From Micromonospora sp. WMMD1082 (lineage in GTDB: Bacteria; Actinomycetota; Actinomycetes; Mycobacteriales; Micromonosporaceae), in the NCBI RefSeq assembly GCF_029626175.1, contig NZ_JARUBM010000002.1, positions 6,713,001 to 6,777,000 of the forward strand: a DNA stretch of 64,000 nt, written 5' to 3'. The position numbers and the translations under genes are program-made. Below the pieces are notes generated by a model. That model made no database searches, was not told the origin of the DNA, and saw nothing but the letters and a program-made list of their open reading frames with translations. Position 1 is the stretch's first letter; each line of letters opens with the position of its first letter. Below, one piece after another: positions 1 to 64,000 of the stretch.

Positions 1-2
1 AC

Positions 3-35
3 CGCCTGCTCTACATCGGCACCTTCGGAAGCTGA
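3..35 (+). CDS. 3' end of an unidentified gene (partial)
   Basis: Only the last ten codons and a TGA are inside the window (…RLLYIGTFGS). The frame is open from the left edge and ends 25 bp before a strong hairpin, which is why I read it as a real gene end. No function can be assigned from so few residues. Confidence 0.4.
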   Translation, partial: RLLYIGTFGS

Positions 36-60
36 GCCGCAGCGGCACCCAGCACCACGA

Positions 61-89
61 CCGTCCGCGCCGGCACTCGGCGCGGGCGG
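61..89. terminator. Intrinsic terminator-like hairpin
   Basis: The arms CCGTCCGCGCCG and CGGCGCGGGCGG pair over 12 bp with one T-G wobble around the loop GCACT. There is no U tract, as is usual in high-GC actinomycetes. It sits between the gene leaving the window on the left and the minus-strand gene that ends at 154, so it may serve both. Confidence 0.6.
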
Positions 90-153
90 TTCGCTGTCCA
101 TCCGGGCCGGCGGGCATCCCGTTCGGACGGACGGTGCGACGCCGGAGCGGAGG

Positions 154-711
154 TCAGGCGGGGACGATCTCGCCGTGGACGAGCGTGAGGTCCGGGAACT
201 CGTATCGCTCCCGCATGGCGTCGGCCAACCCCACGCCCACCTGGCCGACCACCAACCTGACCCCGGAGCCATCTGCGCGTGCCGCCACCGCCCCGACGGC
301 CACTCCCCGCGCCCGCCAGTACGGGATGTCCGCCACGATGCTGCTCGACACCTGGTCGAGGACGGTGCGCGGATGTCGCGCGTCGGCGAAGACGAGTCGG
401 AGTTCCGGGTGTCGCACGCGCAGACGTGTGTCGAGGCGGCCCACTCCCGGCACCGGCACGCGGTGGATCACCAGCGCCGTTCCGTCGACGGTCACGCCGG
501 CGTACGAGGTGGTGGGGTAGGTGTGTTCGGCGTCCCGGATGAGCAGGTCCCGTGGTGGTTCACCGGCAGCCGCGGGCGGCGCGGTCAGGAGTTCCCGAGT
601 GTGCGCCGGGCCCGGCTCCGGTTGCCCGAGATCCTCGGCCGCCGGTCCGGCGCAGGTGGCCGCCGCCGCTACGGCACCGGCGGCGACCAGACCGATTCGT
701 CGCGTCAGCAT
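154..711 (-). CDS. Small exported (lipo)protein of unknown function
   Basis: This 185-residue protein starts MLTRRIGL and has a twin-Arg/hydrophobic N-terminus (LVAAGAVAAAATC) typical of a signal peptide. The Cys near residue 20 could be a lipobox, although Thr before it is unusual. The rest is a soluble domain I do not recognise, rich in Val and Arg. An ATG five codons upstream (726) is an alternative start; neither has a strong ribosome site. It is divergent from the lacI-type gene, and a palindrome matching the other two of this locus lies 73-88 bp upstream of its start, so it may belong to the same regulon. Function unknown. Confidence 0.6.
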   Translation of the reverse strand: MLTRRIGLVAAGAVAAAATCAGPAAEDLGQPEPGPAHTRELLTAPPAAAGEPPRDLLIRDAEHTYPTTSYAGVTVDGTALVIHRVPVPGVGRLDTRLRVRHPELRLVFADARHPRTVLDQVSSSIVADIPYWRARGVAVGAVAARADGSGVRLVVGQVGVGLADAMRERYEFPDLTLVHGEIVPA

Positions 712-783
712 GGCGACGCTCAGCATAGTGCGGGACGGCCGTCGGGTCGGCGCGGTGCGTCGGCCGCCGCGACCGCGCCGATC

Positions 784-799
784 GCTAATCCGCATTAGT
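784..799. promoter_or_regulatory. LacI-type operator, copy 1
   Basis: GCTAATCCGCATTAGT is a palindrome with half-sites CTAAT/ATTAG around CCGC. It lies in the divergent region between the exported-protein gene and the lacI-type gene, and matches the copies at 883 and 7783. Inferred to bind the regulator encoded at 919. Confidence 0.7.
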
Positions 800-837
800 T
801 CAGGGGTTTCATCGATCCGAAATCTGGCGTCACACTC

Positions 838-866
838 TTGACATCGACGGGCCGGCCGGCGAGGCT
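838..866 (+). promoter_or_regulatory. Candidate promoter of the lacI-type gene and sugar operon
   Basis: TTGACA at 838-843 is followed after 17 bp by GAGGCT at 861-866, an acceptable actinomycete -10. The perfect palindrome at 883 begins about 16 bp downstream, around or just after the predicted transcription start. Repressor bound there would block initiation, which suggests autoregulation. Confidence 0.5.
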
Positions 867-882
867 CCTTCCAACCCCGAGC

Positions 883-898
883 GCTAATACGCATTAGC
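883..898. promoter_or_regulatory. LacI-type operator, copy 2
   Basis: GCTAATACGCATTAGC is a 16-bp palindrome (half-sites GCTAAT/ATTAGC) placed 20 bp upstream of the lacI-type start codon and just downstream of the TTGACA promoter. It is the most symmetric of the three copies in this locus. Confidence 0.75.
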
Positions 899-918
899 AG
901 CACCGGAAGGACCCCACC

Positions 919-1965
919 GTGCCCCCTGCACCCCGACGCGTCACGCAGCGTGACATCGCGCGGTTGGCCGGCGTCAGTCAGGCGACCGTGTCGCTGGTGC
1001 TCAACAACCGCGCCGACGCCGACGTGCGGATCGCCCCCGAGACCCGGGAGCGGGTGCTGCGGGTGATCGCCGAGACCGGCTACGCCGCCGACCCGGTCGC
1101 GCGCCGGCTCGCCGCACGGTTCAACCGGATCATCGGCGTCTTCACCTACGAGCCGGCCTTCCCCAGCCGCAGCCGGGACTTCTTCCACCCCTTTCTGCTG
1201 GGCATCGAGGAGTACGCCGAGCGGGTCGGCTGCGACCTGCTGCTGTTCACCAGCGCACCGGTGGTCGACGGCCGGCGACGGATCTTCCACCGGGACAACC
1301 GGCTGCGCCTGGCCGACGGATGCATCCTGCTCGGACGCGAGATCGACGGTGCGGAACTGCTCCGGCTCAACCGCGACGGATACCCGTACGTCGCGGTCGG
1401 CCGGCGTGACGACGCCGGAGGTCCGGTGCCCTACGTCGGCACCGACTACGCCGCCGCCGTGGGTCAGCTCGTCGGCCTGGCGCTGCGACGCGGCCACCGC
1501 CGCCTGGCCTACCTGGGCGTCGACGCGACCGCCGAGTCCTCCGCGGACCGGCGGCGTGGCTTCGACGTCGCCGCGACGGACGCGGAGGCCGCCCGCCACC
1601 TGGCGACGCCGGCCCGCGACGCCGACACGATCCTCGACGAGCTGCTCGCCGACGGCAGCACCGTCGTCTTCGTGGAGGACTTCGCCACCGCCGTGGCGCT
1701 GGAGTCGGCCGCCCGCCGACGCGGGCTGGCCGTGCCCGGTGGCCTGTCGATCCTGACCCTCGGCGACCCGACCGTGCCGGTCCCCACCGACGTCGCCTTC
1801 ACCGGGTTCCGCATCCCGCGCGAGGAGATGGGCCGGCAGTCGGTCGAGGTGCTCACCGGCGTCATCGACGGCAGCGCCGCCGGCGTCCAGCAACGACTCC
1901 TGCCCTGCGAACTCGTCGAGGGCGACACCCTCGGTGCCCCCGATCCGGCGGTCGACCGCCGGTAG
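919..1965 (+). CDS. LacI-family transcriptional regulator of the sugar locus
   Basis: This 348-residue protein has an N-terminal LacI helix-turn-helix (TQRDIARLAGVSQATVSLVL, residues 9-28) and hinge region, then a periplasmic-binding-protein-like effector domain (about 65-340). The GTG start is supported by GGAAGGA seven bases upstream; length is normal for the family. It heads the FAD oxidoreductase/ABC importer genes with a 27-bp gap, so it is probably the first gene of the operon. Matching palindromes before it, in front of the divergent gene and before the secreted glycosidase suggest it represses all of them and is relieved by an imported sugar. The ligand is not evident from the sequence. 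Confidence 0.9.
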   Translation: MPPAPRRVTQRDIARLAGVSQATVSLVLNNRADADVRIAPETRERVLRVIAETGYAADPVARRLAARFNRIIGVFTYEPAFPSRSRDFFHPFLLGIEEYAERVGCDLLLFTSAPVVDGRRRIFHRDNRLRLADGCILLGREIDGAELLRLNRDGYPYVAVGRRDDAGGPVPYVGTDYAAAVGQLVGLALRRGHRRLAYLGVDATAESSADRRRGFDVAATDAEAARHLATPARDADTILDELLADGSTVVFVEDFATAVALESAARRRGLAVPGGLSILTLGDPTVPVPTDVAFTGFRIPREEMGRQSVEVLTGVIDGSAAGVQQRLLPCELVEGDTLGAPDPAVDRR

Positions 1966-1992
1966 GCGGACCGCGCGACTGGAAGGAAGCAA

Positions 1993-3597
1993 GTGGTACA
2001 GATGCGTGCCGACGTCCTCATCGTCGGGGGCGGGCTGGGCGGGGTCGCCGCCGCGCTCGCCGCGGCCCGGGCCGGCCGGTCGGTCATCCTGACCGAGGAG
2101 TTCGACTGGCTCGGCGGGCAACTCACCAGCCAGGGCGTCCCGCCGGACGAGCACTCCTGGATCGAGCGGTTCGGCGCCACCGCCAGTTACCGGGCGCTGC
2201 GTGACGGCATCCGCGACTACTACCGCCGCCACTACCCGCTCACCGAACGCTCCCGGCGGTGGGCCGATCTCAACCCGGGCGCCGGCTGGGTCAGCCGGAT
2301 CTGCCACGAGCCACGGGTCGCCGTCGCCGTGCTCGACCAGATGCTCGCCCCGTACCGCGGCTCGGGCCGGCTGCGGGTGCTCCAGCCGTACCGGCCGGTC
2401 GCCGCCGACACCGACGGGGACCGGGTCACCGGTGTCACGCTGGCGCACCGGGACCGCGACGACCGGATCGACGTCACCGCGCCGTACGTCCTGGACGCCA
2501 CCGAGACCGGGGAGCTGCTGCCGCTGACCGGCACCGAGTACGTCACCGGGTTCGAGTCACAGGCGCAGACCGGCGAGCCCAGCGCGCCGGCCGAGGCGCA
2601 GCCGATGAACATGCAGGCCGTGTCGGTCTGCTTCGCGATCGACCACGTCGACGGCGATCACACCATCGACCGTCCCACCGGGTACGACTTCTGGCGCGAC
2701 TACAAGCCCGACTTCTGGGGCGACCGGCTGCTGTCCTGGCGGTCGCCGCACCCCCGCACCCTGGAGATCGTCGAGCGGAGCTTCACCCCCAACCCGGACG
2801 ACGACCCGTTGCGCGTCGACGCCGACCAGCGGGTCAACCCCGGTGACGGGAACCTGTGGACGTTCCGGCGGATCGCGGCCCGGCGCAACTTCACCGACGG
2901 CGCGTACGACAGTGACATCACCCTGGTCAACTGGCCGATGATCGACTACTTCGAAGGTCCGGTCATCGACGTGCCGAACGCGTCGTGGCACCTGGCCCAG
3001 GCGCGCGAACTGTCGTACTCGGTCCTGTACTGGTTGCAGACGGAGGCGCCGCGCCCGGACGGCGGCACCGGCTTTCCCGGGCTGCGGCTGCGCGGCGACG
3101 TGACCGGCAGCCGCGACGGCCTGGCCCAGGCGCCCTACATCCGGGAGTCCCGCCGGATCCGCGCCGAGTACACGGTCGCGGAGCAGGACCTCTCCCTCGC
3201 GGTGCGCGGTCACCACGGCGCGGTCCAGTACCCCGACTCGGTCGGCGTGGGGATGTACCGCATCGACCTGCACCCGTCGACCGGTGGCGACACCTACATC
3301 GACGTCGGCTCCTGTCCCTTCGAGATCCCGCTCGGCGCGCTGATCCCGCAGCGGATGGAGAACCTGCTGCCGGCCGGCAAGAACATCGGCACCACGCACA
3401 TCACCAACGGCAGCTACCGGCTGCACCCGGTCGAGTGGAACGTCGGCGAGGTCGCCGGGCTGCTCGCCGACTTCTGTCTGGCGCGGGGCGAGTCCCCGCG
3501 CGCGGTCCGCAGCACCCCCCGGCTGCTGGCCGAGTTCACCGACCGGGTCTCGGCCGCCGGCGTCGAACGACGGTGGCCGCAGATCGCGGGCTACTGA
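1993..3597 (+). CDS. FAD-dependent oxidoreductase (FAD_oxidored family) in sugar operon
   Basis: This 534-residue flavoprotein has an N-terminal Rossmann FAD motif (VLIVGGGLGGVAAALAAARA, residues 8-27) followed by the ribityl/ADP region LTEEFDWLGGQLTSQG. The C-terminal PAGKNIGTTHITNGSYR segment is typical of the FAD-dependent oxidoreductase family that often sits beside carbohydrate ABC importers. GTG at 1993 follows GGAAGGAAG at the right spacing; an ATG three codons later is possible. It lies between the regulator and the binding protein, 20 bp before the latter, so it is presumably co-transcribed. Its substrate is unknown; oxidation of a sugar or sugar derivative carried by the importer is an inference. 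Confidence 0.85.
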   Translation: MVQMRADVLIVGGGLGGVAAALAAARAGRSVILTEEFDWLGGQLTSQGVPPDEHSWIERFGATASYRALRDGIRDYYRRHYPLTERSRRWADLNPGAGWVSRICHEPRVAVAVLDQMLAPYRGSGRLRVLQPYRPVAADTDGDRVTGVTLAHRDRDDRIDVTAPYVLDATETGELLPLTGTEYVTGFESQAQTGEPSAPAEAQPMNMQAVSVCFAIDHVDGDHTIDRPTGYDFWRDYKPDFWGDRLLSWRSPHPRTLEIVERSFTPNPDDDPLRVDADQRVNPGDGNLWTFRRIAARRNFTDGAYDSDITLVNWPMIDYFEGPVIDVPNASWHLAQARELSYSVLYWLQTEAPRPDGGTGFPGLRLRGDVTGSRDGLAQAPYIRESRRIRAEYTVAEQDLSLAVRGHHGAVQYPDSVGVGMYRIDLHPSTGGDTYIDVGSCPFEIPLGALIPQRMENLLPAGKNIGTTHITNGSYRLHPVEWNVGEVAGLLADFCLARGESPRAVRSTPRLLAEFTDRVSAAGVERRWPQIAGY

Positions 3598-3617
3598 CCC
3601 CCGGTGAGGAGAAGATA

Positions 3618-4895
3618 ATGAAACCAGGAAAGGGAATACGCGTTGTCGCCACGGCACTGACCGGCGTGCTCGCCATCTCCGCCTGTGGTGGCGGCGAGGC
3701 GGAGGACACCGGCCCGGCCAGCCTCCGGGTGACCGTCTGGTCGGCCAACGAGGCGCACCTGAAGCTGTTCAACGAGATCGCCGACGAGTACCGCCAGGGC
3801 AACCCCGACGTCACCGAGATCACCTTCGATCCGCTGCCGTTCGAGAACTACACCACGACGCTGACCACCCAGATCGCCGGCGGCAACGCCCCCGATCTGG
3901 CCTGGGTGTTCGAGAACTCCGCTCCCGACTTCGTCGCCTCCGGCGCGCTGCTGCCGCTGGACGACACGCTGACGAAGGCCGAGGGCTATCAGTACGACGA
4001 TATCTCCCCGGCCACGCTCACGCTCTGGCAACACGACGACAAGCTGTACGCCTACCCCTTCTCCACCTCGCCGTTCGGCGTCTTCGTCAACACCGACCTG
4101 CTGAAGCGGGCCGGGCAGCAGACGCCCGCCGAGCTGATCGACGCCGGACGGTGGACCTGGGACGCCGCGTTGACCGCCGCGGGCGCCACCCAGGCCGCGA
4201 CCGGCAAGGCCGGCCTGGTGATCCGCGACTTCGACTACAAGGGCTGGGACAACCTCTCCACCTACTGGACCGGATGGGGCGCCCAGGCGTGGAGCGAGGA
4301 CGGCCGGACCTGCGGCTTCGCCAGCCCCGAGATGGTCGAGGCGATGACCACCCTGCACACCGCGATCTTCACCACCAGAGCGCTGCCCGGCCCGGGTACG
4401 ACGGCGGACTTCTTCGCCGGTGACGCCGCCATGACGATCACCCAGATCTCCCGCGCCTCGCTGCTGGAGGACGGCTTCGCCTGGGACCTGGTCCCCCTGC
4501 CCGCCGGGCCGAAGGGACCGTACTCGGTGGTCGGGCAGGCCGGCATCGGGGTGCTGAAGAACAGCCCGCACGCCGACGTCGCCGCCGACTTCCTCGCCTT
4601 CCTCACCAACCCGACCAACTCGGCCAAGCTCGCCCAGTTCTTCCCGCCGCCGCGCCAGTCCCAGCTGACCGCGGAGACCCTCGCCAAGACGAACCCGAAG
4701 CTCACGCCGGAGCAGTTGCAGAAGGTCGTCATCGACGGCATCACCAACGGCGTGGTCAAGCCGAGCCACGCCGGGCAGGCCGAGATCAGCCAGCAGGTCC
4801 GTGCCGGGCTGGACCCGCTGTGGCAGGCCGACGCGGATGTCCAGGCCGTCCTGGCCGGGGTCTGCGACAAGATCCAGCCGTTGCTCGCGAAGTAG
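3618..4895 (+). CDS. Sugar ABC transporter substrate-binding lipoprotein
   Basis: This 425-residue family-1 solute-binding protein has a lipoprotein signal (lipobox ISAC, Cys23) and the typical N-terminal strand SLRVTVWSANEAHLKLFNEI. The ATG follows GAGGAGAAG at ideal spacing. It should capture an oligosaccharide or monosaccharide outside the cell and deliver it to the two CUT1 permeases that follow directly. No ATPase gene is present in the operon, so a shared MsiK-type ATPase encoded elsewhere is likely, as is usual for actinomycete CUT1 systems. Confidence 0.92.
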   Translation: MKPGKGIRVVATALTGVLAISACGGGEAEDTGPASLRVTVWSANEAHLKLFNEIADEYRQGNPDVTEITFDPLPFENYTTTLTTQIAGGNAPDLAWVFENSAPDFVASGALLPLDDTLTKAEGYQYDDISPATLTLWQHDDKLYAYPFSTSPFGVFVNTDLLKRAGQQTPAELIDAGRWTWDAALTAAGATQAATGKAGLVIRDFDYKGWDNLSTYWTGWGAQAWSEDGRTCGFASPEMVEAMTTLHTAIFTTRALPGPGTTADFFAGDAAMTITQISRASLLEDGFAWDLVPLPAGPKGPYSVVGQAGIGVLKNSPHADVAADFLAFLTNPTNSAKLAQFFPPPRQSQLTAETLAKTNPKLTPEQLQKVVIDGITNGVVKPSHAGQAEISQQVRAGLDPLWQADADVQAVLAGVCDKIQPLLAK

Positions 4896-4903
4896 GGCGA
4901 CGG

Positions 4904-5851
4904 ATGACCCGTACGGACACCAGGGTGGGCCCGGTCGCGGCCGGACCCACCCTGGACCGGCCCCGACCGTTCTGGACCAGCCGCCGCCGCGACCAGCTCA
5001 CCGGTTACCTGTTCATCGCTCCGCAGCTGCTCGGCAGCGCGGTCTTCGTGATCCTGCCGCTGGCCCTCGTCGTCTGGTACAGCCTGCACGAATGGAACGT
5101 GCTCGCCGGCACGTTCACCTTCGTCGGTGCCGACAACTACGCGGCCCTCGCGGACGACCCGAACCTCGGTGGGGTGCTGCGGGCCACCGGGCTGTTCTCC
5201 GTCGGCCTGGTGGTGTTCAATCTCGCCCTGGCGTTGCTACTGGCCGTCCTGCTGAACCAGCGGCTGCGGGGCACGACCCTGTTCCGCACCCTGTTCTTCT
5301 CCCCCGTCGTGGTGTCGCTGGTGGCCTGGACCATCGTGTGGGGTTTCCTGCTGCAGGACGACGGTGGCATCAACGGGCTGCTCGCCACGATCGGCGTCGA
5401 CGGGCCGAACTGGCTGCGCGGCGAGGCCACCGCGATGCTCTCCGTCGTCGTCGTGCAGGTGTTCAAGAACGTCGGCCTGAACATGGTGCTGTTCCTGGCC
5501 GCCCTGCAGGGCGTGCCCGGCGTGTTGTACGAGGCCGCCGAGGTGGACGGGGCCGGCCGGCTGCGCCAGTTCTGGCGGATCACCGTTCCGCTGATCAGCC
5601 CGACGATCCTGCTCACCTCGATCATCACGGTGGTCGGTTCGCTACAGGTCTTCGCGCAGATCGCGGTGCTCACCCAGGGCGGGCCCGGCACCTCGACCAC
5701 CGTGCTCGTCTACTACCTCTACCAGCAGGCGTTCCAGTTCCATCACTTCGGCTACGGCGCGACCCTGTCGATCGTGCTGTTCGGCATCGTCCTCGCCCTG
5801 ACCGTGTTGCAGTGGCAGCTGCGCAGGAGGTGGGTCTTCCATGAGTCGTGA
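4904..5851 (+). CDS. Sugar ABC transporter permease (MalF/UgpA-like)
   Basis: This 315-residue membrane protein has six predicted membrane segments and the CUT1 EAA loop (YEAAEVDGAGRLRQFWRITV, about residues 207-226) that docks the ATPase. The ATG at 4904 is eight bases after the stop of the binding-protein gene. Upstream in-frame codons overlap that gene and read as non-signal sequence, so I rejected them. The stop overlaps the next permease start by 11 bp, indicating translational coupling. Confidence 0.92.
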   Translation: MTRTDTRVGPVAAGPTLDRPRPFWTSRRRDQLTGYLFIAPQLLGSAVFVILPLALVVWYSLHEWNVLAGTFTFVGADNYAALADDPNLGGVLRATGLFSVGLVVFNLALALLLAVLLNQRLRGTTLFRTLFFSPVVVSLVAWTIVWGFLLQDDGGINGLLATIGVDGPNWLRGEATAMLSVVVVQVFKNVGLNMVLFLAALQGVPGVLYEAAEVDGAGRLRQFWRITVPLISPTILLTSIITVVGSLQVFAQIAVLTQGGPGTSTTVLVYYLYQQAFQFHHFGYGATLSIVLFGIVLALTVLQWQLRRRWVFHES

Positions 5852-6683
5852 CCTGTCGCCGCGGACCAGGCTGACGTTCTACGGGGTGCTGCTGGTGCTG
5901 GCGGTCCCGTTCGTCTTCCCGACCTGGTGGATGGTCACCTCGTCGCTGAAGCCGGTGGCGGACATCTTCGCCTTCCCGCCCCAGCTCCTGCCGGCCAACC
6001 CCCGGCTCGACGCCTACCAGCGGGTGTTCGAGTTGCAACCGTTCGCCCAGCAGTACCTGAACAGTCTCTACATCGCGCTGGTGGTCACCGTCGGCACGCT
6101 GGCGGTGTCGGCGTTGGCGGGCTACGCCTTCGCGCGGATCCGGTTCCGCGGCCAGAACGTGCTGTTCCTGGTCGTCCTCGCCGGCCTGCTCATCCCGAGC
6201 GAGGTCACGATCGTGCCGCTGTTCCAGATGTTCTTCCGGCTCGACCTGATCGACACCCACTGGCCGCTGATCCTGGTGCCGATCCTCGGCGCGCCGAGCG
6301 TGCTGGCGACGTTCATCATGCGGCAGTTCTTCCTCGCCCTCCCCGGCGAGCTGGAGGAGGCGGCCCGGGTCGACGGGCTGGGTCGCTTCGCCACCTTCTG
6401 GAAGATCGCCCTGCCGTTGTCCCGGCCCGCGCTGGGCGCGGTCGCCATCTTCACCTTCCTGCACAGTTGGAACCTCTACCTCGAACCGATCGTGTTCCTC
6501 TCCACCCCGGCGAAGTTCACCCTGCCCCAGGCGCTCACCCAGTTCGTCGACGCCTACGGCGGGCCGATGTGGAACGTCCAGCTCGCCGCGGCGTCGATGA
6601 CCGCCCTACCGGTCCTGGTGGTCTTCGTCATCGCGCAGAAGCAGTTCGTCGAGGGCCTCGCCCCCACCGGCCTCAAGGGATGA
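5841..6683 (+). CDS. Sugar ABC transporter permease (MalG/UgpE-like)
   Basis: This 280-residue partner permease starts with a membrane segment after Arg-rich residues, contains the marker SLKPVADIFAFPPQLLP, and carries the EAA loop EEAARVDGLGRFATFWKIAL near residues 172-191. It overlaps the preceding permease by 11 bp and ends the importer operon, 10 bp before the stop of the convergent glycosidase. Confidence 0.92.
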   Translation: MSRDLSPRTRLTFYGVLLVLAVPFVFPTWWMVTSSLKPVADIFAFPPQLLPANPRLDAYQRVFELQPFAQQYLNSLYIALVVTVGTLAVSALAGYAFARIRFRGQNVLFLVVLAGLLIPSEVTIVPLFQMFFRLDLIDTHWPLILVPILGAPSVLATFIMRQFFLALPGELEEAARVDGLGRFATFWKIALPLSRPALGAVAIFTFLHSWNLYLEPIVFLSTPAKFTLPQALTQFVDAYGGPMWNVQLAAASMTALPVLVVFVIAQKQFVEGLAPTGLKG

Positions 6684-6693
6684 CGACGGCCCG

Positions 6694-7701
6694 CTAGACC
6701 GCGCGGGCCACGCAGATCCGGGCGTTGAGGCGGGGCCCCGCCTCGTAGAGCATGTACGACACGCCGCCGTCGGTGCCGAACGCGGGCGACGCCACCCGGC
6801 CGTTGTCCGACGCGATCGGCCGGTGGAACACGCCGAGATGGTTCTCCCGGTCGAAGTTGTTGCCGACCTCGGTCAGATACATGTTGCCGTTGTTGCCGTG
6901 ATAGGCGAGATACGCGGTGCCGTTGCGCGTCAACAGGTGCGGCGCGGAGATGTCGGTGAGCCCGTCGCCGGCGGGGCTCACCAGCGGGTTCGGCGCGAAC
7001 TGCCAGCCGCTCCAGCCGTTCGGCGACCAGCCCCAGAAGATCTTCCGGGTGCCCGGCCCGACCGTGTGGGCCCCCATGAACACCATCACGTAGCGGTTCC
7101 CCCGGCCCGCCACCGAGTGTTCGAAGACCCGCGCGTACGAGGTCTCGGTCGTGTTGGGCACCAGTCTCGTCGACAGGATCGGCGTCTCCTCGGTGAAGCG
7201 GACGCCGTCGGTCGAGCGGGCCACCCGGGTGGTGAAGTTCTCACCGTGGAAGTAGAGGTAGAACTGCCGGGTGGGCGCGTCCCAGACGACGTGCGGCGAC
7301 GACACGTGGCTCACCGTCGTGGTGGGCAGCACCCGGTCGATGACGGGATTGCCGGCGTACTCGGTGTAGGGGCCTTCGAGCCGGTCGGCGTAGGCGAGGC
7401 AGATCCCGCCGGGCGCATCGTGCGGTGCGTAGTAGAGGTGGTAGCGGCCGAGGTAGCCGCTGATCTTGTCGTAGACACCGCGTACGCACGGGAAGATGAA
7501 CTCGCCGGTCGGGTTGTAGCGCAACGGTCCGGCGAACGCGTCGCGCACGTATCGATAGGTGGGGAAGCCGGCCGGTCCGGCGAGGGCCGGCGCGGCCGTG
7601 GCGGCAAGGCCGAAGCCGGTGGTCGCGGTCGCCACACCGGCGGCCGCCGCGCCACGCAGCAGCGTGCGTCGGGAATAGGAGCCTTCAGGGGTACGGGTCA
7701 T
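6694..7701 (-). CDS. Tat-exported five-bladed beta-propeller glycosidase (GH43/GH117-like)
   Basis: This 335-residue protein has a Tat signal (SRRTLLRGAAAAG) and Ala-rich cleavage region. The mature part has the repeated pattern of glycosidase propellers: GRYHLYYAPHDAPGGICLAY, VSSPHVVWDAPTRQFYLYFH, TDISAPHLL. I cannot fix the exact GH family or substrate. The ATG at 7701 is preceded by GGAGGGAACGCC on the coding strand. The third copy of the locus palindrome is 82-97 bp upstream. I infer an extracellular enzyme that releases the sugar taken up by the neighbouring importer, under the same LacI-type repressor. Confidence 0.75.
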   Translation of the reverse strand: MTRTPEGSYSRRTLLRGAAAAGVATATTGFGLAATAAPALAGPAGFPTYRYVRDAFAGPLRYNPTGEFIFPCVRGVYDKISGYLGRYHLYYAPHDAPGGICLAYADRLEGPYTEYAGNPVIDRVLPTTTVSHVSSPHVVWDAPTRQFYLYFHGENFTTRVARSTDGVRFTEETPILSTRLVPNTTETSYARVFEHSVAGRGNRYVMVFMGAHTVGPGTRKIFWGWSPNGWSGWQFAPNPLVSPAGDGLTDISAPHLLTRNGTAYLAYHGNNGNMYLTEVGNNFDRENHLGVFHRPIASDNGRVASPAFGTDGGVSYMLYEAGPRLNARICVARAV

Positions 7702-7782
7702 GGCGTTCCCTCCGTTCGGGGACGGGCGACGGGGGGTCGTTGATCGATGAGTGTGCGCGCGCCGTTCCGGGAGCGTCAAGAC

Positions 7783-7798
7783 GCTAATACGGATTATC
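7783..7798. promoter_or_regulatory. LacI-type operator, copy 3
   Basis: GCTAATACGGATTATC keeps 13 of 16 positions of the palindrome at 883 and lies between the tetR stop and the glycosidase start, on the glycosidase's upstream side. It links that gene to the LacI-type regulator. Confidence 0.65.
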
Positions 7799-7815
7799 AG
7801 GGCGGACCCGGCGAC

Positions 7816-8529
7816 TCACCCGGGTCGGCGCGACGATGTCCAGCGTTGCCGTTGCAGCCGTTCGATGCCGTCGAGCAGCAGGTCCAACGCGAACTCGAAC
7901 TCGAACTGGTCGTCGCAGCCCTGCCCCACCACCGACTCGTCGTCGTGGGACGCCGCGGTGGCGATCTCCGCGAGGTGCGGGAAGTGGGCCGCGATCTCCG
8001 GCGGGAACCCGGCCGACGGGTCCGGGGTCACGCCGGAGCGGCCGGCGTCCCGGGAGGCGTCGAACAGTTCCTGGCTGAAGCCCAGGATCCGGCTGCCCAT
8101 CACGTGCATCACGTGGTGGGCGAGGTCGGCGGAGAACCCGCCGGCCCGGAACGTTCCGACGATCGAGTCGAGGTACGCGAGGATGGCCGGCGTCGGCACG
8201 TTCCGCGACTCGATCGCCAGCGGCGCCCAGGGGTGGCGCCGGAGCATCTGCCGCGCCGAGAGGATGCGCCCGCGCACGGCCCGTTTCCAGTCGATGTCGG
8301 GCACCGGCGGGTCGATCTCACCGACGACCGTGTCGATCATGGCGGCGAGCAGTTCGTCCTTGTTGGCCACGTGCTTGTAGAGGGCCATCGGCACGACGCC
8401 GAGATCCTGGGCGAGGTTGCGCATGCTGAGCGACTCGATCCCGGTCTCGTCGGCGAGCGCGACGGCGGCGCGCAGGATCCGGTCCCTGCTCAGCGGCGCC
8501 CGGCGCAGCGTCTCTGCCTGCTCAGCCAT
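7816..8529 (-). CDS. TetR-family repressor of the adjacent dehydrogenase
   Basis: This 237-residue protein has an N-terminal TetR helix-turn-helix (residues about 15-65, with MRNLAQDLGVVPMALYKHVA as the DNA-binding helices) and a TetR_C-type ligand domain. The ATG at 8529 is the clear start. It is divergent from the MDR dehydrogenase across a 114-bp region with two perfect 17-bp palindromes, which are the expected operators. An Asp/Glu/Phe-rich tail (DDQFEFEFALDLLLDGIERL) matches the usual dimer helix of this group. Confidence 0.9.
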   Translation of the reverse strand: MAEQAETLRRAPLSRDRILRAAVALADETGIESLSMRNLAQDLGVVPMALYKHVANKDELLAAMIDTVVGEIDPPVPDIDWKRAVRGRILSARQMLRRHPWAPLAIESRNVPTPAILAYLDSIVGTFRAGGFSADLAHHVMHVMGSRILGFSQELFDASRDAGRSGVTPDPSAGFPPEIAAHFPHLAEIATAASHDDESVVGQGCDDQFEFEFALDLLLDGIERLQRQRWTSSRRPG

Positions 8530-8571
8530 CTCGGTCCTCGTCTCCCGTCAGCGATTGAAACCATAACCGCG

Positions 8572-8600
8572 TTGACAGGTGTACGGCGTACACCCATACT
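8572..8600 (+). promoter_or_regulatory. Dehydrogenase promoter with a 17-bp operator filling the spacer
   Basis: TTGACA (8572-8577) and CATACT (8595-8600) are separated by exactly 17 bp. That spacer is the perfect palindrome GGTGTACGGCGTACACC (8578-8594). Repressor bound here would occupy the face of the promoter used by RNA polymerase. Confidence 0.8.
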
Positions 8601-8610
8601 GCTCACATCA

Positions 8611-8627
8611 GGTGTACGCCGTACACC
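8611..8627. promoter_or_regulatory. Second TetR operator
   Basis: GGTGTACGCCGTACACC is the exact reverse complement of the operator at 8578-8594 and is centred 33 bp from it, about three helical turns. It sits between the predicted start of transcription and the ribosome site of the dehydrogenase gene. Confidence 0.8.
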
Positions 8628-8643
8628 GCGAGGGGAGGACATG

Positions 8644-9627
8644 ATGAAGGCGATCGTCCAGGACCGGTACGGCTCCCCGGAGACCCTCACGCTTGCCGAC
8701 GTCGACCCGCCGGTGCCCGCCGCGGACGAGGTGCTCGTGCGGGTCGAGGCCGCCGCGCTCAACGCGTACGACTGGCATGCCATGCGCGGCGACCCGCGGA
8801 TGGCACGGTTGGCGATGGGCCGCACGCGGCCCCGGGCGCGTATCCGCGGCCGCGACTTCGCCGGCCGGGTCGAGGCCGTCGGCGCCGACGTCCACGACGT
8901 CCGCCCGGGCGACGCCGTCTTCGGCGACCTCGGCGACGCCAACGGCGCCTTCGCCGAGTACGCCTGCCTGCCCGCGGCCCTGGTCGCGCCGAAGCCGGCG
9001 AACCTGACACCGCAGCAGGCGGCCGCCCTCCCGCTGGCCGGCATCACCGCGCTCATGGGGCTGCGCGACGTCGGGCAGGTCGAGCCCGGCCAGCGGGTCC
9101 TCATCAACGGCGCCTCCGGCGGCGTCGGCACCCTCGCCGTCCAGCTGGCCAAGGTGTTCGGCGCGACCGTGACCGCGGTGTGCCGCACCCGCAACGTCGA
9201 CCTGGTCCGTTCCCTCGGCGCCGACCACGTCGTCGACTACACCCGCGACGACTTCACCCGCGACGCCCGCCGCCACGACGTCGTGTTCGACCTCGTCGGC
9301 AACCGCTCGCTCACCGCACTCCGGCGGGCGCTGACCCCGACCGGCACGCTGGTGCTCTCCGGCGGTGGCGTCTACCGGGGAGGCAGCCTCATCGGACCGA
9401 TCGGGCTCATCGCACGCGGACGGCTGCTGGCACCCTTCACCCGGCAGCGCATCGTCATCCTCACCACCGCACCCAGCCGGCAACACCTCGACGCGCTTCG
9501 CGCCCACGCCGAGGCTGGCCGCCTCACCCCGGTCATCGACCGGACCTATCCGCTCCCCGAGGTCCCGCAGGCCATCCGGTACCTCGAAGGTGAACACGCC
9601 CGCGCCAAAGTGGTCATCACCATCTGA
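8644..9627 (+). CDS. Zinc-independent quinone-oxidoreductase-like MDR dehydrogenase
   Basis: This 327-residue medium-chain dehydrogenase/reductase has a GroES-like N-terminal fold and an NAD(P)H-binding motif (VLINGASGGVGTLAVQLAKV, residues 146-165). It lacks the Cys set of zinc alcohol dehydrogenases, so it belongs to the quinone oxidoreductase branch. Two ATGs are adjacent; 8644 has better spacing to GGAGG (8634-8638) than 8641. The tetR gene is divergent and two operators flank the start of transcription. The gene is probably induced by the compound TetR senses, perhaps a quinone or enone (inference). Confidence 0.9.
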   Translation: MKAIVQDRYGSPETLTLADVDPPVPAADEVLVRVEAAALNAYDWHAMRGDPRMARLAMGRTRPRARIRGRDFAGRVEAVGADVHDVRPGDAVFGDLGDANGAFAEYACLPAALVAPKPANLTPQQAAALPLAGITALMGLRDVGQVEPGQRVLINGASGGVGTLAVQLAKVFGATVTAVCRTRNVDLVRSLGADHVVDYTRDDFTRDARRHDVVFDLVGNRSLTALRRALTPTGTLVLSGGGVYRGGSLIGPIGLIARGRLLAPFTRQRIVILTTAPSRQHLDALRAHAEAGRLTPVIDRTYPLPEVPQAIRYLEGEHARAKVVITI

Positions 9628-9635
9628 CAGCGCGT

Positions 9636-9652
9636 GGGGCGAGAGTCGCCCC
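9636..9652. terminator. Short terminator-like hairpin after the dehydrogenase
   Basis: GGGGCGA and TCGCCCC pair perfectly around the loop GAG, eight bases after the dehydrogenase stop. Confidence 0.5.
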
Positions 9653-9764
9653 GCCGGTGCCCGTCGGGTGACCAGGACCGCGGTGCTCGCCGAGCCCTCG
9701 CCCGCGAGCCACGATCGTTACCTGGCGTAGTTTCGCCCTCAGCCGCCCACCCTCCACCCGCTTC

Positions 9765-9886
9765 CTTTGCTCTGCTTCAACCCACGCAACGATTACTATC
9801 CGCACCGATCGGCTCGCTGTGGCGCCGACTGAGGTGCCGCGTCAGTGCAGTTCAGGACCCATTGCGTGGGTTGAAGCAGAGCAAAG
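9765..9886. repeat. 25-bp perfect inverted repeat in a gene-free stretch
   Basis: Arm 9765-9789 (CTTTGCTCTGCTTCAACCCA then CGCAA) and arm 9862-9886 are exact reverse complements, separated by 72 bp. The whole gap 9653-10004 holds no convincing gene; the interior has only a weak 5-bp hairpin. The element could be a small mobile element (MITE-like), a structured RNA or a recombination site. No target duplication is visible at the arm ends. Confidence 0.75.
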
Positions 9887-10004
9887 CGTGGAGATGTGGC
9901 ACTGCATGGAGGGCGTCACCGTCACAAACAGTCACCTGACACGGGGTGACGTGTCCCTCGCACAGTTGCCCCGCCGCCTGCTCGCTCGGGCAGGTCCGCA
10001 CGGC

Positions 10005-10643
10005 TCAGGTGGCGCCCCACTGTCCGCGGTGGATGACCGCGCTGGCGTCGCGGCGGCGAGCGGCGACGGTGGGGGTCTGTGGCGGCAGGTCGTCGGCGCG
10101 ATAGCCGATACAGATGGCGCCGATCGGCGCGTACTCGTCGGGGATGGCGAACTCGGCCTTGAAGGCGGCCGTGTGCGCGGGGACATCGACGCCGGGGTCG
10201 GAATCCTCGCCCATCGTGGGCATGATGCCGAAGAAGCACGCACCCAGGCCCTCGTCGACGGCCGAGAGCAGCATCATCAGCGCGGCCATGCCCGTGTCGA
10301 CGTACCAGTACGGCGCCGGCCATCGGGCCTCGGAGCGATCGGTCCAGCCCTTGTCGGCATCGGCGTACCGGGCGAGGTACGCGGCCTTGTGGGCCAGCGG
10401 CACGACCACGAGTGGCGCGTCCTGCATGGTGGGGGTCTGCGCGACCCGGGTGGGGACGAACGGCCAGAATCTGGCGCGGTCTTCCGGCTCGGTCAGGGCG
10501 AGGAAGGCCCAGCCCTGTGAGAAGCCGGCCGACGGTGCGCGTAGCGCGCTGGCCAGGATCCTCTCGATGACCTCGGAACTGAGCGGCCGGTCGGTGTAGT
10601 GCCGCACCATCCGACGACGACGGATCACCTCTGCGAACTCCAT
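10005..10643 (-). CDS. Nitroreductase-family oxidoreductase
   Basis: This 212-residue FMN-dependent nitroreductase-fold protein begins MEFAEVIRRRRMVRHYTDRP, the usual N-terminus of this family, with RRRRMVR contacting FMN. It also has SAGFSQGWAFLAL and the C-terminal PIGAICIGY strand. It should reduce nitro or quinone compounds with NAD(P)H; the physiological substrate is unknown. The ATG at 10643 overlaps the end of the truncated nucleotidyltransferase gene upstream by 19 bp. Confidence 0.88.
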   Translation of the reverse strand: MEFAEVIRRRRMVRHYTDRPLSSEVIERILASALRAPSAGFSQGWAFLALTEPEDRARFWPFVPTRVAQTPTMQDAPLVVVPLAHKAAYLARYADADKGWTDRSEARWPAPYWYVDTGMAALMMLLSAVDEGLGACFFGIMPTMGEDSDPGVDVPAHTAAFKAEFAIPDEYAPIGAICIGYRADDLPPQTPTVAARRRDASAVIHRGQWGAT

Positions 10644-10843
10644 GCCACGGATCCTGCCACCGCCCCGGACAGCGGCCGGGTGGTGACCGCCACGATGTCG
10701 ATGTCGCTTCGACTCTCCTGGTAATCGTCCAGGGCGACGGAGCCGACGAGGTGGAGGCCCGCCACCAGCCCCGGCAACTGCCGGTCCACCAATTCCAGAT
10801 AGCGAGCAGTCACGTCCGTCACTGTCTGCGGCAGATCGACCAT
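10625..10843 (-). pseudogene. Truncated nucleotidyltransferase (AadA-like N-terminal remnant)
   Basis: The 72-residue frame has the start of an aminoglycoside-nucleotidyltransferase-like protein: a helix (VTARYLELVDRQLPGLVAGL) followed by the signature GS-x(8)-R-SDIDIVAVT, the catalytic GS…DxD motif. Intact family members are about 260 residues. Here the frame stops soon after the motif, and the nitroreductase start overlaps the end. It is read as a 5' remnant left by deletion; a functional minimal nucleotidyltransferase is less likely because the helical domain is absent. Confidence 0.6.
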
Positions 10844-11030
10844 TCTCAGAGCCTAGGATGCGGGCGCCGAAATCCGCGCCAACGACGGCCGGCATCGCCT
10901 CGTCGTGCGCCGATCACTTCCGGAAGTCCTGGCCACAGCGGTGGTCTCGGCCATAGCATTCACGCGCTTGGGTCGCCTGGGGAGCGATACCAGGTACCCC
11001 ACCACCGCCCATTTGCGTAAGGGACCACCG

Positions 11031-14000
11031 ATGCGCCTTTGGAATTCTTCCCATCGATCACGACGCCGGTCGCGGATCCTCGCCGCGCTCTGTGCGACCG
11101 CGCTCGCCGCGACCGTCGCCGCAGTGGCCACCCCGGCCGCTGCCTCGGAGGTCATCCTCTCCAACGACTTCGAGTCCGACTCGTACGCCCCCTGGGGGCC
11201 ACGCGGTGACGTGACCCTGGCCATTGCCGACGAGGGTCACGAGAGCGCGAAGAGCCTGTCGGTCACCGGCCGCACCGCGAACTGGCAGGGCCCGGCGACC
11301 AGCGCGACCGCCCTGTTCCGGCCCGGTACGCAGTACTCGGTCACCGCCTGGGCGAAGCTCCCGGCCGGCACCGAGGGCACCGCCGGCGTGCACTTCACCG
11401 TCGAGACGACTCCGGCCGGCGGCGGCGACAACTCGTACACCTGGATCGGTGGCAACATCGCCACCACCGCGGACAACTGGGTACGCATCGGCGGTGACTA
11501 CACGCTGCCCGCGGGGCTCAGCGCCGCCACCCTCTACGTCGAGGCGGAGGGGGACACCCCGTTCCTCATCGACGACGTCCTGATCAGCGGGCCGGACGGC
11601 GGGCCGGGCGGACCCGAGCCGGGCACCGTCGTCATCGACACCGACTTCGAGGACGGGCTGGACGGCTGGGGCCCGCGCGACGGCGGCCCGGGCGCTCCCA
11701 CCGTCGAGATCACCGATGTCGCGCACGGCGGCGAGTCCGCCGCGCTGGTCACCGACCGGGTGAACCAGGGCGCCGGCATCGGCCGCGACGTGAGCGGCCT
11801 GTTCGAGGCGGGCGTGACGTACGAGTTCAATGCCTGGCTGCGGTTCGCCGAGGGCCAGCCGACCGACCAGATCTGGCTCAGCCTCGCCAGTACCACCGGC
11901 GACAGCCAGTCGTTCAGCACGCTCGCCCAGTTCGAGTCCATCAGCAACACCGGCTGGACGGAGGTGAGCGCCCGCTTCACCATGCCGACGGCGGACAGCG
12001 CCTTCCTCTACTTCGAGACCCGCTGGCAGGGCGCGGACGAGGTCGGCAACACCAGCGACTTCCTCGTCGACGACATCGTCGTACGGGTGCCGGAGCCCCC
12101 GGTCATCGAGGACCTCACCGGCCTCCACGAGACCACCGACTTCCCGGTCGGCGCGGCGATCGACGCCCGGGAGACGGTGGGCGGTGCCGCCGAGCTGCTG
12201 ACCCGGCACTTCAACCAGGTCACCCACGAGAACCACATGAAGCCCGAGGCGTGGTACGACGCCGCGGGCAACTTCCGGCCGCACGAGCAGGCGCTGGCCG
12301 TGCTGGACTTCGCGCGGGACAACGACCTGCGCGTCTACGGTCATGTGCTGGTCTGGCACAGCCAGACCCCGGCCTGGTTCTTCCAGGACGCGGACGGCGA
12401 GCCGCTGACCACGTCGGCGGCGCACCAGCAGCTGCTGCGCGACCGGATGCGTACGCACATCTTCGGTGTCGCCGAGTCGCTGGCGGATCGGTACGGCCTG
12501 TTCGGCTCGGCCACCAACCCGCTGAACGCGTGGGACGTGGTCAACGAGGTGGTGGGCGACAGCGGTGAGCACGCCGACGGTCTGCGCCGCAGCGAGTGGT
12601 ACCGGATCCTCGGCGAGAGCTACATCGACCTCGCCTTCGAGTACGCGCACGAGGCCTTCAACGACGTGCACGCCGTCGCGGGCAGCGACCCGGTCGCCCT
12701 GTTCATCAACGACTACAACACCGAGCAGAGCGGCAAGCAGACCCGCTATCGGGCACTCGTCGAGCGGCTGCTCGACCGCGACGTGCCGATCCACGGGGTG
12801 GGCCACCAGTTCCACGTCTCGCTGTCCACGCCGGTCAGCAGTCTGGAGGCCGCGCTGGAGGCGTTCACGGATCTGCCGCTGACCCAGGCCGTCACCGAGC
12901 TCGACGTCACCACGGGCACCCCGGTGACCCAGGCGAACCTGATCGAGCAGGGCTACTACTACCGGGACGCCTTCCGGATCTTCCGGGCGTACGCCGACGA
13001 CCTGAAGGCCGTCACGATCTGGGGCCTGACCGACGGGCGTTCCTGGCGCTCCGCCAACGCGCCGTTGCTCTTCGACGACAACCTGCGGGCCAAGCCCGCC
13101 TACTACGGGGCGGTGGACGGTGAGCTGCCGGCGCGGCTGCGGACCGCCAACGTCTTCGCCGGTGACGTGGCCCTCACGGCCGCCGCTCCCACGGATCTGA
13201 CCTGGCGCAAGCTTCCGCTGCACCCGGTGGAGGAGACGGCACAGTTCCAGTTGCGCTGGGCGCCGGACCACCTGACCGCGTACGTCAGGGTCACCGACGC
13301 CACCGCGTCCGCCGACGATCGGGTGACCTTCGTCCTGGGCGACGAGACCTACCAGGTCTCCCGGGACGGCACCGGTGACGTGCCGGCCGTCGCCGCCGCG
13401 CGGGACGGCGGCTACCACCTGGTCGCCCACCTGCCGCTGACCGACGCCGAGCACGGCGACACGCTCACCCTCGACGTGCGGGTCAGCGACAACGGCACCA
13501 CGTCCGGCTGGAACAGTCCGGGCGCGGTCGGCACCCTCACCCTGGTGGAGGAGCTGTCCTACCTGGAGGTGCGCCAGGCCGCCACCGCACCGGTGATCGA
13601 CGGCACGGTGGACGCCGTCTGGGCCAACGCGGGCACGGTGACCACCGCCAAGGAGGTCTCCGGCACCGACGGCGCGATCGCCCAGGTCCGTACGCTCTGG
13701 CGGGACCAGACGCTCTACGTGCTGGCCGAGGTCGCCGACCCGGTGGTGGACGTCTCCGGCTCCGACCCGTGGACCCAGGACTCGGTGGAGATCTACGTCG
13801 ACGCGGGCAACGCCAAGAACGGCACCTACCGCTACGACGACACCCAGATCCGGATCAACGCCGACAACGCCGTGTCGTTCGGCACCGGCGACGAGGCGTT
13901 CCAGGCGGGCCGGTTGGAGAGCGCGACCGTCCGTACCGAGACGGGTTACACCGTCGAGGCGGCGATCAGCCTGCTCGAATACGGCGGCCTCGACACGTTC

Positions 14001-14399
14001 CACGGCCTGGACTTCCAGGTCAACGACGCGTCGAACGGTGCCCGTACGGCGATCCGCAACTGGGCCGAGCAGGACGGCGTGGGCTACCAGAGCACCGCCC
14101 GGTGGGGCGTGGGCCGGCTGGTGGAGGGCTCCACCGTGGAGATCACGGTGACCAGGTTCACGCGGTGGTACTCCGACAGCGGCGGTGGCTACTGCTCCAA
14201 CATCGTCGCCACCAACAATGGCAGCGAGCCCGTCGCGTGGAGCGGCGTCGTCAACCTTGAGGGCGACATCTACGACGCGTGGAACTTCAAGCGGGAACGG
14301 CTGGCCGACGGCAGCTACCGGATCCGTGGCGTGGACTGGAACCGCACCCTCGCACCGGGCGCCAGCACCTTCAGCATCGGGTACTGCGCCAATCTGTGA
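11031..14399 (+). CDS. Secreted multidomain GH10 endo-1,4-beta-xylanase
   Basis: This 1,122-residue exported enzyme has a signal peptide (about 1-40), two carbohydrate-binding modules of the CBM4/9 type (about 42-190 and 205-355), a GH10 barrel (about 361-695), CBM9-like modules (about 715-1030) and a C-terminal CBM2-like module with its Cys pair (GGYCSNI … GYCANL). The acid/base Glu is E506 in WDVVNEVV and the nucleophile is E623 in TELDV, both in the expected GH10 context. The ATG at 11031 precedes the Arg-rich signal; upstream in-frame codons are not signal-like. It hydrolyses internal xylan bonds, with the modules anchoring it to plant cell wall. A 13-bp hairpin follows the stop. Confidence 0.93.
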   Translation: MRLWNSSHRSRRRSRILAALCATALAATVAAVATPAAASEVILSNDFESDSYAPWGPRGDVTLAIADEGHESAKSLSVTGRTANWQGPATSATALFRPGTQYSVTAWAKLPAGTEGTAGVHFTVETTPAGGGDNSYTWIGGNIATTADNWVRIGGDYTLPAGLSAATLYVEAEGDTPFLIDDVLISGPDGGPGGPEPGTVVIDTDFEDGLDGWGPRDGGPGAPTVEITDVAHGGESAALVTDRVNQGAGIGRDVSGLFEAGVTYEFNAWLRFAEGQPTDQIWLSLASTTGDSQSFSTLAQFESISNTGWTEVSARFTMPTADSAFLYFETRWQGADEVGNTSDFLVDDIVVRVPEPPVIEDLTGLHETTDFPVGAAIDARETVGGAAELLTRHFNQVTHENHMKPEAWYDAAGNFRPHEQALAVLDFARDNDLRVYGHVLVWHSQTPAWFFQDADGEPLTTSAAHQQLLRDRMRTHIFGVAESLADRYGLFGSATNPLNAWDVVNEVVGDSGEHADGLRRSEWYRILGESYIDLAFEYAHEAFNDVHAVAGSDPVALFINDYNTEQSGKQTRYRALVERLLDRDVPIHGVGHQFHVSLSTPVSSLEAALEAFTDLPLTQAVTELDVTTGTPVTQANLIEQGYYYRDAFRIFRAYADDLKAVTIWGLTDGRSWRSANAPLLFDDNLRAKPAYYGAVDGELPARLRTANVFAGDVALTAAAPTDLTWRKLPLHPVEETAQFQLRWAPDHLTAYVRVTDATASADDRVTFVLGDETYQVSRDGTGDVPAVAAARDGGYHLVAHLPLTDAEHGDTLTLDVRVSDNGTTSGWNSPGAVGTLTLVEELSYLEVRQAATAPVIDGTVDAVWANAGTVTTAKEVSGTDGAIAQVRTLWRDQTLYVLAEVADPVVDVSGSDPWTQDSVEIYVDAGNAKNGTYRYDDTQIRINADNAVSFGTGDEAFQAGRLESATVRTETGYTVEAAISLLEYGGLDTFHGLDFQVNDASNGARTAIRNWAEQDGVGYQSTARWGVGRLVEGSTVEITVTRFTRWYSDSGGGYCSNIVATNNGSEPVAWSGVVNLEGDIYDAWNFKRERLADGSYRIRGVDWNRTLAPGASTFSIGYCANL

Positions 14400-14404
14400 C
14401 GCCG

Positions 14405-14436
14405 GGCCGCGCCGGGCCACCCCGCCCGGCGCGGCC
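14405..14436. terminator. Bidirectional terminator between xylanase and SDR genes
   Basis: GGCCGCGCCGGGC and GCCCGGCGCGGCC are perfect 13-bp arms around a 6-nt loop. They lie between two convergent genes (xylanase stop at 14399, SDR stop at 14443). Confidence 0.8.
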
Positions 14437-14442
14437 ACCCGG

Positions 14443-15411
14443 TCATCCGCGTGACGCCAGGGCCTGATCCGCGTACGCCCAGAGGCGATCGGCGGCGGCC
14501 GGGTCGACCGCGTGCGCGGCGACCCCTCCGGTGGCCTCCGGCCCGCCGGCCACCACCTCGACCTCCTGGTTGTCGTCGAAGTACCGCCCGGTGACCCCCT
14601 CGACCAGCGGCGACGCCGCCAGCAGCACGGTGGTGGCCGCGCCCTGGGCGGTCGTCTTGAAGTAGGGCTGCTCGATGCGGTTGCCCGCCTCGTCCATCGC
14701 CCCGAACGCACGCAGCGTCTCGTCGTCCATGTGGCGTTGCAGGTTGGTCGTGATGAAGCCGGGGTTGAGTGCGTTGGCGGTGATCCCGTCGGCGGCCCAG
14801 CGCCCGGCGATGCCGACCGCGAGCAGCACCTCCGCGGTCTTCGACCGGCCGTACGCCGCCCAGCGGTCGTAGGGCTGCCGATCGAACTGCGGGTCGTCGA
14901 AGTCGAACGCCTCCCGCAGGTGCGCTCCGGAGCTGACGAGCACCACCCGGGCGGAGCCGGCGGCGCGCAGGTGGTCGTGCAGGCCGCGGGCGAGCGCGAA
15001 GTGACCGAGGTAGTTGGTGCCGAGCTGGAGTTCCCAGCCCTGCGGGGTGAGTTCCCGGGTCGGGATCGCCATGATCCCGGCGTTGCCGACCAGCGCGTGC
15101 AGGGGGCCCTCCCAGGCCGCCACGAAGGCGTCGACCGAGCCCAGGTCGGCCAGGTCGAGGGCGGCCGCCCGTACGGTGCCGGGGCCGGCTCCGGCGAACT
15201 CCGCCACCAGGGCGTCGGCGCTCGCCGGGTTGCGGGTGGCCACCGTGACCTCCGCCCCCGCCCCGGCCAGGGCCCGGACGGCCGCCGCACCGATGCCGGA
15301 GGCGCCGCCCGTGACGATCATCCGGCGACCGGTGAGGTCGACGCCGTCGAGGATCTCGGCAGCGGTGGTACGGGCGGTGAACGGGGTGCTGACTCGGGTG
15401 TGCGTTGTCAT
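14443..15411 (-). CDS. Short-chain dehydrogenase/reductase
   Basis: This 322-residue SDR has the cofactor motif TGGASGIG (residues about 34-41), the NAG strand (LVGNAGIMA), catalytic Ser (VLVSSGAHL) and the YxxxK pair (AYGRSKTAEVLL). It resembles the WW-domain-oxidoreductase/retinol-dehydrogenase-like branch common in actinomycetes. It is divergent from an AraC-type regulator with an 82-bp gap, which probably controls it. Substrate unknown. Confidence 0.9.
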   Translation of the reverse strand: MTTHTRVSTPFTARTTAAEILDGVDLTGRRMIVTGGASGIGAAAVRALAGAGAEVTVATRNPASADALVAEFAGAGPGTVRAAALDLADLGSVDAFVAAWEGPLHALVGNAGIMAIPTRELTPQGWELQLGTNYLGHFALARGLHDHLRAAGSARVVLVSSGAHLREAFDFDDPQFDRQPYDRWAAYGRSKTAEVLLAVGIAGRWAADGITANALNPGFITTNLQRHMDDETLRAFGAMDEAGNRIEQPYFKTTAQGAATTVLLAASPLVEGVTGRYFDDNQEVEVVAGGPEATGGVAAHAVDPAAADRLWAYADQALASRG

Positions 15412-15493
15412 GACCCCACGCTACGAGCGGATGTGCTGGACTGTCCGTAGTCTAAGATCCGTCACTCTTTAGTAGGCGTCCAAGGGAGGGGTC

Positions 15494-16405
15494 GTGGATC
15501 CGCTGGAGGACGTGCTCGCGCTCGTCGGCGCGACCAGCCACGTGTCCGCGGCCATGTCGGCCGGCGGCCGCTGGGCGATCCGCTTCGACCCGCCGGCCGG
15601 AGTGAAGTTCAACGCCGTCCGGTACGGCACCTGCCTGCTGCGGGTCGACGGCGTGCCCGAGCCGGTCGTGCTGGCCGAGGGCGACTGCTTCCTGCTGACC
15701 AGCCCTCGGGGTTTCACCCTGGCCAGCGACCCGGACGCGCCGCCCGAACCGGCCGGGCCCATCTTCACGGCAGCCGTCGACGGCGTGGCCCGGGTCGGCG
15801 CGGGAGACGACGTGTTCCTGGTCGGTGGTGCGTTCTCCTTCACCGAGCGCGCCCGCGCCCTGCTGCTGGACGGCCTGCCGCCCGTCATCCACGTGCCCGC
15901 CGCGAGGCCGGAGGCCGCGACCGTGAGCTGGGCGATCAGGGAGATCGACACCGAACTGCGGGCGGCGCCGCTGGGCGGCACGCTGGTGGCCGAGCACCTC
16001 GCCCTGGTCATGCTGATCCGGATGCTGCGCCTACACCTCGCCCGGGGCGGTGGCTCCGGCTGGCTGGCCGGCCTGGCCGACCCGGTGCTCGCCGCCGCGC
16101 TGCGGGCGATGCACGCCCGCCCCGCCCACCCCTGGACCGTGGCCGAGCTGGCCCGGGTCGCCACGGTCTCCCGTTCGACGCTGGCCGCGCGGTTCAAGGA
16201 GGTCGTCGGCCAGGGTCCGCTGGAGTACCTGACCGGCTGGCGGATCGAGCTCGCCGCCGACCGGATCCGCCGCAGCGAGGACACCCTGGCCACCATCGCC
16301 CGGGCGGTCGGATACGGCTCGGAGAGCGCGCTCAGCGTGGCCTTCAAGCGCACCACCGGCCTGTCGCCGCGCGCCTACCGCAGCCGAGTCGGCACGGCCG
16401 GCTAA
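15494..16405 (+). CDS. AraC-family regulator (cupin_6 type)
   Basis: This 303-residue protein has an N-terminal cupin-like effector domain and a C-terminal AraC double helix-turn-helix (about 200-300: WTVAELARVATVSRSTLAAR and the closing GYGSESALSVAFKRTTGLSP). The GTG at 15494 follows GGGAGGGG. It is divergent from the SDR gene, the usual arrangement of this regulator class with the enzyme it activates. Confidence 0.9.
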   Translation: MDPLEDVLALVGATSHVSAAMSAGGRWAIRFDPPAGVKFNAVRYGTCLLRVDGVPEPVVLAEGDCFLLTSPRGFTLASDPDAPPEPAGPIFTAAVDGVARVGAGDDVFLVGGAFSFTERARALLLDGLPPVIHVPAARPEAATVSWAIREIDTELRAAPLGGTLVAEHLALVMLIRMLRLHLARGGGSGWLAGLADPVLAAALRAMHARPAHPWTVAELARVATVSRSTLAARFKEVVGQGPLEYLTGWRIELAADRIRRSEDTLATIARAVGYGSESALSVAFKRTTGLSPRAYRSRVGTAG

Positions 16406-16425
16406 ACACCCTCGAATGCGGGAAC

Positions 16426-16478
16426 AAAGGGTAGCCTTGCCTTTCTGAATGGCGATAACAAAGCATAGGCTTACCTTC
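16426..16478. promoter_or_regulatory. Two IdeR/DtxR-like iron boxes upstream of the DUF1540 gene
   Basis: AAAGGGTAGCCTTGCCTTT (16426-16444) and AAAGCATAGGCTTACCTTC (16460-16478) match 11 and 12 of 19 positions of the consensus TTAGGTTAGGCTAACCTAA. Their centres are 34 bp apart. They suggest repression by iron-loaded IdeR/DmdR of the downstream DUF1540 gene, though they lie about 180 bp from its start. Confidence 0.55.
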
Positions 16479-16657
16479 GGTAGGGCACGCCACAGCAAAT
16501 TTTCACAGCCCTCCACAACCATCCTGAGCAGCAGCTATGCCGCCATCGGTCACCCGGTACGACTCTGGGAAACGCGCCGGCGAACGGTTTCCGGGTTATT
16601 CTGGGACGTGATCGCACCTCGGTCGTTCAGCATGGGAATTGAGTGAGCGGAGGAACC

Positions 16658-16954
16658 ATGAAGACCCTTTTGCAGATGCCCGCCGTGCGCGAATGCGCTG
16701 CCGTCACGTGCAGCTTCAACGACGGTGGCTGTCACGCCCCGGCCGTGACCGTCGCCACGGCCGGCGACGCGGCCTCCTGCGCCACGTTCGTCGAGTCGTC
16801 GGTTCGCGGGGGCATCGCGGAGATCACCGGCAGCGTCGGCGCGTGTGCCCGCACCGACTGCACCTACAACACCAACCTGGCCTGCACGGCGCCCTCCGTC
16901 CAGGTCGGCTCGGGTGCCACGGCCAGCGACTGCCTGACCTACCAACCGGCCTGA
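16658..16954 (+). CDS. Cys-rich DUF1540 protein
   Basis: This 98-residue protein has two copies of the DUF1540 pattern: ECAAVTCSFNDGGCHAPAV (residues about 13-31) and ACARTDCTYNTNLACTAPSV (about 62-81). Each has three close Cys, and an extra Cys follows each copy. The ATG follows GCGGAGGAA. DUF1540 is thought to bind metal through these Cys, but its role is not established. It lies between two sets of iron boxes and before the DUF2470 gene, so an iron-linked role is an inference from context. Confidence 0.85.
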   Translation: MKTLLQMPAVRECAAVTCSFNDGGCHAPAVTVATAGDAASCATFVESSVRGGIAEITGSVGACARTDCTYNTNLACTAPSVQVGSGATASDCLTYQPA

Positions 16955-17041
16955 GCAGGCCCGACTCGCCCCGGCCTGGCCCGGCCTGGCCCGGCCACAG
17001 CGGCAGTGTCACCGGCCTCCTCGCACCACGGTCCGCTTGAA

Positions 17042-17078
17042 TAAGGCAAGCCTTACCTATTACGGTAGGCTGACCTCA
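17042..17078. promoter_or_regulatory. Two abutting IdeR/DtxR-like iron boxes upstream of the DUF2470 gene
   Basis: TAAGGCAAGCCTTACCTAT (17042-17060; reverse strand 14 of 19 to the consensus) and TTACGGTAGGCTGACCTCA (17060-17078; 14 of 19) share one base and lie 28 bp before the GTG start at 17106. This is the strongest iron-box pair in the window. Confidence 0.72.
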
Positions 17079-17105
17079 ACTCGACCGCGGTGCAAGGAGG
17101 CCGGT

Positions 17106-17876
17106 GTGGCATCCGCAACCGAATCACCGTCGACGCTCGCCGACGACCGGCCGTCACCCGACGCCGTCGAGGCCCGCTCCGCCATCGCGACCTGCACCTC
17201 GCTGCGGCTGGAGGTGGCCGGCACCGCCGTCGACCTGATCGACACGCACGCCGTCCTCCCCGACGGCACCGTCGTCGTCGGCGTCGACCCGATGACCCCG
17301 CTCGGTGGGCTGCTCGTCGCCGCCCGCGGAACCGATGGCGCGGTCCGGCTCGATGTCACGCACCTGGTGCCGGTGCCGGTGCGCGCGCGGGTACGGGCGC
17401 GGGTGACTGTGACCGGCACGGTCCGCCGGTTCGACCCGGCCGTCCTCGACTCCTGCGACCACGATGCCGTCATCGCCTTGCTTCGCCTGCCGCCGGTGGC
17501 TCTGTGGTCGATCGAGCCCGACGGCGTGCGCGTCGAACGGCACGGGGTCGCCGTCGACGTGCCGGTCGCGACCTACCATGCGGCGCGCCCCGACCCGGTC
17601 GCCGCTGTCGAGGCGGCGCACCTGGCCCGCCTGGCCCGGCATCACCCCCAGCTCGGGCACCGATTCGCCGCCCTTGTGGACCCGGAACTGACCGCCACCG
17701 GCGCCCGGGTGGTGCCGGTCGCCGTCGATGCCGACGGGCTGACCCTGCGGGCGGAGACGGCGCACCGGCACCACGACGTCCGCCTACCGTTCCGCGTTCG
17801 GGTCACCGACGAGGCGGCGCTCGACCGGGAGCTGCGGCGGCTGCTGCCGGGCATGGCGGTCACCCCCGACGAGTAG
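17106..17876 (+). CDS. DUF2470-domain protein, probably iron-regulated
   Basis: This 256-residue protein ends in a DUF2470 domain (about 170-250: AAHLARLARHHPQLGHRFAA … RLPFRVRVTDEAALDREL), found in HugZ/heme-utilisation proteins and siderophore-linked actinobacterial proteins. The N-terminal half has a split-barrel-like pattern (GTVVVGVDPMTPLGGLLVAA) and may bind heme or flavin. The GTG follows AAGGAGG at five bases. Two tandem iron boxes directly upstream support derepression under iron limitation. A role in heme handling is an inference. Confidence 0.8.
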   Translation: MASATESPSTLADDRPSPDAVEARSAIATCTSLRLEVAGTAVDLIDTHAVLPDGTVVVGVDPMTPLGGLLVAARGTDGAVRLDVTHLVPVPVRARVRARVTVTGTVRRFDPAVLDSCDHDAVIALLRLPPVALWSIEPDGVRVERHGVAVDVPVATYHAARPDPVAAVEAAHLARLARHHPQLGHRFAALVDPELTATGARVVPVAVDADGLTLRAETAHRHHDVRLPFRVRVTDEAALDRELRRLLPGMAVTPDE

Positions 17877-17879
17877 GGC

Positions 17880-18344
17880 TCAACACGAGACGGCGACCGG
17901 CTGCTGGCCGGTGGCCTCGCCACACGTGCAGTCGTCGCCAGCACCCGGCTGGTCCTGCGCGGACCTGCCGTACTGGTCGGCGTCGCCCTTCACCACGTAC
18001 ACCTCCCATCGCTCGTCGCCGGGCCCGCAGACCCACACCTTGTCCTGGAGGGCGTAGCAGCAGGAGGTGTCGTTCTCGGTCAGGGTGATCAGGCCGGCGT
18101 CGGTGAGCCGGTCGGTGGCGGCGGTGACCTCCGCGCCGTCGAACACCTCGACGCCGAGGTGGTCGATCGCGGTGGGCCGGTCCGGGGCGCCTTCGATCAG
18201 GACCAGCTTCAGCGGCGGCTCGGCGATGGCGAAGTTGGCGTAGCAGGGCCGACGCTTGGTCGGCTCGGTGTCGAACAGCTTCGAGTAGAACGCGACCGAC
18301 CCCTCCAGGTCGGCGACGCGCAGGGCGAGTTGGACGCGGGACAT
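17880..18344 (-). CDS. arsI: ArsI/CadI-family C-As lyase-like metalloprotein
   Basis: This 154-residue vicinal-oxygen-chelate protein starts SRVQLALRVADLEGSVAFYS. Likely metal ligands are Gln5, His62 (DHLGVEV) and Glu114 (RWEVYVVKG). The adjacent Cys95-Cys96 in ENDTSCCYALQDKVW are the hallmark thiols of ArsI, which cleaves the carbon-arsenic bond of trivalent organoarsenicals. The related CadI binds cadmium, so the exact metal is not proven. The ATG follows GGAGGTGTGGG. It is divergent from arsR across paired operators, supporting arsenic control. Its C-terminal tail adds a further Cys-x-Cys. Confidence 0.85.
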   Translation of the reverse strand: MSRVQLALRVADLEGSVAFYSKLFDTEPTKRRPCYANFAIAEPPLKLVLIEGAPDRPTAIDHLGVEVFDGAEVTAATDRLTDAGLITLTENDTSCCYALQDKVWVCGPGDERWEVYVVKGDADQYGRSAQDQPGAGDDCTCGEATGQQPVAVSC

Positions 18345-18367
18345 CCCACACCTCCGGTTGTTTAGAT

Positions 18368-18406
18368 AACCGTCTAGACAGAGAGTTGCACTCTGTCTAG
18401 ACGGTT
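18368..18406. promoter_or_regulatory. Long inverted repeat, ArsR operator region
   Basis: AACCGTCTAGACAGAG (18368-18383) and its exact reverse complement (18391-18406) flank a 7-nt centre. Each arm also contains the self-complementary GTCTAGAC, so the region offers two operator dyads. A possible arsR promoter reads TTGCAC (18386-18391), 17 bp, CAAACT (18409-18414); this would place transcription start at or next to the GTG of arsR, giving a leaderless message (tentative). Confidence 0.7.
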
Positions 18407-18420
18407 GTCAAACTAGACGA

Positions 18421-18801
18421 GTGTCGAGACAAGAGCTTCCGGTCCTCGCCGACGCGTCGACCTGCTGCCCGCCGATGGTCACCGAGGCACTGACCGCCGA
18501 GACCGCCGCCGGCCTGGCGCGAGGGTTCAAGGCCCTCGGTGATCCGGTGCGGCTACGGCTGCTGTCGCTGATCGCCGCGCGGGCCGGCGGCGAGGTGTGC
18601 GTGTGCGAGTTGACCGACGCGTTCACCCTGACCGGGCCGACGATCTCCCACCACCTCAAGGTGTTGCGGGAGGCCGGGCTGATCGACTGCCAGCGCCGCG
18701 GCACCTGGGTCTACTACTGGATCCTCCCGGCCCGGCTCGCCGCCCTGTCCCAGCTCCTCGACGTCTCCACCGCCCCTTCCACGGCCGGGGCGACCGGGTG
18801 A
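18421..18801 (+). CDS. arsR: ArsR-family metalloregulator
   Basis: This 126-residue winged-helix repressor has KALGDPVRLRLLSLIAARAG, then VCVCELTDAF at the start of the recognition region and TISHHLKVLREAGLI as the DNA helix. Cys pairs in STCCPP and VCVC are plausible As(III) ligands. The GTG start keeps the conserved CC segment near the N-terminus. The stop overlaps the aquaporin start (GTGA), so the two are co-translated. Confidence 0.9.
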   Translation: MSRQELPVLADASTCCPPMVTEALTAETAAGLARGFKALGDPVRLRLLSLIAARAGGEVCVCELTDAFTLTGPTISHHLKVLREAGLIDCQRRGTWVYYWILPARLAALSQLLDVSTAPSTAGATG

Positions 18802-19577
18802 CACCCGACCCGCACCGAGCGGTGCTGCGCCGGGCGTCAGCGGAACTCGTCGGCACCGGCCTGCTCGTCACCGCCGTGGTCGGCTCCGGCATCGCCGCGA
18901 GCCGCCTCTCGCCGACTGACGTGGGTCTGCAACTGCTGGAGAACAGCATCGCCACCGCGTTCGCCCTCGGCGCGTTGATCCTCATCTTCGGACCGGTCTC
19001 CGGTGCCCACCTCAACCCCGTCGTGTCGGTCGCCGACTGGTGGCTCGGCCGCCGCGCCGGCACCGGCCTGCCAGCCCGCGACCTGGCCGCCTACCTGAAC
19101 GCGCAGATCCTCGGCGCGATCGGCGGCACGGTGCTGGCTCACCTGATGTTCGGGCTGCCCGCCGTCACCATCTCCACCCGCCACCGTGACGGCGGCGGGC
19201 TGTGGCTGGCCGAGGTCGTCGCGACCGGTGGCCTGCTCCTGCTGATCGCCGCACTCACCCACACCCACCGCCAGGCGGTCGCACCGGCTGCGGTCGGGGC
19301 GTGGATCGGGGCCGCGTACTGGTTCACCGCCTCCACCGCGTTCGCCAACCCCGCGGTCACCATCGGCCGGATGTTCACCGACACCTTCGCCGGTATCACC
19401 CCCACCTCCGCGCTCGGGTTCGTCACCGCCCAACTCGCCGCCACCGCCCTCGCGCTGACCGCGATCAGCTGGTGGTACCCGACCCAGCCCCGCACCGCCG
19501 CATCGGTCGAATGGACACCGGCCCGCCCGGAAGGGGCGCCGGCCCGAATCCACCAGATCAGACCTGAATCCACCTGA
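18798..19577 (+). CDS. aqpS: MIP-family channel (AqpS-like, arsenic locus)
   Basis: This 259-residue membrane channel has the two MIP half-helix signatures, HLNPVVS (first, with Val in place of Ala) and FANPAVTIGR (second), and six membrane segments. Its place between arsR and an arsC remnant matches aqpS-type genes, where the channel lets arsenite leave the cell after arsenate reduction. The GTG overlaps the arsR stop by 4 bp. Confidence 0.85.
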   Translation: MTPDPHRAVLRRASAELVGTGLLVTAVVGSGIAASRLSPTDVGLQLLENSIATAFALGALILIFGPVSGAHLNPVVSVADWWLGRRAGTGLPARDLAAYLNAQILGAIGGTVLAHLMFGLPAVTISTRHRDGGGLWLAEVVATGGLLLLIAALTHTHRQAVAPAAVGAWIGAAYWFTASTAFANPAVTIGRMFTDTFAGITPTSALGFVTAQLAATALALTAISWWYPTQPRTAASVEWTPARPEGAPARIHQIRPEST

Positions 19578-19607
19578 TCAGACCAGCCAAGACGAGGACC
19601 CGCTGCC

Positions 19608-19792
19608 ATGAGCATGCCCGCACCGCAGACCACACCCTCGGTCCTGGTCGACGCTACGAAGACTGGGAACTCACCGACCCCGCCCACCAGCCGCTGCCCG
19701 TCGTCCGCGAAGTCCGCGACCAGATCCGCGAGTACGTCACCCGGCTCCTCGACAGCCTGACTCCTCACGACGGCACCGGCACACCTGGATGA
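19608..19792 (+). pseudogene. arsC: arsC (arsenate reductase) remnant with internal deletion
   Basis: The ATG at 19608 with a GACGAGGACC site opens MSMPAPQTTPSVL, the usual N-terminus before the catalytic P-loop. The reading then jumps, in another frame, to YEDWELTDPAHQPLPVV followed by REVRDQIREYVTRLL, the C-terminal end of the low-molecular-weight-phosphatase-type arsenate reductase. The segment with the catalytic Cys (Cx5R) is missing. It is a remnant about one third of normal length, made by a deletion between roughly 19645 and 19655. Confidence 0.75.
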
Positions 19793-19875
19793 ACCATCGG
19801 CGACCCCGCTGGCCCGACGCCACTCGCCGCCGGGCGGGTCACCAGCGGCACCCGTCGTCAGTCTGCTCGGCGGAG

Positions 19876-20616
19876 TCACACCCGCAGGCGCGGGGCGGCA
19901 GGGCCGAAGCGCACCGCGACGCCCGGCGAGAAGAGCACGCTGACCGGGGGCCCGTCGGGGGCGGGAAGCCCGGCCGCCGCCACGAGTCCGTCGTCGAGGT
20001 GGCACAGCTCCGCCCGGCGCAGCGGCCACGGTGGATGAACGTTCGGCAGGTAGATCGTTCGGCCGTGGGCCCGTACGTGCAGGCCCCATCGGGCGGTCAG
20101 GAAGTGTTCCAACGGGCTCGGCTCGGCAATCGCCGCACCGGCCCGGACCACCATCCGTCCACCGACGCCGCGCGGCCCGGGCCAACGCCGTCGGCAGGTG
20201 TAGGTGTAGACGTCGCCGTCGCGTTCCAGGCGCATCCGCGACCACATGTACGGCAGCCGCAGGCTTGCCCGGGCGACCAGGACCGGCAGCAGCCGGGCGG
20301 CCTCCAAGGAACGGAACACCACCCCGCGCCGGCCGGCGGCGTCGACGGAGTAGAGCCGGACGTTGGTCTCGCAGAAGGTGCCGAGGTACGGCAGTCCCGG
20401 CCCGCCGAGGAGCCCGACGCCGACCATCCGGAACGCGATCAGACCGACGTAGCTGACGCCGTCGAGCAGATCGGGCCGGGTGCCGGCCGGCAGCAGCGGC
20501 GCGACCGACTCCGGACGGACCGGCCAGTGCAGGAAGGCGAGATCGTGCCAGCCCTGCACCAGGATCGACCGGCGGACGCCCCGGGGCGCCAGCGCGGTTA
20601 CCGGTTCCACGTCCAC
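19876..20616 (-). CDS. DUF2071 family protein (YqjF-like)
   Basis: This 246-residue protein has the DUF2071 layout: WHDLAFLHWPVRPESVAPLL near the N-terminus, PAGTRPDLLDGVSYVGLIAF, then a mid-domain RLPYMWSRMRLERDGDVYTY and a C-terminal beta segment. Its function is unknown; some members resemble acetoacetate-decarboxylase-fold proteins. The start at GTG 20616 is chosen because upstream residues are not family-like. It is divergent from the aminotransferase. Confidence 0.8.
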   Translation of the reverse strand: MDVEPVTALAPRGVRRSILVQGWHDLAFLHWPVRPESVAPLLPAGTRPDLLDGVSYVGLIAFRMVGVGLLGGPGLPYLGTFCETNVRLYSVDAAGRRGVVFRSLEAARLLPVLVARASLRLPYMWSRMRLERDGDVYTYTCRRRWPGPRGVGGRMVVRAGAAIAEPSPLEHFLTARWGLHVRAHGRTIYLPNVHPPWPLRRAELCHLDDGLVAAAGLPAPDGPPVSVLFSPGVAVRFGPAAPRLRV

Positions 20617-20713
20617 CGATCCATCATGCCCGCAGACCGACCTGTAACAGAACGAGTATTGGACGCAGCGAGTTGTGCCAGTACGTTCAGTGCCAGCGAC
20701 CAGGGAGGCACCG

Positions 20714-22060
20714 ATGACCGACACCGACCGCGCGTACGCCGACGACCGGGCCCACGTCTTCCACTCCTGGTCGGCGCAGGCCGCCCTCAAGCCGGCTGTG
20801 ATCACCGCAGCTGAGGGCAGTTCCTTCACCGACGACGCCGGCAACAGCTACCTGGACTTCAGCTCCCAGCTGGTCTACCTGAACATGGGGCACGGCCACC
20901 CCAGGATCGTCGCCGCCATCCAGGAGCAGGCGGCCAAGCTCTGCACCGTCGCGCCGACCTTCGCCAACGACGCCCGCAGTGAGGCGGCCCGCCTCATCAC
21001 CGAACTGGCGCCGGACGGCCTGAACCACGTCTTCTTCACCAACGGCGGCGCGGAGGCCAACGAGCACGCCGTCCGAATGGCCCGGCTGACCACGGGCCGG
21101 CACAAGGTCCTGGCCACCTACCGGTCCTACCACGGGGCGACCAACGGCGCGATCGCGCTCACCGGCGATCCGCGCCGCTGGGCCAGCGAACCCGCCATTC
21201 CCGGTGTCGTGCACTTCTTCGGCCCGTACGCCTACCGGTCCGCCTTCCACGCCGGCGACGAGACCACCGAGGGCGAACGCGCCCTGCGGCACCTGGCGGA
21301 GGTCATCACCCTGGAGGGGCCGCAGACGATCGCCGCGATCGTGCTGGAGACCGTCGTCGGCACCAACGGCATCCTGGTACCGCCGGACGGCTACCTCGCC
21401 GGTGTGCGGGAACTCTGCGACCGGCACGGGATCATGCTGATCTTCGACGAGGTGATGAGCGGGTTCGGGCGGTGCGGCGAGTGGTTCGCCTTCGACCGGT
21501 GGCGGGTCGCTCCGGATCTGATCACCTTCGCCAAGGGGGTCAACTCCGGCTACGTGCCCCTCGGCGGCGTCGTGGTCGGCGACCGGGTGTACGAGACCTT
21601 CGCCGCGCGGGCGTACCCCGGCGGGCTCACCTACTCGGGGCACCCGCTGGCCTGCGCCGCCGCCGTGGCGACCATCGGCGCGATGCGCGACGAGGGGATC
21701 ATCGAGCGGGTCCGCGAGCTGGGCGAGAAGGTGGTCGGTCCCCGCCTGGCGGAGCTGGCCGACCGGCACCCCTCGGTCGGCGAGGTGCGCGGGCTCGGCC
21801 TGTTCTGGGCGATCGAGCTGGTCCGCGACCCCGGGAGTCGGGAGATGCTGGTGCCGTACAACGCCGCCGGCGCGGACGCCGCCCCGATGGCCGAGATCGT
21901 GACGGCCTGCAAGGCGGGCGGGGTCTGGCCCTTCACGCACTTCAACCGGGTGCACGTGGTGCCGCCGCTGGTCATCTCCACCGACGACCTGCTCCGGGGC
22001 ATCGACGTCATCGACGACGCCCTCGACATCGCCGACCGGCTGGTCAGCACCGACGGCTGA
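20714..22060 (+). CDS. Class III (omega) aminotransferase, probable beta-alanine:pyruvate type
   Basis: This 448-residue PLP enzyme has the fold-type I features FFTNGGAEANEHAVRMARL, the Asp of LMLIFDEVMSGFG that pairs with PLP nitrogen, and the Schiff-base Lys274 in TFAKGVNSGYVPLGG. The ATG follows AGGGAGG. It ends at a shared terminator facing the pyrimidine-catabolism operon. There, hydrolysis of N-carbamoyl-beta-alanine or its methyl homologue would supply an omega-amino acid whose transamination yields malonate or methylmalonate semialdehyde, the substrate of the dehydrogenase at 26826. The exact amino donor is an inference. Confidence 0.85.
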   Translation: MTDTDRAYADDRAHVFHSWSAQAALKPAVITAAEGSSFTDDAGNSYLDFSSQLVYLNMGHGHPRIVAAIQEQAAKLCTVAPTFANDARSEAARLITELAPDGLNHVFFTNGGAEANEHAVRMARLTTGRHKVLATYRSYHGATNGAIALTGDPRRWASEPAIPGVVHFFGPYAYRSAFHAGDETTEGERALRHLAEVITLEGPQTIAAIVLETVVGTNGILVPPDGYLAGVRELCDRHGIMLIFDEVMSGFGRCGEWFAFDRWRVAPDLITFAKGVNSGYVPLGGVVVGDRVYETFAARAYPGGLTYSGHPLACAAAVATIGAMRDEGIIERVRELGEKVVGPRLAELADRHPSVGEVRGLGLFWAIELVRDPGSREMLVPYNAAGADAAPMAEIVTACKAGGVWPFTHFNRVHVVPPLVISTDDLLRGIDVIDDALDIADRLVSTDG

Positions 22061-22104
22061 CCCCGGCGCCGCCGGCCGGCCCCGGAGCGCCGGCCAGCCC
22101 AGAG

Positions 22105-22139
22105 GCGCCGGCCGGCCCGGAACCCGGACCGGCCGGCGC
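22105..22139. terminator. Bidirectional terminator between aminotransferase and ABC operon
   Basis: GCGCCGGCCGG and CCGGCCGGCGC form a perfect 11-bp stem (22105-22115, 22129-22139) between convergent stops at 22060 and 22167. Confidence 0.75.
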
Positions 22140-22166
22140 GATGCGGTGTGTGCGGGAACCGGCGGG

Positions 22167-23318
22167 TTACGCGCCGCCGGGGTTCAGCGTCACGGTCGCC
22201 GGGGTGAAGCCCGCGCCGGCGACGTCGAGGCCCTCCTCCTTGAGTGCGTCGAGCGCCTTCGTCACGTACTCGTTGGTGTACGCCTCACCCTCCGGCTGCG
22301 TGGTGAGCACCGTCTGCCCGTCCTGGTTCTTCGTGGTCAGCGAGAGGTCGACCGTCTGCTTCCAGGCGGTCTCGTCGATCATGCCGATGCCGGCGGGCGA
22401 CGGCCAGATCAGCTTGTTGGTCTCGTTGGTCTGCCAGAGCTGGTGACTCGCGCCGAGCTTCGCGCCGCGGGCGACGACGAGGTCGCGGCACTCCTCGGGG
22501 TTGTCCCGACAGTGGATCCAGCCCTTGATCGTGCCGGTCAGGAACTTCACCGTCGTCTCCTGGTACGCGGCGTCCCCCAGCTTCTCGGTGTTGGCCCAGA
22601 CCGCGTCCTGGAGCATGGCGGTGCCGGCGTCGTTCCAGTCGATGACCGTGAAGTCCTCCGGCCGGTAGAGCGCGTTGGTCGCCGGGTTCATCGCCTCCAG
22701 CAGTTGGGCGTACTCGTTGTAGCTCATCGCCTGGGCGGCGTCGATGTCCCGGCGCAGCAGGGCCTGCATGTCGAACTGCTGCTGTACCAGGGTGACGTCC
22801 CGGCCCGGGTCGAGCCCGGCCTTCGTCATCCCGGCGAAGAGCTCGAACTCGTTGCCGAACCCCCAGTTGCCGACCTTCTTGCCCCGCAGGTCCGCCGCCG
22901 AGGTGATGCCGCTGTCGGCGAAGCTGACCTGGTAGGTGCCGGAGCGCTGGAAGATCTGACCCACGTTGGTGATCTGCGCGCCCTGCTCCCGGGAGGCGAG
23001 CGCCTTCGGCACCCAGGAGACGGCGAAGTCGGCCCGACCCTGCGCGAGCACGGTCTGCGGCACGATGTCGACGCCGCCCTCCAGCAGCGTCACGTCGAGC
23101 CCCTGCTCGGCGTAGAAGCCCTTGTCGACCGCCGCGATGTAGCCGGCGAACTGGGCCTGGAAGAACCACTGCAACTGCAGCTTGACCGGGATGGGGGCGC
23201 CGTCCGTCGCGCCACCGGAGGGTGATTCGGGGTCGGCCGTACCGCAGCCGGCCAGCACGGCCAGCACGGTCGATGCGGCGGCGACGGCGATGGCGTACCG
23301 TTTTGCGGGTCTTCTCAT
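22167..23318 (-). CDS. NMT1/THI5-type ABC substrate-binding lipoprotein
   Basis: This 383-residue protein has a lipobox (LAGC, Cys25) and the NMT1/SsuA fold signatures KLQLQWFFQAQFAGYIAAVD and GFYAEQGLDVTLLEGG. This family carries pyrimidine precursors, nitrate/sulfonate-like or hydantoin-like ligands. The ATG follows GGAGGACC. It closes the eight-gene operon that begins with beta-ureidopropionase, so a pyrimidine or hydantoin-like ligand is inferred. Confidence 0.9.
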   Translation of the reverse strand: MRRPAKRYAIAVAAASTVLAVLAGCGTADPESPSGGATDGAPIPVKLQLQWFFQAQFAGYIAAVDKGFYAEQGLDVTLLEGGVDIVPQTVLAQGRADFAVSWVPKALASREQGAQITNVGQIFQRSGTYQVSFADSGITSAADLRGKKVGNWGFGNEFELFAGMTKAGLDPGRDVTLVQQQFDMQALLRRDIDAAQAMSYNEYAQLLEAMNPATNALYRPEDFTVIDWNDAGTAMLQDAVWANTEKLGDAAYQETTVKFLTGTIKGWIHCRDNPEECRDLVVARGAKLGASHQLWQTNETNKLIWPSPAGIGMIDETAWKQTVDLSLTTKNQDGQTVLTTQPEGEAYTNEYVTKALDALKEEGLDVAGAGFTPATVTLNPGGA

Positions 23319-23349
23319 CGGTCCTCCAGGAGTTTGTCCAGAGCGGGGA

Positions 23350-24177
23350 TCAGGTGGTGGATCCGCCGGAGCGCCACGGTGTTGCCAGCCGTTCCAGCAC
23401 GAGCGCGACGAGGTAGAAGACGAGACCGAGCAGGCAGGCGCCGACCACGAACGCCCACGCCCTCGGGTACGCGGTGTTCGCCGCCGCCGAGGTGATCCGG
23501 GAGCCGAGGCCGTCCTGCAGCCCGCCGAAGTACTCCGAGACCACGGCCGCGATCACGGCGAGGGACGACGCCTGTCGCAGTCCGGTGAAGACGAAGGGCA
23601 GCGCACCCGGCAGCCGGACGAGCCGGGTGAACGTCCACCCGCCGACCGCGTAGCTCTCCATCAGCTCGCGGTGGATCGGGTTGACCTCCCGCAGGCCACG
23701 CGCGGTGTTGATGAAGACCGGGAAGAAGACGACGATCGCCACCACGAGCCGGCGGGGAACACTGCTGGTGGATTCGAACATGTTGTTGAGGATCGGCGCC
23801 AACGCGATGATCGGCAGCGCGTTGAGCGTCGCCGAGACCGGCAGCGACATCTCCGCCAGCAGCCGGAACCGGCTCGCCGCCATCGCGGCGACGATCGCCA
23901 GCACCGCACCGACGACCAGGCCCACCAGGGCGTTGGTGCCGCTGGCGAGGCCGACCCGGACGATCACCTCCCGGTTGAGCAGGAACTGTGCCCAGATCGC
24001 CGACGGCGCCGGCAGCACGAAGGGTGCGATCCGGCCGACCACGACGACGGCCTCCCAGAGCAGGACGGCCCCGACCCCGACGACCAGCGGTGGCAGCACC
24101 GCGCGGGCGAGCGCCAGCGGACCGGATGCCCGGTTCCGGCGCGGCCGGAACGCCGTGAGGTCGGGCGGGGCCGTCAT
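23350..24177 (-). CDS. ABC transporter permease (NMT1-type system)
   Basis: This 275-residue inner-membrane permease has about six membrane segments and the binding-protein-dependent loop ELMESYAVGGWTFTRLVRLP. Its ATG overlaps the ATPase stop by 4 bp (ATGA). It forms half of the membrane channel with the permease at 24947. Confidence 0.9.
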   Translation of the reverse strand: MTAPPDLTAFRPRRNRASGPLALARAVLPPLVVGVGAVLLWEAVVVVGRIAPFVLPAPSAIWAQFLLNREVIVRVGLASGTNALVGLVVGAVLAIVAAMAASRFRLLAEMSLPVSATLNALPIIALAPILNNMFESTSSVPRRLVVAIVVFFPVFINTARGLREVNPIHRELMESYAVGGWTFTRLVRLPGALPFVFTGLRQASSLAVIAAVVSEYFGGLQDGLGSRITSAAANTAYPRAWAFVVGACLLGLVFYLVALVLERLATPWRSGGSTT

Positions 24178-24950
24178 GTCCCCTCCCCACGCAACGCCCT
24201 GCGGACGTCGGTGATGCCGGCGAAGAAGCCCGGCGACTGGCGGGTCTGTTCGGTGCGGGGCCCGAGGTCGACGGCGACCACGTCGGTGATCTGGCCGGGC
24301 CGGGCCGACATCACCACCACCCGGTCGGAGAGGAAGACGGCCTCCGGGATCGAGTGGGTGACGAAGATGGTGGTGGTGCCGGTCTCCGCGCAGATCCGCA
24401 GCAGCTCACCCTGCAACCGTTCCCGGGTCATCTCGTCCAGCGCCCCGAACGGCTCGTCCATCAACAGCAACGGCGGGTGTACGGCGAGCGCCCGGGCGAT
24501 CGCCACCCGCTGCTGCATGCCGCCGGAGAGCTGGGCGGGATGGTGACCGGCGAAGTCGGCGAGCCCGACCAGGTCCAGCATCTCCGCCGCCCGATCCTTC
24601 CGCTGCGCCCGGCCCACGCCGCGCAGTTCCAGCGGCAGCTCCACGTTGCGCCGCACGGTGCGCCACTCGAAGAGCCCGGCCTGCTGGAAGACGATGCCGT
24701 ACTCCTGGTCGAGGCGGGCCTGCCGGGCCGGCTTGCCGGCGACGGTCACGCTGCCGGTGGTCGGCGCGATGAGGTCGGCCACCAACCGCAGCAGGGTGCT
24801 CTTGCCGCAGCCGGAGGGGCCGATCAGGGAGATGAACTCGCCGGGCTCGATGGCGAGGTCGACGCCGGTGAGCGCGACCACCTCGTCGCCGCGGCCACCG
24901 CTGAACGTCTTGCCGACGCCCCGCAACTCGACAGATCCCGCGTCACTCAC
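24174..24950 (-). CDS. ABC transporter ATPase (NMT1-type system)
   Basis: This 258-residue ATPase has Walker A GPSGCGKST, the Q-loop in GIVFQQAGLF, signature LSGGMQQRVAIARAL, Walker B LLLMDEPFGALDE and the switch His in FVTHSIPEA. The GTG at 24950 overlaps the preceding permease stop (GTGA); in-frame codons further upstream overlap that permease and are not ATPase-like. It energises the importer. Confidence 0.93.
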   Translation of the reverse strand: MSDAGSVELRGVGKTFSGGRGDEVVALTGVDLAIEPGEFISLIGPSGCGKSTLLRLVADLIAPTTGSVTVAGKPARQARLDQEYGIVFQQAGLFEWRTVRRNVELPLELRGVGRAQRKDRAAEMLDLVGLADFAGHHPAQLSGGMQQRVAIARALAVHPPLLLMDEPFGALDEMTRERLQGELLRICAETGTTTIFVTHSIPEAVFLSDRVVVMSARPGQITDVVAVDLGPRTEQTRQSPGFFAGITDVRRALRGEGT

Positions 24951-25816
24951 GCCGTCACCCTTCGCCCGTGCAGGAGCCGCTCCAGCAGACTGACCGTGCC
25001 GGCGACGGCCAGGCCGAGCAGCGCCGCGCCGGTCATCGCCGTGTAGACCTTGGCCGGGTCCGTGGTCGCCTCCCGGGAGTACTCGATGACCAGCCGGCCG
25101 ATGCCGCCGGGCGTGCCGGTGGAGATCTCGCCCACCACGGCACCGACCACCGCCGCCGCGCCGGCCAGCCGCAGCGCCGGGAAGAGGTACGGCAGGGCCG
25201 CCGGCACCCGGAGCTTCACCAGGGTGCGCCACCAGCTGGCGGCGTAGCTGCGCATCAGCTCGACCGCGATCGGTGGCGGGGACTGCAGGCCGCGCAGCAT
25301 CCCGACGGCGACGGGGAAGAAGGCCAGGTAGGCGGCGATGGTCGCGACCGACATCCACGGCTGCCACGGGTACGGTCCGAAGCTGAGCGCGCCGCCCCAG
25401 CCGGCGACGACCGGCGCGAGCGCGACCAGCGGCACGGTCTGCGACAGGATCACGTACGGCAGCAGCCCCCGCTCCAGCACCCGCAGCCGTTGCATCAGCA
25501 CGGCGAGGACGAGGCCGAAGAGGGTGCCGGCCAGGAACCCGACCGCCACGATGCCGAACGTGAAGAGGCAGGCGTCGGCGACGACGAGGCCGACCGGTCG
25601 GCCGCCGGTCAGCTCCGGTTCGGCGAAGCGGCGCAGCACGTCGAGCACGTGCGGCATCGCCGCGTCGTCGGCCCGGGGCAGCAGCCGGGTGCCGAACACG
25701 ACGGTGCCGTCCGGGTCACCGACGACCTTGTAGCCCTCCCAGAGCCCGACGGCGACGGCGGCCGCGGCCAGGGCGCCGACGACCGCCCGGACCCGGGCGG
25801 CGACCATCGGGCTCAC
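24947..25816 (-). CDS. ABC transporter permease (NMT1-type system)
   Basis: This 289-residue permease has the loop ELMRSYAASWWRTLVKLRVP and several membrane segments. A GTG start overlaps the stop of the luciferase-like gene by 4 bp, and its stop overlaps the ATPase start. Two different permeases plus an ATPase and a binding protein make a complete importer in one operon. Confidence 0.9.
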   Translation of the reverse strand: MSPMVAARVRAVVGALAAAAVAVGLWEGYKVVGDPDGTVVFGTRLLPRADDAAMPHVLDVLRRFAEPELTGGRPVGLVVADACLFTFGIVAVGFLAGTLFGLVLAVLMQRLRVLERGLLPYVILSQTVPLVALAPVVAGWGGALSFGPYPWQPWMSVATIAAYLAFFPVAVGMLRGLQSPPPIAVELMRSYAASWWRTLVKLRVPAALPYLFPALRLAGAAAVVGAVVGEISTGTPGGIGRLVIEYSREATTDPAKVYTAMTGAALLGLAVAGTVSLLERLLHGRRVTA

Positions 25817-26829
25817 CCCGGCAGCGCGTTGATCGTCGGGATGACGTGCTCACCGTACGCGGCGAGGGTGTCCTCCTTGCCGTCGTGTTGCAGGTAGACG
25901 GCGAACTGGTCGACGCCGAGCTTGCGCAGTTCGGTGAGGCGGCGCACGTGCTCCTCCGCCGGGCCCAGGACGCAGAACCGGTCCACGATGTCGTCGCTGA
26001 CGAAGCCGGTGTGGGCGTTGCCGGCCCGGCCGTGTTCGGCGTAGTCGTAGCCCTGCCGCCCGGCGATGTAGTCGGTGAGGACCGCCGGCACGGCCCCGCT
26101 CGCCCCGTAGCGGGAGACGATGTCCGCCACGTGGTTGCCGACCATGCCACCGAACCAGCGGGTCTGTTCCCGCTGGTGGGCGAGGTCGTCGCCGACGTAG
26201 GCGGGGGCGGCGACGCAGAACTTGATCGCGGCCGGGTCGCGGCCGGCGCGCTCGGCCGCGGTCCGGACCGCGTTGATCATCCAGGCGGCGATGTCCGGGT
26301 CGGCGAGTTGCAGGATGAACCCGTCGGCCACCTCGCCGGTCAGGGCGAGCGCCTTCGGCCCGTACGCGGCGACCCAGACCTCCAGGGCGCTCCGGTCCAC
26401 CCAGGGAAACCGCAGCTCCCGGTCCCGGTAGGTCACCGACCGGCCGTTCGCCAGCTCCCGCACCACGTGCACGCACTCGCGGAGCTGGGCGAGGTTGGTC
26501 GGCGCCGCGCCCAGGGTGCGCAGCGCCGAGTCGCCCCGCCCGATCCCGCAGATCGTGCGGTTGCCGTACATCTCGTTGAGGGTGGCGAAGAGCGAGGCGG
26601 TGACCGTCCAGTCCCGGGTGCCCGGGTTGGTGACCATCGGCCCCACGATGATCTTCTCGGTGCGGGCCAGGATCTGGCTGTAGATCACGAACGGTTCCTG
26701 CCAGAGCAGATGCGAATCGAAGCTCCAGACGTGGCTGAAACCGGCCCGCTCGGCCTCCTCGGCGAGGCGGATCACCGACTCCGCGGGCGGGTCCAGCTGG
26801 AAGACCACTCCGACGTCCATGCCGCTCAC
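25813..26829 (-). CDS. Luciferase-like F420/flavin-dependent oxidoreductase (CPS_4043-like)
   Basis: This 338-residue protein with a luciferase-like (TIM-barrel) fold has AEEAERAGFSHVWSFDSHLL, PMVTNPGTRDWTVTASLFAT, TICGIGRGDSALRTLGA and ALTGEVADGFILQLADPDIA. It resembles the F420-dependent group that includes CPS_4043-type proteins. The GTG overlaps the dehydrogenase stop by 4 bp. Its tight coupling with dihydropyrimidinase, ureidopropionase and semialdehyde dehydrogenase, and the absence of a PydA gene, make it a candidate for the redox step on the pyrimidine ring. That is a hypothesis; a flavin monooxygenase acting on another pyrimidine-derived substrate is the alternative. Confidence 0.85.
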   Translation of the reverse strand: MSGMDVGVVFQLDPPAESVIRLAEEAERAGFSHVWSFDSHLLWQEPFVIYSQILARTEKIIVGPMVTNPGTRDWTVTASLFATLNEMYGNRTICGIGRGDSALRTLGAAPTNLAQLRECVHVVRELANGRSVTYRDRELRFPWVDRSALEVWVAAYGPKALALTGEVADGFILQLADPDIAAWMINAVRTAAERAGRDPAAIKFCVAAPAYVGDDLAHQREQTRWFGGMVGNHVADIVSRYGASGAVPAVLTDYIAGRQGYDYAEHGRAGNAHTGFVSDDIVDRFCVLGPAEEHVRRLTELRKLGVDQFAVYLQHDGKEDTLAAYGEHVIPTINALPG

Positions 26830-28313
26830 CGCACCTTCGGGAAGCCGAGGTCGACCTCGCTGGTCGCCGGGTCGGGCCAGCGGGAGGTGACCACCTTCGT
26901 CCGCGTGTAGAACGCGATCCCCTCGGGGCCGTACATGTGCAGGTCGCCGAAGAGCGATGCCTTCCAGCCGCCGAAGCTGTAGTAGGCCACCGGCACCGGG
27001 ATCGGCACGTTGATGCCGACCATGCCGCAGAGCACGTCGTACTGGAACCGCCGGGCCACCCCGCCGTCGCGGGTGAAGATCGCCGTGCCGTTGCCGTACT
27101 CGTTGCCGTTGACCAGCGCGAGAGCCTCGTCGTAGGTGTCCACCCGGACCACCGAGAGCACCGGGCCGAAGATCTCGTCGGTGTAGAGCGCCGAGCCGGT
27201 CGGCACCCGGTCCACCAGGGACGGGCCGAGGAAGAAGCCGTCCGCGTCGGTCGGGGTCGTCCGCCGCCCGTCGACCACGATCCGGGCGTCCTCGTCGGCC
27301 AGGGTGAGGTAGCCGGCGACCCGGTCCCGGTGCTCCCGGCTGATCAGCGGCCCCATCTCGGCGTCGGGGTCGCTCGCCGCGCCGACCCGGATCCGGTGCA
27401 CCCGCTCGGCGATAGCGTCGACCAGCGGGTCGGCGACCGCGCCGACGGCGACGACGACCGAGACCGCCATGCAGCGTTCACCGGCCGAGCCGTAGCCGGC
27501 GGAGACCGCGGCGTCGGCGGCGGCCGCGATGTCGGCGTCCGGGAGGACGACCATGTGGTTCTTGGCGCCGCCGAGGGCCTGCACCCGCTTGCCGGCCCGC
27601 GTGCCCGCCTCGTAGATGCTCCGCGCGACCGGGGTGGAGCCGACGAAACTCAGCGCCTGCACGTCCGGGTCGGCGATCAGCGTGTCGACCGCCTCCTTGT
27701 CGCCCTGCACGACGTTGAACGCCCCGTCCGGCAGCCCGGCCCGGCGCAGCAGGTCCGCCAGGAGCAGCGAGACCGACGGGTCCTTCTCGCTCGGCTTGAG
27801 CACGAAGGTGTTGCCACAGACCAGCGCGTTGCAGAACATCCACATCGGCACCATGGCCGGGAAGTTGAACGGGGTGATCCCGGCGACCACGCCGAGCGGT
27901 TGGCGGATGGAGTAGACGTCGACGCCGCTGGAGGCGCCCTCGGAGTAGCCGCCGCGCAGCAGGTAGGGCGCGCCGGCGGCGAACTCGGCGTTCTCCAGCC
28001 CTCGGGCCACCTCACCGAGCGCGTCGGCGGTGGTCTTGCCGTGTTCGGCGCTGAGCTGGCCGGCGATCTCCTTGCGGTGGGCGTCGACGAGTTCCCGGAA
28101 GCGGAACATCACCTCGGCCCGTCGGGAGAGGGAGGCGGCCCGCCAGGCGGGGAAGGCCGCCCGGGCGGCCAGTACGGCGGCGCGGACCTCCCCGGCGGTG
28201 GCGGCGGCGATCTCGGCCTGTGCTTCGCCGGTGGCGGGATCCCATACGGGGAGGCGGCGGGGGCCGGTGCCGGCGACCGCCGCGCCGTCGATCCAGTGCG
28301 GTATCTGTCTCAT
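26826..28313 (-). CDS. mmsA: CoA-acylating methylmalonate-semialdehyde dehydrogenase
   Basis: This 495-residue aldehyde dehydrogenase starts RQIPHWIDGAAVAGTGPRRL and has MmsA marks: GVVAGITPFNFPAMVPMWMF, ALGGAKNHMVVLPDADI and the catalytic Cys281 in GSAGERCMAVS. It oxidises methylmalonate or malonate semialdehyde to propionyl- or acetyl-CoA, the last step of thymine and uracil reductive breakdown. The ATG at 28313 follows GGAGG with an 11-base gap. An ATG at 28334 that overlaps the dihydropyrimidinase stop (ATGA) would add seven residues. Confidence 0.92.
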   Translation of the reverse strand: MRQIPHWIDGAAVAGTGPRRLPVWDPATGEAQAEIAAATAGEVRAAVLAARAAFPAWRAASLSRRAEVMFRFRELVDAHRKEIAGQLSAEHGKTTADALGEVARGLENAEFAAGAPYLLRGGYSEGASSGVDVYSIRQPLGVVAGITPFNFPAMVPMWMFCNALVCGNTFVLKPSEKDPSVSLLLADLLRRAGLPDGAFNVVQGDKEAVDTLIADPDVQALSFVGSTPVARSIYEAGTRAGKRVQALGGAKNHMVVLPDADIAAAADAAVSAGYGSAGERCMAVSVVVAVGAVADPLVDAIAERVHRIRVGAASDPDAEMGPLISREHRDRVAGYLTLADEDARIVVDGRRTTPTDADGFFLGPSLVDRVPTGSALYTDEIFGPVLSVVRVDTYDEALALVNGNEYGNGTAIFTRDGGVARRFQYDVLCGMVGINVPIPVPVAYYSFGGWKASLFGDLHMYGPEGIAFYTRTKVVTSRWPDPATSEVDLGFPKVR

Positions 28314-28330
28314 CTGGACACCAACCTCCG

Positions 28331-29731
28331 TCATACCAGGTAGCTGGAGAGGCCACGGGGCAGGTACCGGCCGTGACCCTTGCGGCCGGAGTACTCGCCG
28401 TCGGCGACGACGACCGTGCCCCGGGAGATGACCGTGTGGACCCGGCCGGCGATCTCGTAGCCCTCCCACGCGGAGTGATCCATGTTCATGTGGTGCGTCT
28501 CGACGCCGATCCGGGTCCGGCCGTTCGGGTCGTAGAGCACGATGTCGGCGTCGGAGCCGGGCGCGATGATTCCCTTGCGGGGGTAGAGGCCGAACATCCG
28601 GGCCGGCGTGGTGGCGATCGTCTCGACCCAGCGCTGCAGCGACAGCTTGCCGTCGACGACGCCCTGGTAGACCAGGTCGACGCGGTGTTCGACGCCGCCG
28701 ATCCCGTTGGGGATCTTCGAGAAGTCGCCGAGCCCCAGCTCCTTCTGGTCCTTGAAGCAGAACGGGCAGTGGTCGGTGGAGACGATCGCGAGGTCGTTGC
28801 TGCGCAGGCCGCGCCAGAGGTCGGCGCGGTGGCTCTCCCTCCCGCTGCGCAGCGGGGTGGAGCAGACCCACTTGGCGCCCTCGAAGCCGGGGGCGCCGAG
28901 TTGCTCCTCCAGGGTGAGGTAGAGGTACTGCGGGCAGGTCTCGGCGAAGACGTTGCGGCCGTTGTCGCGCGCCTGCGCGACGTGCGCGAGGGCCTGGCTG
29001 GCCGAGAGGTGCACGATGTAGAGCGGGGTGTCCCCGGCGACGTCGGCCAGGGCGATGGCGCGGTGGGTCGCCTCCGCCTCCAGGGCGGTCGGGCGGGTGA
29101 TGCCGTGGTGGATCGGGTCGGTCTCGCCGCGCGCGATCGCCTGCTGGATGAGGACGTCGATGGCGATGCCGTTCTCCGCGTGCATCATGATCATGGAGCC
29201 GTTGTCGCGGGCCTTCTGCATCGCCCGCAGGATCTGGCCGTCGTCGGAGTAGAACACCCCCGGGTACGCCATGAAGAGCTTGAAGCTGGTGATCCCCTCG
29301 TCGGCGACGAGTTGGTCCATGGCCTTGAGCGAGTCGTCGTCCACCCCGCCGAGGATCATGTGGAAGGCGTAGTCGACGTGACAGTTGCCCGCCGCCTTGG
29401 CGTGCCAGGCCGCCAGGCCGTCCTGGACCACCTCGCCGGTCTTCTGCACGGCGAAGTCGATGATGGTGGTGGTGCCGCCGAAGGCGGCCGCCCTGGTGCC
29501 GGTGTCGAAGGTGTCGCTCGCGAACGTGCCGCCGAACGGCAGCTCCATGTGGGTGTGCGCGTCGATGCCGCCGGGGATGACGTACATTCCGGTCGCGTCG
29601 ATGGTCGGCACACCGGCCGGGCCGGTGCCGGGGGTGTGCAGGGCGGCGATCGTCTCGCCGTCGACGAGTACGTCGAGCGCGTGCGGGCCGGTCGGGCCGA
29701 TGACCGTGCCGCCGGTGATCAGCGTTGGCAT
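28331..29731 (-). CDS. hydA: Dihydropyrimidinase (D-hydantoinase)
   Basis: This 466-residue amidohydrolase has metal-binding GGIDAHTHMELPF, the carbamylated-Lys motif TSFKLFMAYPG, His ligands in MMHAEN and VHLSASQ, and the Asp of STDHCPF. It opens the dihydropyrimidine ring to the N-carbamoyl-beta-amino acid, or hydrolyses hydantoins. It is second in the operon, 10 bp after ureidopropionase. Neighbouring ureidopropionase and mmsA favour a pyrimidine role over amino-acid hydantoin use. Confidence 0.93.
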   Translation of the reverse strand: MPTLITGGTVIGPTGPHALDVLVDGETIAALHTPGTGPAGVPTIDATGMYVIPGGIDAHTHMELPFGGTFASDTFDTGTRAAAFGGTTTIIDFAVQKTGEVVQDGLAAWHAKAAGNCHVDYAFHMILGGVDDDSLKAMDQLVADEGITSFKLFMAYPGVFYSDDGQILRAMQKARDNGSMIMMHAENGIAIDVLIQQAIARGETDPIHHGITRPTALEAEATHRAIALADVAGDTPLYIVHLSASQALAHVAQARDNGRNVFAETCPQYLYLTLEEQLGAPGFEGAKWVCSTPLRSGRESHRADLWRGLRSNDLAIVSTDHCPFCFKDQKELGLGDFSKIPNGIGGVEHRVDLVYQGVVDGKLSLQRWVETIATTPARMFGLYPRKGIIAPGSDADIVLYDPNGRTRIGVETHHMNMDHSAWEGYEIAGRVHTVISRGTVVVADGEYSGRKGHGRYLPRGLSSYLV

Positions 29732-29741
29732 GGCTGCCCCC

Positions 29742-30581
29742 TCACGGCTTCACGAGCGAGTCGTAGGCGTCCGGACGACGGTCCCGGTAGAACGCCCACC
29801 GGTCACGGACCTCGGCGAGCAGGTTCATGTCCAGCTCGCGGACGACCAGTTCGGGCTGGTGCCCGTCCGCGACGTCGCCGACGAACCGGCCCTCCGGGTC
29901 CACGAAGTACGAGGTGCCGTAGAAGTCGTTGTCCCCCAGGTCCTCCACGCCGACCCGGTTGATCGCGCCGATGAAGTACTCGTTGGCGACCGCGCTGGCC
30001 GGCTGTTCGAGCTGCCACAGGTAGGACGAGAGGCTGCGGCTGGTCGCCGAGGGGTTGAACACGATCGTCGCCCCGCCGAGCCCGAGGGCCCGCCAGCCCT
30101 CTGGGAAGTGCCGGTCGTAGCAGATGTAGACACCGATCCGGCCGACGGCGGTGTCGAAGGTCGGGTAGCCGAGATTGCCGGGGCGGAAGTAGAACTTCTC
30201 CCAGAATCCCTGCACCTGCGGGATGTGCGTCTTGCGGTACTTGCCGAGGTAGCGCCCGTCGGCGTCGACCACGGCGGCGGTGTTGTACAGCACGCCCGGT
30301 TGCTCCTGCTCGTACATCGGCAGGATCATGACCATGCCCAGTTCGGCCGCGAGGGCCTGGAAACGCTCGGTGGTGGGGCCGGGGATCGACTCGGCGTACG
30401 AGTAGTACTCCCGGTCCTGCACCTGGCAGAAGTACGGCCCGTAGAAGAGTTCCTGGAAACAGATGACCTTGGCGCCCTGGGCGGCCGCCTGGCGGGCGTA
30501 CTCCTCATGCGCCTTGATCATGGATTCCTTGTCGCCGGTCCAGGTCGTCTGGACCAGGGCGGCGGTGATGCTGTCGGCCAT
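29742..30581 (-). CDS. Beta-ureidopropionase / N-carbamoyl-amino-acid hydrolase (nitrilase fold)
   Basis: This 279-residue nitrilase-superfamily enzyme has the catalytic triad Glu44 (CFQELFYGPYF), Lys117 (YRKTHIPQ) and Cys154 (VYICYDRHFPE). FNPSATSRSLSSYLWQLEQP is typical of the N-carbamoyl-beta-alanine/putrescine group. It would release CO2 and ammonia from the ring-opened product. The ATG follows GGAGGAGCGCC. First gene of the catabolic operon, divergent from the MocR regulator; N-carbamoylputrescine amidase is a weaker alternative. Confidence 0.9.
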   Translation of the reverse strand: MADSITAALVQTTWTGDKESMIKAHEEYARQAAAQGAKVICFQELFYGPYFCQVQDREYYSYAESIPGPTTERFQALAAELGMVMILPMYEQEQPGVLYNTAAVVDADGRYLGKYRKTHIPQVQGFWEKFYFRPGNLGYPTFDTAVGRIGVYICYDRHFPEGWRALGLGGATIVFNPSATSRSLSSYLWQLEQPASAVANEYFIGAINRVGVEDLGDNDFYGTSYFVDPEGRFVGDVADGHQPELVVRELDMNLLAEVRDRWAFYRDRRPDAYDSLVKP

Positions 30582-30629
30582 GGCGCTCCTCCGGTGTCGG
30601 GTGGTGGTGGTCGTCGTCGAGAGGTTGTC

Positions 30630-30680
30630 TTGACACGGTGGATGGCGTAGGACTCTAGTGACACAGGTAGGGCCGGACAA
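30630..30680. promoter_or_regulatory. Overlapping divergent promoters, pyrimidine operon and MocR gene
   Basis: On the plus strand TTGACA (30630-30635), 18 bp, TCTAGT (30654-30659) faces the MocR gene. On the minus strand TTGTCC (30680-30675), 17 bp, TAGAGT (30657-30652) faces ureidopropionase. The two -10 regions overlap, so the promoters cannot fire together. TGACAC is repeated at 30631 and 30659, and TGTTAC/GTAACA (30690, 30712) flank the MocR leader; these are candidate regulator sites. Confidence 0.6.
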
Positions 30681-30716
30681 TGGGTTGCCTGTTACGGGCT
30701 ATTTCGGAGATGTAAC

Positions 30717-32090
30717 ATGCTGCAGCTCATCACTGGTGCCGTGGACGACCGCAGCGCCCGGGGCATCGCCGCCGCGGTGAGCCGTCTGGTCCACGGCGGT
30801 CAACTGCCGCCCGGCACCCGGCTACCCACCGTGCGCTCGGTCGCCCGGCAGCTCGGCATCAGCCCCACCACGGTCAGCGAGGCATGGCGGAGCCTGGCCG
30901 CGGCCGGCGCCATCGAGACCCGCGGCCGCTCCGGCACCTTCGTCCGGACCCCGGCCCGGCCCCGCGAGCACCTGCGGTACGCCCGGCTCACCACGCGCCC
31001 GACGACGCTGCCCAACGACCTGTCGACCGGGGTGCCCGACCACGATCTGCTGCCGGACCTGACCGACGCGTTGCGCCGGATCCACGATGCCCGGCTCACC
31101 ACCAGCTACCTCGACGAACCGGTGCTGCCGGAGCTGGAGGCGGCCCTGCGTGCCCGGTGGCCCTTCCCACCGGCGGCGCTCACCGTCGTCGACGGCGCCC
31201 TGGACGCCCTCGACCGGATCACCGCCACCGTCGTCCGGCTCGGCGACCGGGTCCTGGTGGAGAACCCGGCCTTCCCGCCGATGCTGGACCTGCTGGAAGC
31301 GGCCGGCGCGACACCGGTGCCGATCCCGCTGGACGGCGACGGTCTCCGGCCCGACGCGCTGGCCGACGCGCTCGACGACCGGGCGGTGGCGCTCTACCTC
31401 CAACCCCGCGCGCAGAACCCGACGGGCGTCAGCATGACCCCGGCCCGGACGGCGGCGCTGGCCGGGGTGCTGGCCCGGCACCCCGGCGTGATCGTCGTCG
31501 AGGACGACCACGCCGGCGACATCGCCACCGCGCCGCCGGTCAGCCTCGGCACCCACCTGCCGGACCGGACCGTACGGGTGCACAGCTTCTCCAAGAGCCA
31601 CGGCCCGGACCTGCGGCTGGCCGCGGTCGCCGGGGCCGCCCCGGTCATCGTGTCGGTCACCGACCGGCGCCTGCTCGGTCCCGGCTGGTCCAGCCGGCTG
31701 CTCCAGCTGCTCCTGCTCGACCTGCTCACCGATCCGGGCACGGCGTCGGCCATCCGGCGGGCCCGCGACGAGTACGCCCGGCGGCGGCAGGCACTCCTGA
31801 CCGAACTCGACGCCCGTGGGGTGACGGCGACCGCCGACGACGGGATCAACCTGTGGCTCTCCGTCGGCAACCAGCAGCTCGCCATGCTGGTGCTGGCCGC
31901 GCACGGCATCGCGGTGGCCCCCGGCGCGCCGTTCGAGGTCGGTCCGACCGGGACGGACCACGTCCGGGTCACCGTCGGGCTGGTGCGCGACGGCTTCGCC
32001 GAGCTGGCCGACGTCCTGGCCGAGGCGGCGCGGGCGAGTGCGCGGGGCAGCGGCCCGCGCAGCTTCCCACTCCCCCGCGGCGCCCGCTGA
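30717..32090 (+). CDS. MocR-type GntR/aminotransferase regulator of pyrimidine catabolism
   Basis: This 457-residue protein fuses an N-terminal GntR winged helix (about 10-80: LPTVRSVARQLGISPTTVSE) to a fold-type I aminotransferase-like domain with PLP Lys in SFSKSHGPDLRLA. MocR regulators sense amino acids through PLP; a beta-amino acid from pyrimidine breakdown is a plausible effector. It is divergent from the catabolic operon with overlapping promoters. Confidence 0.9.
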   Translation: MLQLITGAVDDRSARGIAAAVSRLVHGGQLPPGTRLPTVRSVARQLGISPTTVSEAWRSLAAAGAIETRGRSGTFVRTPARPREHLRYARLTTRPTTLPNDLSTGVPDHDLLPDLTDALRRIHDARLTTSYLDEPVLPELEAALRARWPFPPAALTVVDGALDALDRITATVVRLGDRVLVENPAFPPMLDLLEAAGATPVPIPLDGDGLRPDALADALDDRAVALYLQPRAQNPTGVSMTPARTAALAGVLARHPGVIVVEDDHAGDIATAPPVSLGTHLPDRTVRVHSFSKSHGPDLRLAAVAGAAPVIVSVTDRRLLGPGWSSRLLQLLLLDLLTDPGTASAIRRARDEYARRRQALLTELDARGVTATADDGINLWLSVGNQQLAMLVLAAHGIAVAPGAPFEVGPTGTDHVRVTVGLVRDGFAELADVLAEAARASARGSGPRSFPLPRGAR

Positions 32091-32136
32091 CCGGGCCGGG
32101 CCACGCCCCAGACGGCGGTGCCGGCTGGGCCGCGCC

Positions 32137-32709
32137 TCAGACAGCGGTGCCGGCCTGCCCGCAGACCGCACACCGCTCTCGCTCCGACCAGGATTCCCGA
32201 TCGAGATCCACGGGATCGAGACGACTCTGGCCGATCTCGACCCGGACGGCGACCCGGAACGTCCACAGTGCCTCGGCGAACGGGTGGTACGCGTCGTGAT
32301 ACCCGCGACTCGACAGCGCGGCGCCGGACCGGATCGCGTCACGGATGTCGATCAGCCGGCTGAAGGCCCGCTCCCCGGCCTCCATCACCGCCGGACTCGC
32401 CGACATGAGCAGCCGCTCCCGCACGCTGTACAGCCCGGACGCGTGCACTGCGGACAACGCCGCCCCGCGTCGGTCGAGATCCTCGGCCCGGTCGCGAGCA
32501 ACCTCACGCAGGCCGGCGTGGGCGGCGTCGAGAGCCAATGCGAAGTCGACGTATGTCCGGAAACGATCGGACTCCCGGTCCCGGCGGCGCTGACCGCGAT
32601 CGTTGCGCACGCCGGCCAGGATCGTGCCGCCCAGGGCAATCACCGCGCCGAGCGCGGTACCGGCGATCGGAATCCAGTTGGAGGCTGCCACCACCGCATC
32701 ATCCCGCAC
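32137..32709 (-). CDS. Membrane-anchored protein of unknown function
   Basis: This is about 190 residues with one N-terminal membrane segment (WIPIAGTALGAVIALGGTIL), then a charged, probably helical cytoplasmic domain (DRGQRRRDRESDRFRTYVDF) and a C-terminal CAVCGQAG with a close Cys pair. I do not recognise a family. The GTG at 32709 is chosen because it precedes the membrane segment; GTGs at 32694 and 32691 are also possible. It is divergent from the GH30 enzyme. Confidence 0.6.
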   Translation of the reverse strand: MRDDAVVAASNWIPIAGTALGAVIALGGTILAGVRNDRGQRRRDRESDRFRTYVDFALALDAAHAGLREVARDRAEDLDRRGAALSAVHASGLYSVRERLLMSASPAVMEAGERAFSRLIDIRDAIRSGAALSSRGYHDAYHPFAEALWTFRVAVRVEIGQSRLDPVDLDRESWSERERCAVCGQAGTAV

Positions 32710-32884
32710 GCCCCGCCGACCACCACGGGCCTCGCCTTGCCCCTCAGCGCGCGGCCCCATAGCCTGGATCCGCGGACGTCGATGATCCACCACCCGCGAC
32801 GGCGTCTCGATGGCGCAGGGCTGCCCGCGTTCCCGCTGGCCGCACGCCCGCACGGTCGGGTGGTTCGAGCGACGGGAGCCAGCG

Positions 32885-34984
32885 ATGCGGCGGCGAACGG
32901 TGTGGACGGTCCGGCTGGCCACCGCGGCGATGGTGGCCGGGAGCCTGGTGGCCTCGACCGCCGTGGGCGGCACCGCGCACCGGCCCGCTCCCCCGGCCAC
33001 CACGGTGGTCGACTGGAGCGTCGAACGGCAGACGGTCGACGGCTTCGGCGGGGCGTTCGCGTTCCACAAGGCGGGTGGAATCCAACGGCTCGGGGAGCCG
33101 CTGACCTCGCAGATGCTGGACATGGTCTTCGACGCTCAGGCCGGCATCGGCCTGGACATCGTCCGGGTCATGGTGGGCGACGGCGGCGTGGGGGTGTGGG
33201 GCGACCAGCTCTACGACGGCCCGACGCAGACGATCGAGCCGGAGCCGGGCGTGTTCGTGTGGGATCTGCCCGACTGGGCGCAGCGCAAGGCCGACTTCGA
33301 CGCGTACCAGGTGTGGCTGATGCGTGAGGCGCAGGCGCGTGGCGTCGAGACGATCCTCGCCAGCGTGTGGAGCCCGCCGGCCTGGATGAAGCAGAACAAC
33401 AGCGTGATCTCCTCCGGCGCCTCCGGCCCCCCGAACAAGCTCCGGCCCGACATGTACCAGGCGTTCGCCGACTACCTCGCCGAGTACGTGCTCGGCTACG
33501 AGCGCGAGTTCGGCATCACGATCACGCACATCTCGCCGACCAACGAGCCCGACGTCAGCACGGGATACTCGAGCAGCCAGTGGACCGCCGAGGAACTGCG
33601 GTTCCTGGTGCGCGACCACCTGGGCCCGACGTTCGAGCGTCGCGGCGTGGAGGCGAAGATCGTGCTCGGCGAGGGCGTCGGCTTCGACGAGGGCTTCGCG
33701 CTGCCGGCGATCAGCGACCCGGTGGCGAACCAGTACGTCGACGTCGTCGCGGCGCACGGATACTCCGGGCTGATCGACGAGGCGACGCGGGCCGCGCCCA
33801 CGGCGTTCACCACGTCGCACGCGCTCGGCAAGACCATCTGGCAGACCGAGTACATGAACCAGGGATCGCCGCGGGATCGGCTCTTCGTCAACAACACGAT
33901 CAGCGATGGCCTGCGCTACGCGACGCTCATCGGGAACCTGTTCGACGAGACCCGGCTGAACGCCTACTTCTGGTGGTGGCCGGTGGCGAACAACGGCGCG
34001 GACGGCTCGGACCTGATCCGGCTGGTCAACACCGGCACCCCGCAGAGCGGCAACCCGACCGAGAACGGCCAGTACCGCATCTTCAAGCGGTACTACACGT
34101 TCGGCCAGTACAGCCGCTTCCTCGACCCCGGCGACGTGATGATCGGCGCCACCAGGACGCCGGCACCCGGGGTCTCCGTCACGGCCTACAAGGACGAGGC
34201 GACGCACGACTTCACCATCGTCGTGGTCAACAACAACCCGCACGACGTCCCGCTCGCCGTCGATCTCGCGGGTGGCTTCCCGCTGCCACCGGAGACCAAG
34301 CAGGACTGCAAGAGCGGCGGCTGGGCCGCCTTCGTCAACCCGACGTTCCGTAACCAGGGCGCATGCGTCTCCTACGTCGCCGCCGGCAAGGGACCGACCT
34401 CCTCGGTGGTGCCGTACCGCACGTCGGCGAACGAGAACATGAGGAAGCTGGCCGACATCGGCACGCGCGGCCGATCCTTCAGCACGACCCTGCGGGGCCA
34501 GAGCGTCACGACGTTCGTGCCGAAGTGGTCCGAGCTGCCCGAGCTGCCCGACCGCAAGGACGTCTTCTCCACCTATCTCGCCGAGGAGAACGACGGTCAG
34601 TCGGCGGGCCTGAGGGTCGTCACGACGCCCGAGCACGGCAAGATCGTCGCCGGGGTACGCGACGGCAGCTACCTGCGCTGGGCGGATGTCAACTTCGCGG
34701 ACGGGTCGGCCGCGGGCTTCGCCGACCAGAAGGGCGAACTGCGCCTGCACGCCACCGTCGCCGCGAAGGGCGGCGGCGTCATCGAGGCGCGGATCGGCAG
34801 CCCGGACGGGCCGCTCGTCGGCTCGATGACCGTGCCGCCCGGCTCCGGCACCGAGTGGGTGACGGCGACGACCTGGATCGACACCAGCCCGGGTGCCGCG
34901 AACGGCTTCCACGACCTCTACCTGGTGTTCACCGGCGGTGACGGCACGCTCTTCGCCGTGGATCGCGCCGAGTTCAGCGACTGA
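32885..34984 (+). CDS. Secreted GH30-family glycoside hydrolase with C-terminal CBM6
   Basis: This 699-residue exported enzyme has a signal peptide (about 1-33) and a GH30 barrel with VDGFGGAFAFHKAGGIQRL, acid/base Glu221 in SPTNEPDV and nucleophile Glu322 in IWQTEYMNQG. A beta-sandwich side domain and a carbohydrate-binding module of the CBM6 type (about 596-699) follow. GH30 members include glucuronoxylanases and beta-1,6-glucanases; the subfamily cannot be fixed by eye. The ATG follows GGGAG. With the GH10 enzyme it suggests a plant-polysaccharide lifestyle. Confidence 0.87.
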   Translation: MRRRTVWTVRLATAAMVAGSLVASTAVGGTAHRPAPPATTVVDWSVERQTVDGFGGAFAFHKAGGIQRLGEPLTSQMLDMVFDAQAGIGLDIVRVMVGDGGVGVWGDQLYDGPTQTIEPEPGVFVWDLPDWAQRKADFDAYQVWLMREAQARGVETILASVWSPPAWMKQNNSVISSGASGPPNKLRPDMYQAFADYLAEYVLGYEREFGITITHISPTNEPDVSTGYSSSQWTAEELRFLVRDHLGPTFERRGVEAKIVLGEGVGFDEGFALPAISDPVANQYVDVVAAHGYSGLIDEATRAAPTAFTTSHALGKTIWQTEYMNQGSPRDRLFVNNTISDGLRYATLIGNLFDETRLNAYFWWWPVANNGADGSDLIRLVNTGTPQSGNPTENGQYRIFKRYYTFGQYSRFLDPGDVMIGATRTPAPGVSVTAYKDEATHDFTIVVVNNNPHDVPLAVDLAGGFPLPPETKQDCKSGGWAAFVNPTFRNQGACVSYVAAGKGPTSSVVPYRTSANENMRKLADIGTRGRSFSTTLRGQSVTTFVPKWSELPELPDRKDVFSTYLAEENDGQSAGLRVVTTPEHGKIVAGVRDGSYLRWADVNFADGSAAGFADQKGELRLHATVAAKGGGVIEARIGSPDGPLVGSMTVPPGSGTEWVTATTWIDTSPGAANGFHDLYLVFTGGDGTLFAVDRAEFSD

Positions 34985-35019
34985 CAGCGAGACGGTGGGA
35001 CGGGCCACGTCACCACCGC

Positions 35020-35622
35020 TCACGGTCGCGCGGGCGCCCGGAATCCCGTCCAGCGCAGGTCACCGGTCAGGTGGCCTTGGTCGTTGAACATCACCAGGGT
35101 GGGCGACAGGCCCGCGCGATACTCGATCACGGTGAGCCCCGTGTTCGCGCTGTCCAGGCCGAGCCACCGGGTGGGCGGGGCCGCCAGCGCGTCCCGCACC
35201 AGCCACGCGATCGGGTACGCGTGGGTGACGAGCACCTCGTGCGCGTCGGGCTCGGTGCGCTCGGGTGCCCTGGTGAACCGCGCCACCAGGGCCTCCGCCG
35301 TCCGCCGGCCCGCTGCGGCCTCGGCATCGTCGAAGCCGTCGAAGAAGCCGGCCCACGCCCGGGGCATCTCGTCCGCGTTCGGCACATATGGCACGTGGTC
35401 GACGAGTTCGGCGGCCTCGGCCACCCGCACGTCCGGCAGGTGTTTGGCGATCTCGTGCGCACTCGCGGCGGCGCGCGGCAGCATCGAATGCCACACCGCG
35501 TCGATCGGCAACCCGGCGAGGCGCCGGCCGAGGAGGTCGGCCTGTCGGTATCCCGCGTCGGTGAGTTCGCCGAACGCGTCCGCCGCGCCGTGCCGCGCCA
35601 GGTAGAGGTATCGGGTAGCCAC
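35020..35622 (-). CDS. Histidine phosphatase superfamily protein
   Basis: This 200-residue protein has the phosphoglycerate-mutase-like signature YLARHGAADAF with the nucleophilic His, and a second His in HEVLVTHAYPIAWLV. It should remove phosphate from a small molecule or protein; the substrate is unknown. The GTG at 35622 lies nine bases after the stop of the winged-helix gene, so the two are likely co-transcribed. Confidence 0.87.
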   Translation of the reverse strand: MATRYLYLARHGAADAFGELTDAGYRQADLLGRRLAGLPIDAVWHSMLPRAAASAHEIAKHLPDVRVAEAAELVDHVPYVPNADEMPRAWAGFFDGFDDAEAAAGRRTAEALVARFTRAPERTEPDAHEVLVTHAYPIAWLVRDALAAPPTRWLGLDSANTGLTVIEYRAGLSPTLVMFNDQGHLTGDLRWTGFRAPARP

Positions 35623-35630
35623 CGGGCGAC

Positions 35631-36275
35631 CTACCGGGTTCCCGGCTCGGCGCCACGGGGGATCCCGAGCGTCGACAGCAGATCCTCGTGCAGTTCCATC
35701 CACACGGCGTGGCACGACGGGACGTCGATCCCCGCCACCCACTGCCCCTCCCCGGCCCGGGCCCGGGTCAGCGCGGCGTCGAACCGCTCGTCGTAGCCGC
35801 CGAACCGGACCAGCACGCCGGCGAGTCCGCCGATCAGCGGGGTCAACTCGCCGCCGATCATCGTCAGTTCGTCCAGCACCCGGGCGTCCCAGCGCGGGTC
35901 GCTGTGGTCGTTGGACGCCAACCGGTCGCCCTCGGTGGGCCGCAACTGCCAGTCGGTGCAGGCGCGAACCAGCCGTCCGTTGAGGGCCTCGAACTCCTTG
36001 TGTGCCTGCTCGACGGCGGTCCGGGCGCCGGCCCGATCGAGTTCCTCGCCCAGTTTCCGGGTGTCCTCGTCGCGGCCGCGCTCGGTGAGCGTCCACCCGC
36101 TGGCGCGCCCGAACTCGACGTGTGTCACCCACCCGTACGCCTCGAAGTCCTGCAGAAGCTCGGAGACGGTGTCCTGGTCGATGCCGGTACGCCGGGAGAC
36201 GGCCGCGTCGCTGGCCATCCCGGCCACCCGCACGGCGTGCAGGACGGACAGCTCCGGTGATGAGGCGTCGGTCAT
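35631..36275 (-). CDS. Winged-helix regulatory-type protein
   Basis: This 214-residue protein has an N-terminal winged helix (SDAAVSRRTGIDQDTVSELL, then GWVTHVEFGRASGWTLTERG) and a helical C-terminal half of unknown role. It resembles small MarR/PadR-like proteins found next to phosphotransfer enzymes. The ATG at 36275 is used; an ATG four codons upstream (36287) is possible. It is upstream of the phosphatase and divergent from a PEP-utilising enzyme. Confidence 0.75.
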   Translation of the reverse strand: MTDASSPELSVLHAVRVAGMASDAAVSRRTGIDQDTVSELLQDFEAYGWVTHVEFGRASGWTLTERGRDEDTRKLGEELDRAGARTAVEQAHKEFEALNGRLVRACTDWQLRPTEGDRLASNDHSDPRWDARVLDELTMIGGELTPLIGGLAGVLVRFGGYDERFDAALTRARAGEGQWVAGIDVPSCHAVWMELHEDLLSTLGIPRGAEPGTR

Positions 36276-36338
36276 GGCAGTGAGCATCCAGACTCGGGCA
36301 CGATGCGTCAACGCGACACCTACCGAAGGGAGAGCCTG

Positions 36339-37469
36339 GTGCTGATCGACCTGGCCGACGCCGAGCCCGCCATGTCGGGAGGCAAGGCCGCCGTGCTCGC
36401 CCGACTCCTCGGGGCGGGGTTGCCGATCCCACCCGGCTTCGTGGTGCCGATCGCCGCGTACGAGCAGGCGGTCGACGGCCCCTCCGCCGAGCTGGTCAAC
36501 GAGATCGCCCAGGCGCTGCCGCGGATCGGCGGCGGCTACGTCGCCGTACGCTCGTCGGCGACCAGCGAGGACACCGCCCACGCCACCGCCGCGGGCCAGC
36601 ACGACACCTTCCTCGGCGTACGCGGCCCCGATCAGGTGGCCGACGCCGTACGCAGATGCTGGGCGTCGCTGCGCTCCGAGCGCGCCGTGGCATACTGGCG
36701 CCGGCAGGGCGACCCGGGGTCACCGACGATCGCCGTGCTGGTGCAGCGCCTGGTGGACGCCGACGTCGCCGGGGTGATGTTCACCGGCGACGACGTCCGG
36801 CTGGAGGCGTCCTGGGGGTTGGGCGAGAGCGTCGTCAGCGGCCACGTGACACCGGACTCCTGGGTGGTTTCCGGCGACGCCGTCACCCGCCGTACGCTCG
36901 GCACGAAGACGACCCGGATCGACCGCACCGTCGCCCGCGAGGTGGAACCGGCCGACCGGGATCGCTTCTGCCTCACCGACGACGAGGTCACCCGTCTCGC
37001 CCGGCTCGGTCGGCAGATAGCCGATCTGCTGGGCGGCCCGCAGGACATCGAGTGGGCGATCGCCGACTCCCGGGTCTGGATCCTCCAGGCACGCCCGGTG
37101 ACCAGCTCCCTCCCCGCCGCACCGGCGGCCGCCGCCGGGGACGGCACGGCCCGCGCAGGTACGCCCGCGAGTCCGGGCTCCGCCACCGGACCGGTGCGCG
37201 TGGTGCGCGGCCCCGCCGACTTCGCCCGCGTCCGGCCCGGCGACGTGCTCGTGTGCCGTACCACGGATCCGGCGTGGACACCGCTGTTCGGCGTCGTCGC
37301 CGCGGTCGTCACCGAGACCGGCGGCCTGCTCTCGCACGCCGCGATCGTGGCCCGCGAGCTGGGCCTCCCGGCCGTCCTGGCGATCCCGGACGCGACAACG
37401 GCCCTGCCCGACGGCGCGCCGGTCGAGGTGGACGGAAGCACCGGCAGGGTCGCGCTCCTTGACTGCTAG
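36339..37469 (+). CDS. Minimal PEP-utilising enzyme (ATP-grasp plus phospho-His domain)
   Basis: This 376-residue protein has an N-terminal PEP-synthase/PPDK ATP-binding domain (SGGKAAVLARLLGAGLPIPP, VAVRSSATSED, GVMFTGDDV, DIEWAIADSRVWILQARPV) and a C-terminal swivelling domain with the phosphorylated His in TETGGLLSHAAIVARELGLP. Rifampin phosphotransferases share both parts but carry a large drug-binding domain between them, absent here. The GTG at 36339 follows AAGGGAGAG and is preferred over the ATG at 36303. It probably transfers phosphate through His to an unknown acceptor; the divergent winged-helix and phosphatase genes may be its partners. Confidence 0.85.
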   Translation: MLIDLADAEPAMSGGKAAVLARLLGAGLPIPPGFVVPIAAYEQAVDGPSAELVNEIAQALPRIGGGYVAVRSSATSEDTAHATAAGQHDTFLGVRGPDQVADAVRRCWASLRSERAVAYWRRQGDPGSPTIAVLVQRLVDADVAGVMFTGDDVRLEASWGLGESVVSGHVTPDSWVVSGDAVTRRTLGTKTTRIDRTVAREVEPADRDRFCLTDDEVTRLARLGRQIADLLGGPQDIEWAIADSRVWILQARPVTSSLPAAPAAAAGDGTARAGTPASPGSATGPVRVVRGPADFARVRPGDVLVCRTTDPAWTPLFGVVAAVVTETGGLLSHAAIVARELGLPAVLAIPDATTALPDGAPVEVDGSTGRVALLDC

Positions 37470-37549
37470 AGAGGTTGACAGGTAAACGTCTGCCTGTGTC
37501 AGGTCCGTCCGAGCCTTCGCAGTGTCCGGGCAACGTTACGGGTGATCTG

Positions 37550-38086
37550 GTGAGACGAGTGTCCGTGCCGACAGCAGCCCGCGACCACGAGTCGATGCCG
37601 ACGGTGTCGGGAGGCCAGCGCTGGCTGACGTCCTGGCACCCGGTCGATGCCGCGCCCGAGGGCCGGAACCACGGAGCCGCGGGAGTCTGTGTCGGCAACG
37701 ACGGCCGCGATCTCGTCCTCATCAGCCCTGATCAGGTGCATTGGGGTTTTCCGGCAGGCCGGCCGGAGGGTTCTGAGACTCTGGGTGAAACGCTGGCACG
37801 GGAGATGCGTGAGGAGGCATGCGTCGAGGTCCTCGATGCTCGGCTGTTGGGCTTCGCGCGTAGTGAGTGCGTCGAGGGACACGAACGGGGCCTGGTGCTC
37901 GTTCGTTCCTACTGGCTGGCGAATGTCGCGATCGGTTCCTGGGAGCCGCAGTTTGAGGTCGCCCACCGCAAGGTCGTTCCAGCAGCCGAGGCGACCAGGT
38001 ACGTCCGGGATCCTGACGCGGTCGCGACCCGCATTTCGACGCGTGCCCTCATCGAGGCCGGACTCGGTGGAGATTCGAGCACGTAA
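37550..38086 (+). CDS. Nudix hydrolase
   Basis: This 178-residue (from GTG 37550) protein has a Nudix box close to the consensus Gx5Ex7REUxEExGU: GRPEGSE, then TLGETLA and REMREEACVEV. The position usually Gly near the end is Cys, and preceding HWGFPAG is standard. It should cleave a nucleoside-diphosphate-linked compound. The start is uncertain: an ATG at 37595 without a clear ribosome site is also possible. Confidence 0.82.
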   Translation: MRRVSVPTAARDHESMPTVSGGQRWLTSWHPVDAAPEGRNHGAAGVCVGNDGRDLVLISPDQVHWGFPAGRPEGSETLGETLAREMREEACVEVLDARLLGFARSECVEGHERGLVLVRSYWLANVAIGSWEPQFEVAHRKVVPAAEATRYVRDPDAVATRISTRALIEAGLGGDSST

Positions 38087-38193
38087 ATCGCATCCCAGCG
38101 CGGCGCATCGCCCCGCTCGATGACGAGCAAGCGCTCGTCGCCGGCCCGCTCGTAGACGAGCCGGTGGTGTCGGTCGGACGCGCCCTGTTGGAG

Positions 38194-38583
38194 TCAGGGG
38201 ATTCGGTCGATGGATTCGCAGAGTTTGCCGCCGGATTGCAGCTCGGTCAGGCAGGTGCGCAGTTCGGCCGTTCGCCGTTCGGACTCGGCGATCAGTTCGG
38301 TGGCTATGCGGCCCCACTCCTGCGGTCCGGGGTTGGGCGGCAGGTCGGCGAAGAGGTCGGCGATTTCGCGGACGGTGAGGCCGACTCGTTGGGCCAGCTT
38401 CGCGACCTTGATCCGGCATGCTGCGCTCGCGTCGAAACGACGCTGGTTGCCGCTGTTGCGCCGGGCCGTGATAACACTGGTTTTTTCGTAGAACCGGACT
38501 GCCGACGGCGCGACGTCGGCATCGCGGGCAACGTCACCGACGGTGAAAACAGCTTCGGGCGGGGCGATGATGGCGTGGCTCAC
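38194..38583 (-). CDS. MerR-family regulator
   Basis: This 129-residue protein has the MerR helix-turn-helix FTVGDVARDADVAPSAVRFY, wing RRNSGNQRRFDASAACRIKV and dimer helix. It lacks a SoxR-type Cys cluster. The GTG at 38583 is chosen; an ATG at 38622 lies inside the operator. It faces the FMN-reductase fusion gene across a promoter with a palindrome in the -35/-10 spacer, the typical MerR activation geometry. Confidence 0.88.
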   Translation of the reverse strand: MSHAIIAPPEAVFTVGDVARDADVAPSAVRFYEKTSVITARRNSGNQRRFDASAACRIKVAKLAQRVGLTVREIADLFADLPPNPGPQEWGRIATELIAESERRTAELRTCLTELQSGGKLCESIDRIP

Positions 38584-38609
38584 GCCAGAAGGCTGCCACA
38601 CGAGCGGGC

Positions 38610-38640
38610 TTGACTTCAACATATGTTCAACCGGCAGCGT
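38610..38640 (+). promoter_or_regulatory. MerR-type promoter with palindrome in a 19-bp spacer
   Basis: TTGACT (38610-38615) and CAGCGT (38635-38640) are 19 bp apart. The spacer contains AACATATGTT, a perfect 10-bp palindrome in a TTCAACATATGTTCAA frame. Transcription would start about 38647, next to the ATG at 38648, suggesting a leaderless mRNA. Confidence 0.6.
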
Positions 38641-38647
38641 GGCTCGT

Positions 38648-40417
38648 ATGAGCGATCAGACAACCGCATTGAACGAGCACGGGAACAGGGCTGACGAGCC
38701 ACCTCTCAACCTCGTTGTCGTAGTGGCCAGCGTCCGCGATGACAGGATCGGCCGCATCCTGGGCGACTGGGTGATGGCACAAATCCCTGGGGATGTCCGG
38801 ACCCACATGGTGGATCTCACCGATCTCCACTTGCCACCTGACTCGGATCTGCAGCCCGGCGGTGGGCAGCCGACGCCGGCATCCGATCTGATGGCCGCCG
38901 CAGACGGCTTCGTGATCGTCACCCCCGAGTACAACCACTCCTACCCGGCGTGTCTGAAGCGTTTCGTGGACTGGCACTACGGCGAGTGGCAGTTCAAGGC
39001 CGCCATGGTCGTGCCGTATGGCGTACAGGGTGGGCTGCTCGCCGGTGAGTACCTTCGCCCGGTCTTCGCCGAGCTCTCCGTGGTCACCACTCGTCGCATG
39101 GTCGCGCTCCGCGCGCCATGGGTACACCTCACCGAGGGCCGCTATGTCGCTCCTGACGGGGAGGACGGCGCGGTCCGGGACGCCGTCCGCGAGCTCTCCT
39201 GGTGGGCCGGCGCTCTGCGGGAAGCACGGCGTCGACGCCCGTTCGGCGGCGTCGACGACACCGGCAACGCCGCGAGCGAGGCCGTGGTTTCCTGGCTGGC
39301 GGCACAGCCCGAGACCGTTGACCCGACGGCGATCGCCGACCTGGCTTCGGATGCCTTCGTCGTCGGGCTCGGCGGCAGCACACGCGAAGCACACGAGCCC
39401 TTCCAGATCGTGGAGCACGCCACCCATGCGCTGATCGATCGCGGTTTCCGGGTCCTCGCCATACTCGACAACCAGCGCGTGGGTGCGCTTTACGACCGCT
39501 ACGTGCGCGGTGCGGACGTCAACATCGATTCCTCGCTGCGGCAGGGCTGGGGGCCCTGGCAGACGAGCGAGATGCGGGACGCCCTCACGCGGCTCCGGCG
39601 CCGCAACGCGACCCGGCCCGACGACCCGGTGCGGGTGATCGGAGTGGGTGGCTCGCGGGTGCTGCCCGCTGACTACGACCGTGTCGTGGACTTGATCGCG
39701 GCCATCTCCCCAGCCGAGGTGCCACAGGTCCGTGAACTGCTCGCCGTCATCCGCACTGCTCACGACAATGGCGAGCATGTGCAGCGGGCCCAGGGCACCC
39801 ACCCAGGCACGCCGTTCGTGAAACTCGCGCGCAAGGCGCGTGCGATCGCCGGGCGGCTCGAAGGTGCCGGGCAAGACGAGGCCGTGCGGCTACTCGACAT
39901 GATCGTCGAGCACCACGCGAACGCGATCGGGGTGGGATACGACGCGGAACGTGAGGAGCGGGCAGCCGCCGAACGGATCCTGGAGTGGCACCGGCGTACC
40001 GGCGATCGGATCGTCCTCTGGGAGGGCAGCGCTCACGTCGCGGCGCACGGCGGCGTCATGCTCGGCTCCCATCTACGGGAAGCCCTCGGCGACCGATACT
40101 TCGCCGGTCACGTCACATTCGGCCACGGTCTTGTCCGCAACAGCAAGATCCCATTGCCCGCCTCCGGTTCGCTCGAGGATCTCTTGCTCTGCGCCGGCGG
40201 CGAACGGACGGTGAACTTGGCCGCCGACGTTCCGGTCGACGTCGCCGCGCGACTCGACGCGCCTTGGCGGACGAGACTGATCTCCGGGGTGTACGACCCC
40301 GGAGATGACGCCGAGCACTACTACGAGCTGCCCTCGCTGCGATCCAGCTTCGACGTCGTCGTCTTCGTCCCCATGGTCGCCCCGATTCAGCCCCTACCGC
40401 CCGACCGTGCGGCGTGA
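38648..40417 (+). CDS. FMN reductase fused to an erythromycin-esterase-like domain
   Basis: This 589-residue fusion has an N-terminal NAD(P)H-dependent FMN reductase domain (about 18-190, with VVVASVRDDRIGR and FMN-site TPEYNHSYPACLKRFVDW) and a C-terminal erythromycin-esterase-like domain (about 230-585: FRVLAILDNQRVGALYDRYV, GPWQTSEMRDALTRLRR, VLWEGSAHVAAHGG). The motif carrying the catalytic Glu and His in esterases (LGExTHG) reads LGGSTREAHE, and the following EADW-type segment reads ILDNQ. The hydrolase is therefore probably altered or inactive, although the later AHVA His remains. The MerR-type gene upstream likely activates it under redox or drug stress. Confidence 0.85.
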   Translation: MSDQTTALNEHGNRADEPPLNLVVVVASVRDDRIGRILGDWVMAQIPGDVRTHMVDLTDLHLPPDSDLQPGGGQPTPASDLMAAADGFVIVTPEYNHSYPACLKRFVDWHYGEWQFKAAMVVPYGVQGGLLAGEYLRPVFAELSVVTTRRMVALRAPWVHLTEGRYVAPDGEDGAVRDAVRELSWWAGALREARRRRPFGGVDDTGNAASEAVVSWLAAQPETVDPTAIADLASDAFVVGLGGSTREAHEPFQIVEHATHALIDRGFRVLAILDNQRVGALYDRYVRGADVNIDSSLRQGWGPWQTSEMRDALTRLRRRNATRPDDPVRVIGVGGSRVLPADYDRVVDLIAAISPAEVPQVRELLAVIRTAHDNGEHVQRAQGTHPGTPFVKLARKARAIAGRLEGAGQDEAVRLLDMIVEHHANAIGVGYDAEREERAAAERILEWHRRTGDRIVLWEGSAHVAAHGGVMLGSHLREALGDRYFAGHVTFGHGLVRNSKIPLPASGSLEDLLLCAGGERTVNLAADVPVDVAARLDAPWRTRLISGVYDPGDDAEHYYELPSLRSSFDVVVFVPMVAPIQPLPPDRAA

Positions 40418-40905
40418 CCGGGCGCGGGCAGCACCTGGAACACCGGATAGTCGGCGGCGATCTGGGCGAACTGCGCCATCGGCGCCCCCCGCCGGACCGG
40501 CACGTGCGGCCGCGCTCCCGGTGCCTTGTCCAGGTAGTGGCGCAGGATCGGCGCCCGCTGCGCGACGGGCACCTCCGCCAGCAGCACGGATTGGCGGTGG
40601 TCGCGCCGCAGCACCGCCCGCCCTCCAGCGGCTCGCACGTTACGCACCCAGTTCGCCTGCTCGCCCAGCATCGACACCAGGTAGCGCCCACCGTCGTGAT
40701 CGACAGCGACCAGCGGGAACGACACGGTACGGCCACTGCGCCGACCCACGACCTCCAACGTCACCCAGTTGCCGGGGGCGAGAAAACCGGTCGAGAACTG
40801 CCAGGCCGAGACCCGGTTCATCGCCCGAGCCAGCCAGTTGGGTCTACCGCCCCGATACATCCACTGCTTCACCCGGTAGAGCCAGGAACCGCTCACCCGA
40901 TCCAT
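40387..40905 (-). CDS. Deazaflavin (F420)-dependent nitroreductase-family protein
   Basis: This 172-residue protein of the DDN/F420H2-dependent quinone-reductase family has GNWVTLEVVGRRSGRTVSFP, VDHDGGRYLVSMLGEQANWV and RNVRAAGGRAVLRRDHRQS. The family uses reduced F420 to reduce quinones or nitro compounds. The ATG follows GGAGAGGATC. It ends 31 bp inside the convergent fusion gene. Confidence 0.87.
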   Translation of the reverse strand: MDRVSGSWLYRVKQWMYRGGRPNWLARAMNRVSAWQFSTGFLAPGNWVTLEVVGRRSGRTVSFPLVAVDHDGGRYLVSMLGEQANWVRNVRAAGGRAVLRRDHRQSVLLAEVPVAQRAPILRHYLDKAPGARPHVPVRRGAPMAQFAQIAADYPVFQVLPAPGHAARSGGRG

Positions 40906-41065
40906 GTCCGATCCTCTCCGGCATCGCCCTGCGTCTCCCTGAATGCTTGCACTGCCACGGATCGGGCGGCTACGGCACCGCCGGCACGGTTTCGCCTCCC
41001 CGGGTCTTCGGCCTGACCGGCCGGGCCACCCGCGAGGGTGACCCGGCCGGGGCCGGCCTGTCGGT

Positions 41066-44000
41066 TCAGCGGCGCAGCGCCAACCGGTAGACCCCGCCGG
41101 CAGCGGTGCCGGCGTACAGCCACGTGCCGTCCGGGCTGACCGCCAGCGAGCGCACCGAGCTGTCCGGCAGCCCGGCACCGATGTTGCTCCAGGTGCGGCC
41201 ACCGTCGGTGCTGCGCAGCACGCCACGGCCACCGAAGCGCAGCCCGGCCTCGGCGAAGTCCGCCGATCCGGCATACCACACCCCACGGGACTCGACGAGC
41301 TCGCTGACCCGCATCGGCAACGTGAACCGGCCGCCGGCGCTGCGCGCCTCGGTGAAGGTGCGCCCGCCGTCGGTGCTGACCCGGATGGTGGCGCCGCCGA
41401 CGATGATCCGCCGGCTGTCGACGGAGAGCGCGGAGACCGGGCCGTCCAGCACCTTCACCCGGTTCACCCCGCCGTCGTCGGACCGCCAGAGACCGCCCTC
41501 CCCGCCCAGCCAGACCCGATCCGGGTCACGCGGGTCGCCGGCCAGCGCGGCGTACTCGGTGAGGTGGTTGATCCGCCGCCAGGTGGCCCCGCCGTCCCGG
41601 CTGGTCAGCAGTCCGGCCCCGGTCAGGTCCTTGTACGCGAGGTAGAGCCGGCGCGGATCGGCCGGGTGCACCAGCAGCGCCAGCGGAGAGGCGTAGTCGG
41701 TGAAGACGTCGGAGTAGCTCGATCCGCCGTCCAGGCTCCGCTGCAGGCGGATGCTGAAGAAGCCGGTCTGGAGGAGCTTCCACACCGTCCTCGGGTCGCG
41801 CGGATCCGTGACGAGCCCGCGAACCCCGAACCCGATCATCCCCTCGCCCTGGGTCGGACCCCAGTCCAGGCGGCCGGGGTCGACCGGCAGCGGCGCGCGG
41901 TACACGTCCGAGGGCGTACCGACCAGCAGCTTGCCGCCGGCCACCAGCAGCTCGTCGGCGGGCACCCCCGGGGTGCCGATCCGGGTGTACCGCCGGGCGT
42001 CCGTCGTGCTGAAAACGCCCACGGTCTCCATCCCGACCAGCAGTGTCCGGTCGTCGTCCGGCCACTGGGCGAGGCTGTTCACGATCGCCCTGCCCGCCTT
42101 CGCCGCCGGCCGCCAGGTACGGCCCGCGTCGGTGCTGATCCGGTTCTCCTGGTTGGTGTCCACCAGCAGGGTCCGGCCGGTGGCGGTGAGGCTGAGCAGG
42201 TGTTCGACGTCGAGCAGGTGCCGCCACGTGCCGCCCCGGTCGGTCGAACCCCAGACGCTGCCATCCCATTGCGCGACCGCCACCGTCTCCCCGGCGACCA
42301 CCACGGTCCTGGGCGTGGCGAAGAAGTCGGCGGCCGGGCGGACGAGGGCGGGTGCCCCGGTCGCCACCGACCACCGCCAGACCCCGTCGTCGGAGGTCAG
42401 GAAGAGGTCGTCACCGGCGAAGGCGATCCCGGTCAGCAGGCCGGACCAGAACGCCGGGGTCGACGTCCAGGTGTCACCGCCGTCGCGGCTGACCTCGACC
42501 GTCGACTCGGTCGCCGCCACCAGCACGCCGCCGTCGGGCGAGACGACGAACCCGGCGACCTGGGCGTCCGGGAACGGCAGGCTTCGCCAGGTGCGGCCGG
42601 CGTCGTCGGAGCGCAGCATCCGGCCCTGGTACGTCGGGTCGTCGCGGGAGGTGACCGCGACCCAGATCCGGTCCGCCCGTCTCGGGTCGAGCTGGACCGT
42701 GGTCCGGCCGCTCGACACTGCGGCAAGCCGCTCGTACCGCCAGGTGCGGGCGCGATCGGTGGAGATCCACAGACCGGCGACGCCGGGCGAGGTCACCACG
42801 AGCCGGTTCGGGTCAGCCGGCGTGGTTGCCAGCTGCCCGCCCGACCCGTACGGCCCGACCAACTGCCACGGCCTCGCCGCCGCGTCCTCGGCCACCTCGA
42901 AGTGGGTTCTCCCGACGATGGTCGCGCCGCTGCCGGTACGGACGCTGGCCGTGACGGCGTACGTCCCGGGCCGGTCGCCGGTGACGGGGGCGTGCCACCA
43001 CACCCCGCCGTCGGCGATCGGCGTCACCTCGGTCCGCCGGCCGTCCGGCCCGGTGACCACGATGGCCGGTGCGGTCTCGACCGGGTCCAATGTGTCCACG
43101 TAGACGGCGCTGCGACCGTCGCTCGGGTCGGGGGTGGCGTACACCCATGGCGTCCGCACCGCCAGCAGGTACGGCACCCGCAGGTCGGTGCCCTTTCCGC
43201 CGGCGGCGGTCAGCCAACCGGAGACGTCCGGGTGACCCTGGTCCGGCGCCGGCGCCTCGATCCGGACGGTGACGGCGGCGGACCGGCCGGCCGGCACGGT
43301 CACCCGCTCCGGGGTGACCCGGACGACGCCCGGGCTGCCCGCCGCCGGAGTGACGCGCAGCCGTACCGTCGTGGACGTGCGTCCGTCGTTGCGCAGGGTC
43401 ACCGTGCCGGTGGTCCGGACCCGGTCTCCGGTGAGGTCGGCGAGGCCGAGCGAGAGGGCCGGCGGATCGGCGGTCACCTCGGCGTCCAGCGCCGCCGGCA
43501 GATCCAGCCGGCCCGCTCCGGCCGAGGCCGGACCAGCATCGACCTTCGTGGCCGAGCCGACCAGTGCGCCCGTCATCCCGGCCGGCGACACCTCCGGACG
43601 GAGCTGGCGCAGCAGCGCCCCGGCCCCGGCGACGTGCGGGGCGGCCATGCTGGTGCCGCTGTAGCGCTGCACGCCGGGTGCCCAGAGTGCCGTCGGCACC
43701 GCCGAGCGGATCTCCACACCGGGGGCGACGAGCTGGGGCTTCAGGCCCCACCGTAGGTCCGGCCCCCGGGAGGAGAAGCGGGCGATCTGGTCGGTGGCGT
43801 CCTGGCCGCTGATGGCGACCCGGACCCGGCCGGCGTCGAGCAGCTGCCGGAGTTCGGCGTACTGGCCGGGGTCGTCGATGCCGAGCACCACGAGCCGGTT
43901 GAAGCGCAGTTCGTCGCGCGGATCGGGGCTCTTGGTGACGGTCGCGGCGAAGCCGCCCGCCGGCCCGTCGGCGCCGGTCTCGTCGCCCACCAGGGAGCGG

Positions 44001-45325
44001 GTGTAGCCGACCGCGGCCAACGCACCACGCCGCTCGGCCTCGGTGAACCGGTCGACGTCGTCGGGGCTGGCTCCGGCGTACGGTGCGCCACTGATCAGCA
44101 CCACCTTGCCCCGTACGTCACCGGCGGCGGCCCACTCGGCGGGCGTGCCCTCACCGACGTCGACCAGGTCGCCGGTGCTCGTCCTAACGGGCGGGTTCGC
44201 CGAGACGGCGGACCGGTAGGCCACGATCGGGCCCTTGCGCGGGCTGGTCAGCTCGGCGACCGGCACCCGTACCCCGCTGGTGGAGGCGCCCACCGCGAGA
44301 ACCCCGTCGGCGAGGGCCGGGCTGCCGACGGTCCGCTCGCCCGGGCCGGAGTTGCCGGCGGCGGCGACCACCGTCACGCCGGCCGCGACGGCGGCGCTCG
44401 CCGCCCGGCCGACCGGGTCGGTGCCGTCGCCGGTGCCGCCGAGACTCATGTTGATCAGGTCGGCGCGGTGCGGGTTGGCCGGGTCGACGGCGGCCTCCAG
44501 GGCGGCCACGATACCGTCGCTCTCACCCCACCCGTCCGCGTCGAGCACCTTGTACGCGGTCAGCGTGGCATCCGGAGCCACCCCGGTGACACCACTCGCT
44601 CCGGTCCCGGCGATGATGCCGGCCACGTGCGTGCCGTGGCTGTGGTCGTCCATCGGGTCGGCGTCGTCGTTGACGAAGTCGTACCCGCCGACGACCTTGC
44701 GTCCCGGGCCGAATCCGCCGCCCAGGCTCGGGTGGGTGTAGTCCACCCCGGTGTCGATGACCGCGACCGTCACCCCACCGCCGCGAAGCGGCCGGCCGGC
44801 GCCGTCCGTCCGGCGCCAGGCCTGCGGTGCGCCGATCAGCGCCAGGTTCTCCTCGACGACCGGGCCGGCCGGGCGGCCCGGACCGGCGCCTCCGGTGCTC
44901 CCGGGGCCGGCAACGGCTTCCCGGATCTGGAACCGGGTCACCTCGTGCACCGCCTTCACCCCGGGCAGCCGGCGCAGCGTGTCGACCTGTCCGGCCGGTA
45001 CCCGGACGGTCATGCCGGGCAGCAGGACCTCGAAGGAGCGGCGCCGCTCGACCTGGATCCGGGCCCGCCGGGCGGCGTCGGTCACCTCCTGCTCAGCGGC
45101 GGCCACCGTCGCCCGCGCCCGGCGCAGCCGGTCGGCGGCCTGGGCGTCGACGGTGCCCGGCGCGGGTGCCACCGCGATCGTCGGCGCCACGTCGAACTCG
45201 ACTATCACGGTCCGGTCCACTCCGGCGGCCGGCACGGCCGCCGCGGGCCCGGGTGGGAGCAATCCGGCGGCAAGCAGGACGACGGTCGTCGCCGCCACGC
45301 CGCGTCGCATCGATGTACTGATCAT
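41066..45325 (-). CDS. Secreted subtilisin-family protease fused to an Asp-box beta-propeller
   Basis: This 1,419-residue exported protein has a signal peptide (about 1-30), an inhibitor-I9-like propeptide (about 35-135) and an S8 catalytic domain with Asp191 (VIDTGVDYTHP), His230 (HSHGTHVAG) and Ser559 (YSGTSMAAPHVAG). A PA-type insert (about 370-495) splits it. After Fn3-like strands, residues about 830-1419 form one or two propellers with repeated Asp boxes (SDDAGRTW, SRDGGDTW, STDRGGTW, STDAGRTW, SRDGGATW, STDGGRTW), as in sortilin/sialidase folds. It probably degrades protein outside the cell, the propeller binding substrate or surface. Start at ATG 45325; one at 45310 is possible. Confidence 0.9.
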   Translation of the reverse strand: MISTSMRRGVAATTVVLLAAGLLPPGPAAAVPAAGVDRTVIVEFDVAPTIAVAPAPGTVDAQAADRLRRARATVAAAEQEVTDAARRARIQVERRRSFEVLLPGMTVRVPAGQVDTLRRLPGVKAVHEVTRFQIREAVAGPGSTGGAGPGRPAGPVVEENLALIGAPQAWRRTDGAGRPLRGGGVTVAVIDTGVDYTHPSLGGGFGPGRKVVGGYDFVNDDADPMDDHSHGTHVAGIIAGTGASGVTGVAPDATLTAYKVLDADGWGESDGIVAALEAAVDPANPHRADLINMSLGGTGDGTDPVGRAASAAVAAGVTVVAAAGNSGPGERTVGSPALADGVLAVGASTSGVRVPVAELTSPRKGPIVAYRSAVSANPPVRTSTGDLVDVGEGTPAEWAAAGDVRGKVVLISGAPYAGASPDDVDRFTEAERRGALAAVGYTRSLVGDETGADGPAGGFAATVTKSPDPRDELRFNRLVVLGIDDPGQYAELRQLLDAGRVRVAISGQDATDQIARFSSRGPDLRWGLKPQLVAPGVEIRSAVPTALWAPGVQRYSGTSMAAPHVAGAGALLRQLRPEVSPAGMTGALVGSATKVDAGPASAGAGRLDLPAALDAEVTADPPALSLGLADLTGDRVRTTGTVTLRNDGRTSTTVRLRVTPAAGSPGVVRVTPERVTVPAGRSAAVTVRIEAPAPDQGHPDVSGWLTAAGGKGTDLRVPYLLAVRTPWVYATPDPSDGRSAVYVDTLDPVETAPAIVVTGPDGRRTEVTPIADGGVWWHAPVTGDRPGTYAVTASVRTGSGATIVGRTHFEVAEDAAARPWQLVGPYGSGGQLATTPADPNRLVVTSPGVAGLWISTDRARTWRYERLAAVSSGRTTVQLDPRRADRIWVAVTSRDDPTYQGRMLRSDDAGRTWRSLPFPDAQVAGFVVSPDGGVLVAATESTVEVSRDGGDTWTSTPAFWSGLLTGIAFAGDDLFLTSDDGVWRWSVATGAPALVRPAADFFATPRTVVVAGETVAVAQWDGSVWGSTDRGGTWRHLLDVEHLLSLTATGRTLLVDTNQENRISTDAGRTWRPAAKAGRAIVNSLAQWPDDDRTLLVGMETVGVFSTTDARRYTRIGTPGVPADELLVAGGKLLVGTPSDVYRAPLPVDPGRLDWGPTQGEGMIGFGVRGLVTDPRDPRTVWKLLQTGFFSIRLQRSLDGGSSYSDVFTDYASPLALLVHPADPRRLYLAYKDLTGAGLLTSRDGGATWRRINHLTEYAALAGDPRDPDRVWLGGEGGLWRSDDGGVNRVKVLDGPVSALSVDSRRIIVGGATIRVSTDGGRTFTEARSAGGRFTLPMRVSELVESRGVWYAGSADFAEAGLRFGGRGVLRSTDGGRTWSNIGAGLPDSSVRSLAVSPDGTWLYAGTAAGGVYRLALRR

Positions 45326-45381
45326 GGTTGATAGGGGAGCCCGAGCGAGGCTGGGCCGGCAATGGTTGGCAACGTCATATT

Positions 45382-45396
45382 GGTGCCGATGGCACC
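45382..45396. promoter_or_regulatory. Palindrome between protease and regulator genes
   Basis: GGTGCC-GAT-GGCACC is a perfect 6-bp dyad with a 3-bp centre in the 89-bp divergent region, 19 bp before the regulator GTG. A candidate operator for the regulator at 45415. Confidence 0.5.
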
Positions 45397-45414
45397 TGCC
45401 GGCCACAATCGGCC

Positions 45415-46404
45415 GTGCCCTCAGAACGCAACGCCCTGGCCGGAGCCGGGATCTCCGCCGCCGACGAGGTGGTGCTGCGGGCACTGCTCGGTCGCGGGCA
45501 GGCGAACGCGGTGGAGGTCGCGGCGGCAACCGGCCTGAGCCCCCAACGAGTCGCCGACGCTCTCGACCAACTCCGCCGGCAGGGGCTCGTCGCACGGTTC
45601 GCCGCCGAGCCGGAACGGTACGCGGCGGCCGACCCCCGGGTCGCGCTGGACGCCCTGCTCCACCCGGCGGAGCGGTCGCTGCGCCGGGCACGGGACGCCG
45701 CCGCCGAACTCGCCGCGATCTACGAGACCGTCCGGACCGGTGAGGCGGTGACCGGGCCGGTCGAGGTGGTCACCGGTGAGGAGATCGGTCGCACGTTCCT
45801 CCGCCTGCAGCAGAGCGCAGTACGCGAGGTACGCGCCTTCGACCGCCCGCCGTACGTGCACGCCGCCGGCAATCCGGTCGAACCGGCCGTGCTGGCCCGG
45901 GGCGTACGCTGGCGGGCGATCTACCATCCGGACGCCCTGGAGCAGCCCGGCGCGCTCGCCGAGGTCCGGAGTCTCGCCGCCCTCGGTGAGCAGGCCCGGG
46001 TCTCGGTGGACGTGCCGTTCAAGATGCACCTGGTCGACGAGCGGGTGGCGCTGGTGCCGCTGGAGCCGAGCCCCAACGGCACCACCCGCAGCATGCTGGT
46101 GTACGCCTCGGTCCTGCTCGACGCGCTGACCTTCGTCTTCGACGTGAGCTGGGACCGGGCGGTGCCGCTGGAGGCCGGTGCCTCGGCCGACGAACTCTCG
46201 GCCGAGGACCGGCAACTGCTCGCGCTGCTCGCGGCCGGCGTGAAGGACGAGACGATCGGCCGGCAGCTCGGCCTCTCGGTCCGCACCATGCGGCGCCGGG
46301 TACGCCGGCTGCTGGACCTGCTCGGCACGCAGACCCGGTTCCAGGCCGGGATGGAGGCGATCCGGCGCGGCTGGATCCCGACCGACGGCGCGGGCGGGTC
46401 CTAG
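45415..46404 (+). CDS. Two-HTH regulator (TrmB-like N-terminus, LuxR-like C-terminus)
   Basis: This 329-residue protein has an N-terminal winged helix (NAVEVAAATGLSPQRVADAL), a middle sensor domain (about 85-260) and a C-terminal LuxR-type helix-turn-helix (LLAAGVKDETIGRQLGLSVR and TMRRRVRRLLDLLGTQTRFQ). The GTG at 45415 keeps the N-terminal HTH. It is divergent from the subtilisin-propeller gene, an arrangement that suggests control of that protease. Confidence 0.82.
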   Translation: MPSERNALAGAGISAADEVVLRALLGRGQANAVEVAAATGLSPQRVADALDQLRRQGLVARFAAEPERYAAADPRVALDALLHPAERSLRRARDAAAELAAIYETVRTGEAVTGPVEVVTGEEIGRTFLRLQQSAVREVRAFDRPPYVHAAGNPVEPAVLARGVRWRAIYHPDALEQPGALAEVRSLAALGEQARVSVDVPFKMHLVDERVALVPLEPSPNGTTRSMLVYASVLLDALTFVFDVSWDRAVPLEAGASADELSAEDRQLLALLAAGVKDETIGRQLGLSVRTMRRRVRRLLDLLGTQTRFQAGMEAIRRGWIPTDGAGGS

Positions 46405-46457
46405 CTCAGCTCACCGCGGATCTCGGCGAAGCCGTCCGCCACGAGCCGCAGGCCGCC
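46401..46457 (-). pseudogene. Gene tail remnant
   Basis: Reading right to left, about 18 codons (GLRLVADGFAEIRGELS then TAG) form an open C-terminal end with no start upstream. It abuts the stop of the regulator gene. Family not recognised. Confidence 0.35.
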
Positions 46458-46462
46458 GCTGG

Positions 46463-46555
46463 GAAGGCTTCTCCGCCGCGCTGGAGCGGTTCGGGCTGCC
46501 GGTCCCGACACCGGCCTTCGACCGATCCGAGGAACTCACCGCGTCACCCGGCTGA
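46463..46555 (+). pseudogene. Gene tail remnant
   Basis: About 30 codons (EGFSAALERFGLPVPTPAFD …) end in TGA and have no start upstream. The frame begins five bases after the opposite-strand tail, so two truncated 3' ends lie back to back in the interval 46405-46593, which has no intact gene. Family not recognised. Confidence 0.35.
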
Positions 46556-46593
46556 ACATCGGCGGGCTTGCTGCCAGGATGCGTTGGCCGCTC

Positions 46594-46893
46594 TCAGGTG
46601 TCCGTCAGGTCCGCGCTGATCACGGGGAACGCCACTTCGATGACGAGGCCCCCGTGAGGACGTGGGCGGGCGGCGAGCGCCGCGCCGTGGGCGCGGGCGA
46701 TCGCGCGCACGATCGACAGTCCGAGGCCGTGGTGCCCGTCGTCGGCCGTGCGGTGCAGCCGTTGGAACGGCTCGAACAAGCGGTCGACCTGGTCAGACGG
46801 GATGACCTCCCCGGTGTCGGCCACGGTCAGTACCACTCGGCCGATCTTGCGCTGGACGCTTACCTCGACCGAGCCGCCGGGCGCATTGTCCAT
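46594..46893 (-). pseudogene. Histidine-kinase ATP-binding domain remnant
   Basis: 99 residues cover only the end of a HATPase_c domain: a partial N-box (DNAPGGSVEVSV), G1 (VADTGEVIP), F-box (LFEPFQRLHR) and G2 (HHGLGLSIVRAIARAHGA). The sensor, transmembrane and phospho-His regions of a kinase are missing. The upstream sequence changes abruptly into the methyltransferase 3' end, indicating a deletion fusion. A partner response regulator is not present. Confidence 0.65.
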
Positions 46894-46905
46894 CGAGCGC
46901 GGGGC

Positions 46906-47571
46906 CTACCTGTTCGCCGCCGTCCCGAGGAACTGCTGGCCTGGCCGGCTGAGGCGTGACGTCACCGCATCGGCCATTTCGACTTCGGACGATGGGTTCG
47001 CCCAGGGACGGCGACAGTAGTACACCAGGGCGGGCGGGAGGTTGGCCCACTCCGTCCGGCTGATGATGACCTCGTCGAACAGCGACCGCACGGATCGGAG
47101 CAGGCGCCGCGCGGGTCTGGCCCACCGGGTATGCACGTACGCGAACGTGGTGAACACGCCGTGCGGCGGCAGCGTGGCGACCACCGAGGACAGCACGTCG
47201 CGCTGACGGTTCTCGGCGAACGCCGCCCACGGAAGGCCGCTGACCACGACATCGACCTGGCTGAGCCCGCGCTGCGCGAGCACCGTGACGAGGTCGCTCG
47301 CGTCCGCGTTGACCACGTCGACCGCCGGATGGAGCACGGCCAGTCGCTGTGCGAACCGTGGATTGACCTCGACCGCGATGTGACGGCCCCGTCCCGCGAG
47401 GCGCATCTGGATAGCCGCGGTGAAGGCGCCGGTGCCGGGTCCGACCTCCACGACGATCGGGGAACCGGTTCGGGGCACCGCCGCCGTCGCCACCCGGGCC
47501 AGCGCCGGACTACTCGGCGCGATCGCGCCGACCGTCAGGGGATCGCGGACGAACTCCAGGAAAAACGACAC
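46906..47571 (-). CDS. SAM-dependent methyltransferase (phospholipid N-methyltransferase-like), copy 1
   Basis: This 221-residue class I methyltransferase has motif I VVEVGPGTGAFTAAI and acidic VDVVNADASDL. The N-terminus FFLEFVRDPLTVGAIAPSSP matches PmtA/rRNA-dimethylase-like small methyltransferases. GTG at 47571 follows directly after the 2TM gene stop (3-bp gap). A closely similar copy is at 55200; both keep the same N-terminal and SGLPWAA signatures. Confidence 0.85.
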   Translation of the reverse strand: MSFFLEFVRDPLTVGAIAPSSPALARVATAAVPRTGSPIVVEVGPGTGAFTAAIQMRLAGRGRHIAVEVNPRFAQRLAVLHPAVDVVNADASDLVTVLAQRGLSQVDVVVSGLPWAAFAENRQRDVLSSVVATLPPHGVFTTFAYVHTRWARPARRLLRSVRSLFDEVIISRTEWANLPPALVYYCRRPWANPSSEVEMADAVTSRLSRPGQQFLGTAANR

Positions 47572-47574
47572 GGT

Positions 47575-47826
47575 TCAGTGCTCCGAATGAGGGTGCCGCG
47601 GGTGAGGATGCCCGTATCGGTGCGTTTTGGATGGGGACTTCGCCGCCGCGCGGATGTGGAATGCCAGCCCGACGCCCCAGACGAGGATCGACCACAGGGG
47701 CCAGAAGAAATGGTCCGGGGTGACGAGCCACCACACCACGACCTGGGCGAGGTTGGCGATTACGTAGGAGAGAAGGTGGACCCGCAGGCGCCACTTGATG
47801 GCGGTTTCGCTCTTCGTCCTTGTCAT
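47575..47826 (-). CDS. Small 2TM-domain protein with His-rich tail
   Basis: This 83-residue protein has two membrane helices (VHLLSYVIANLAQVVVWWLV and FFWPLWSILVWGVGLAFHIR) typical of the 2TM domain often fused to or near histidine kinases. The tail THRYGHPHPRHPHSEH has six His and may bind metal. It is co-directional with the methyltransferase. Confidence 0.8.
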   Translation of the reverse strand: MTRTKSETAIKWRLRVHLLSYVIANLAQVVVWWLVTPDHFFWPLWSILVWGVGLAFHIRAAAKSPSKTHRYGHPHPRHPHSEH

Positions 47827-47966
47827 GATCGCAGGCTAGGCCGACGGACTTGACGCAGACGGAATACGTCGGCGGCTAGCCGGCCGCTTCGTTCAGTCCT
47901 CGTCAAGTAGCCGGATCTACGCTGATCCGCGATTAGGACCGAGAACGATTATCGAAAGGTCTACCC

Positions 47967-48764
47967 GTGACAACGACTCGCCGAACGTTGCTGACCGGTT
48001 CCGTCGTGGCCGCAGCCGGCGCTGTGCTCGGTGCGCCCGCCGCGCAGGCACACCCCCGGCACGGCAGCAAGCCAAAGCCCACCGTGGTCCTCGTGCACGG
48101 CGCGTTCGCCGACGCCTCCGGTTGGAACGACGTCGCCACCCGACTCATCCGCGACGGCTACCCGGTCATCGCTCCGGCGAACCCGCTGCGCAGCGTTGCC
48201 GCCGACTCCGGCTACCTGGCCAGCATCCTCGCCACGCTGAGCGGCCCGATCATCCTCGCCGCACACTCCTACGGCGGGATCGTTACCACGAACGCCGCGA
48301 CCGGCAACCCGAACGTGAAGGCGCTGGTCTACGTGGCCGCGTTCGCACCCGATCAGGGCGAGACGCTGCTGGGCCTGCAGACGAAGTTCCCGGGAAGCAA
48401 GCTCAACGAGGCAGCGCTGGACTTCCGGCCGTACGGTGAGGGCCTCGTCGACGGCTACATCAAGCGGCAGTTCTTCCGGGAAGTGTTCGCGGGCGACGTG
48501 CCGAAGGCGACCGCCGAGCTGTTGTGGGCCGGGCAGCGGCCGGCCGACGCGCGCACCCTCGGGGAGCCGTCCGGCGCCCCTGCGTGGAAGACCATTCCGT
48601 CCTGGTATCTCGTTGCCCGCAACGACCAGGTGCTGCCCGCCGCGGCACAGCGGTTCATGGCGCAGCGTGCCGGTGCGCACGTTCGGGAGGTCGGCGCGTC
48701 GCACGTCGCGATGATCTCGCAGCCCGCCGTGACGGCCGACCTCATCAAGCGCGCCGCGCGCTGA
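47967..48764 (+). CDS. Tat-exported alpha/beta hydrolase, copy 1
   Basis: This 265-residue hydrolase has a Tat signal (TTRRTLLTGSVVAAAGA), oxyanion HGAFADASGW, nucleophile Ser in AAHSYGG and a catalytic His near GASHVAM. It belongs to the esterase/haloperoxidase-like family. The GTG follows GAAAGG. It is followed after 21 bp by the MMPL transporter, and shares PTVVLVHGAFAD-type sequence with the hydrolase at 51091. Substrate unknown. Confidence 0.87.
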   Translation: MTTTRRTLLTGSVVAAAGAVLGAPAAQAHPRHGSKPKPTVVLVHGAFADASGWNDVATRLIRDGYPVIAPANPLRSVAADSGYLASILATLSGPIILAAHSYGGIVTTNAATGNPNVKALVYVAAFAPDQGETLLGLQTKFPGSKLNEAALDFRPYGEGLVDGYIKRQFFREVFAGDVPKATAELLWAGQRPADARTLGEPSGAPAWKTIPSWYLVARNDQVLPAAAQRFMAQRAGAHVREVGASHVAMISQPAVTADLIKRAAR

Positions 48765-48785
48765 CAAAGCCGTAGAGGGGTAGCG

Positions 48786-50954
48786 ATGTTCGAGCGGTTG
48801 GGGCGGACAATGTTTCGCCGACGGTGGTGGGTGGTCGGCCTGGCCACGGCCTTCGTGGTGTTCGGCGGCATCTGGGGTACGCAGGTCTTCGGCGCGTTGA
48901 CCACCGAAGGGTTCGACGACCCGGCAAGCGAGAGCTCCCGGGCGGTCGAGCGCGCCGACGCGTCACTGGGCCGGACCGGCAACGACGTGGTGGTGCTCTA
49001 CACCAGCCCCGACATGACGGTTGACGACCCGGCATTCCAGCGGGCCGTGACCGAGACGGTCGACGCGCTCCCCGACGACGCGGTGACCAGGGCCGTCACC
49101 TATTGGAGCACCAATAGCCCGGCCCTGGTCAGTCACGACCGGCACGCCACCTACGCGGTGCTGACCCTGGCCGGCGACGACGAGACGCAGCGCGGCGAAG
49201 GACTCAAGGAGATCGAGGACCAACTCGTCGCGCCGCCCGTCGTACAGACCCAGGTCGGCGGGATCACGACGGTCAGCCGTGACATCCGCGAGCGGGTCGC
49301 CGCGGACATCGCCCTCGCTGAGACGATCTCCATACCGGTGCTGCTGTTGCTCCTGGTGGTCGTCTTCGGCAGCATGGCCGCTGCGAGCCTGCCGCTCGCG
49401 ATCGGCGGTCTGGCCATCGTCGGAGCGTTCACCGCGTTACGCGCGATGAGCTACCTGACCGACGTCTCGGTCTTCTCGATCAACGTGGTGACGATCCTCG
49501 GGCTGGGCCTGGCGATCGACTACGGCCTGTTCATGGTCGGGCGCTTCCGGGAGGAGATCGCCCACGGGCTCGGCGTCGAGGACGCGATCGCCCGCACGAT
49601 GGCCACCGCCGGTCGTACCGTCGCGGTCTCCGGCATCACCGTCGCGGTCTCGTTGGCCGGTCTGCTGATCTTTCCTATGACCTTCCTGCGCTCCATGGGC
49701 TTCGGCGGTCTGTCCGCGGTCCTGGTGGCGATGGTGGCGGCGCTGACCGTGCTGCCCGCCCTGCTCAGCATCCTCGGCCCCCAGGTGGAGGCACTCTCGG
49801 TGCGGCGACTGCTCCGCCGTCCGCCTCCGGTTGCGGCGGGGGCCACTGCCGCGCACGGGTTCTGGTACCGCCTCGCGCACAGCATCATGCGCCGCCCGGT
49901 CTTCTATGCGGTCGGGGTGCTCGCGGTACTGCTGCTGGCCGCCGCCCCGTTCCTGCGCGTCGAGTTCGGCGGCATCGACCCCAGGGTGCTCCCGGCGGGC
50001 ACCGAGAGCAGAGTCGTCTCCGAGACCGTGGACCGCGACTTCGTCCAGAACAGCCAACTGCCGATCGAGGCGATCGTGACCTCGCCCGACCGGGTCGGTC
50101 TGGAGGGGTACATCGCCGCCGTCCGAAGCGTCGACGGTGTGACCGGAGCCGAGGTCACGGGTCTGGCCGACGAGGTCGCCCGGGTCGCGATCACCTACCA
50201 GGACGATCCGATATCGGAGCAGGCGCGGGAACTTGTGAGCCGGATCCGGGCCGTGCCCGCACCACCCGGCGGCCAAGTGCTGGTGGGCGGCTTGACCGCG
50301 CGACTGGCCGACCAACTCGACGCGGTGGGCGACCTGCTGCCCTGGATGGCGCTGATCATCGTCGGCGCGTCGTTCGTCCTGCTGTTCCTCGCCTTCGGCT
50401 CGCTCGTGCTGCCGATCAAGGCGATCGTGATGAACATCCTGTCGCTCGGCGCCTCGTTCGGCGCACTGGTTCTGATCTTCCAGGACGGCCATCTGTCCGG
50501 CCTGCTGAACTTCACGTCCACCGGGACGCTGGAGGCGACCCAGCCGATCCTCGTACTCGCGATCGTCTTCGGGTTGTCGATGGACTACGAGGTCTTCCTG
50601 CTGTCCCGGATCCGTGAGGAGTACGACCGGACCGGCGACAACGCAGCGGCGGTCGCGGTCGGGCTGCAACGCAGCGGTCGCATCATCACCAGCGCTGCGC
50701 TGCTCATCCTCGTCGTGATCGGACTGTTCTCCATCTCCGGAATCACGTTCATCAAGCTGATCGGAGTGGCGCTGCTCATCGCCGTCCTGGTGGACGCGAC
50801 GATCGTCCGGGCGCTGCTGATCCCCGCCACGATGCGCCTGCTCGGAAACACGAACTGGTGGGCGCCAGCGCCACTGCGGCGCTTCTACGCGCGATACGGC
50901 CTCCGTGAAGGCGACGACCCGCCGGCCGCGCCAGCCCATACGCAGCTCGGCTGA
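48786..50954 (+). CDS. MMPL/RND-family membrane transporter
   Basis: This 722-residue protein has two repeats of an extracellular loop and five-helix bundle. RND/MMPL features include GLGLAIDYGLFMVGRFREEI in the first half and VFGLSMDYEVFLLSRIREEY in the second (proton-relay Asp in both). Members export lipids or drugs using the proton gradient. The ATG follows AGAGGGG. It lies between two alpha/beta hydrolases, so a lipid or hydrolase product may be cargo (inference). Confidence 0.9.
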   Translation: MFERLGRTMFRRRWWVVGLATAFVVFGGIWGTQVFGALTTEGFDDPASESSRAVERADASLGRTGNDVVVLYTSPDMTVDDPAFQRAVTETVDALPDDAVTRAVTYWSTNSPALVSHDRHATYAVLTLAGDDETQRGEGLKEIEDQLVAPPVVQTQVGGITTVSRDIRERVAADIALAETISIPVLLLLLVVVFGSMAAASLPLAIGGLAIVGAFTALRAMSYLTDVSVFSINVVTILGLGLAIDYGLFMVGRFREEIAHGLGVEDAIARTMATAGRTVAVSGITVAVSLAGLLIFPMTFLRSMGFGGLSAVLVAMVAALTVLPALLSILGPQVEALSVRRLLRRPPPVAAGATAAHGFWYRLAHSIMRRPVFYAVGVLAVLLLAAAPFLRVEFGGIDPRVLPAGTESRVVSETVDRDFVQNSQLPIEAIVTSPDRVGLEGYIAAVRSVDGVTGAEVTGLADEVARVAITYQDDPISEQARELVSRIRAVPAPPGGQVLVGGLTARLADQLDAVGDLLPWMALIIVGASFVLLFLAFGSLVLPIKAIVMNILSLGASFGALVLIFQDGHLSGLLNFTSTGTLEATQPILVLAIVFGLSMDYEVFLLSRIREEYDRTGDNAAAVAVGLQRSGRIITSAALLILVVIGLFSISGITFIKLIGVALLIAVLVDATIVRALLIPATMRLLGNTNWWAPAPLRRFYARYGLREGDDPPAAPAHTQLG

Positions 50955-51000
50955 TCTCCCGCAGAGGGACGAAACAGTGCATCAGCATGCATACGTGGGG

Positions 51001-51078
51001 CCAGGACGGCGGAACGACCGCATGCGGGCCGGCTTGGAACAGCTCGCCGAGAGACTGTCCCAGGCCGGCCCACCGGCG
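51001..51078 (+). pseudogene. Remnant of the SARP-regulator 3' end
   Basis: About 78 bp match the last codons of the TPR tail at 52242-52325: CAGGACGG … CATGCGGGCCGGC is shared, and the translation MRAGLEQLAERLSQAGPP parallels MRAGLRHLAQRLARFGPA. One base is missing between GGACGG and CATGCGG, so the frame is broken. It lies on the opposite strand. Confidence 0.55.
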
Positions 51079-51090
51079 GATTGGCTACGG

Positions 51091-51813
51091 TCAGCGAGCG
51101 GTCTCGTGGGCCGCCTGCTGGATGAAGGCCACCGTGGTGTCCGGGTGCGAGACGAACACCAGATGCGAGGCGCCTTCGACCACCTGCACGGTGGCGCCGG
51201 CCCGCTTGGCCATGAACTCCTGCGTCTCCGGCGGGATGATCAAATCAGCGCCGCTGATCAGGGTGAAGGCCGGAATCGTGTTCCACGCCTGCGGGCCGGT
51301 TGCGGGCTCGCCAAACGCCGCCGCGGCGGCCGGGCGCTGCGCGATCGCGTACACCGCCGCGTCCTCGGTGGGCACGTCGGCCGCGAACCGGGAATGGTAT
51401 ACCGCCGGGTCGATGTACAGGTCGACCTGCCCATCCGTCAGCGGCACCGCCTTCAGGGACTCGTTGACCGTGCTGCCGGGGAACTTGGCGACCAGTTCCC
51501 CGACCGCCTCGCCGGTGTCCGGGATGAACGCCGCCAGGTAGACCAGCGCCTGCACCTGCTCGCTGCCGGCCGCGGCCGTGGAGATGATGGCGCCGCCGTA
51601 GGAGTGGCCGACCAGCACGATCGGCCCCTCGACGCTGCCGAGCAGGGCCTTGACCGCGGCCGCATCAGAGGCGACGCCGCGCAGCGCATTCGACGCGGCG
51701 ACCACCGGGTACCCGTCGGCCAGCAGCCGTCGGATGACCGCGTCAAAGCCACTGCTGTCGGCGAACGCACCATGCACGAGAACGATTGTCGGCTTGCTTT
51801 CTCCACCCACCAT
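51091..51813 (-). CDS. Alpha/beta hydrolase, copy 2
   Basis: This 240-residue hydrolase without a signal peptide has TIVLVHGAFADSSGFDAVI, nucleophile Ser in GHSYGG and a C-terminal His (EGASHLVFV). It is a paralogue of the exported enzyme at 47967 by shared VLVHGAFAD…ASN/PALR…HSYGG spacing. The ATG follows GAAGAGGAAC. Cytoplasmic location and unknown substrate. Confidence 0.87.
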   Translation of the reverse strand: MVGGESKPTIVLVHGAFADSSGFDAVIRRLLADGYPVVAASNALRGVASDAAAVKALLGSVEGPIVLVGHSYGGAIISTAAAGSEQVQALVYLAAFIPDTGEAVGELVAKFPGSTVNESLKAVPLTDGQVDLYIDPAVYHSRFAADVPTEDAAVYAIAQRPAAAAAFGEPATGPQAWNTIPAFTLISGADLIIPPETQEFMAKRAGATVQVVEGASHLVFVSHPDTTVAFIQQAAHETAR

Positions 51814-52241
51814 GATGTTCCTCTTCTCGGTCCTTACGTTCTTGTCGACTTCGACGCTAGGTGCCGGGGGTGGACAGAGACTGACCTACATCAACACTCA
51901 ACGCCCTCACGCGCCCATTGCGGTTCAGTAGAAGTTCGGTCTCCGGGCATTCCCCTCATCTACGGTTCCTGGACATTCATCGGGATCTAGGCCCTCGATG
52001 CTCGGGCACTTCCGGCGATCGGGCAGGACGACACCGACAGAGAAGTAAGTGGAAATAAACTGGCCACGGGCACTATCGAACTCGACAAAGCCACCGGTAC
52101 GGGTATCGAGGGGGTTCGCCGTGGCGCGTCCGGAGATGACTCACGAGGTGCGGGGGACGGGATGCCGCTGATCTGCCACGGCCGCGGCCGCGGCCCGACG
52201 CATCTCCGGCCCTGTCCGTACCGCTCAGGTGTGACGTCACG
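51814..52241. other. Gene-free stretch (428 bp)
   Basis: No supported gene is visible on either strand. It holds a perfect 10-bp palindrome GTGACGTCAC (52231-52240) next to the SARP tail stop and a GC-only run near 52180-52195. The left part is the leader and presumed promoter of the hydrolase at 51091. Confidence 0.5.
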
Positions 52242-52811
52242 TCAATGCGGGGCGGGACCGAACCGCGCCAGCCTCTGGGCCAGGTGCCGAAGGCCGGCCC
52301 GCATGTGGTCGGGCCCCCCGTCCTGGAAAGACCCCAGCACCTCATGAGCCCGCCCGTACGCCTCCCGCGCGCCGCTCGCGTCGCCGACGGAGAGCAGCAG
52401 TTCAGACAGGCCGCGGAACGCTTCGAACCGGTTCGGTCCCTGGCTCATCTCACCCGCGGTCTTGGCCGCCAGTTTGAGCTGTTCCACGGCGTCGTCGAGC
52501 CGTCCCATGGTCGTGAGGTTCTGCGCGATGGCGACCCGTATCGAGGCGTCCTCGTGCCGGTACTCGATCTGGGCGTTGAGATCGAGTGCCCGTTGCAGCA
52601 CCTGAGCCGCCTTCTCGTGCTGCCCGAGACGCGCGAGCGACTGACCGTTGCAGCCAAGGCTGCGGATCTTCGCCCGCTTGTTGCCCGCGGTGCAGTTGAG
52701 CGCCACGGCCTTCTCACTGTCATCGAGGGCCAAGTCGTGCCGGCCGAGCACGGTATGCACCGCATGAAGATCGACGTACGTCATCGCCTGCTCCGGCAGC
52801 ATGTCATGCAC
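52242..52811 (-). pseudogene. TPR tail of the SARP regulator, severed by an in-frame TGA
   Basis: This 189-residue frame holds tetratricopeptide repeats (LHAVHTVLGRHDLALDDSEK, SLARLGQHEKAAQVLQRALD, LTTMGRLDDAVEQLKLAAKT) that close AfsR/LAL-type regulators. It continues in the same frame as the upstream regulator: after …LRCLAGAR a TGA (52872-52874), then FSGANEEALDLLRAALDIF. One base change (for example CGA to TGA) would restore a single protein of about 960 residues. Translation from the ATG at 52811 could yield a separate TPR protein. Confidence 0.7.
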
Positions 52812-52871
52812 GGCGAAAATGTCGAGGGCGGCCCGGAGCAGATCCAGGGCCTCCTCATTCGCGCCGGAGAA

Positions 52872-55136
52872 TCACCGAGCGCCGGCCAGACAACGCAGCA
52901 TGTGCGCCTCGCCGATCACGTCGCCCCGCTCGCGCGCTGCTCGCAGGGCGTACCGCATGATGTCCTCCCAGTCTCGGAAGAACCCGTACCACTCCAGGTA
53001 CTGCTGCGTCGTCATGGCGAGGTGCCACGGAACGATGCCGTGGCCGACCTCGGCGGCGACCTTGACGGCCTCCTTGAGCACCTCGCGGTGGCGGGCCAAC
53101 CAGCCGAGAGCTTCCTCGTACGAGGCCGGCCGCTCGGGAACAACGCCAGGCAGGGGTGGCGCCGGCACGATCGGAGTTCGGGGCGGTTCGAGCATGAGCT
53201 CGGCGTTGGAGCTGCTGTGCAGGTAATGCTGCAGCAGGCGGCTGGCCGCCGCCCGCCGTTCGGCCGGCGACTCGGTAGCCAGGAACAACTCCTCCGCGTA
53301 CGCCTTGACCAGCACGTGCGACGTGAAGTAGCCGTTGTCGTCCTCGGTTACCAGCGCCGCCTCGGCCAGTTCCTCGAGCAGCGCGCGAGTTTGCTGGAGA
53401 TCCAGACCGGACATGCTGACGCACGCCTCGACCGTGATCCCCGCAGCGAACGCAACCGACAACAACCGGAACAGCCGGGCCGCTCCGGGAGTCAGCTGCC
53501 GGTACGACCACGAGAACGCGGTCCGCGGATCGCTCACCCCGCGGCCACCTTGGAACGCTTCCAGCCGTCGGACACCGTCCCGCAGCTCGACTGCGACGGA
53601 GCCCAGCGACAGCTGTGGACGTGCGCTCAGTCGGGCAGCCAGGAGCGCCAGCGGCAGCCGGCCACACAGTTCGATGATCTCGTCGAGAGTCTCCACATCC
53701 TCCCCCGCGGGAAAGATCCGGCTGTACATCTCGGCGAGTCGGGTCCGCAGTAGCTCCCGGGCCTCCGGCAGATCAGGGAGGTTTGCGCGAAACAGGCGTG
53801 CGCTGTCCGACGCGGCCAGGCCGACCAGCGGGCGTCGACTGGTGATCAGCACGAGGCTGTCGGCTGAGTTCGGCAGCAGGGGGCGCACCTGCGACGAGTC
53901 CCGCACATTGTCCAGCACGACGAGAATCCGCATTCCGGCTGTCAGGCTGCGATACGTGCCGGCCAACGCGTCGAACGTGTCCGGGATGTCCGCCGCGCGG
54001 ACACCCAATGCGTACAACAGGGAACGCAGGGCTTCGCCGGCAAGGACGCTCCCCTCCTCGCCCTCGTGGCCCTGGAGATCCAGATAGAGTTGGCCGTCGG
54101 TGAACTCATCGGCAACCATGTGCGCGAAGTGCATGATGATCGTCGACTTGCCGACGCCGCCCATGCCGTCCATCGCGACCACCATCGGACTGGTGCGTCC
54201 GCCGGAGCGCATCTCGACGACCAGATCGCCGAGGATGTCCAGTTCGGCCTTTCGCCCGACGAACAGCGGCTGGTCCGGTGGCAACTGCGCCGGGCGCACC
54301 ATCGGGACCAGTCGGGACGGGCCCGCCCGCAGCGCGGTTCCCACCTGGTCACGTTCGGCGTCGGATGGTGTCACCGCCTGGGTCAGCACTCGCTGCTGGG
54401 CCTCCCGCAGCTCACGCCCCGGGTCGATGCCAAGTTCCTCGGAGAGCCGGTCACGGATTGCCCAGTACGCCATCAGCGCCTCGGCCTGGTATCCGGCAGC
54501 GGCGAGCGTCGTCACCAGGCTCGCGTGCACCGGCTCGTTGAGCCGATCCATCTCCGCTGCCAGTCGTAGCGCAGCGAGGACCTCGGCCGGGCGACGCAGT
54601 TGGGCGGCGACACCCGCCGCGGCGACAGCACCAGCGAAGAACTCACCGTCGACGCTCGCGACGGTGGCAGTGGCCGACGTGCAGTCCGCCAAGGCGTCAC
54701 CGGCCGACCCGTGGCAGAGGCGCAGCGCGTCGATGTAGCGGTCGAGCGCCTCGGCCGGCCGTCCCTCGGTGGTGTTCACTCTCGCCGCGGAGACGAGTTG
54801 GCGAAACGTCACCAGATCGAGCGTCTCGGGACCGGCGGTGAAGCGATATCCGTTGCTGTGGCGCGTGAGATAGCTCCCGGAGGACCGCGGCGGCAGATCG
54901 GGTTCGAGCAGCCGGCGCAGCGCGCCGACGTACTTGTGGATGACGTTAGCCGCGCTGGCCGGCGGGTCGGTCCCCCAGATCAGAGTGATCAGATCGCTCA
55001 TGCTGACCGGACGACCAACGCGGACCAGCAGCAGCGCGAGGAGACACCGCTGCTGCCGAGGCCCCGAGTCCAGCTCGATGTCGCCCCGCCACACCCGCAG
55101 CGGACCCATGACCTGCAGGCGCAGTCGCGACGTCAC
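52872..55136 (-). CDS. SARP (AfsR/DnrI-type) regulator, truncated
   Basis: This 754-residue protein has a SARP winged helix and BTAD domain (about 5-250: LQVMGPLRVWRGDIELDSGP, RQQRCLLALLLVRVGRPVSM) and an NB-ARC ATPase (P-loop GMGGVGKST near 324-332, LVVLDNV, CGRLPLALLAARLSA). A short start of the helical/TPR region follows before an in-frame TGA. The GTG at 55136 fits the family N-terminus; a TTG at 55157 is less likely. SARPs activate secondary-metabolite genes; no such cluster is visible here. Without the TPR sensor part the activity may be constitutive or lost. Confidence 0.85.
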   Translation of the reverse strand: MTSRLRLQVMGPLRVWRGDIELDSGPRQQRCLLALLLVRVGRPVSMSDLITLIWGTDPPASAANVIHKYVGALRRLLEPDLPPRSSGSYLTRHSNGYRFTAGPETLDLVTFRQLVSAARVNTTEGRPAEALDRYIDALRLCHGSAGDALADCTSATATVASVDGEFFAGAVAAAGVAAQLRRPAEVLAALRLAAEMDRLNEPVHASLVTTLAAAGYQAEALMAYWAIRDRLSEELGIDPGRELREAQQRVLTQAVTPSDAERDQVGTALRAGPSRLVPMVRPAQLPPDQPLFVGRKAELDILGDLVVEMRSGGRTSPMVVAMDGMGGVGKSTIIMHFAHMVADEFTDGQLYLDLQGHEGEEGSVLAGEALRSLLYALGVRAADIPDTFDALAGTYRSLTAGMRILVVLDNVRDSSQVRPLLPNSADSLVLITSRRPLVGLAASDSARLFRANLPDLPEARELLRTRLAEMYSRIFPAGEDVETLDEIIELCGRLPLALLAARLSARPQLSLGSVAVELRDGVRRLEAFQGGRGVSDPRTAFSWSYRQLTPGAARLFRLLSVAFAAGITVEACVSMSGLDLQQTRALLEELAEAALVTEDDNGYFTSHVLVKAYAEELFLATESPAERRAAASRLLQHYLHSSSNAELMLEPPRTPIVPAPPLPGVVPERPASYEEALGWLARHREVLKEAVKVAAEVGHGIVPWHLAMTTQQYLEWYGFFRDWEDIMRYALRAARERGDVIGEAHMLRCLAGAR

Positions 55137-55199
55137 GAACCGTACCCCCGAAGACAATCCACATACGAAAGCCAGAAATTGGTTGACGGCACTGAACTA

Positions 55200-55832
55200 T
55201 CACTGAACTCGCATTTTGGTGAGGGCATGGCTGGTCGGATCGACGTCGGCGGAGAACCAGGTCCGCGGGCGCCGGCAGTAATAGACGAGGGCAGGTGGGA
55301 GGTTCGCCCATACCGTGCGACTGATCACCACCTCGTCGAACCGCGCCTGCAGCGAGTGCAGCAGGCGCCGGGCCGGCGGCGCCCACCGGGCATGGACGTA
55401 CGCGAAAGTGGTGAACACGCCGCCTGGCGGCAGGGCCGCGACAACCCCGGACAGCACGCTGCGCTGCTGGTCTTCGGCATACGCCGCCCAGGGAAGGCCG
55501 CTGACCACGGCATCGGCCCGCCTGAGCCCACGCTGCGCCAGCACGGTCTCGAGGGTGGCGGCGTCGGCGTTCACGACGTCGACCGCCGGATGACGGGCAG
55601 CCAGTTGCTCGGCGAACCGTGGGTTGATCTCCAGGGCTATGTGCTGGCCGCGTCCCGCAAGACGCTGCTGGACAGCGTCGGTGAAGGCACCGGTGCCCGG
55701 GCCGAGTTCGACGACGACCGGGGAACCCGTGCGGGGTACCACCGCGGTGGCCACCCGTGCCAGCGCCGGGCCACTCGGCGCGATCGCGCCGACCGTCATG
55801 GGATTCTTCAGGAACTCCAGAAAAAGTGACAC
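55200..55832 (-). CDS. SAM-dependent methyltransferase, copy 2
   Basis: This 210-residue paralogue of the protein at 46906 has LFLEFLKNPMTVGAIAPSGP, motif I VVELGPGTGAFTDAV and acidic VDVVNADAATL. Its GTG start lies in the same sequence context (GTGTC-N-CTTTTTCTGGA) as copy 1. It is upstream of and co-directional with the SARP gene. Phospholipid or small-molecule methylation is possible; the substrate is unknown. Confidence 0.85.
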   Translation of the reverse strand: MSLFLEFLKNPMTVGAIAPSGPALARVATAVVPRTGSPVVVELGPGTGAFTDAVQQRLAGRGQHIALEINPRFAEQLAARHPAVDVVNADAATLETVLAQRGLRRADAVVSGLPWAAYAEDQQRSVLSGVVAALPPGGVFTTFAYVHARWAPPARRLLHSLQARFDEVVISRTVWANLPPALVYYCRRPRTWFSADVDPTSHALTKMRVQ

Positions 55833-56440
55833 GACTCAGTTCCCGGTCTGGGGGCCACGCTGGATTCGAGTGAGAGACCCCCCTCTTTCCTCGTTCAGTT
55901 GGTGGATTGCGGGGACGCGCACCCGGCCCTGCTTGACCTCACCGCTTACAGGCTGATGTCTTTTCGAGTACATGCTGGCGGCTCGCATCTCATGCCCATC
56001 AGATTCCACACCGTGTGGATCATCGGCAGCGCTAATCTGACCAGAGCCCACTGGGCCGGAACATCACACGTCCTGACGCTCGCCACGCGAGCCACCTCGG
56101 CCGGCCGGGCTGCCGCAGACGGCTGCTATCGCACGGATGTGCGGGCGGGGTGCTCTCGAATCACCCGGACGTGCGAGCTCGAGGTGCACCGACCGCACTC
56201 AGGTTTCCGTTGGGGGTCGCAGAGGTCAACTTCCGGTGCGGGGGCCGGCGGAGCACCCGTACGCGTCTGATGCGCTACGAATTCGAGGAGGTCGTTCCAC
56301 CTGTGCCGCATACGACGTGGGCCGGCCGACCATCGCCACCTCACGTTGCACGGACCGGGCCCAGAGTGAAATCCTCATCGCTGGGCAAAGAGGGTCCACC
56401 GTTGTCTTGAGGGGCTCCGATCCAGCGGCGGGGAGAAACA
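55833..56440. other. Gene-free stretch (608 bp)
   Basis: This divergent region separates the methyltransferase and the LAL regulator. Frames within it lack ribosome sites or recognisable domains (for example 55899-56270). It should contain both promoters, but no TTGACA/TATAAT-type pair at good spacing stands out. Its length could reflect a lost gene. Confidence 0.5.
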
Positions 56441-58630
56441 ATGATTGCCCGTGCTGGCGCACGGTCGGGTTCGCAACCGCTGCGCGGCCGGGATGCCGAA
56501 CGCAGCGCCATCCACCATCGCATCCGCCAGCTGGCCGCGGGGACAGGTGGTGTCGTCATCGTCGAGGGTGCACCAGGCAGCGGCAAGACCAGCCTGCTGG
56601 CCGAGGCAGCCGCCGGCGTCCGTGAGCATGGCTTGCGCGTATTCACCGGGTCGGGTCAGGCCGCATCGCTCGGCGTGCCGTCACTGCTGCTGCTGGACAC
56701 GCTGACCGACAACGACGACCCCCCGGTCGACCTGGACGCTCTCCGGCAGGTGGCCGAGCGGACCGAGGGCAGCTTCTGGCTCATCCAGGAACTGCACGAG
56801 GGCCTGGAGAAGGCAGCCCTGCAGTCTCCCTTCATGATCGTCATAGACGACTTCCACTGGGCCGATCTGGCCACCGTCAACGCGGTGCGGACGTTGACCC
56901 GGCGGCTGTCCTCCGATCCCGTTCTCTGGGCGATCGCCCTACGGCCCGATCCGCCAGCACCGGTCCGCGCCGTCATCGACCAGATCAGCGGTCAGACCGA
57001 CTGCGTCGTCAGGCTCGACGCCCTCGACACGCAGGCCGTCGCGCAGGTCGCGTACGACGTCCTCGGCGGCATGCCGGACGAGCGGCTTGGTGAGATGCTG
57101 GCTGGTGCACGCGGCCGGCCGCTACTGCTACTCGAGTTCCTGCACGGGCTGCGTGACGAGCGGGCCGTGGAGGTCCGCGAGGGCGTGGCGGTGCTGTGTG
57201 CGCCTCGTCTGCCCCTGCGCTTCTCCGACTCGATCCGCGAACAGGTACGGCTGCTGTCCGACGACGCCCGCCTGGCCGTCGAACTGGCCTCGGTCCTCGG
57301 CCGAACCTTCACCGTGGAGCAACTCGCCCGGATGCTCGACCGCCGCGCCTCCACCCTACTCGCCCCGCTACGGGAGGCCCTGGACGCGGAGCTGATCATC
57401 GAGAACGGTGACACCTTCGCGTTCCGGCACGATCTGGTCCGCGAAGCCATCGACAGCAGCCTGCCCGCACCTCTGCGCCGCGCCCTGCGCCAACAGGCCA
57501 TCGACGCCAGCCTGGCCGCAGGGGCGCCCGCGAACCAGGTGGCCGCGCTCGTGATGGAGACCGCCACGTACGGCGATCAAGGAGGGATCGCACTGCTCCG
57601 CCGGGCTGCGGCCGAGATCGGCTTCCGCTCCCCCTCGGTATCCGCTCAGCTCACCACCCGGGCCTTCGAGCTCGCGCGTCGCGACGACCCGGATCGGGGA
57701 GTGCTGCTCACCGAGACCATCACCCACCTCGTCCTCGCCGACCAGGCTCCGAAGGCCTTCGAGCTTTTCACGCAGAGCCACGAGCTGGTGCTCGACCGGA
57801 TATCGATGGCCCAGGTCCGGCGTCTGATCGCCGAGGCCATCCTGCCGTCCGACGCCGGGCGCGCGGCGGAACTCTGTCGCGAAGCCCTCAAGGACGCGGG
57901 CCTGCCTGCCGAACTCCGCGCCCGGTTGCATGCGGTCCTGGCCGGCGCCCTGGGCATCGTCGGCCAACCCGACGGGGCCCGCCGTGCCGCTGACGCCGCG
58001 ATGGACCTGGCCGACGACGGCATGGCTCCCCACTCGCGCTCAGCCGTGCTGGTCGCGAAGGCCGTCGCCGACTTCCACCTGTGTGACTGGGCGAGCGGTC
58101 TACGCGCGGCCGACGACGCGATCGGGCTCCGTAACGAGGTGCCCAGCGCTCGCTCGTTGTCACTGCCTGACGCCTGGAAGGCAATGATGCTCGACGCGAT
58201 GGGCCGGATGACCGAGGCGTGGCGACTGGCCGATGAAGGCGCCCGGCTCGCGCAGGCGGACGGCCAGGTCGCCAACGCGCGGGTGTGGTCGATGATCCGA
58301 GCTCGAATCCACCTCCGCGCCGGCCGTCTGGACGAGGCACAGGCGGAGGCCGAGGCGATCCAGGCCATGTCGTACGAGCTTGGCAACCACAGCTATCTCT
58401 ACATCGCCGCCCTCGTTCTCGGCACGGTGGCGGTCCACCGTGGGGACCAGGCTGCGATGACGGCCGCCGAGGCGACGGCAACGGAGATGGCCAGGTACAA
58501 CGGACCCGTCTGGCGCGGCCGGGGCGCTGGCTGTGGGCACTGCTGGCCGAGGCCCGAGGTGCGCCGGCCGACGACCGGGCCGACGAAGAGGAGATGGACG
58601 CGCTGTTCGGCGGTTGCGTCCGCATCGTGA
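56441..58630 (+). pseudogene. LAL-type (LuxR/AAA) regulator, part before a frameshift
   Basis: 729 codons cover an AAA ATPase (Walker A VEGAPGSGKTSLLAEA, near residues 44-59; Walker B MIVIDDFHWADL) and a TPR-like middle (about 350-690). Near 58505-58520 the meaningful frame shifts by one base: before it reads EMARYNGPVW, after it, in the next frame, RLARPGRWLWALLAEARGAP. One deleted base explains this. The ATG follows GGGGAGAAACA. With the rest at 58594 it makes a LAL regulator of about 930 residues. Confidence 0.75.
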
Positions 58631-59235
58631 CCCTGACGGAGCATGCCGAGGTCGCCACCCTGGTCCGTCTGCTGCTGCGAAGCGACCGGCGCGACCGGGC
58701 GGAGGCGGCGGTGGCCCGTCTTGAGGACGAAGTACACCGGCACGCAGGTGAGCCCGTCGTCGCCGCCGCACTGTGCCACGCACGCGGCCTGCTGAACGCG
58801 GACCCGGAGCTGCTGCTGGAGGCCGTCGACCTCTACACCGCAGACGAGCGGCTTCTGCTGCGGGCCCGGGTGATCGAGGACGCAGGCACTGTGGTGGTCC
58901 ACAGCGATCGCCCTGGCGGGCTGTCCCTGCTGACCTCAGCCCTCGACCAGTGGGAAGCGGTCGGTGCCGACCGCGACGCGGCCCGCGTCAGAGGACTACT
59001 CCGCCGGCAGGGCGTACGCCGACGCGCTCCCAACCGGCCCCAGGCGGGGTGGGCCGGGCTCACCGAGTCGGAGACGAGGGTGGCCCGGATGGTCGTCCAG
59101 GGATGGACCAACCGCCAGATCGCCGAGGAGCTGTTCCTGTCGCCACACACCGTCAGCTCGCACCTGCGGCACGCGTTCGTCAAGCTCGGCGTGCGCTCTC
59201 GGGTCGAGCTCGCCCGCCTGATGATGACGGAATGA
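58594..59235 (+). pseudogene. LAL-type regulator, part after the frameshift (LuxR HTH)
   Basis: 213 codons (from ATG 58594; the homologous frame is open from about 58510) carry the end of the helical domain and the C-terminal LuxR helix-turn-helix: LTESETRVARMVVQGWTNRQ followed by IAEELFLSPHTVSSHLRHAF. Expressed alone it would bind DNA without sensor control. The pair with 56441 most likely is one gene with a one-base deletion; a sequencing error cannot be excluded. Confidence 0.75.
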
Positions 59236-59329
59236 CTCCGGGCACGTTCCTCAAGCGAATACATGATCCCTCCGTTCGGGGAGGACCAGGGGAATGCTGA
59301 GCACTTCGGGGCGGCGAACCGATGCCGGT

Positions 59330-59362
59330 GTCGGGCGCCCGTGGCGGACCAGGGCGCCCGAC
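59330..59362. terminator. Bidirectional terminator between LAL and SGNH genes
   Basis: GTCGGGCGCCC and GGGCGCCCGAC are perfect 11-bp arms around an 11-nt loop, between convergent stops at 59235 and 59379. Confidence 0.8.
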
Positions 59363-59378
59363 GGCGAGCCCGAGGCCG

Positions 59379-60995
59379 TCAGAGTGGGGGGAGGGCCTGG
59401 GCTACCCGGGTCGCCATCGCCTGGTACCCCGAGGCGTTGGGGTGGAACGAGTCGCTCAGCGGCGAGGTGAGCCCGTTGGCCCATACGCCGTTGGCGCTGC
59501 AGAGCCGGTGGCCGCGGAACAGGTCCAGCCCGTTGACGTAGATGACACGGGAGTCGCCCGTGGCCAACGCGGCGTCCCGGATCATCCTGTCGGTCTGGGC
59601 GGTCGCGTCGTAGATCGCTCTCCGTTCGCTCTCGATGAGGTTGCTGGCCAGGTCCGGGCAACGGTCCTGGGCCGGCGGCGGGTCGGCGGAGTCGTCCGGG
59701 TTGGGCACGACGGCCGGGTAGCTCAGCACCATGAGTTTCCCGCTGGGGTGCATCTCCGCTCTGATCTGCCGGTACAGGGCCGTGAGCTGGACCTGTACCT
59801 GGTAAAGCTCCTGCGGGGTGACCAACGGTCCCGCTGTGGAGCAGTCGGCGCCCAGGTAGCAGCCGGTGAGCTTGGCCGTGAAGTCGAGGTCGTTGCCGCC
59901 GATGGTCAGCGTGACGAGCCGGGTGTGTGGCTGTATCGCGTCCAGTTGGGGTGGCACGCCGGGGTGCTGACTCGCGTACAGGTCGGGGATCCTCGCGCCA
60001 TGGCACGCCGCCAGGGTCGGTCGGTCCACCGACAGTCCTGACAGGAGTGTTCCCGTGATGGTGTTGGAGTAGGTCGCGGGCGACTGCCGGCACAACGCGT
60101 CGGAGTACGGTGGCGCGCCGGTGCCCGAGGAGTAGGAGTCACCCAGTGCGACATGTCGGATCACCGGGGGCTGCAGCCCGGTCCCGAACGGCCCGGTGCC
60201 CAGCACGATGTGCAGCAGGCCGGTGCCGAGACCCTCGCACAGCAGGTAGCGCAGCCCCGGTATGGGGAAGCAGCCGCCCCAGTAGACCCCGATCGGAGCC
60301 AACAGGTAAAGCTCGAAGGCGATCTCCACGTTGCGGCCGCCGTCGAAGAGCTCCCCGGGGGTGCTCACGCCGCCCGAGGTCGCGCCGTAGTAGGTCTGCC
60401 CGTACGAGAGGGGCGCCGTGGTGTAGAGGAACTGGCCGTCGAAGCGGCCGCGGTCGATCACGCCGGTGGCGATGTAGGCCGCGTCGAGCCAGAAGTTGCA
60501 GCCGAACTCCGCCAGGTAGGAGATGTTCGCCGCGTAGTTGGTCTGATTGGGGGCGCCGCTGACGGAGCCGTTCCGTGAGATCGCCTCGGTGCAGTACAGC
60601 CCGGTTGGCGGGTCGTCGGGCCCGGCCTGCGGCGATGCCCCACGGAAGGTTGGCATGTCGGCCTCGCGGATCGCCGCGCGGGCCGCGCCGTCCGCCTTGA
60701 GCGTGGCGCCGGGCCCCTTCGTGGCACCCGGCAGCGCCTCGGGTTGATGCGGGCTCAGCGGTGTCGCGAACGGCGTGATCTTTTTGGTGGTGCCGGGAAG
60801 GGTCACCGGGTCGGGCGTCTGGATATCGGGCTGCCAGCCCTCGTCCCGCGCGGCCGGTTGGGCCGCAGCGCCGTCGCTGGCGGCCGGCGTCCCGGCCAGC
60901 GCGGGTTGTGCGCTGACGAGTAGCCCGCCGATGATCGCGACTGCGGCGAGTAACCGCATACGCCGTCCTGGTGACACGACTCTACGTGATGCCAC
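59379..60995 (-). CDS. Secreted SGNH/GDSL-family esterase
   Basis: This 538-residue exported protein has a signal peptide (RRMRLLAAVAIIGGLLVSAQ) and a long, Cys-containing N-terminal region (about 40-270) of unknown role. The SGNH hydrolase follows: Ser in VALGDSYSSGTG, Gly in DRPTLAACHGAR region, Asn in IGGNDLDFT, and catalytic Asp/His in SDSFHPNASGY. The GTG at 60995 is chosen because AGGAGG lies six bases upstream; GTG at 61001 would overlap it. It probably deacylates a lipid or polysaccharide outside the cell. Confidence 0.87.
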   Translation of the reverse strand: MASRRVVSPGRRMRLLAAVAIIGGLLVSAQPALAGTPAASDGAAAQPAARDEGWQPDIQTPDPVTLPGTTKKITPFATPLSPHQPEALPGATKGPGATLKADGAARAAIREADMPTFRGASPQAGPDDPPTGLYCTEAISRNGSVSGAPNQTNYAANISYLAEFGCNFWLDAAYIATGVIDRGRFDGQFLYTTAPLSYGQTYYGATSGGVSTPGELFDGGRNVEIAFELYLLAPIGVYWGGCFPIPGLRYLLCEGLGTGLLHIVLGTGPFGTGLQPPVIRHVALGDSYSSGTGAPPYSDALCRQSPATYSNTITGTLLSGLSVDRPTLAACHGARIPDLYASQHPGVPPQLDAIQPHTRLVTLTIGGNDLDFTAKLTGCYLGADCSTAGPLVTPQELYQVQVQLTALYRQIRAEMHPSGKLMVLSYPAVVPNPDDSADPPPAQDRCPDLASNLIESERRAIYDATAQTDRMIRDAALATGDSRVIYVNGLDLFRGHRLCSANGVWANGLTSPLSDSFHPNASGYQAMATRVAQALPPL

Positions 60996-61101
60996 CGCCA
61001 CCTCCTCACATCGTGCGATCGCCGTGTGACGATCAGCGACATGGATGCTAGGCGGGAGGTAGGCGGCCGCAGAACCGTGAAATTACGCAAAGAGTCGCGT
61101 G

Positions 61102-61720
61102 AAGAATCTGACGGCACCAGCCGCGGCACTCGCCTGGCCCGCTTTCCCTTCGTCAACGGCCAGCTCCTCGACTCCACCTCGTCCACTCTCGCCAAGTACA
61201 CTCCCGTGCCAGGCTCCACGATCAACACTGCCAGCATCGACCCGGTCTACGGTCGACTCGTCGTCCGCTACCGCGACACGGACGGCGTCACCAAATACCA
61301 GGTGCACGACCTTGACCTGGCGCGCCTCGACATCTGGGAGAAGCCGCTCGCGAGCATCAGCGAGCCGGACATCACTGCGGTCCCCGGATGGCCCCTCACC
61401 ACGTACGGCCACCCTGCCCTCCAGGGCTACGCCGTCGTCGGCCGATACCTCTACCTGCTGCACGGCGACCCATACGGTAAGACCGAGACCATCAACGGGC
61501 AGAACGTGGTGATTTCCAAGCCCAACATCGGAAACACGTTCCACACCTCTGCCAACCTCGGCACCGGCGCCCTGGACCCCCCGCTCCGCCGGCTCCCTTC
61601 ACCGACGGCGTCAATCCCCTCCACACGCTGACCGCCTACACACTGGACTACCGTGAGCCCGAAGGCCTCGGGGTCTACATTCCGGACCTCACCCAGCCCG
61701 GCGTATTCAATCCTCCCGCT
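61102..61720 (+). pseudogene. Broken baseplate/teichoic-acid-C-like beta-propeller gene
   Basis: The segments GTRLARFPFVNGQLLDSTS, TLAKYTPVPGSTINTASIDP, VYGRLVVRYRDTDG and YAVVGRYLYLLHGDPYGKTE match the repeat pattern of actinobacterial exported 'phage baseplate/teichoic acid biosynthesis C' proteins. About 130 residues are missing at the start. The frame changes near 61590 to TDGVNPLHTLTAYTLDYREP and EGLGVYIPD, and the end is lost near 61720. The normal protein is about 350-400 residues. Confidence 0.55.
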
Positions 61721-61759
61721 CGTCGACAAGGCGGTCCCGGAATCGCGGGTACGGCCATG

Positions 61760-62155
61760 TCATGCTTCTTTCGGGTCGCGTGTGGCGGGGGATGCTGCGA
61801 TTCCCCTGGTCAGCGCCGCTTGGACGATGCGGATGGCCTCGTTGGCGTCGATGCCGAGGCTGGTGATGACGGCGGCGTATTCGGCGGCGGCCCGACTCGC
61901 CCGTTCGCGTCCCTTCTCGCCGGCCGCGGACACGAACGAGCCGGCTGATCCGCGGGTCTCGATCAACCCTGCCTCCTCCAACTCCCGGTAGGCCCGGCCG
62001 ACCGTGTTGACGGCCAGGCCAAGGTCTGCGGCCAGACGACGAATGGTCGGCAGCCGGGTGCCCACGGCCAGCGTGTGGTCCTGGATCTGCCGGGCGAGCT
62101 GAGCACGGAGCTGCTCGAACGGCGGGACGGGCGAGGCCGCGTCGATGACGATCAT
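61760..62155 (-). CDS. YtrA-type GntR repressor
   Basis: This 131-residue protein has a GntR winged helix (PPFEQLRAQLARQIQDHTLA, LPTIRRLAADLGLAVNTVGR, TRGSAGSFV) and the short YtrA-type tail. YtrA repressors control linked ABC transporters. The ATG at 62155 is used; a GTG at 62164 overlaps the membrane-protein stop by 4 bp. It sits behind a membrane protein and a divergent ABC ATPase. Confidence 0.87.
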   Translation of the reverse strand: MIVIDAASPVPPFEQLRAQLARQIQDHTLAVGTRLPTIRRLAADLGLAVNTVGRAYRELEEAGLIETRGSAGSFVSAAGEKGRERASRAAAEYAAVITSLGIDANEAIRIVQAALTRGIAASPATRDPKEA

Positions 62156-62160
62156 TCGGT

Positions 62161-62976
62161 TCACCGGGTGTTCGTGGCGTGCCGCGCCACCACGCCGCTC
62201 CGCGCGGTCCGCGCATTGATCAGGGCGAGCGCGATGACGCTCAGGACGATGAAGGCGAGCCAGGCGGCGTTCCACCAACCAAGCGCGGTACTGAACACCG
62301 ACACGACCGGCAGCGACCACACCACGGTTGGCACGGCGACGTCTCGGGCGTCCTCGACCCGCATGATGACGTCGGCGGTCAGCGAGACCTCGTCGTCGGC
62401 CACGACCGGGTGCGTCAAGACATGGCGTAGCTGGACGACCATGCCGACCGCGAGCCCGCACAGCCCGATGAGCAGAATGACCGCCGCGTACCTCGCGCTG
62501 GAATCCGGCCGGGTCAGGGTGCCGATCGCCAGCACCGTCGCGCCCGCGAACGTGACGGCCGCGAACACGGCACGCGGCCAGCCGAGCACGGTACGCCAGC
62601 CGAGCCGGACCGGGTAGGCCGCCCGTCGCGGCAACGTCGCACCGGCACGCCGGTCGACCCGCCGTACCCACCAGTCCAGCAGCGCTTGGGCCAGCACCAA
62701 CCCGACCACCAGCGCCGTCAACACCAGCAGCAACCAGCGCCGGTACCCGGACCCGTCGACCATGCCGCCGACGTAGGTGAGGGCAACCGCCATGATGAAC
62801 GCGGCCAGCAGGACAGAAGCGGCCAACCGGGCACGTCGCCGGGCCGCCAGACGCGTCGCCAGCAGGGGTGTCGGCCGCACGTCGGCCAGGCCGTGCCCGG
62901 CCAACCACGCACCGGCCAGGTCGAGGTCCGCCGGACGCACCGGCGGGTCGACATTCGGCAACGTTCCACTCGGCAT
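62161..62976 (-). CDS. Integral membrane protein of the YtrA-type module
   Basis: This 271-residue protein has about six membrane segments (LAASVLLAAFIMAVALTYVG, WLLLVLTALVVGLVLAQALL, FAAVTFAGATVLAIGTL, AAVILLIGLCGLAVGMVV, VWSLPVVSVFSTAL, LAFIVLSVIALALI). I do not recognise a characterised family. The ATG at 62976 follows GGGAGGCGTC. It is coupled to the GntR gene and divergent from the ABC ATPase. Confidence 0.85.
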   Translation of the reverse strand: MPSGTLPNVDPPVRPADLDLAGAWLAGHGLADVRPTPLLATRLAARRRARLAASVLLAAFIMAVALTYVGGMVDGSGYRRWLLLVLTALVVGLVLAQALLDWWVRRVDRRAGATLPRRAAYPVRLGWRTVLGWPRAVFAAVTFAGATVLAIGTLTRPDSSARYAAVILLIGLCGLAVGMVVQLRHVLTHPVVADDEVSLTADVIMRVEDARDVAVPTVVWSLPVVSVFSTALGWWNAAWLAFIVLSVIALALINARTARSGVVARHATNTR

Positions 62977-63020
62977 GACGCCTCCCATGTCGCAAAGCTT
63001 GTATCAGCATGGTGCGTCAA

Positions 63021-63035
63021 GACTTGCGACAAGTC
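63021..63035. promoter_or_regulatory. Candidate YtrA-type operator
   Basis: GACTTG-CGA-CAAGTC is a perfect 6-bp dyad in the 171-bp divergent region before the ABC ATPase. GGTACCAC repeats at 63074 and 63106, 32 bp apart, are a second candidate motif. Confidence 0.5.
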
Positions 63036-63147
63036 AATCCGTCGTCGGCCAGCTGAGGCGCCAGTAGTACCTGGGTACCACCGGCGGCCGGGAAGTGTCG
63101 ACTGCGGTACCACGATCCCCGCGCTGCCCGAAACTAGCGTGGTGAGC

Positions 63148-64000
63148 ATGATTCAGGTACGCGAAGTTACCAAACGGTACGGTGCGAAGACGGTCGTCGA
63201 CCGCCTGTCGTTCACCGCGAAACCCGGACAGGTCACCGGCTTCCTCGGCCCCAACGGCGCCGGCAAGTCGACCACCATGCGGATGATCGTCGGCCTCGAC
63301 GCGCCGAACTCGGGCGACGTGCTGGTCAACGGCAAGCCATACGCATCGTCGAAGGCACCACTGCGCGAGATCGGCGTTCTGCTCGAGGCCAAGGCCGTGC
63401 ACCCCGGCCGTACGGCGGCCAGCCACCTTCTCGCCATGGCCCGCACGAACGGCATCCCGCGCTCCCGCGTCGACGAGGTGCTCGACCTGGCCGGTCTCTC
63501 GGCCGTCGCCCACAAGCGGGTCGGGGCCTTCTCCCTCGGCATGGGTCAGCGGCTCGGCATCGCCGCCTCGCTGCTCGGCGACCCGGCCGTGGTGATGCTC
63601 GACGAGCCGGTCAACGGACTCGACCCCGAGGGAGTCCTCTGGGTGCGCAACCTGCTCACCGGCCTGGCCGCCGAAGGCCGCACCGTGATGCTGTCATCGC
63701 ATCTGATGAGCGAGGTCTCGCTGATCGCAGACCACCTGGTCATCGTCGGCCGGGGCAGACTGCTGGCCGACACCACCGTGGCCGACCTCGTGGCCGCCGA
63801 GGGCGTCCGGGTCGTCACCTCCGCCCCCGACGCGCTGCGCGCCCTGATCGCCGGCCCGGGCATCACGGTCACGTCGGCCGGTGCCGAGGAGCTGCTCGTC
63901 GCCGGCGTCTCCGCCCGCGCGATCGGGCTGGCCGCGGCTGCCCGCGGCATCCCGCTGTTCGAGCTCACCCCGCAGAACGCCTCGCTCGAAGCGGCGTTCA
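63148..64000 (+). CDS. ABC-type ATPase, 5' part (cut by window edge)
   Basis: 284 codons of an ABC-2-type ATPase are present: Walker A GPNGAGKSTTMRMI, signature FSLGMGQRLGIAASLLG, Walker B VVMLDEPVNGLDPEG and switch His in MLSSHLMSEV. The ATG at 63148 lies eight bases after TAGCGT, a possible -10, so the mRNA may be leaderless. It is divergent from the YtrA-type module and should be its regulated transporter ATPase; the 3' end is outside the window. Confidence 0.9.
   Translation, partial: MIQVREVTKRYGAKTVVDRLSFTAKPGQVTGFLGPNGAGKSTTMRMIVGLDAPNSGDVLVNGKPYASSKAPLREIGVLLEAKAVHPGRTAASHLLAMARTNGIPRSRVDEVLDLAGLSAVAHKRVGAFSLGMGQRLGIAASLLGDPAVVMLDEPVNGLDPEGVLWVRNLLTGLAAEGRTVMLSSHLMSEVSLIADHLVIVGRGRLLADTTVADLVAAEGVRVVTSAPDALRALIAGPGITVTSAGAEELLVAGVSARAIGLAAAARGIPLFELTPQNASLEAAF

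Follow-up and report, generated by a model that had tools for sequence, protein, structure and literature searches.

A gene in the 64,000-nucleotide stretch of actinomycete DNA analysed here (the window) joins an FMN reductase domain and an erythromycin-esterase-like domain in one chain. The fusion is real and rare, and it rests on a more widespread gene pair and on a subfamily of esterase-like proteins with an altered active site. With somewhat less than even confidence, we read the product as an enzyme that detoxifies redox-active small molecules, likely of quinone type, in two steps and that an adjacent SoxR-type regulator, likely thiol- or ligand-sensing, would switch on. What the sequence shows is the fusion itself, its conservation, the recurrent adjacency of the unfused genes, the type of regulator, a conserved promoter layout and the loss of three of the four residues that catalyse in true erythromycin esterases; we infer the detoxification of redox drugs from the enzyme families and from the parallel with SoxR. 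The frame runs from an ATG at 38648 to a stop codon that ends at 40417 without an internal stop (589 aa; Table 1), which is exactly the interval that the initial annotation had assigned to one chain with both domains. Pfam finds both domains in this single frame, and the uncommon domain pair that had been proposed is real. The FMN_red match (PF03358) scores 97.7 bits over residues 21-153, compared with a gathering cut-off of 24. The Erythro_esteras match (PF05139) scores 94.1 bits over residues 265-575, far above the cut-off, and both this score and a two-lobe fold place the second half in the family. In the predicted structure, the FMN half is less sure (block pLDDT 58-91).

Table 1. Coordinates of the fusion gene, its parts, the promoter elements and the divergent regulator gene in the window.
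Feature	Position	Strand	Remarks
SoxR-like MerR regulator, no iron-sulfur cysteine cluster	38194..38583	-	Frame extends to ATG 38622; GTG 38583 likelier start
-35-like box TTGACT	38610..38615	+	Conserved in relatives
Imperfect dyad TTCAACATATGTTCAA, likely MerR operator	38615..38630	+	Perfect palindrome TTCAACATATGTTGAA in L043, L044, L077-L079
-10-like hexamer CAGCGT, 7 nt before ATG	38635..38640	+	TAGCGT in many relatives
Fusion gene, 589 aa, FMN_red and erythromycin-esterase-like domain	38648..40417	+	Open frame, Pfam
FMN reductase half, about residues 21-190 (Pfam 21-153)	38708..39217	+	Flavodoxin-like stretches ASVR, TPEYNHSYPACLKRFVDW, YGVQGG
Linker, about residues 191-226, variable in length and sequence	39218..39325	+	
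Esterase-like half, about residues 227-585	39326..40402	+	R246, L273, D274, HxxxEH (372-377), H423, H463

Both domains were found together in at least 11 of at least 65 homologous clusters (90% identity), namely that of the window protein and ten more. The fused clusters share 58-81% identity with the window protein and include Micromonospora sp. KC721, KC606 and Lentzea alba; the other 54 clusters are free-standing esterase-like proteins. These numbers are lower bounds, since the sequence and profile searches scored the 7994 candidates sharing most words and more clusters may exist. A profile built from the 11 fused sequences brought back the same 65 clusters, and none of the candidates scored was a further, more distant fusion. 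A frameshift or an assembly artefact, which had been named as the outcome that would undo the initial annotation, is ruled out because at least ten other 90%-identity clusters carry both domains, and a second genome (G221) has a fused gene as well. Between the window gene and this homologue, dN/dS (NG86) is 0.065/0.374 in the FMN half, 0.116/0.343 in the esterase-like half and 0.214/0.304 in the linker, values that point to purifying selection in each half. When a tree is built from the esterase half, a branch with 97/97 support sets off all fused rows, together with ten free-standing proteins of unknown context that lie among them. This topology fits a single fusion event followed by splits as well as repeated fusion; with the ten free-standing proteins inside the fused clade, the joined gene may have come apart again or may have been formed more than once.

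Where the two genes are not fused, they are recurrently adjacent. Of 160 genomes surveyed in the genus, 36 gave a match with E of 1e-40 or lower, 15 of them to the esterase half and 21 to the FMN_red half only. Two of the 15 carry the fusion. An FMN_red gene adjoins the close unfused esterase-like gene in 10 of the 13 others, at a distance of up to 700 bp and on the opposite strand, with a MerR gene between the two in all ten; it lies 5.1 kb away in G730, and an esterase-like gene without a detected FMN_red gene is found in G249 and G666. Outside the genus, a check of neighbours (E 1e-5, flanks of 1.5-7 kb) detected an adjoining FMN_red gene in 13 of the 33 loci examined and none in the other 20, a count that leaves aside a further set of loci with 1.5 kb flanks only (L152 and L159 among them); eight lower-scoring places were left out of the locus listing. 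The two genes stand in tandem in all six loci of genus g34, five of which have a divergent MerR gene, and further adjacent pairs occur in families f19, f20 and f29. At locus L102 the genes share a 4-bp overlap, and at L152 and L159 they lie in tandem and share a reading frame, interrupted by two stops at the former and by one at the latter. The gene pair exists in three states: divergent around the regulator, in tandem, and fused. Since many relatives carry the same two genes next to each other, their products are predicted to cooperate, likely in disarming toxic redox-active small molecules.

The fusion could also be a by-product of this adjacency, in which two independent detoxification enzymes of one regulon were joined by loss of a stop codon while their reactions stayed uncoupled. 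Such joining would be easy, given the tiny tandem gaps, the overlap in L102 and the in-frame pair one stop apart in L159, and the linker is weakly conserved. However, the joined form is kept in Micromonospora, in Lentzea and in further clusters at 58-81% identity, and we consider uncoupled reactions distinctly unlikely. The esterase-like members can occur without a reductase, because 20 of the 33 loci lack a detected FMN_red gene and the neighbours scanned share no family: no partner family was common to ten neighbours of six such loci, two of the neighbours being beside L046, a genus member, with genes called by a crude codon-position method. At seven Streptomyces loci, a search of genome contigs returned relatives of the FMN half only. 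Individual loci vary. At L056, FMN_red genes are located on both flanks of the esterase-like gene. The tandem pair at L050 (G060) has no MerR gene at the threshold where close relatives show one. At G211:C1:1977929-1978159 (L041), only about 77 residues near the end of the esterase-like half match, possibly a remnant.

The esterase-like half differs from canonical erythromycin esterases at the active site. Compared with EreC and EreA (6XCQ, 6XCS; PF05139), residues E47, H50 and E78 are replaced in the alignment by G243, R246 and L273. EreC H289 is kept as H463, in that the chain numbering of 6XCQ, an H289N mutant, puts H289 at the second His of HNxH. The canonical WxHNxH stretch reads WEGSAH in the fusion protein, which also carries the fused reductase. 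The loss of the esterase Glu and His reported by the initial annotation is therefore borne out at G243, R246 and L273, but the fourth catalytic residue is retained; the altered LGExTHG motif, present as VGLGGSTREAHE, and the absence of an EADW-type segment, in whose stead ILDNQ is read, were described correctly. In the Bacillus cereus proteins BcR135 and BcR136 (3B55, 2RAD, 2QGM), His-85 and Glu-113 of BcR135, as given in PMC6254334, stand against R246 and L273. Because the catalytic set of the functional erythromycin esterases EreA-EreD (E47, H50, E78 and H289 in EreC numbering) was tested and H289 alone is kept, the protein should not be named an erythromycin esterase.

The proposal that this altered site is private to the fusion is not supported, since free-standing relatives share the Arg in place of H50. 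In the alignment of 65 rows, R246 is found in all 64 rows that have a residue at this position (one row is gapped), and H372, E376, H377, H385 and H423 are found in 65/65. Position 274 is Asp in 58 rows and Glu in seven, R369 is kept in 64/65, and position 463 is His in 62/65 and Arg in 3/65. No row of this alignment has Glu at 243 or 273 or His at the H50 position. A mixed alignment set 19 canonical rows beside 21 from the subfamily, of which 11 come from the 65 clusters and ten from more distant loci. Arg246, H372, E376, H377 and H423 are present in 21/21 of the subfamily rows and H463 in 19/21, with Glu at 243 in 9/21 and at 273 in 0/21. The canonical rows represent 19 of 20 loci chosen by the motif GE..HG, so that Glu243 and His246 hold there by construction; the other columns are informative, with Glu at 273 and Tyr at 423 in 19/19 and His at 372 in 0/19. 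For the basic EreC residue R261, the mixed alignment shows a gap in the subfamily and hence no clear counterpart. Locus L039, one of the 33 outside the genus, has Asn rather than Arg at the H50 position. By alignment, Arg at this position distinguishes a subfamily in which another set of polar residues (R246, D274, R369, H372, E376, H377 and H423) is nearly invariant. Because a different polar set is conserved, as expected of a rebuilt pocket, the set argues for a repurposed, not a dead, pocket. A restored catalytic set had been named as the second outcome that would undo the initial annotation, and these residues are candidates for one. At L152 and L159, the Arg at the H50 position is kept, the HxxxEH stretch is absent by eye and the esterase-like gene is shortened.

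The HxxxEH stretch is probably located in the lobe that matches the EreC minor lobe, and it may bind rather than catalyse, because no EreC residue implied in catalysis is on the minor lobe according to PMC7979712. The same feature favours the idea put forward in the initial annotation that this half serves as a module for ligand binding without catalysis, which would capture the reductase substrate or regulate the reductase. Consistent with such a module, three of the four EreC catalytic residues are replaced, and Ere mutants at the four catalytic positions are impaired: according to PMC7979712, which recounts Morar et al., mutation of H50 or H289 costs about 1000-fold, mutation of E78 abolishes all activity and E47A is slower. 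PMT, a member of the same superfamily without the 2His/2Glu set, showed no KRas cleavage, as reported in PMC6254334. A passive binder would, however, seem to require fewer fixed residues than the His, Glu, Asp and Arg positions shared by all or nearly all of the 65 rows, and 54 of the 65 clusters are free-standing; purely ligand-binding function is in our judgement unlikely, if not strongly so. The rearranged site might instead still hydrolyse macrolactones, with the reductase as an accessory. PF05139 membership and the retention of H289 as H463 fit such a macrolide-inactivating enzyme, but none of the 65 rows has His where EreC has H50 (one row is gapped there) or Glu where it has E78, EreC reaches no better than E 0.15 against the profile, the regulator and the reductase partner are of redox type, and a PF05139 gene with the canonical GEATHG motif is present elsewhere in the genome; together these make macrolide hydrolysis highly improbable. 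These comparisons suggest that automatic names like 'erythromycin esterase family protein' mislead for the whole subfamily, because its proteins are without residues reported as needed for macrolide hydrolysis.

In the reductase half, the stretches ASxR, TPEYN...P..LK and YG..GG are kept in the fused rows that cover them; P0011 has ASPR, and P0003 is recorded with a late start. The split partners largely keep these stretches, with some variation (e.g. YGLHGA in L101, L104, L105 and L056). We take SxR, PEYN...P..LK and YG..GG to be the FMN-binding loops. Compared with NAD(P)H-dependent FMN, quinone and chromate reductases (Lot6p-type 1T0I, ArsH 2Q62, chromate reductase 3S2Y), the reductase of the window sits in a larger, esterase-like chain.

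The divergent gene encodes a MerR protein that is related to SoxR and, by the tests run, is not SoxR itself, which upholds the MerR-type, stress-type regulator of the initial annotation as SoxR-like by score. Its DNA-binding domain is assigned to MerR by PF13411 (42.6 bits over 21.6), and its best NCBIfam match is SoxR TIGR01950 at 82.2 bits, below the equivalog cut-off of 116.9. GTG 38583 is a likelier start than ATG 38622: the ATG falls inside the promoter dyad, and the starts of relatives, read by eye, favour the GTG. The iron-sulfur ligands of SoxR are formed by the motif CX2CXCX5C. This motif is absent in 32 of 35 aligned regulators, that of the window included, and present in three from Streptomyces (12 loci repeating the same places were left out). 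A cysteine at the C69 position is common to all 32 cluster-less regulators, and one at C135 is found in 35/35 (142-aa numbering); our guess is that the window regulator is a single-thiol or ligand sensor. The tandem loci L152 and L159 have a SoxR-type regulator with the full cluster CIGCGC. The Streptomyces FMN_red relatives in L006, L010 and L011 are divergent from a SoxR-type gene with the full cluster. In S. coelicolor, SoxR responds to actinorhodin and turns on its target, the flavoprotein reductase SCO2478, as described in PMC4146615. By analogy, the window resembles this pair in a regulator closest to SoxR, its divergence from an FMN reductase and a dyad in a long promoter spacer, but the four-cysteine cluster is missing from the regulator.

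The promoter between the two genes has the layout TTGACT, a 19-bp spacer with the dyad TTCAACATATGTTCAA, CAGCGT, 7 nt and ATG. MerR-family operators are dyads in a 19-20 bp promoter spacer to which the regulator binds. The start codon 7 nt past the predicted -10 box is in line with a leaderless mRNA, as had been suggested from the window alone, and the -35 box, spacer, hexamer and start distance are conserved. Among 34 promoter regions of divergent pairs (repeated places left out), the strict core is present in 28; inspection by eye finds near variants at L006, L047, L096, L098 and L100, and L088 yielded no sequence. A distance of 7 nt was computed for 20 of the 28 and read by eye for six more, in which an earlier GTG intervened; two were truncated. 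In the window, the promoter pattern occurs once at up to three mismatches, compared with 0.04 expected. Across the genome, the dyad is matched exactly at one place and with a mismatch at one other, on which a wider regulon was rejected. Because the exact match in the genome is single, as is the match in the window, the regulator looks local.

In the two-step reading, the FMN half would take electrons from NAD(P)H and reduce the compound, and the esterase-like pocket, rebuilt around R246, D274, HxxxEH, H423 and H463, would bind the reduced product and open or otherwise modify it. Fusion would supply the two halves in equal amount, and the product could pass between the sites. On a simple account, an esterase-like gene would have joined a SoxR-reductase pair, the cysteine cluster would have been lost, and the two enzymes would have fused in one lineage. 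A more specific proposal, which we regard as possible though doubtful, is that in this actinobacterial enzyme family a SoxR-type redox module captured the erythromycin-esterase fold and gave it a new active site at these residues, yielding a reduce-then-process enzyme for redox-active antibiotics of which the tandem and fused stages are both alive. Several observations count against the two-step reading: the 20/33 loci without FMN_red, the 21 genus genomes with FMN_red only, the 9/21 rows with Glu at the E47 position, the 2/21 without H463 and the 3/65 with Arg at 463. The ten free-standing proteins within the fused clade and the SoxR-linked loci L152 and L159, which lack HxxxEH, would argue in the same direction.

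A literature search found no paper joining erythromycin esterase, FMN reductase and fusion, and none among the papers listed that treats such a protein, judged by titles and the starts of abstracts. Two enzyme families are linked here for which no link was found in print by these searches, on the basis of the fusion, operons and shared regulation rather than one odd gene. If the two-step reading is true, the protein would represent a route of self-protection with reduction and a second modification built into one chain. A known defence system was also considered and rejected; the fusion gave no PADLOC match, and the regulator matched mad1 over its HTH part, which was taken as generic MerR similarity.

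Other genes in the window and the genome are described here. A 388-aa frame near the fusion at 36303-37469 (+) contains PPDK_N and PEP-utilizers domains, and its product is presumably PEP-synthase-like or antibiotic-phosphotransferase-like. A NUDIX-domain frame at 37475-38086 (+) adjoins the regulator gene. The second PF05139 gene of the same genome, with the motif GEATHG, is located at G000:C2:1597560-1598603 (L120). Directly downstream of the fusion, a convergent frame at 40387-41286 (-) has a weak match to F420H2-dependent quinone reductase (PF04075, 28.6 bits over 22) and is possibly a second redox enzyme beside the fusion.
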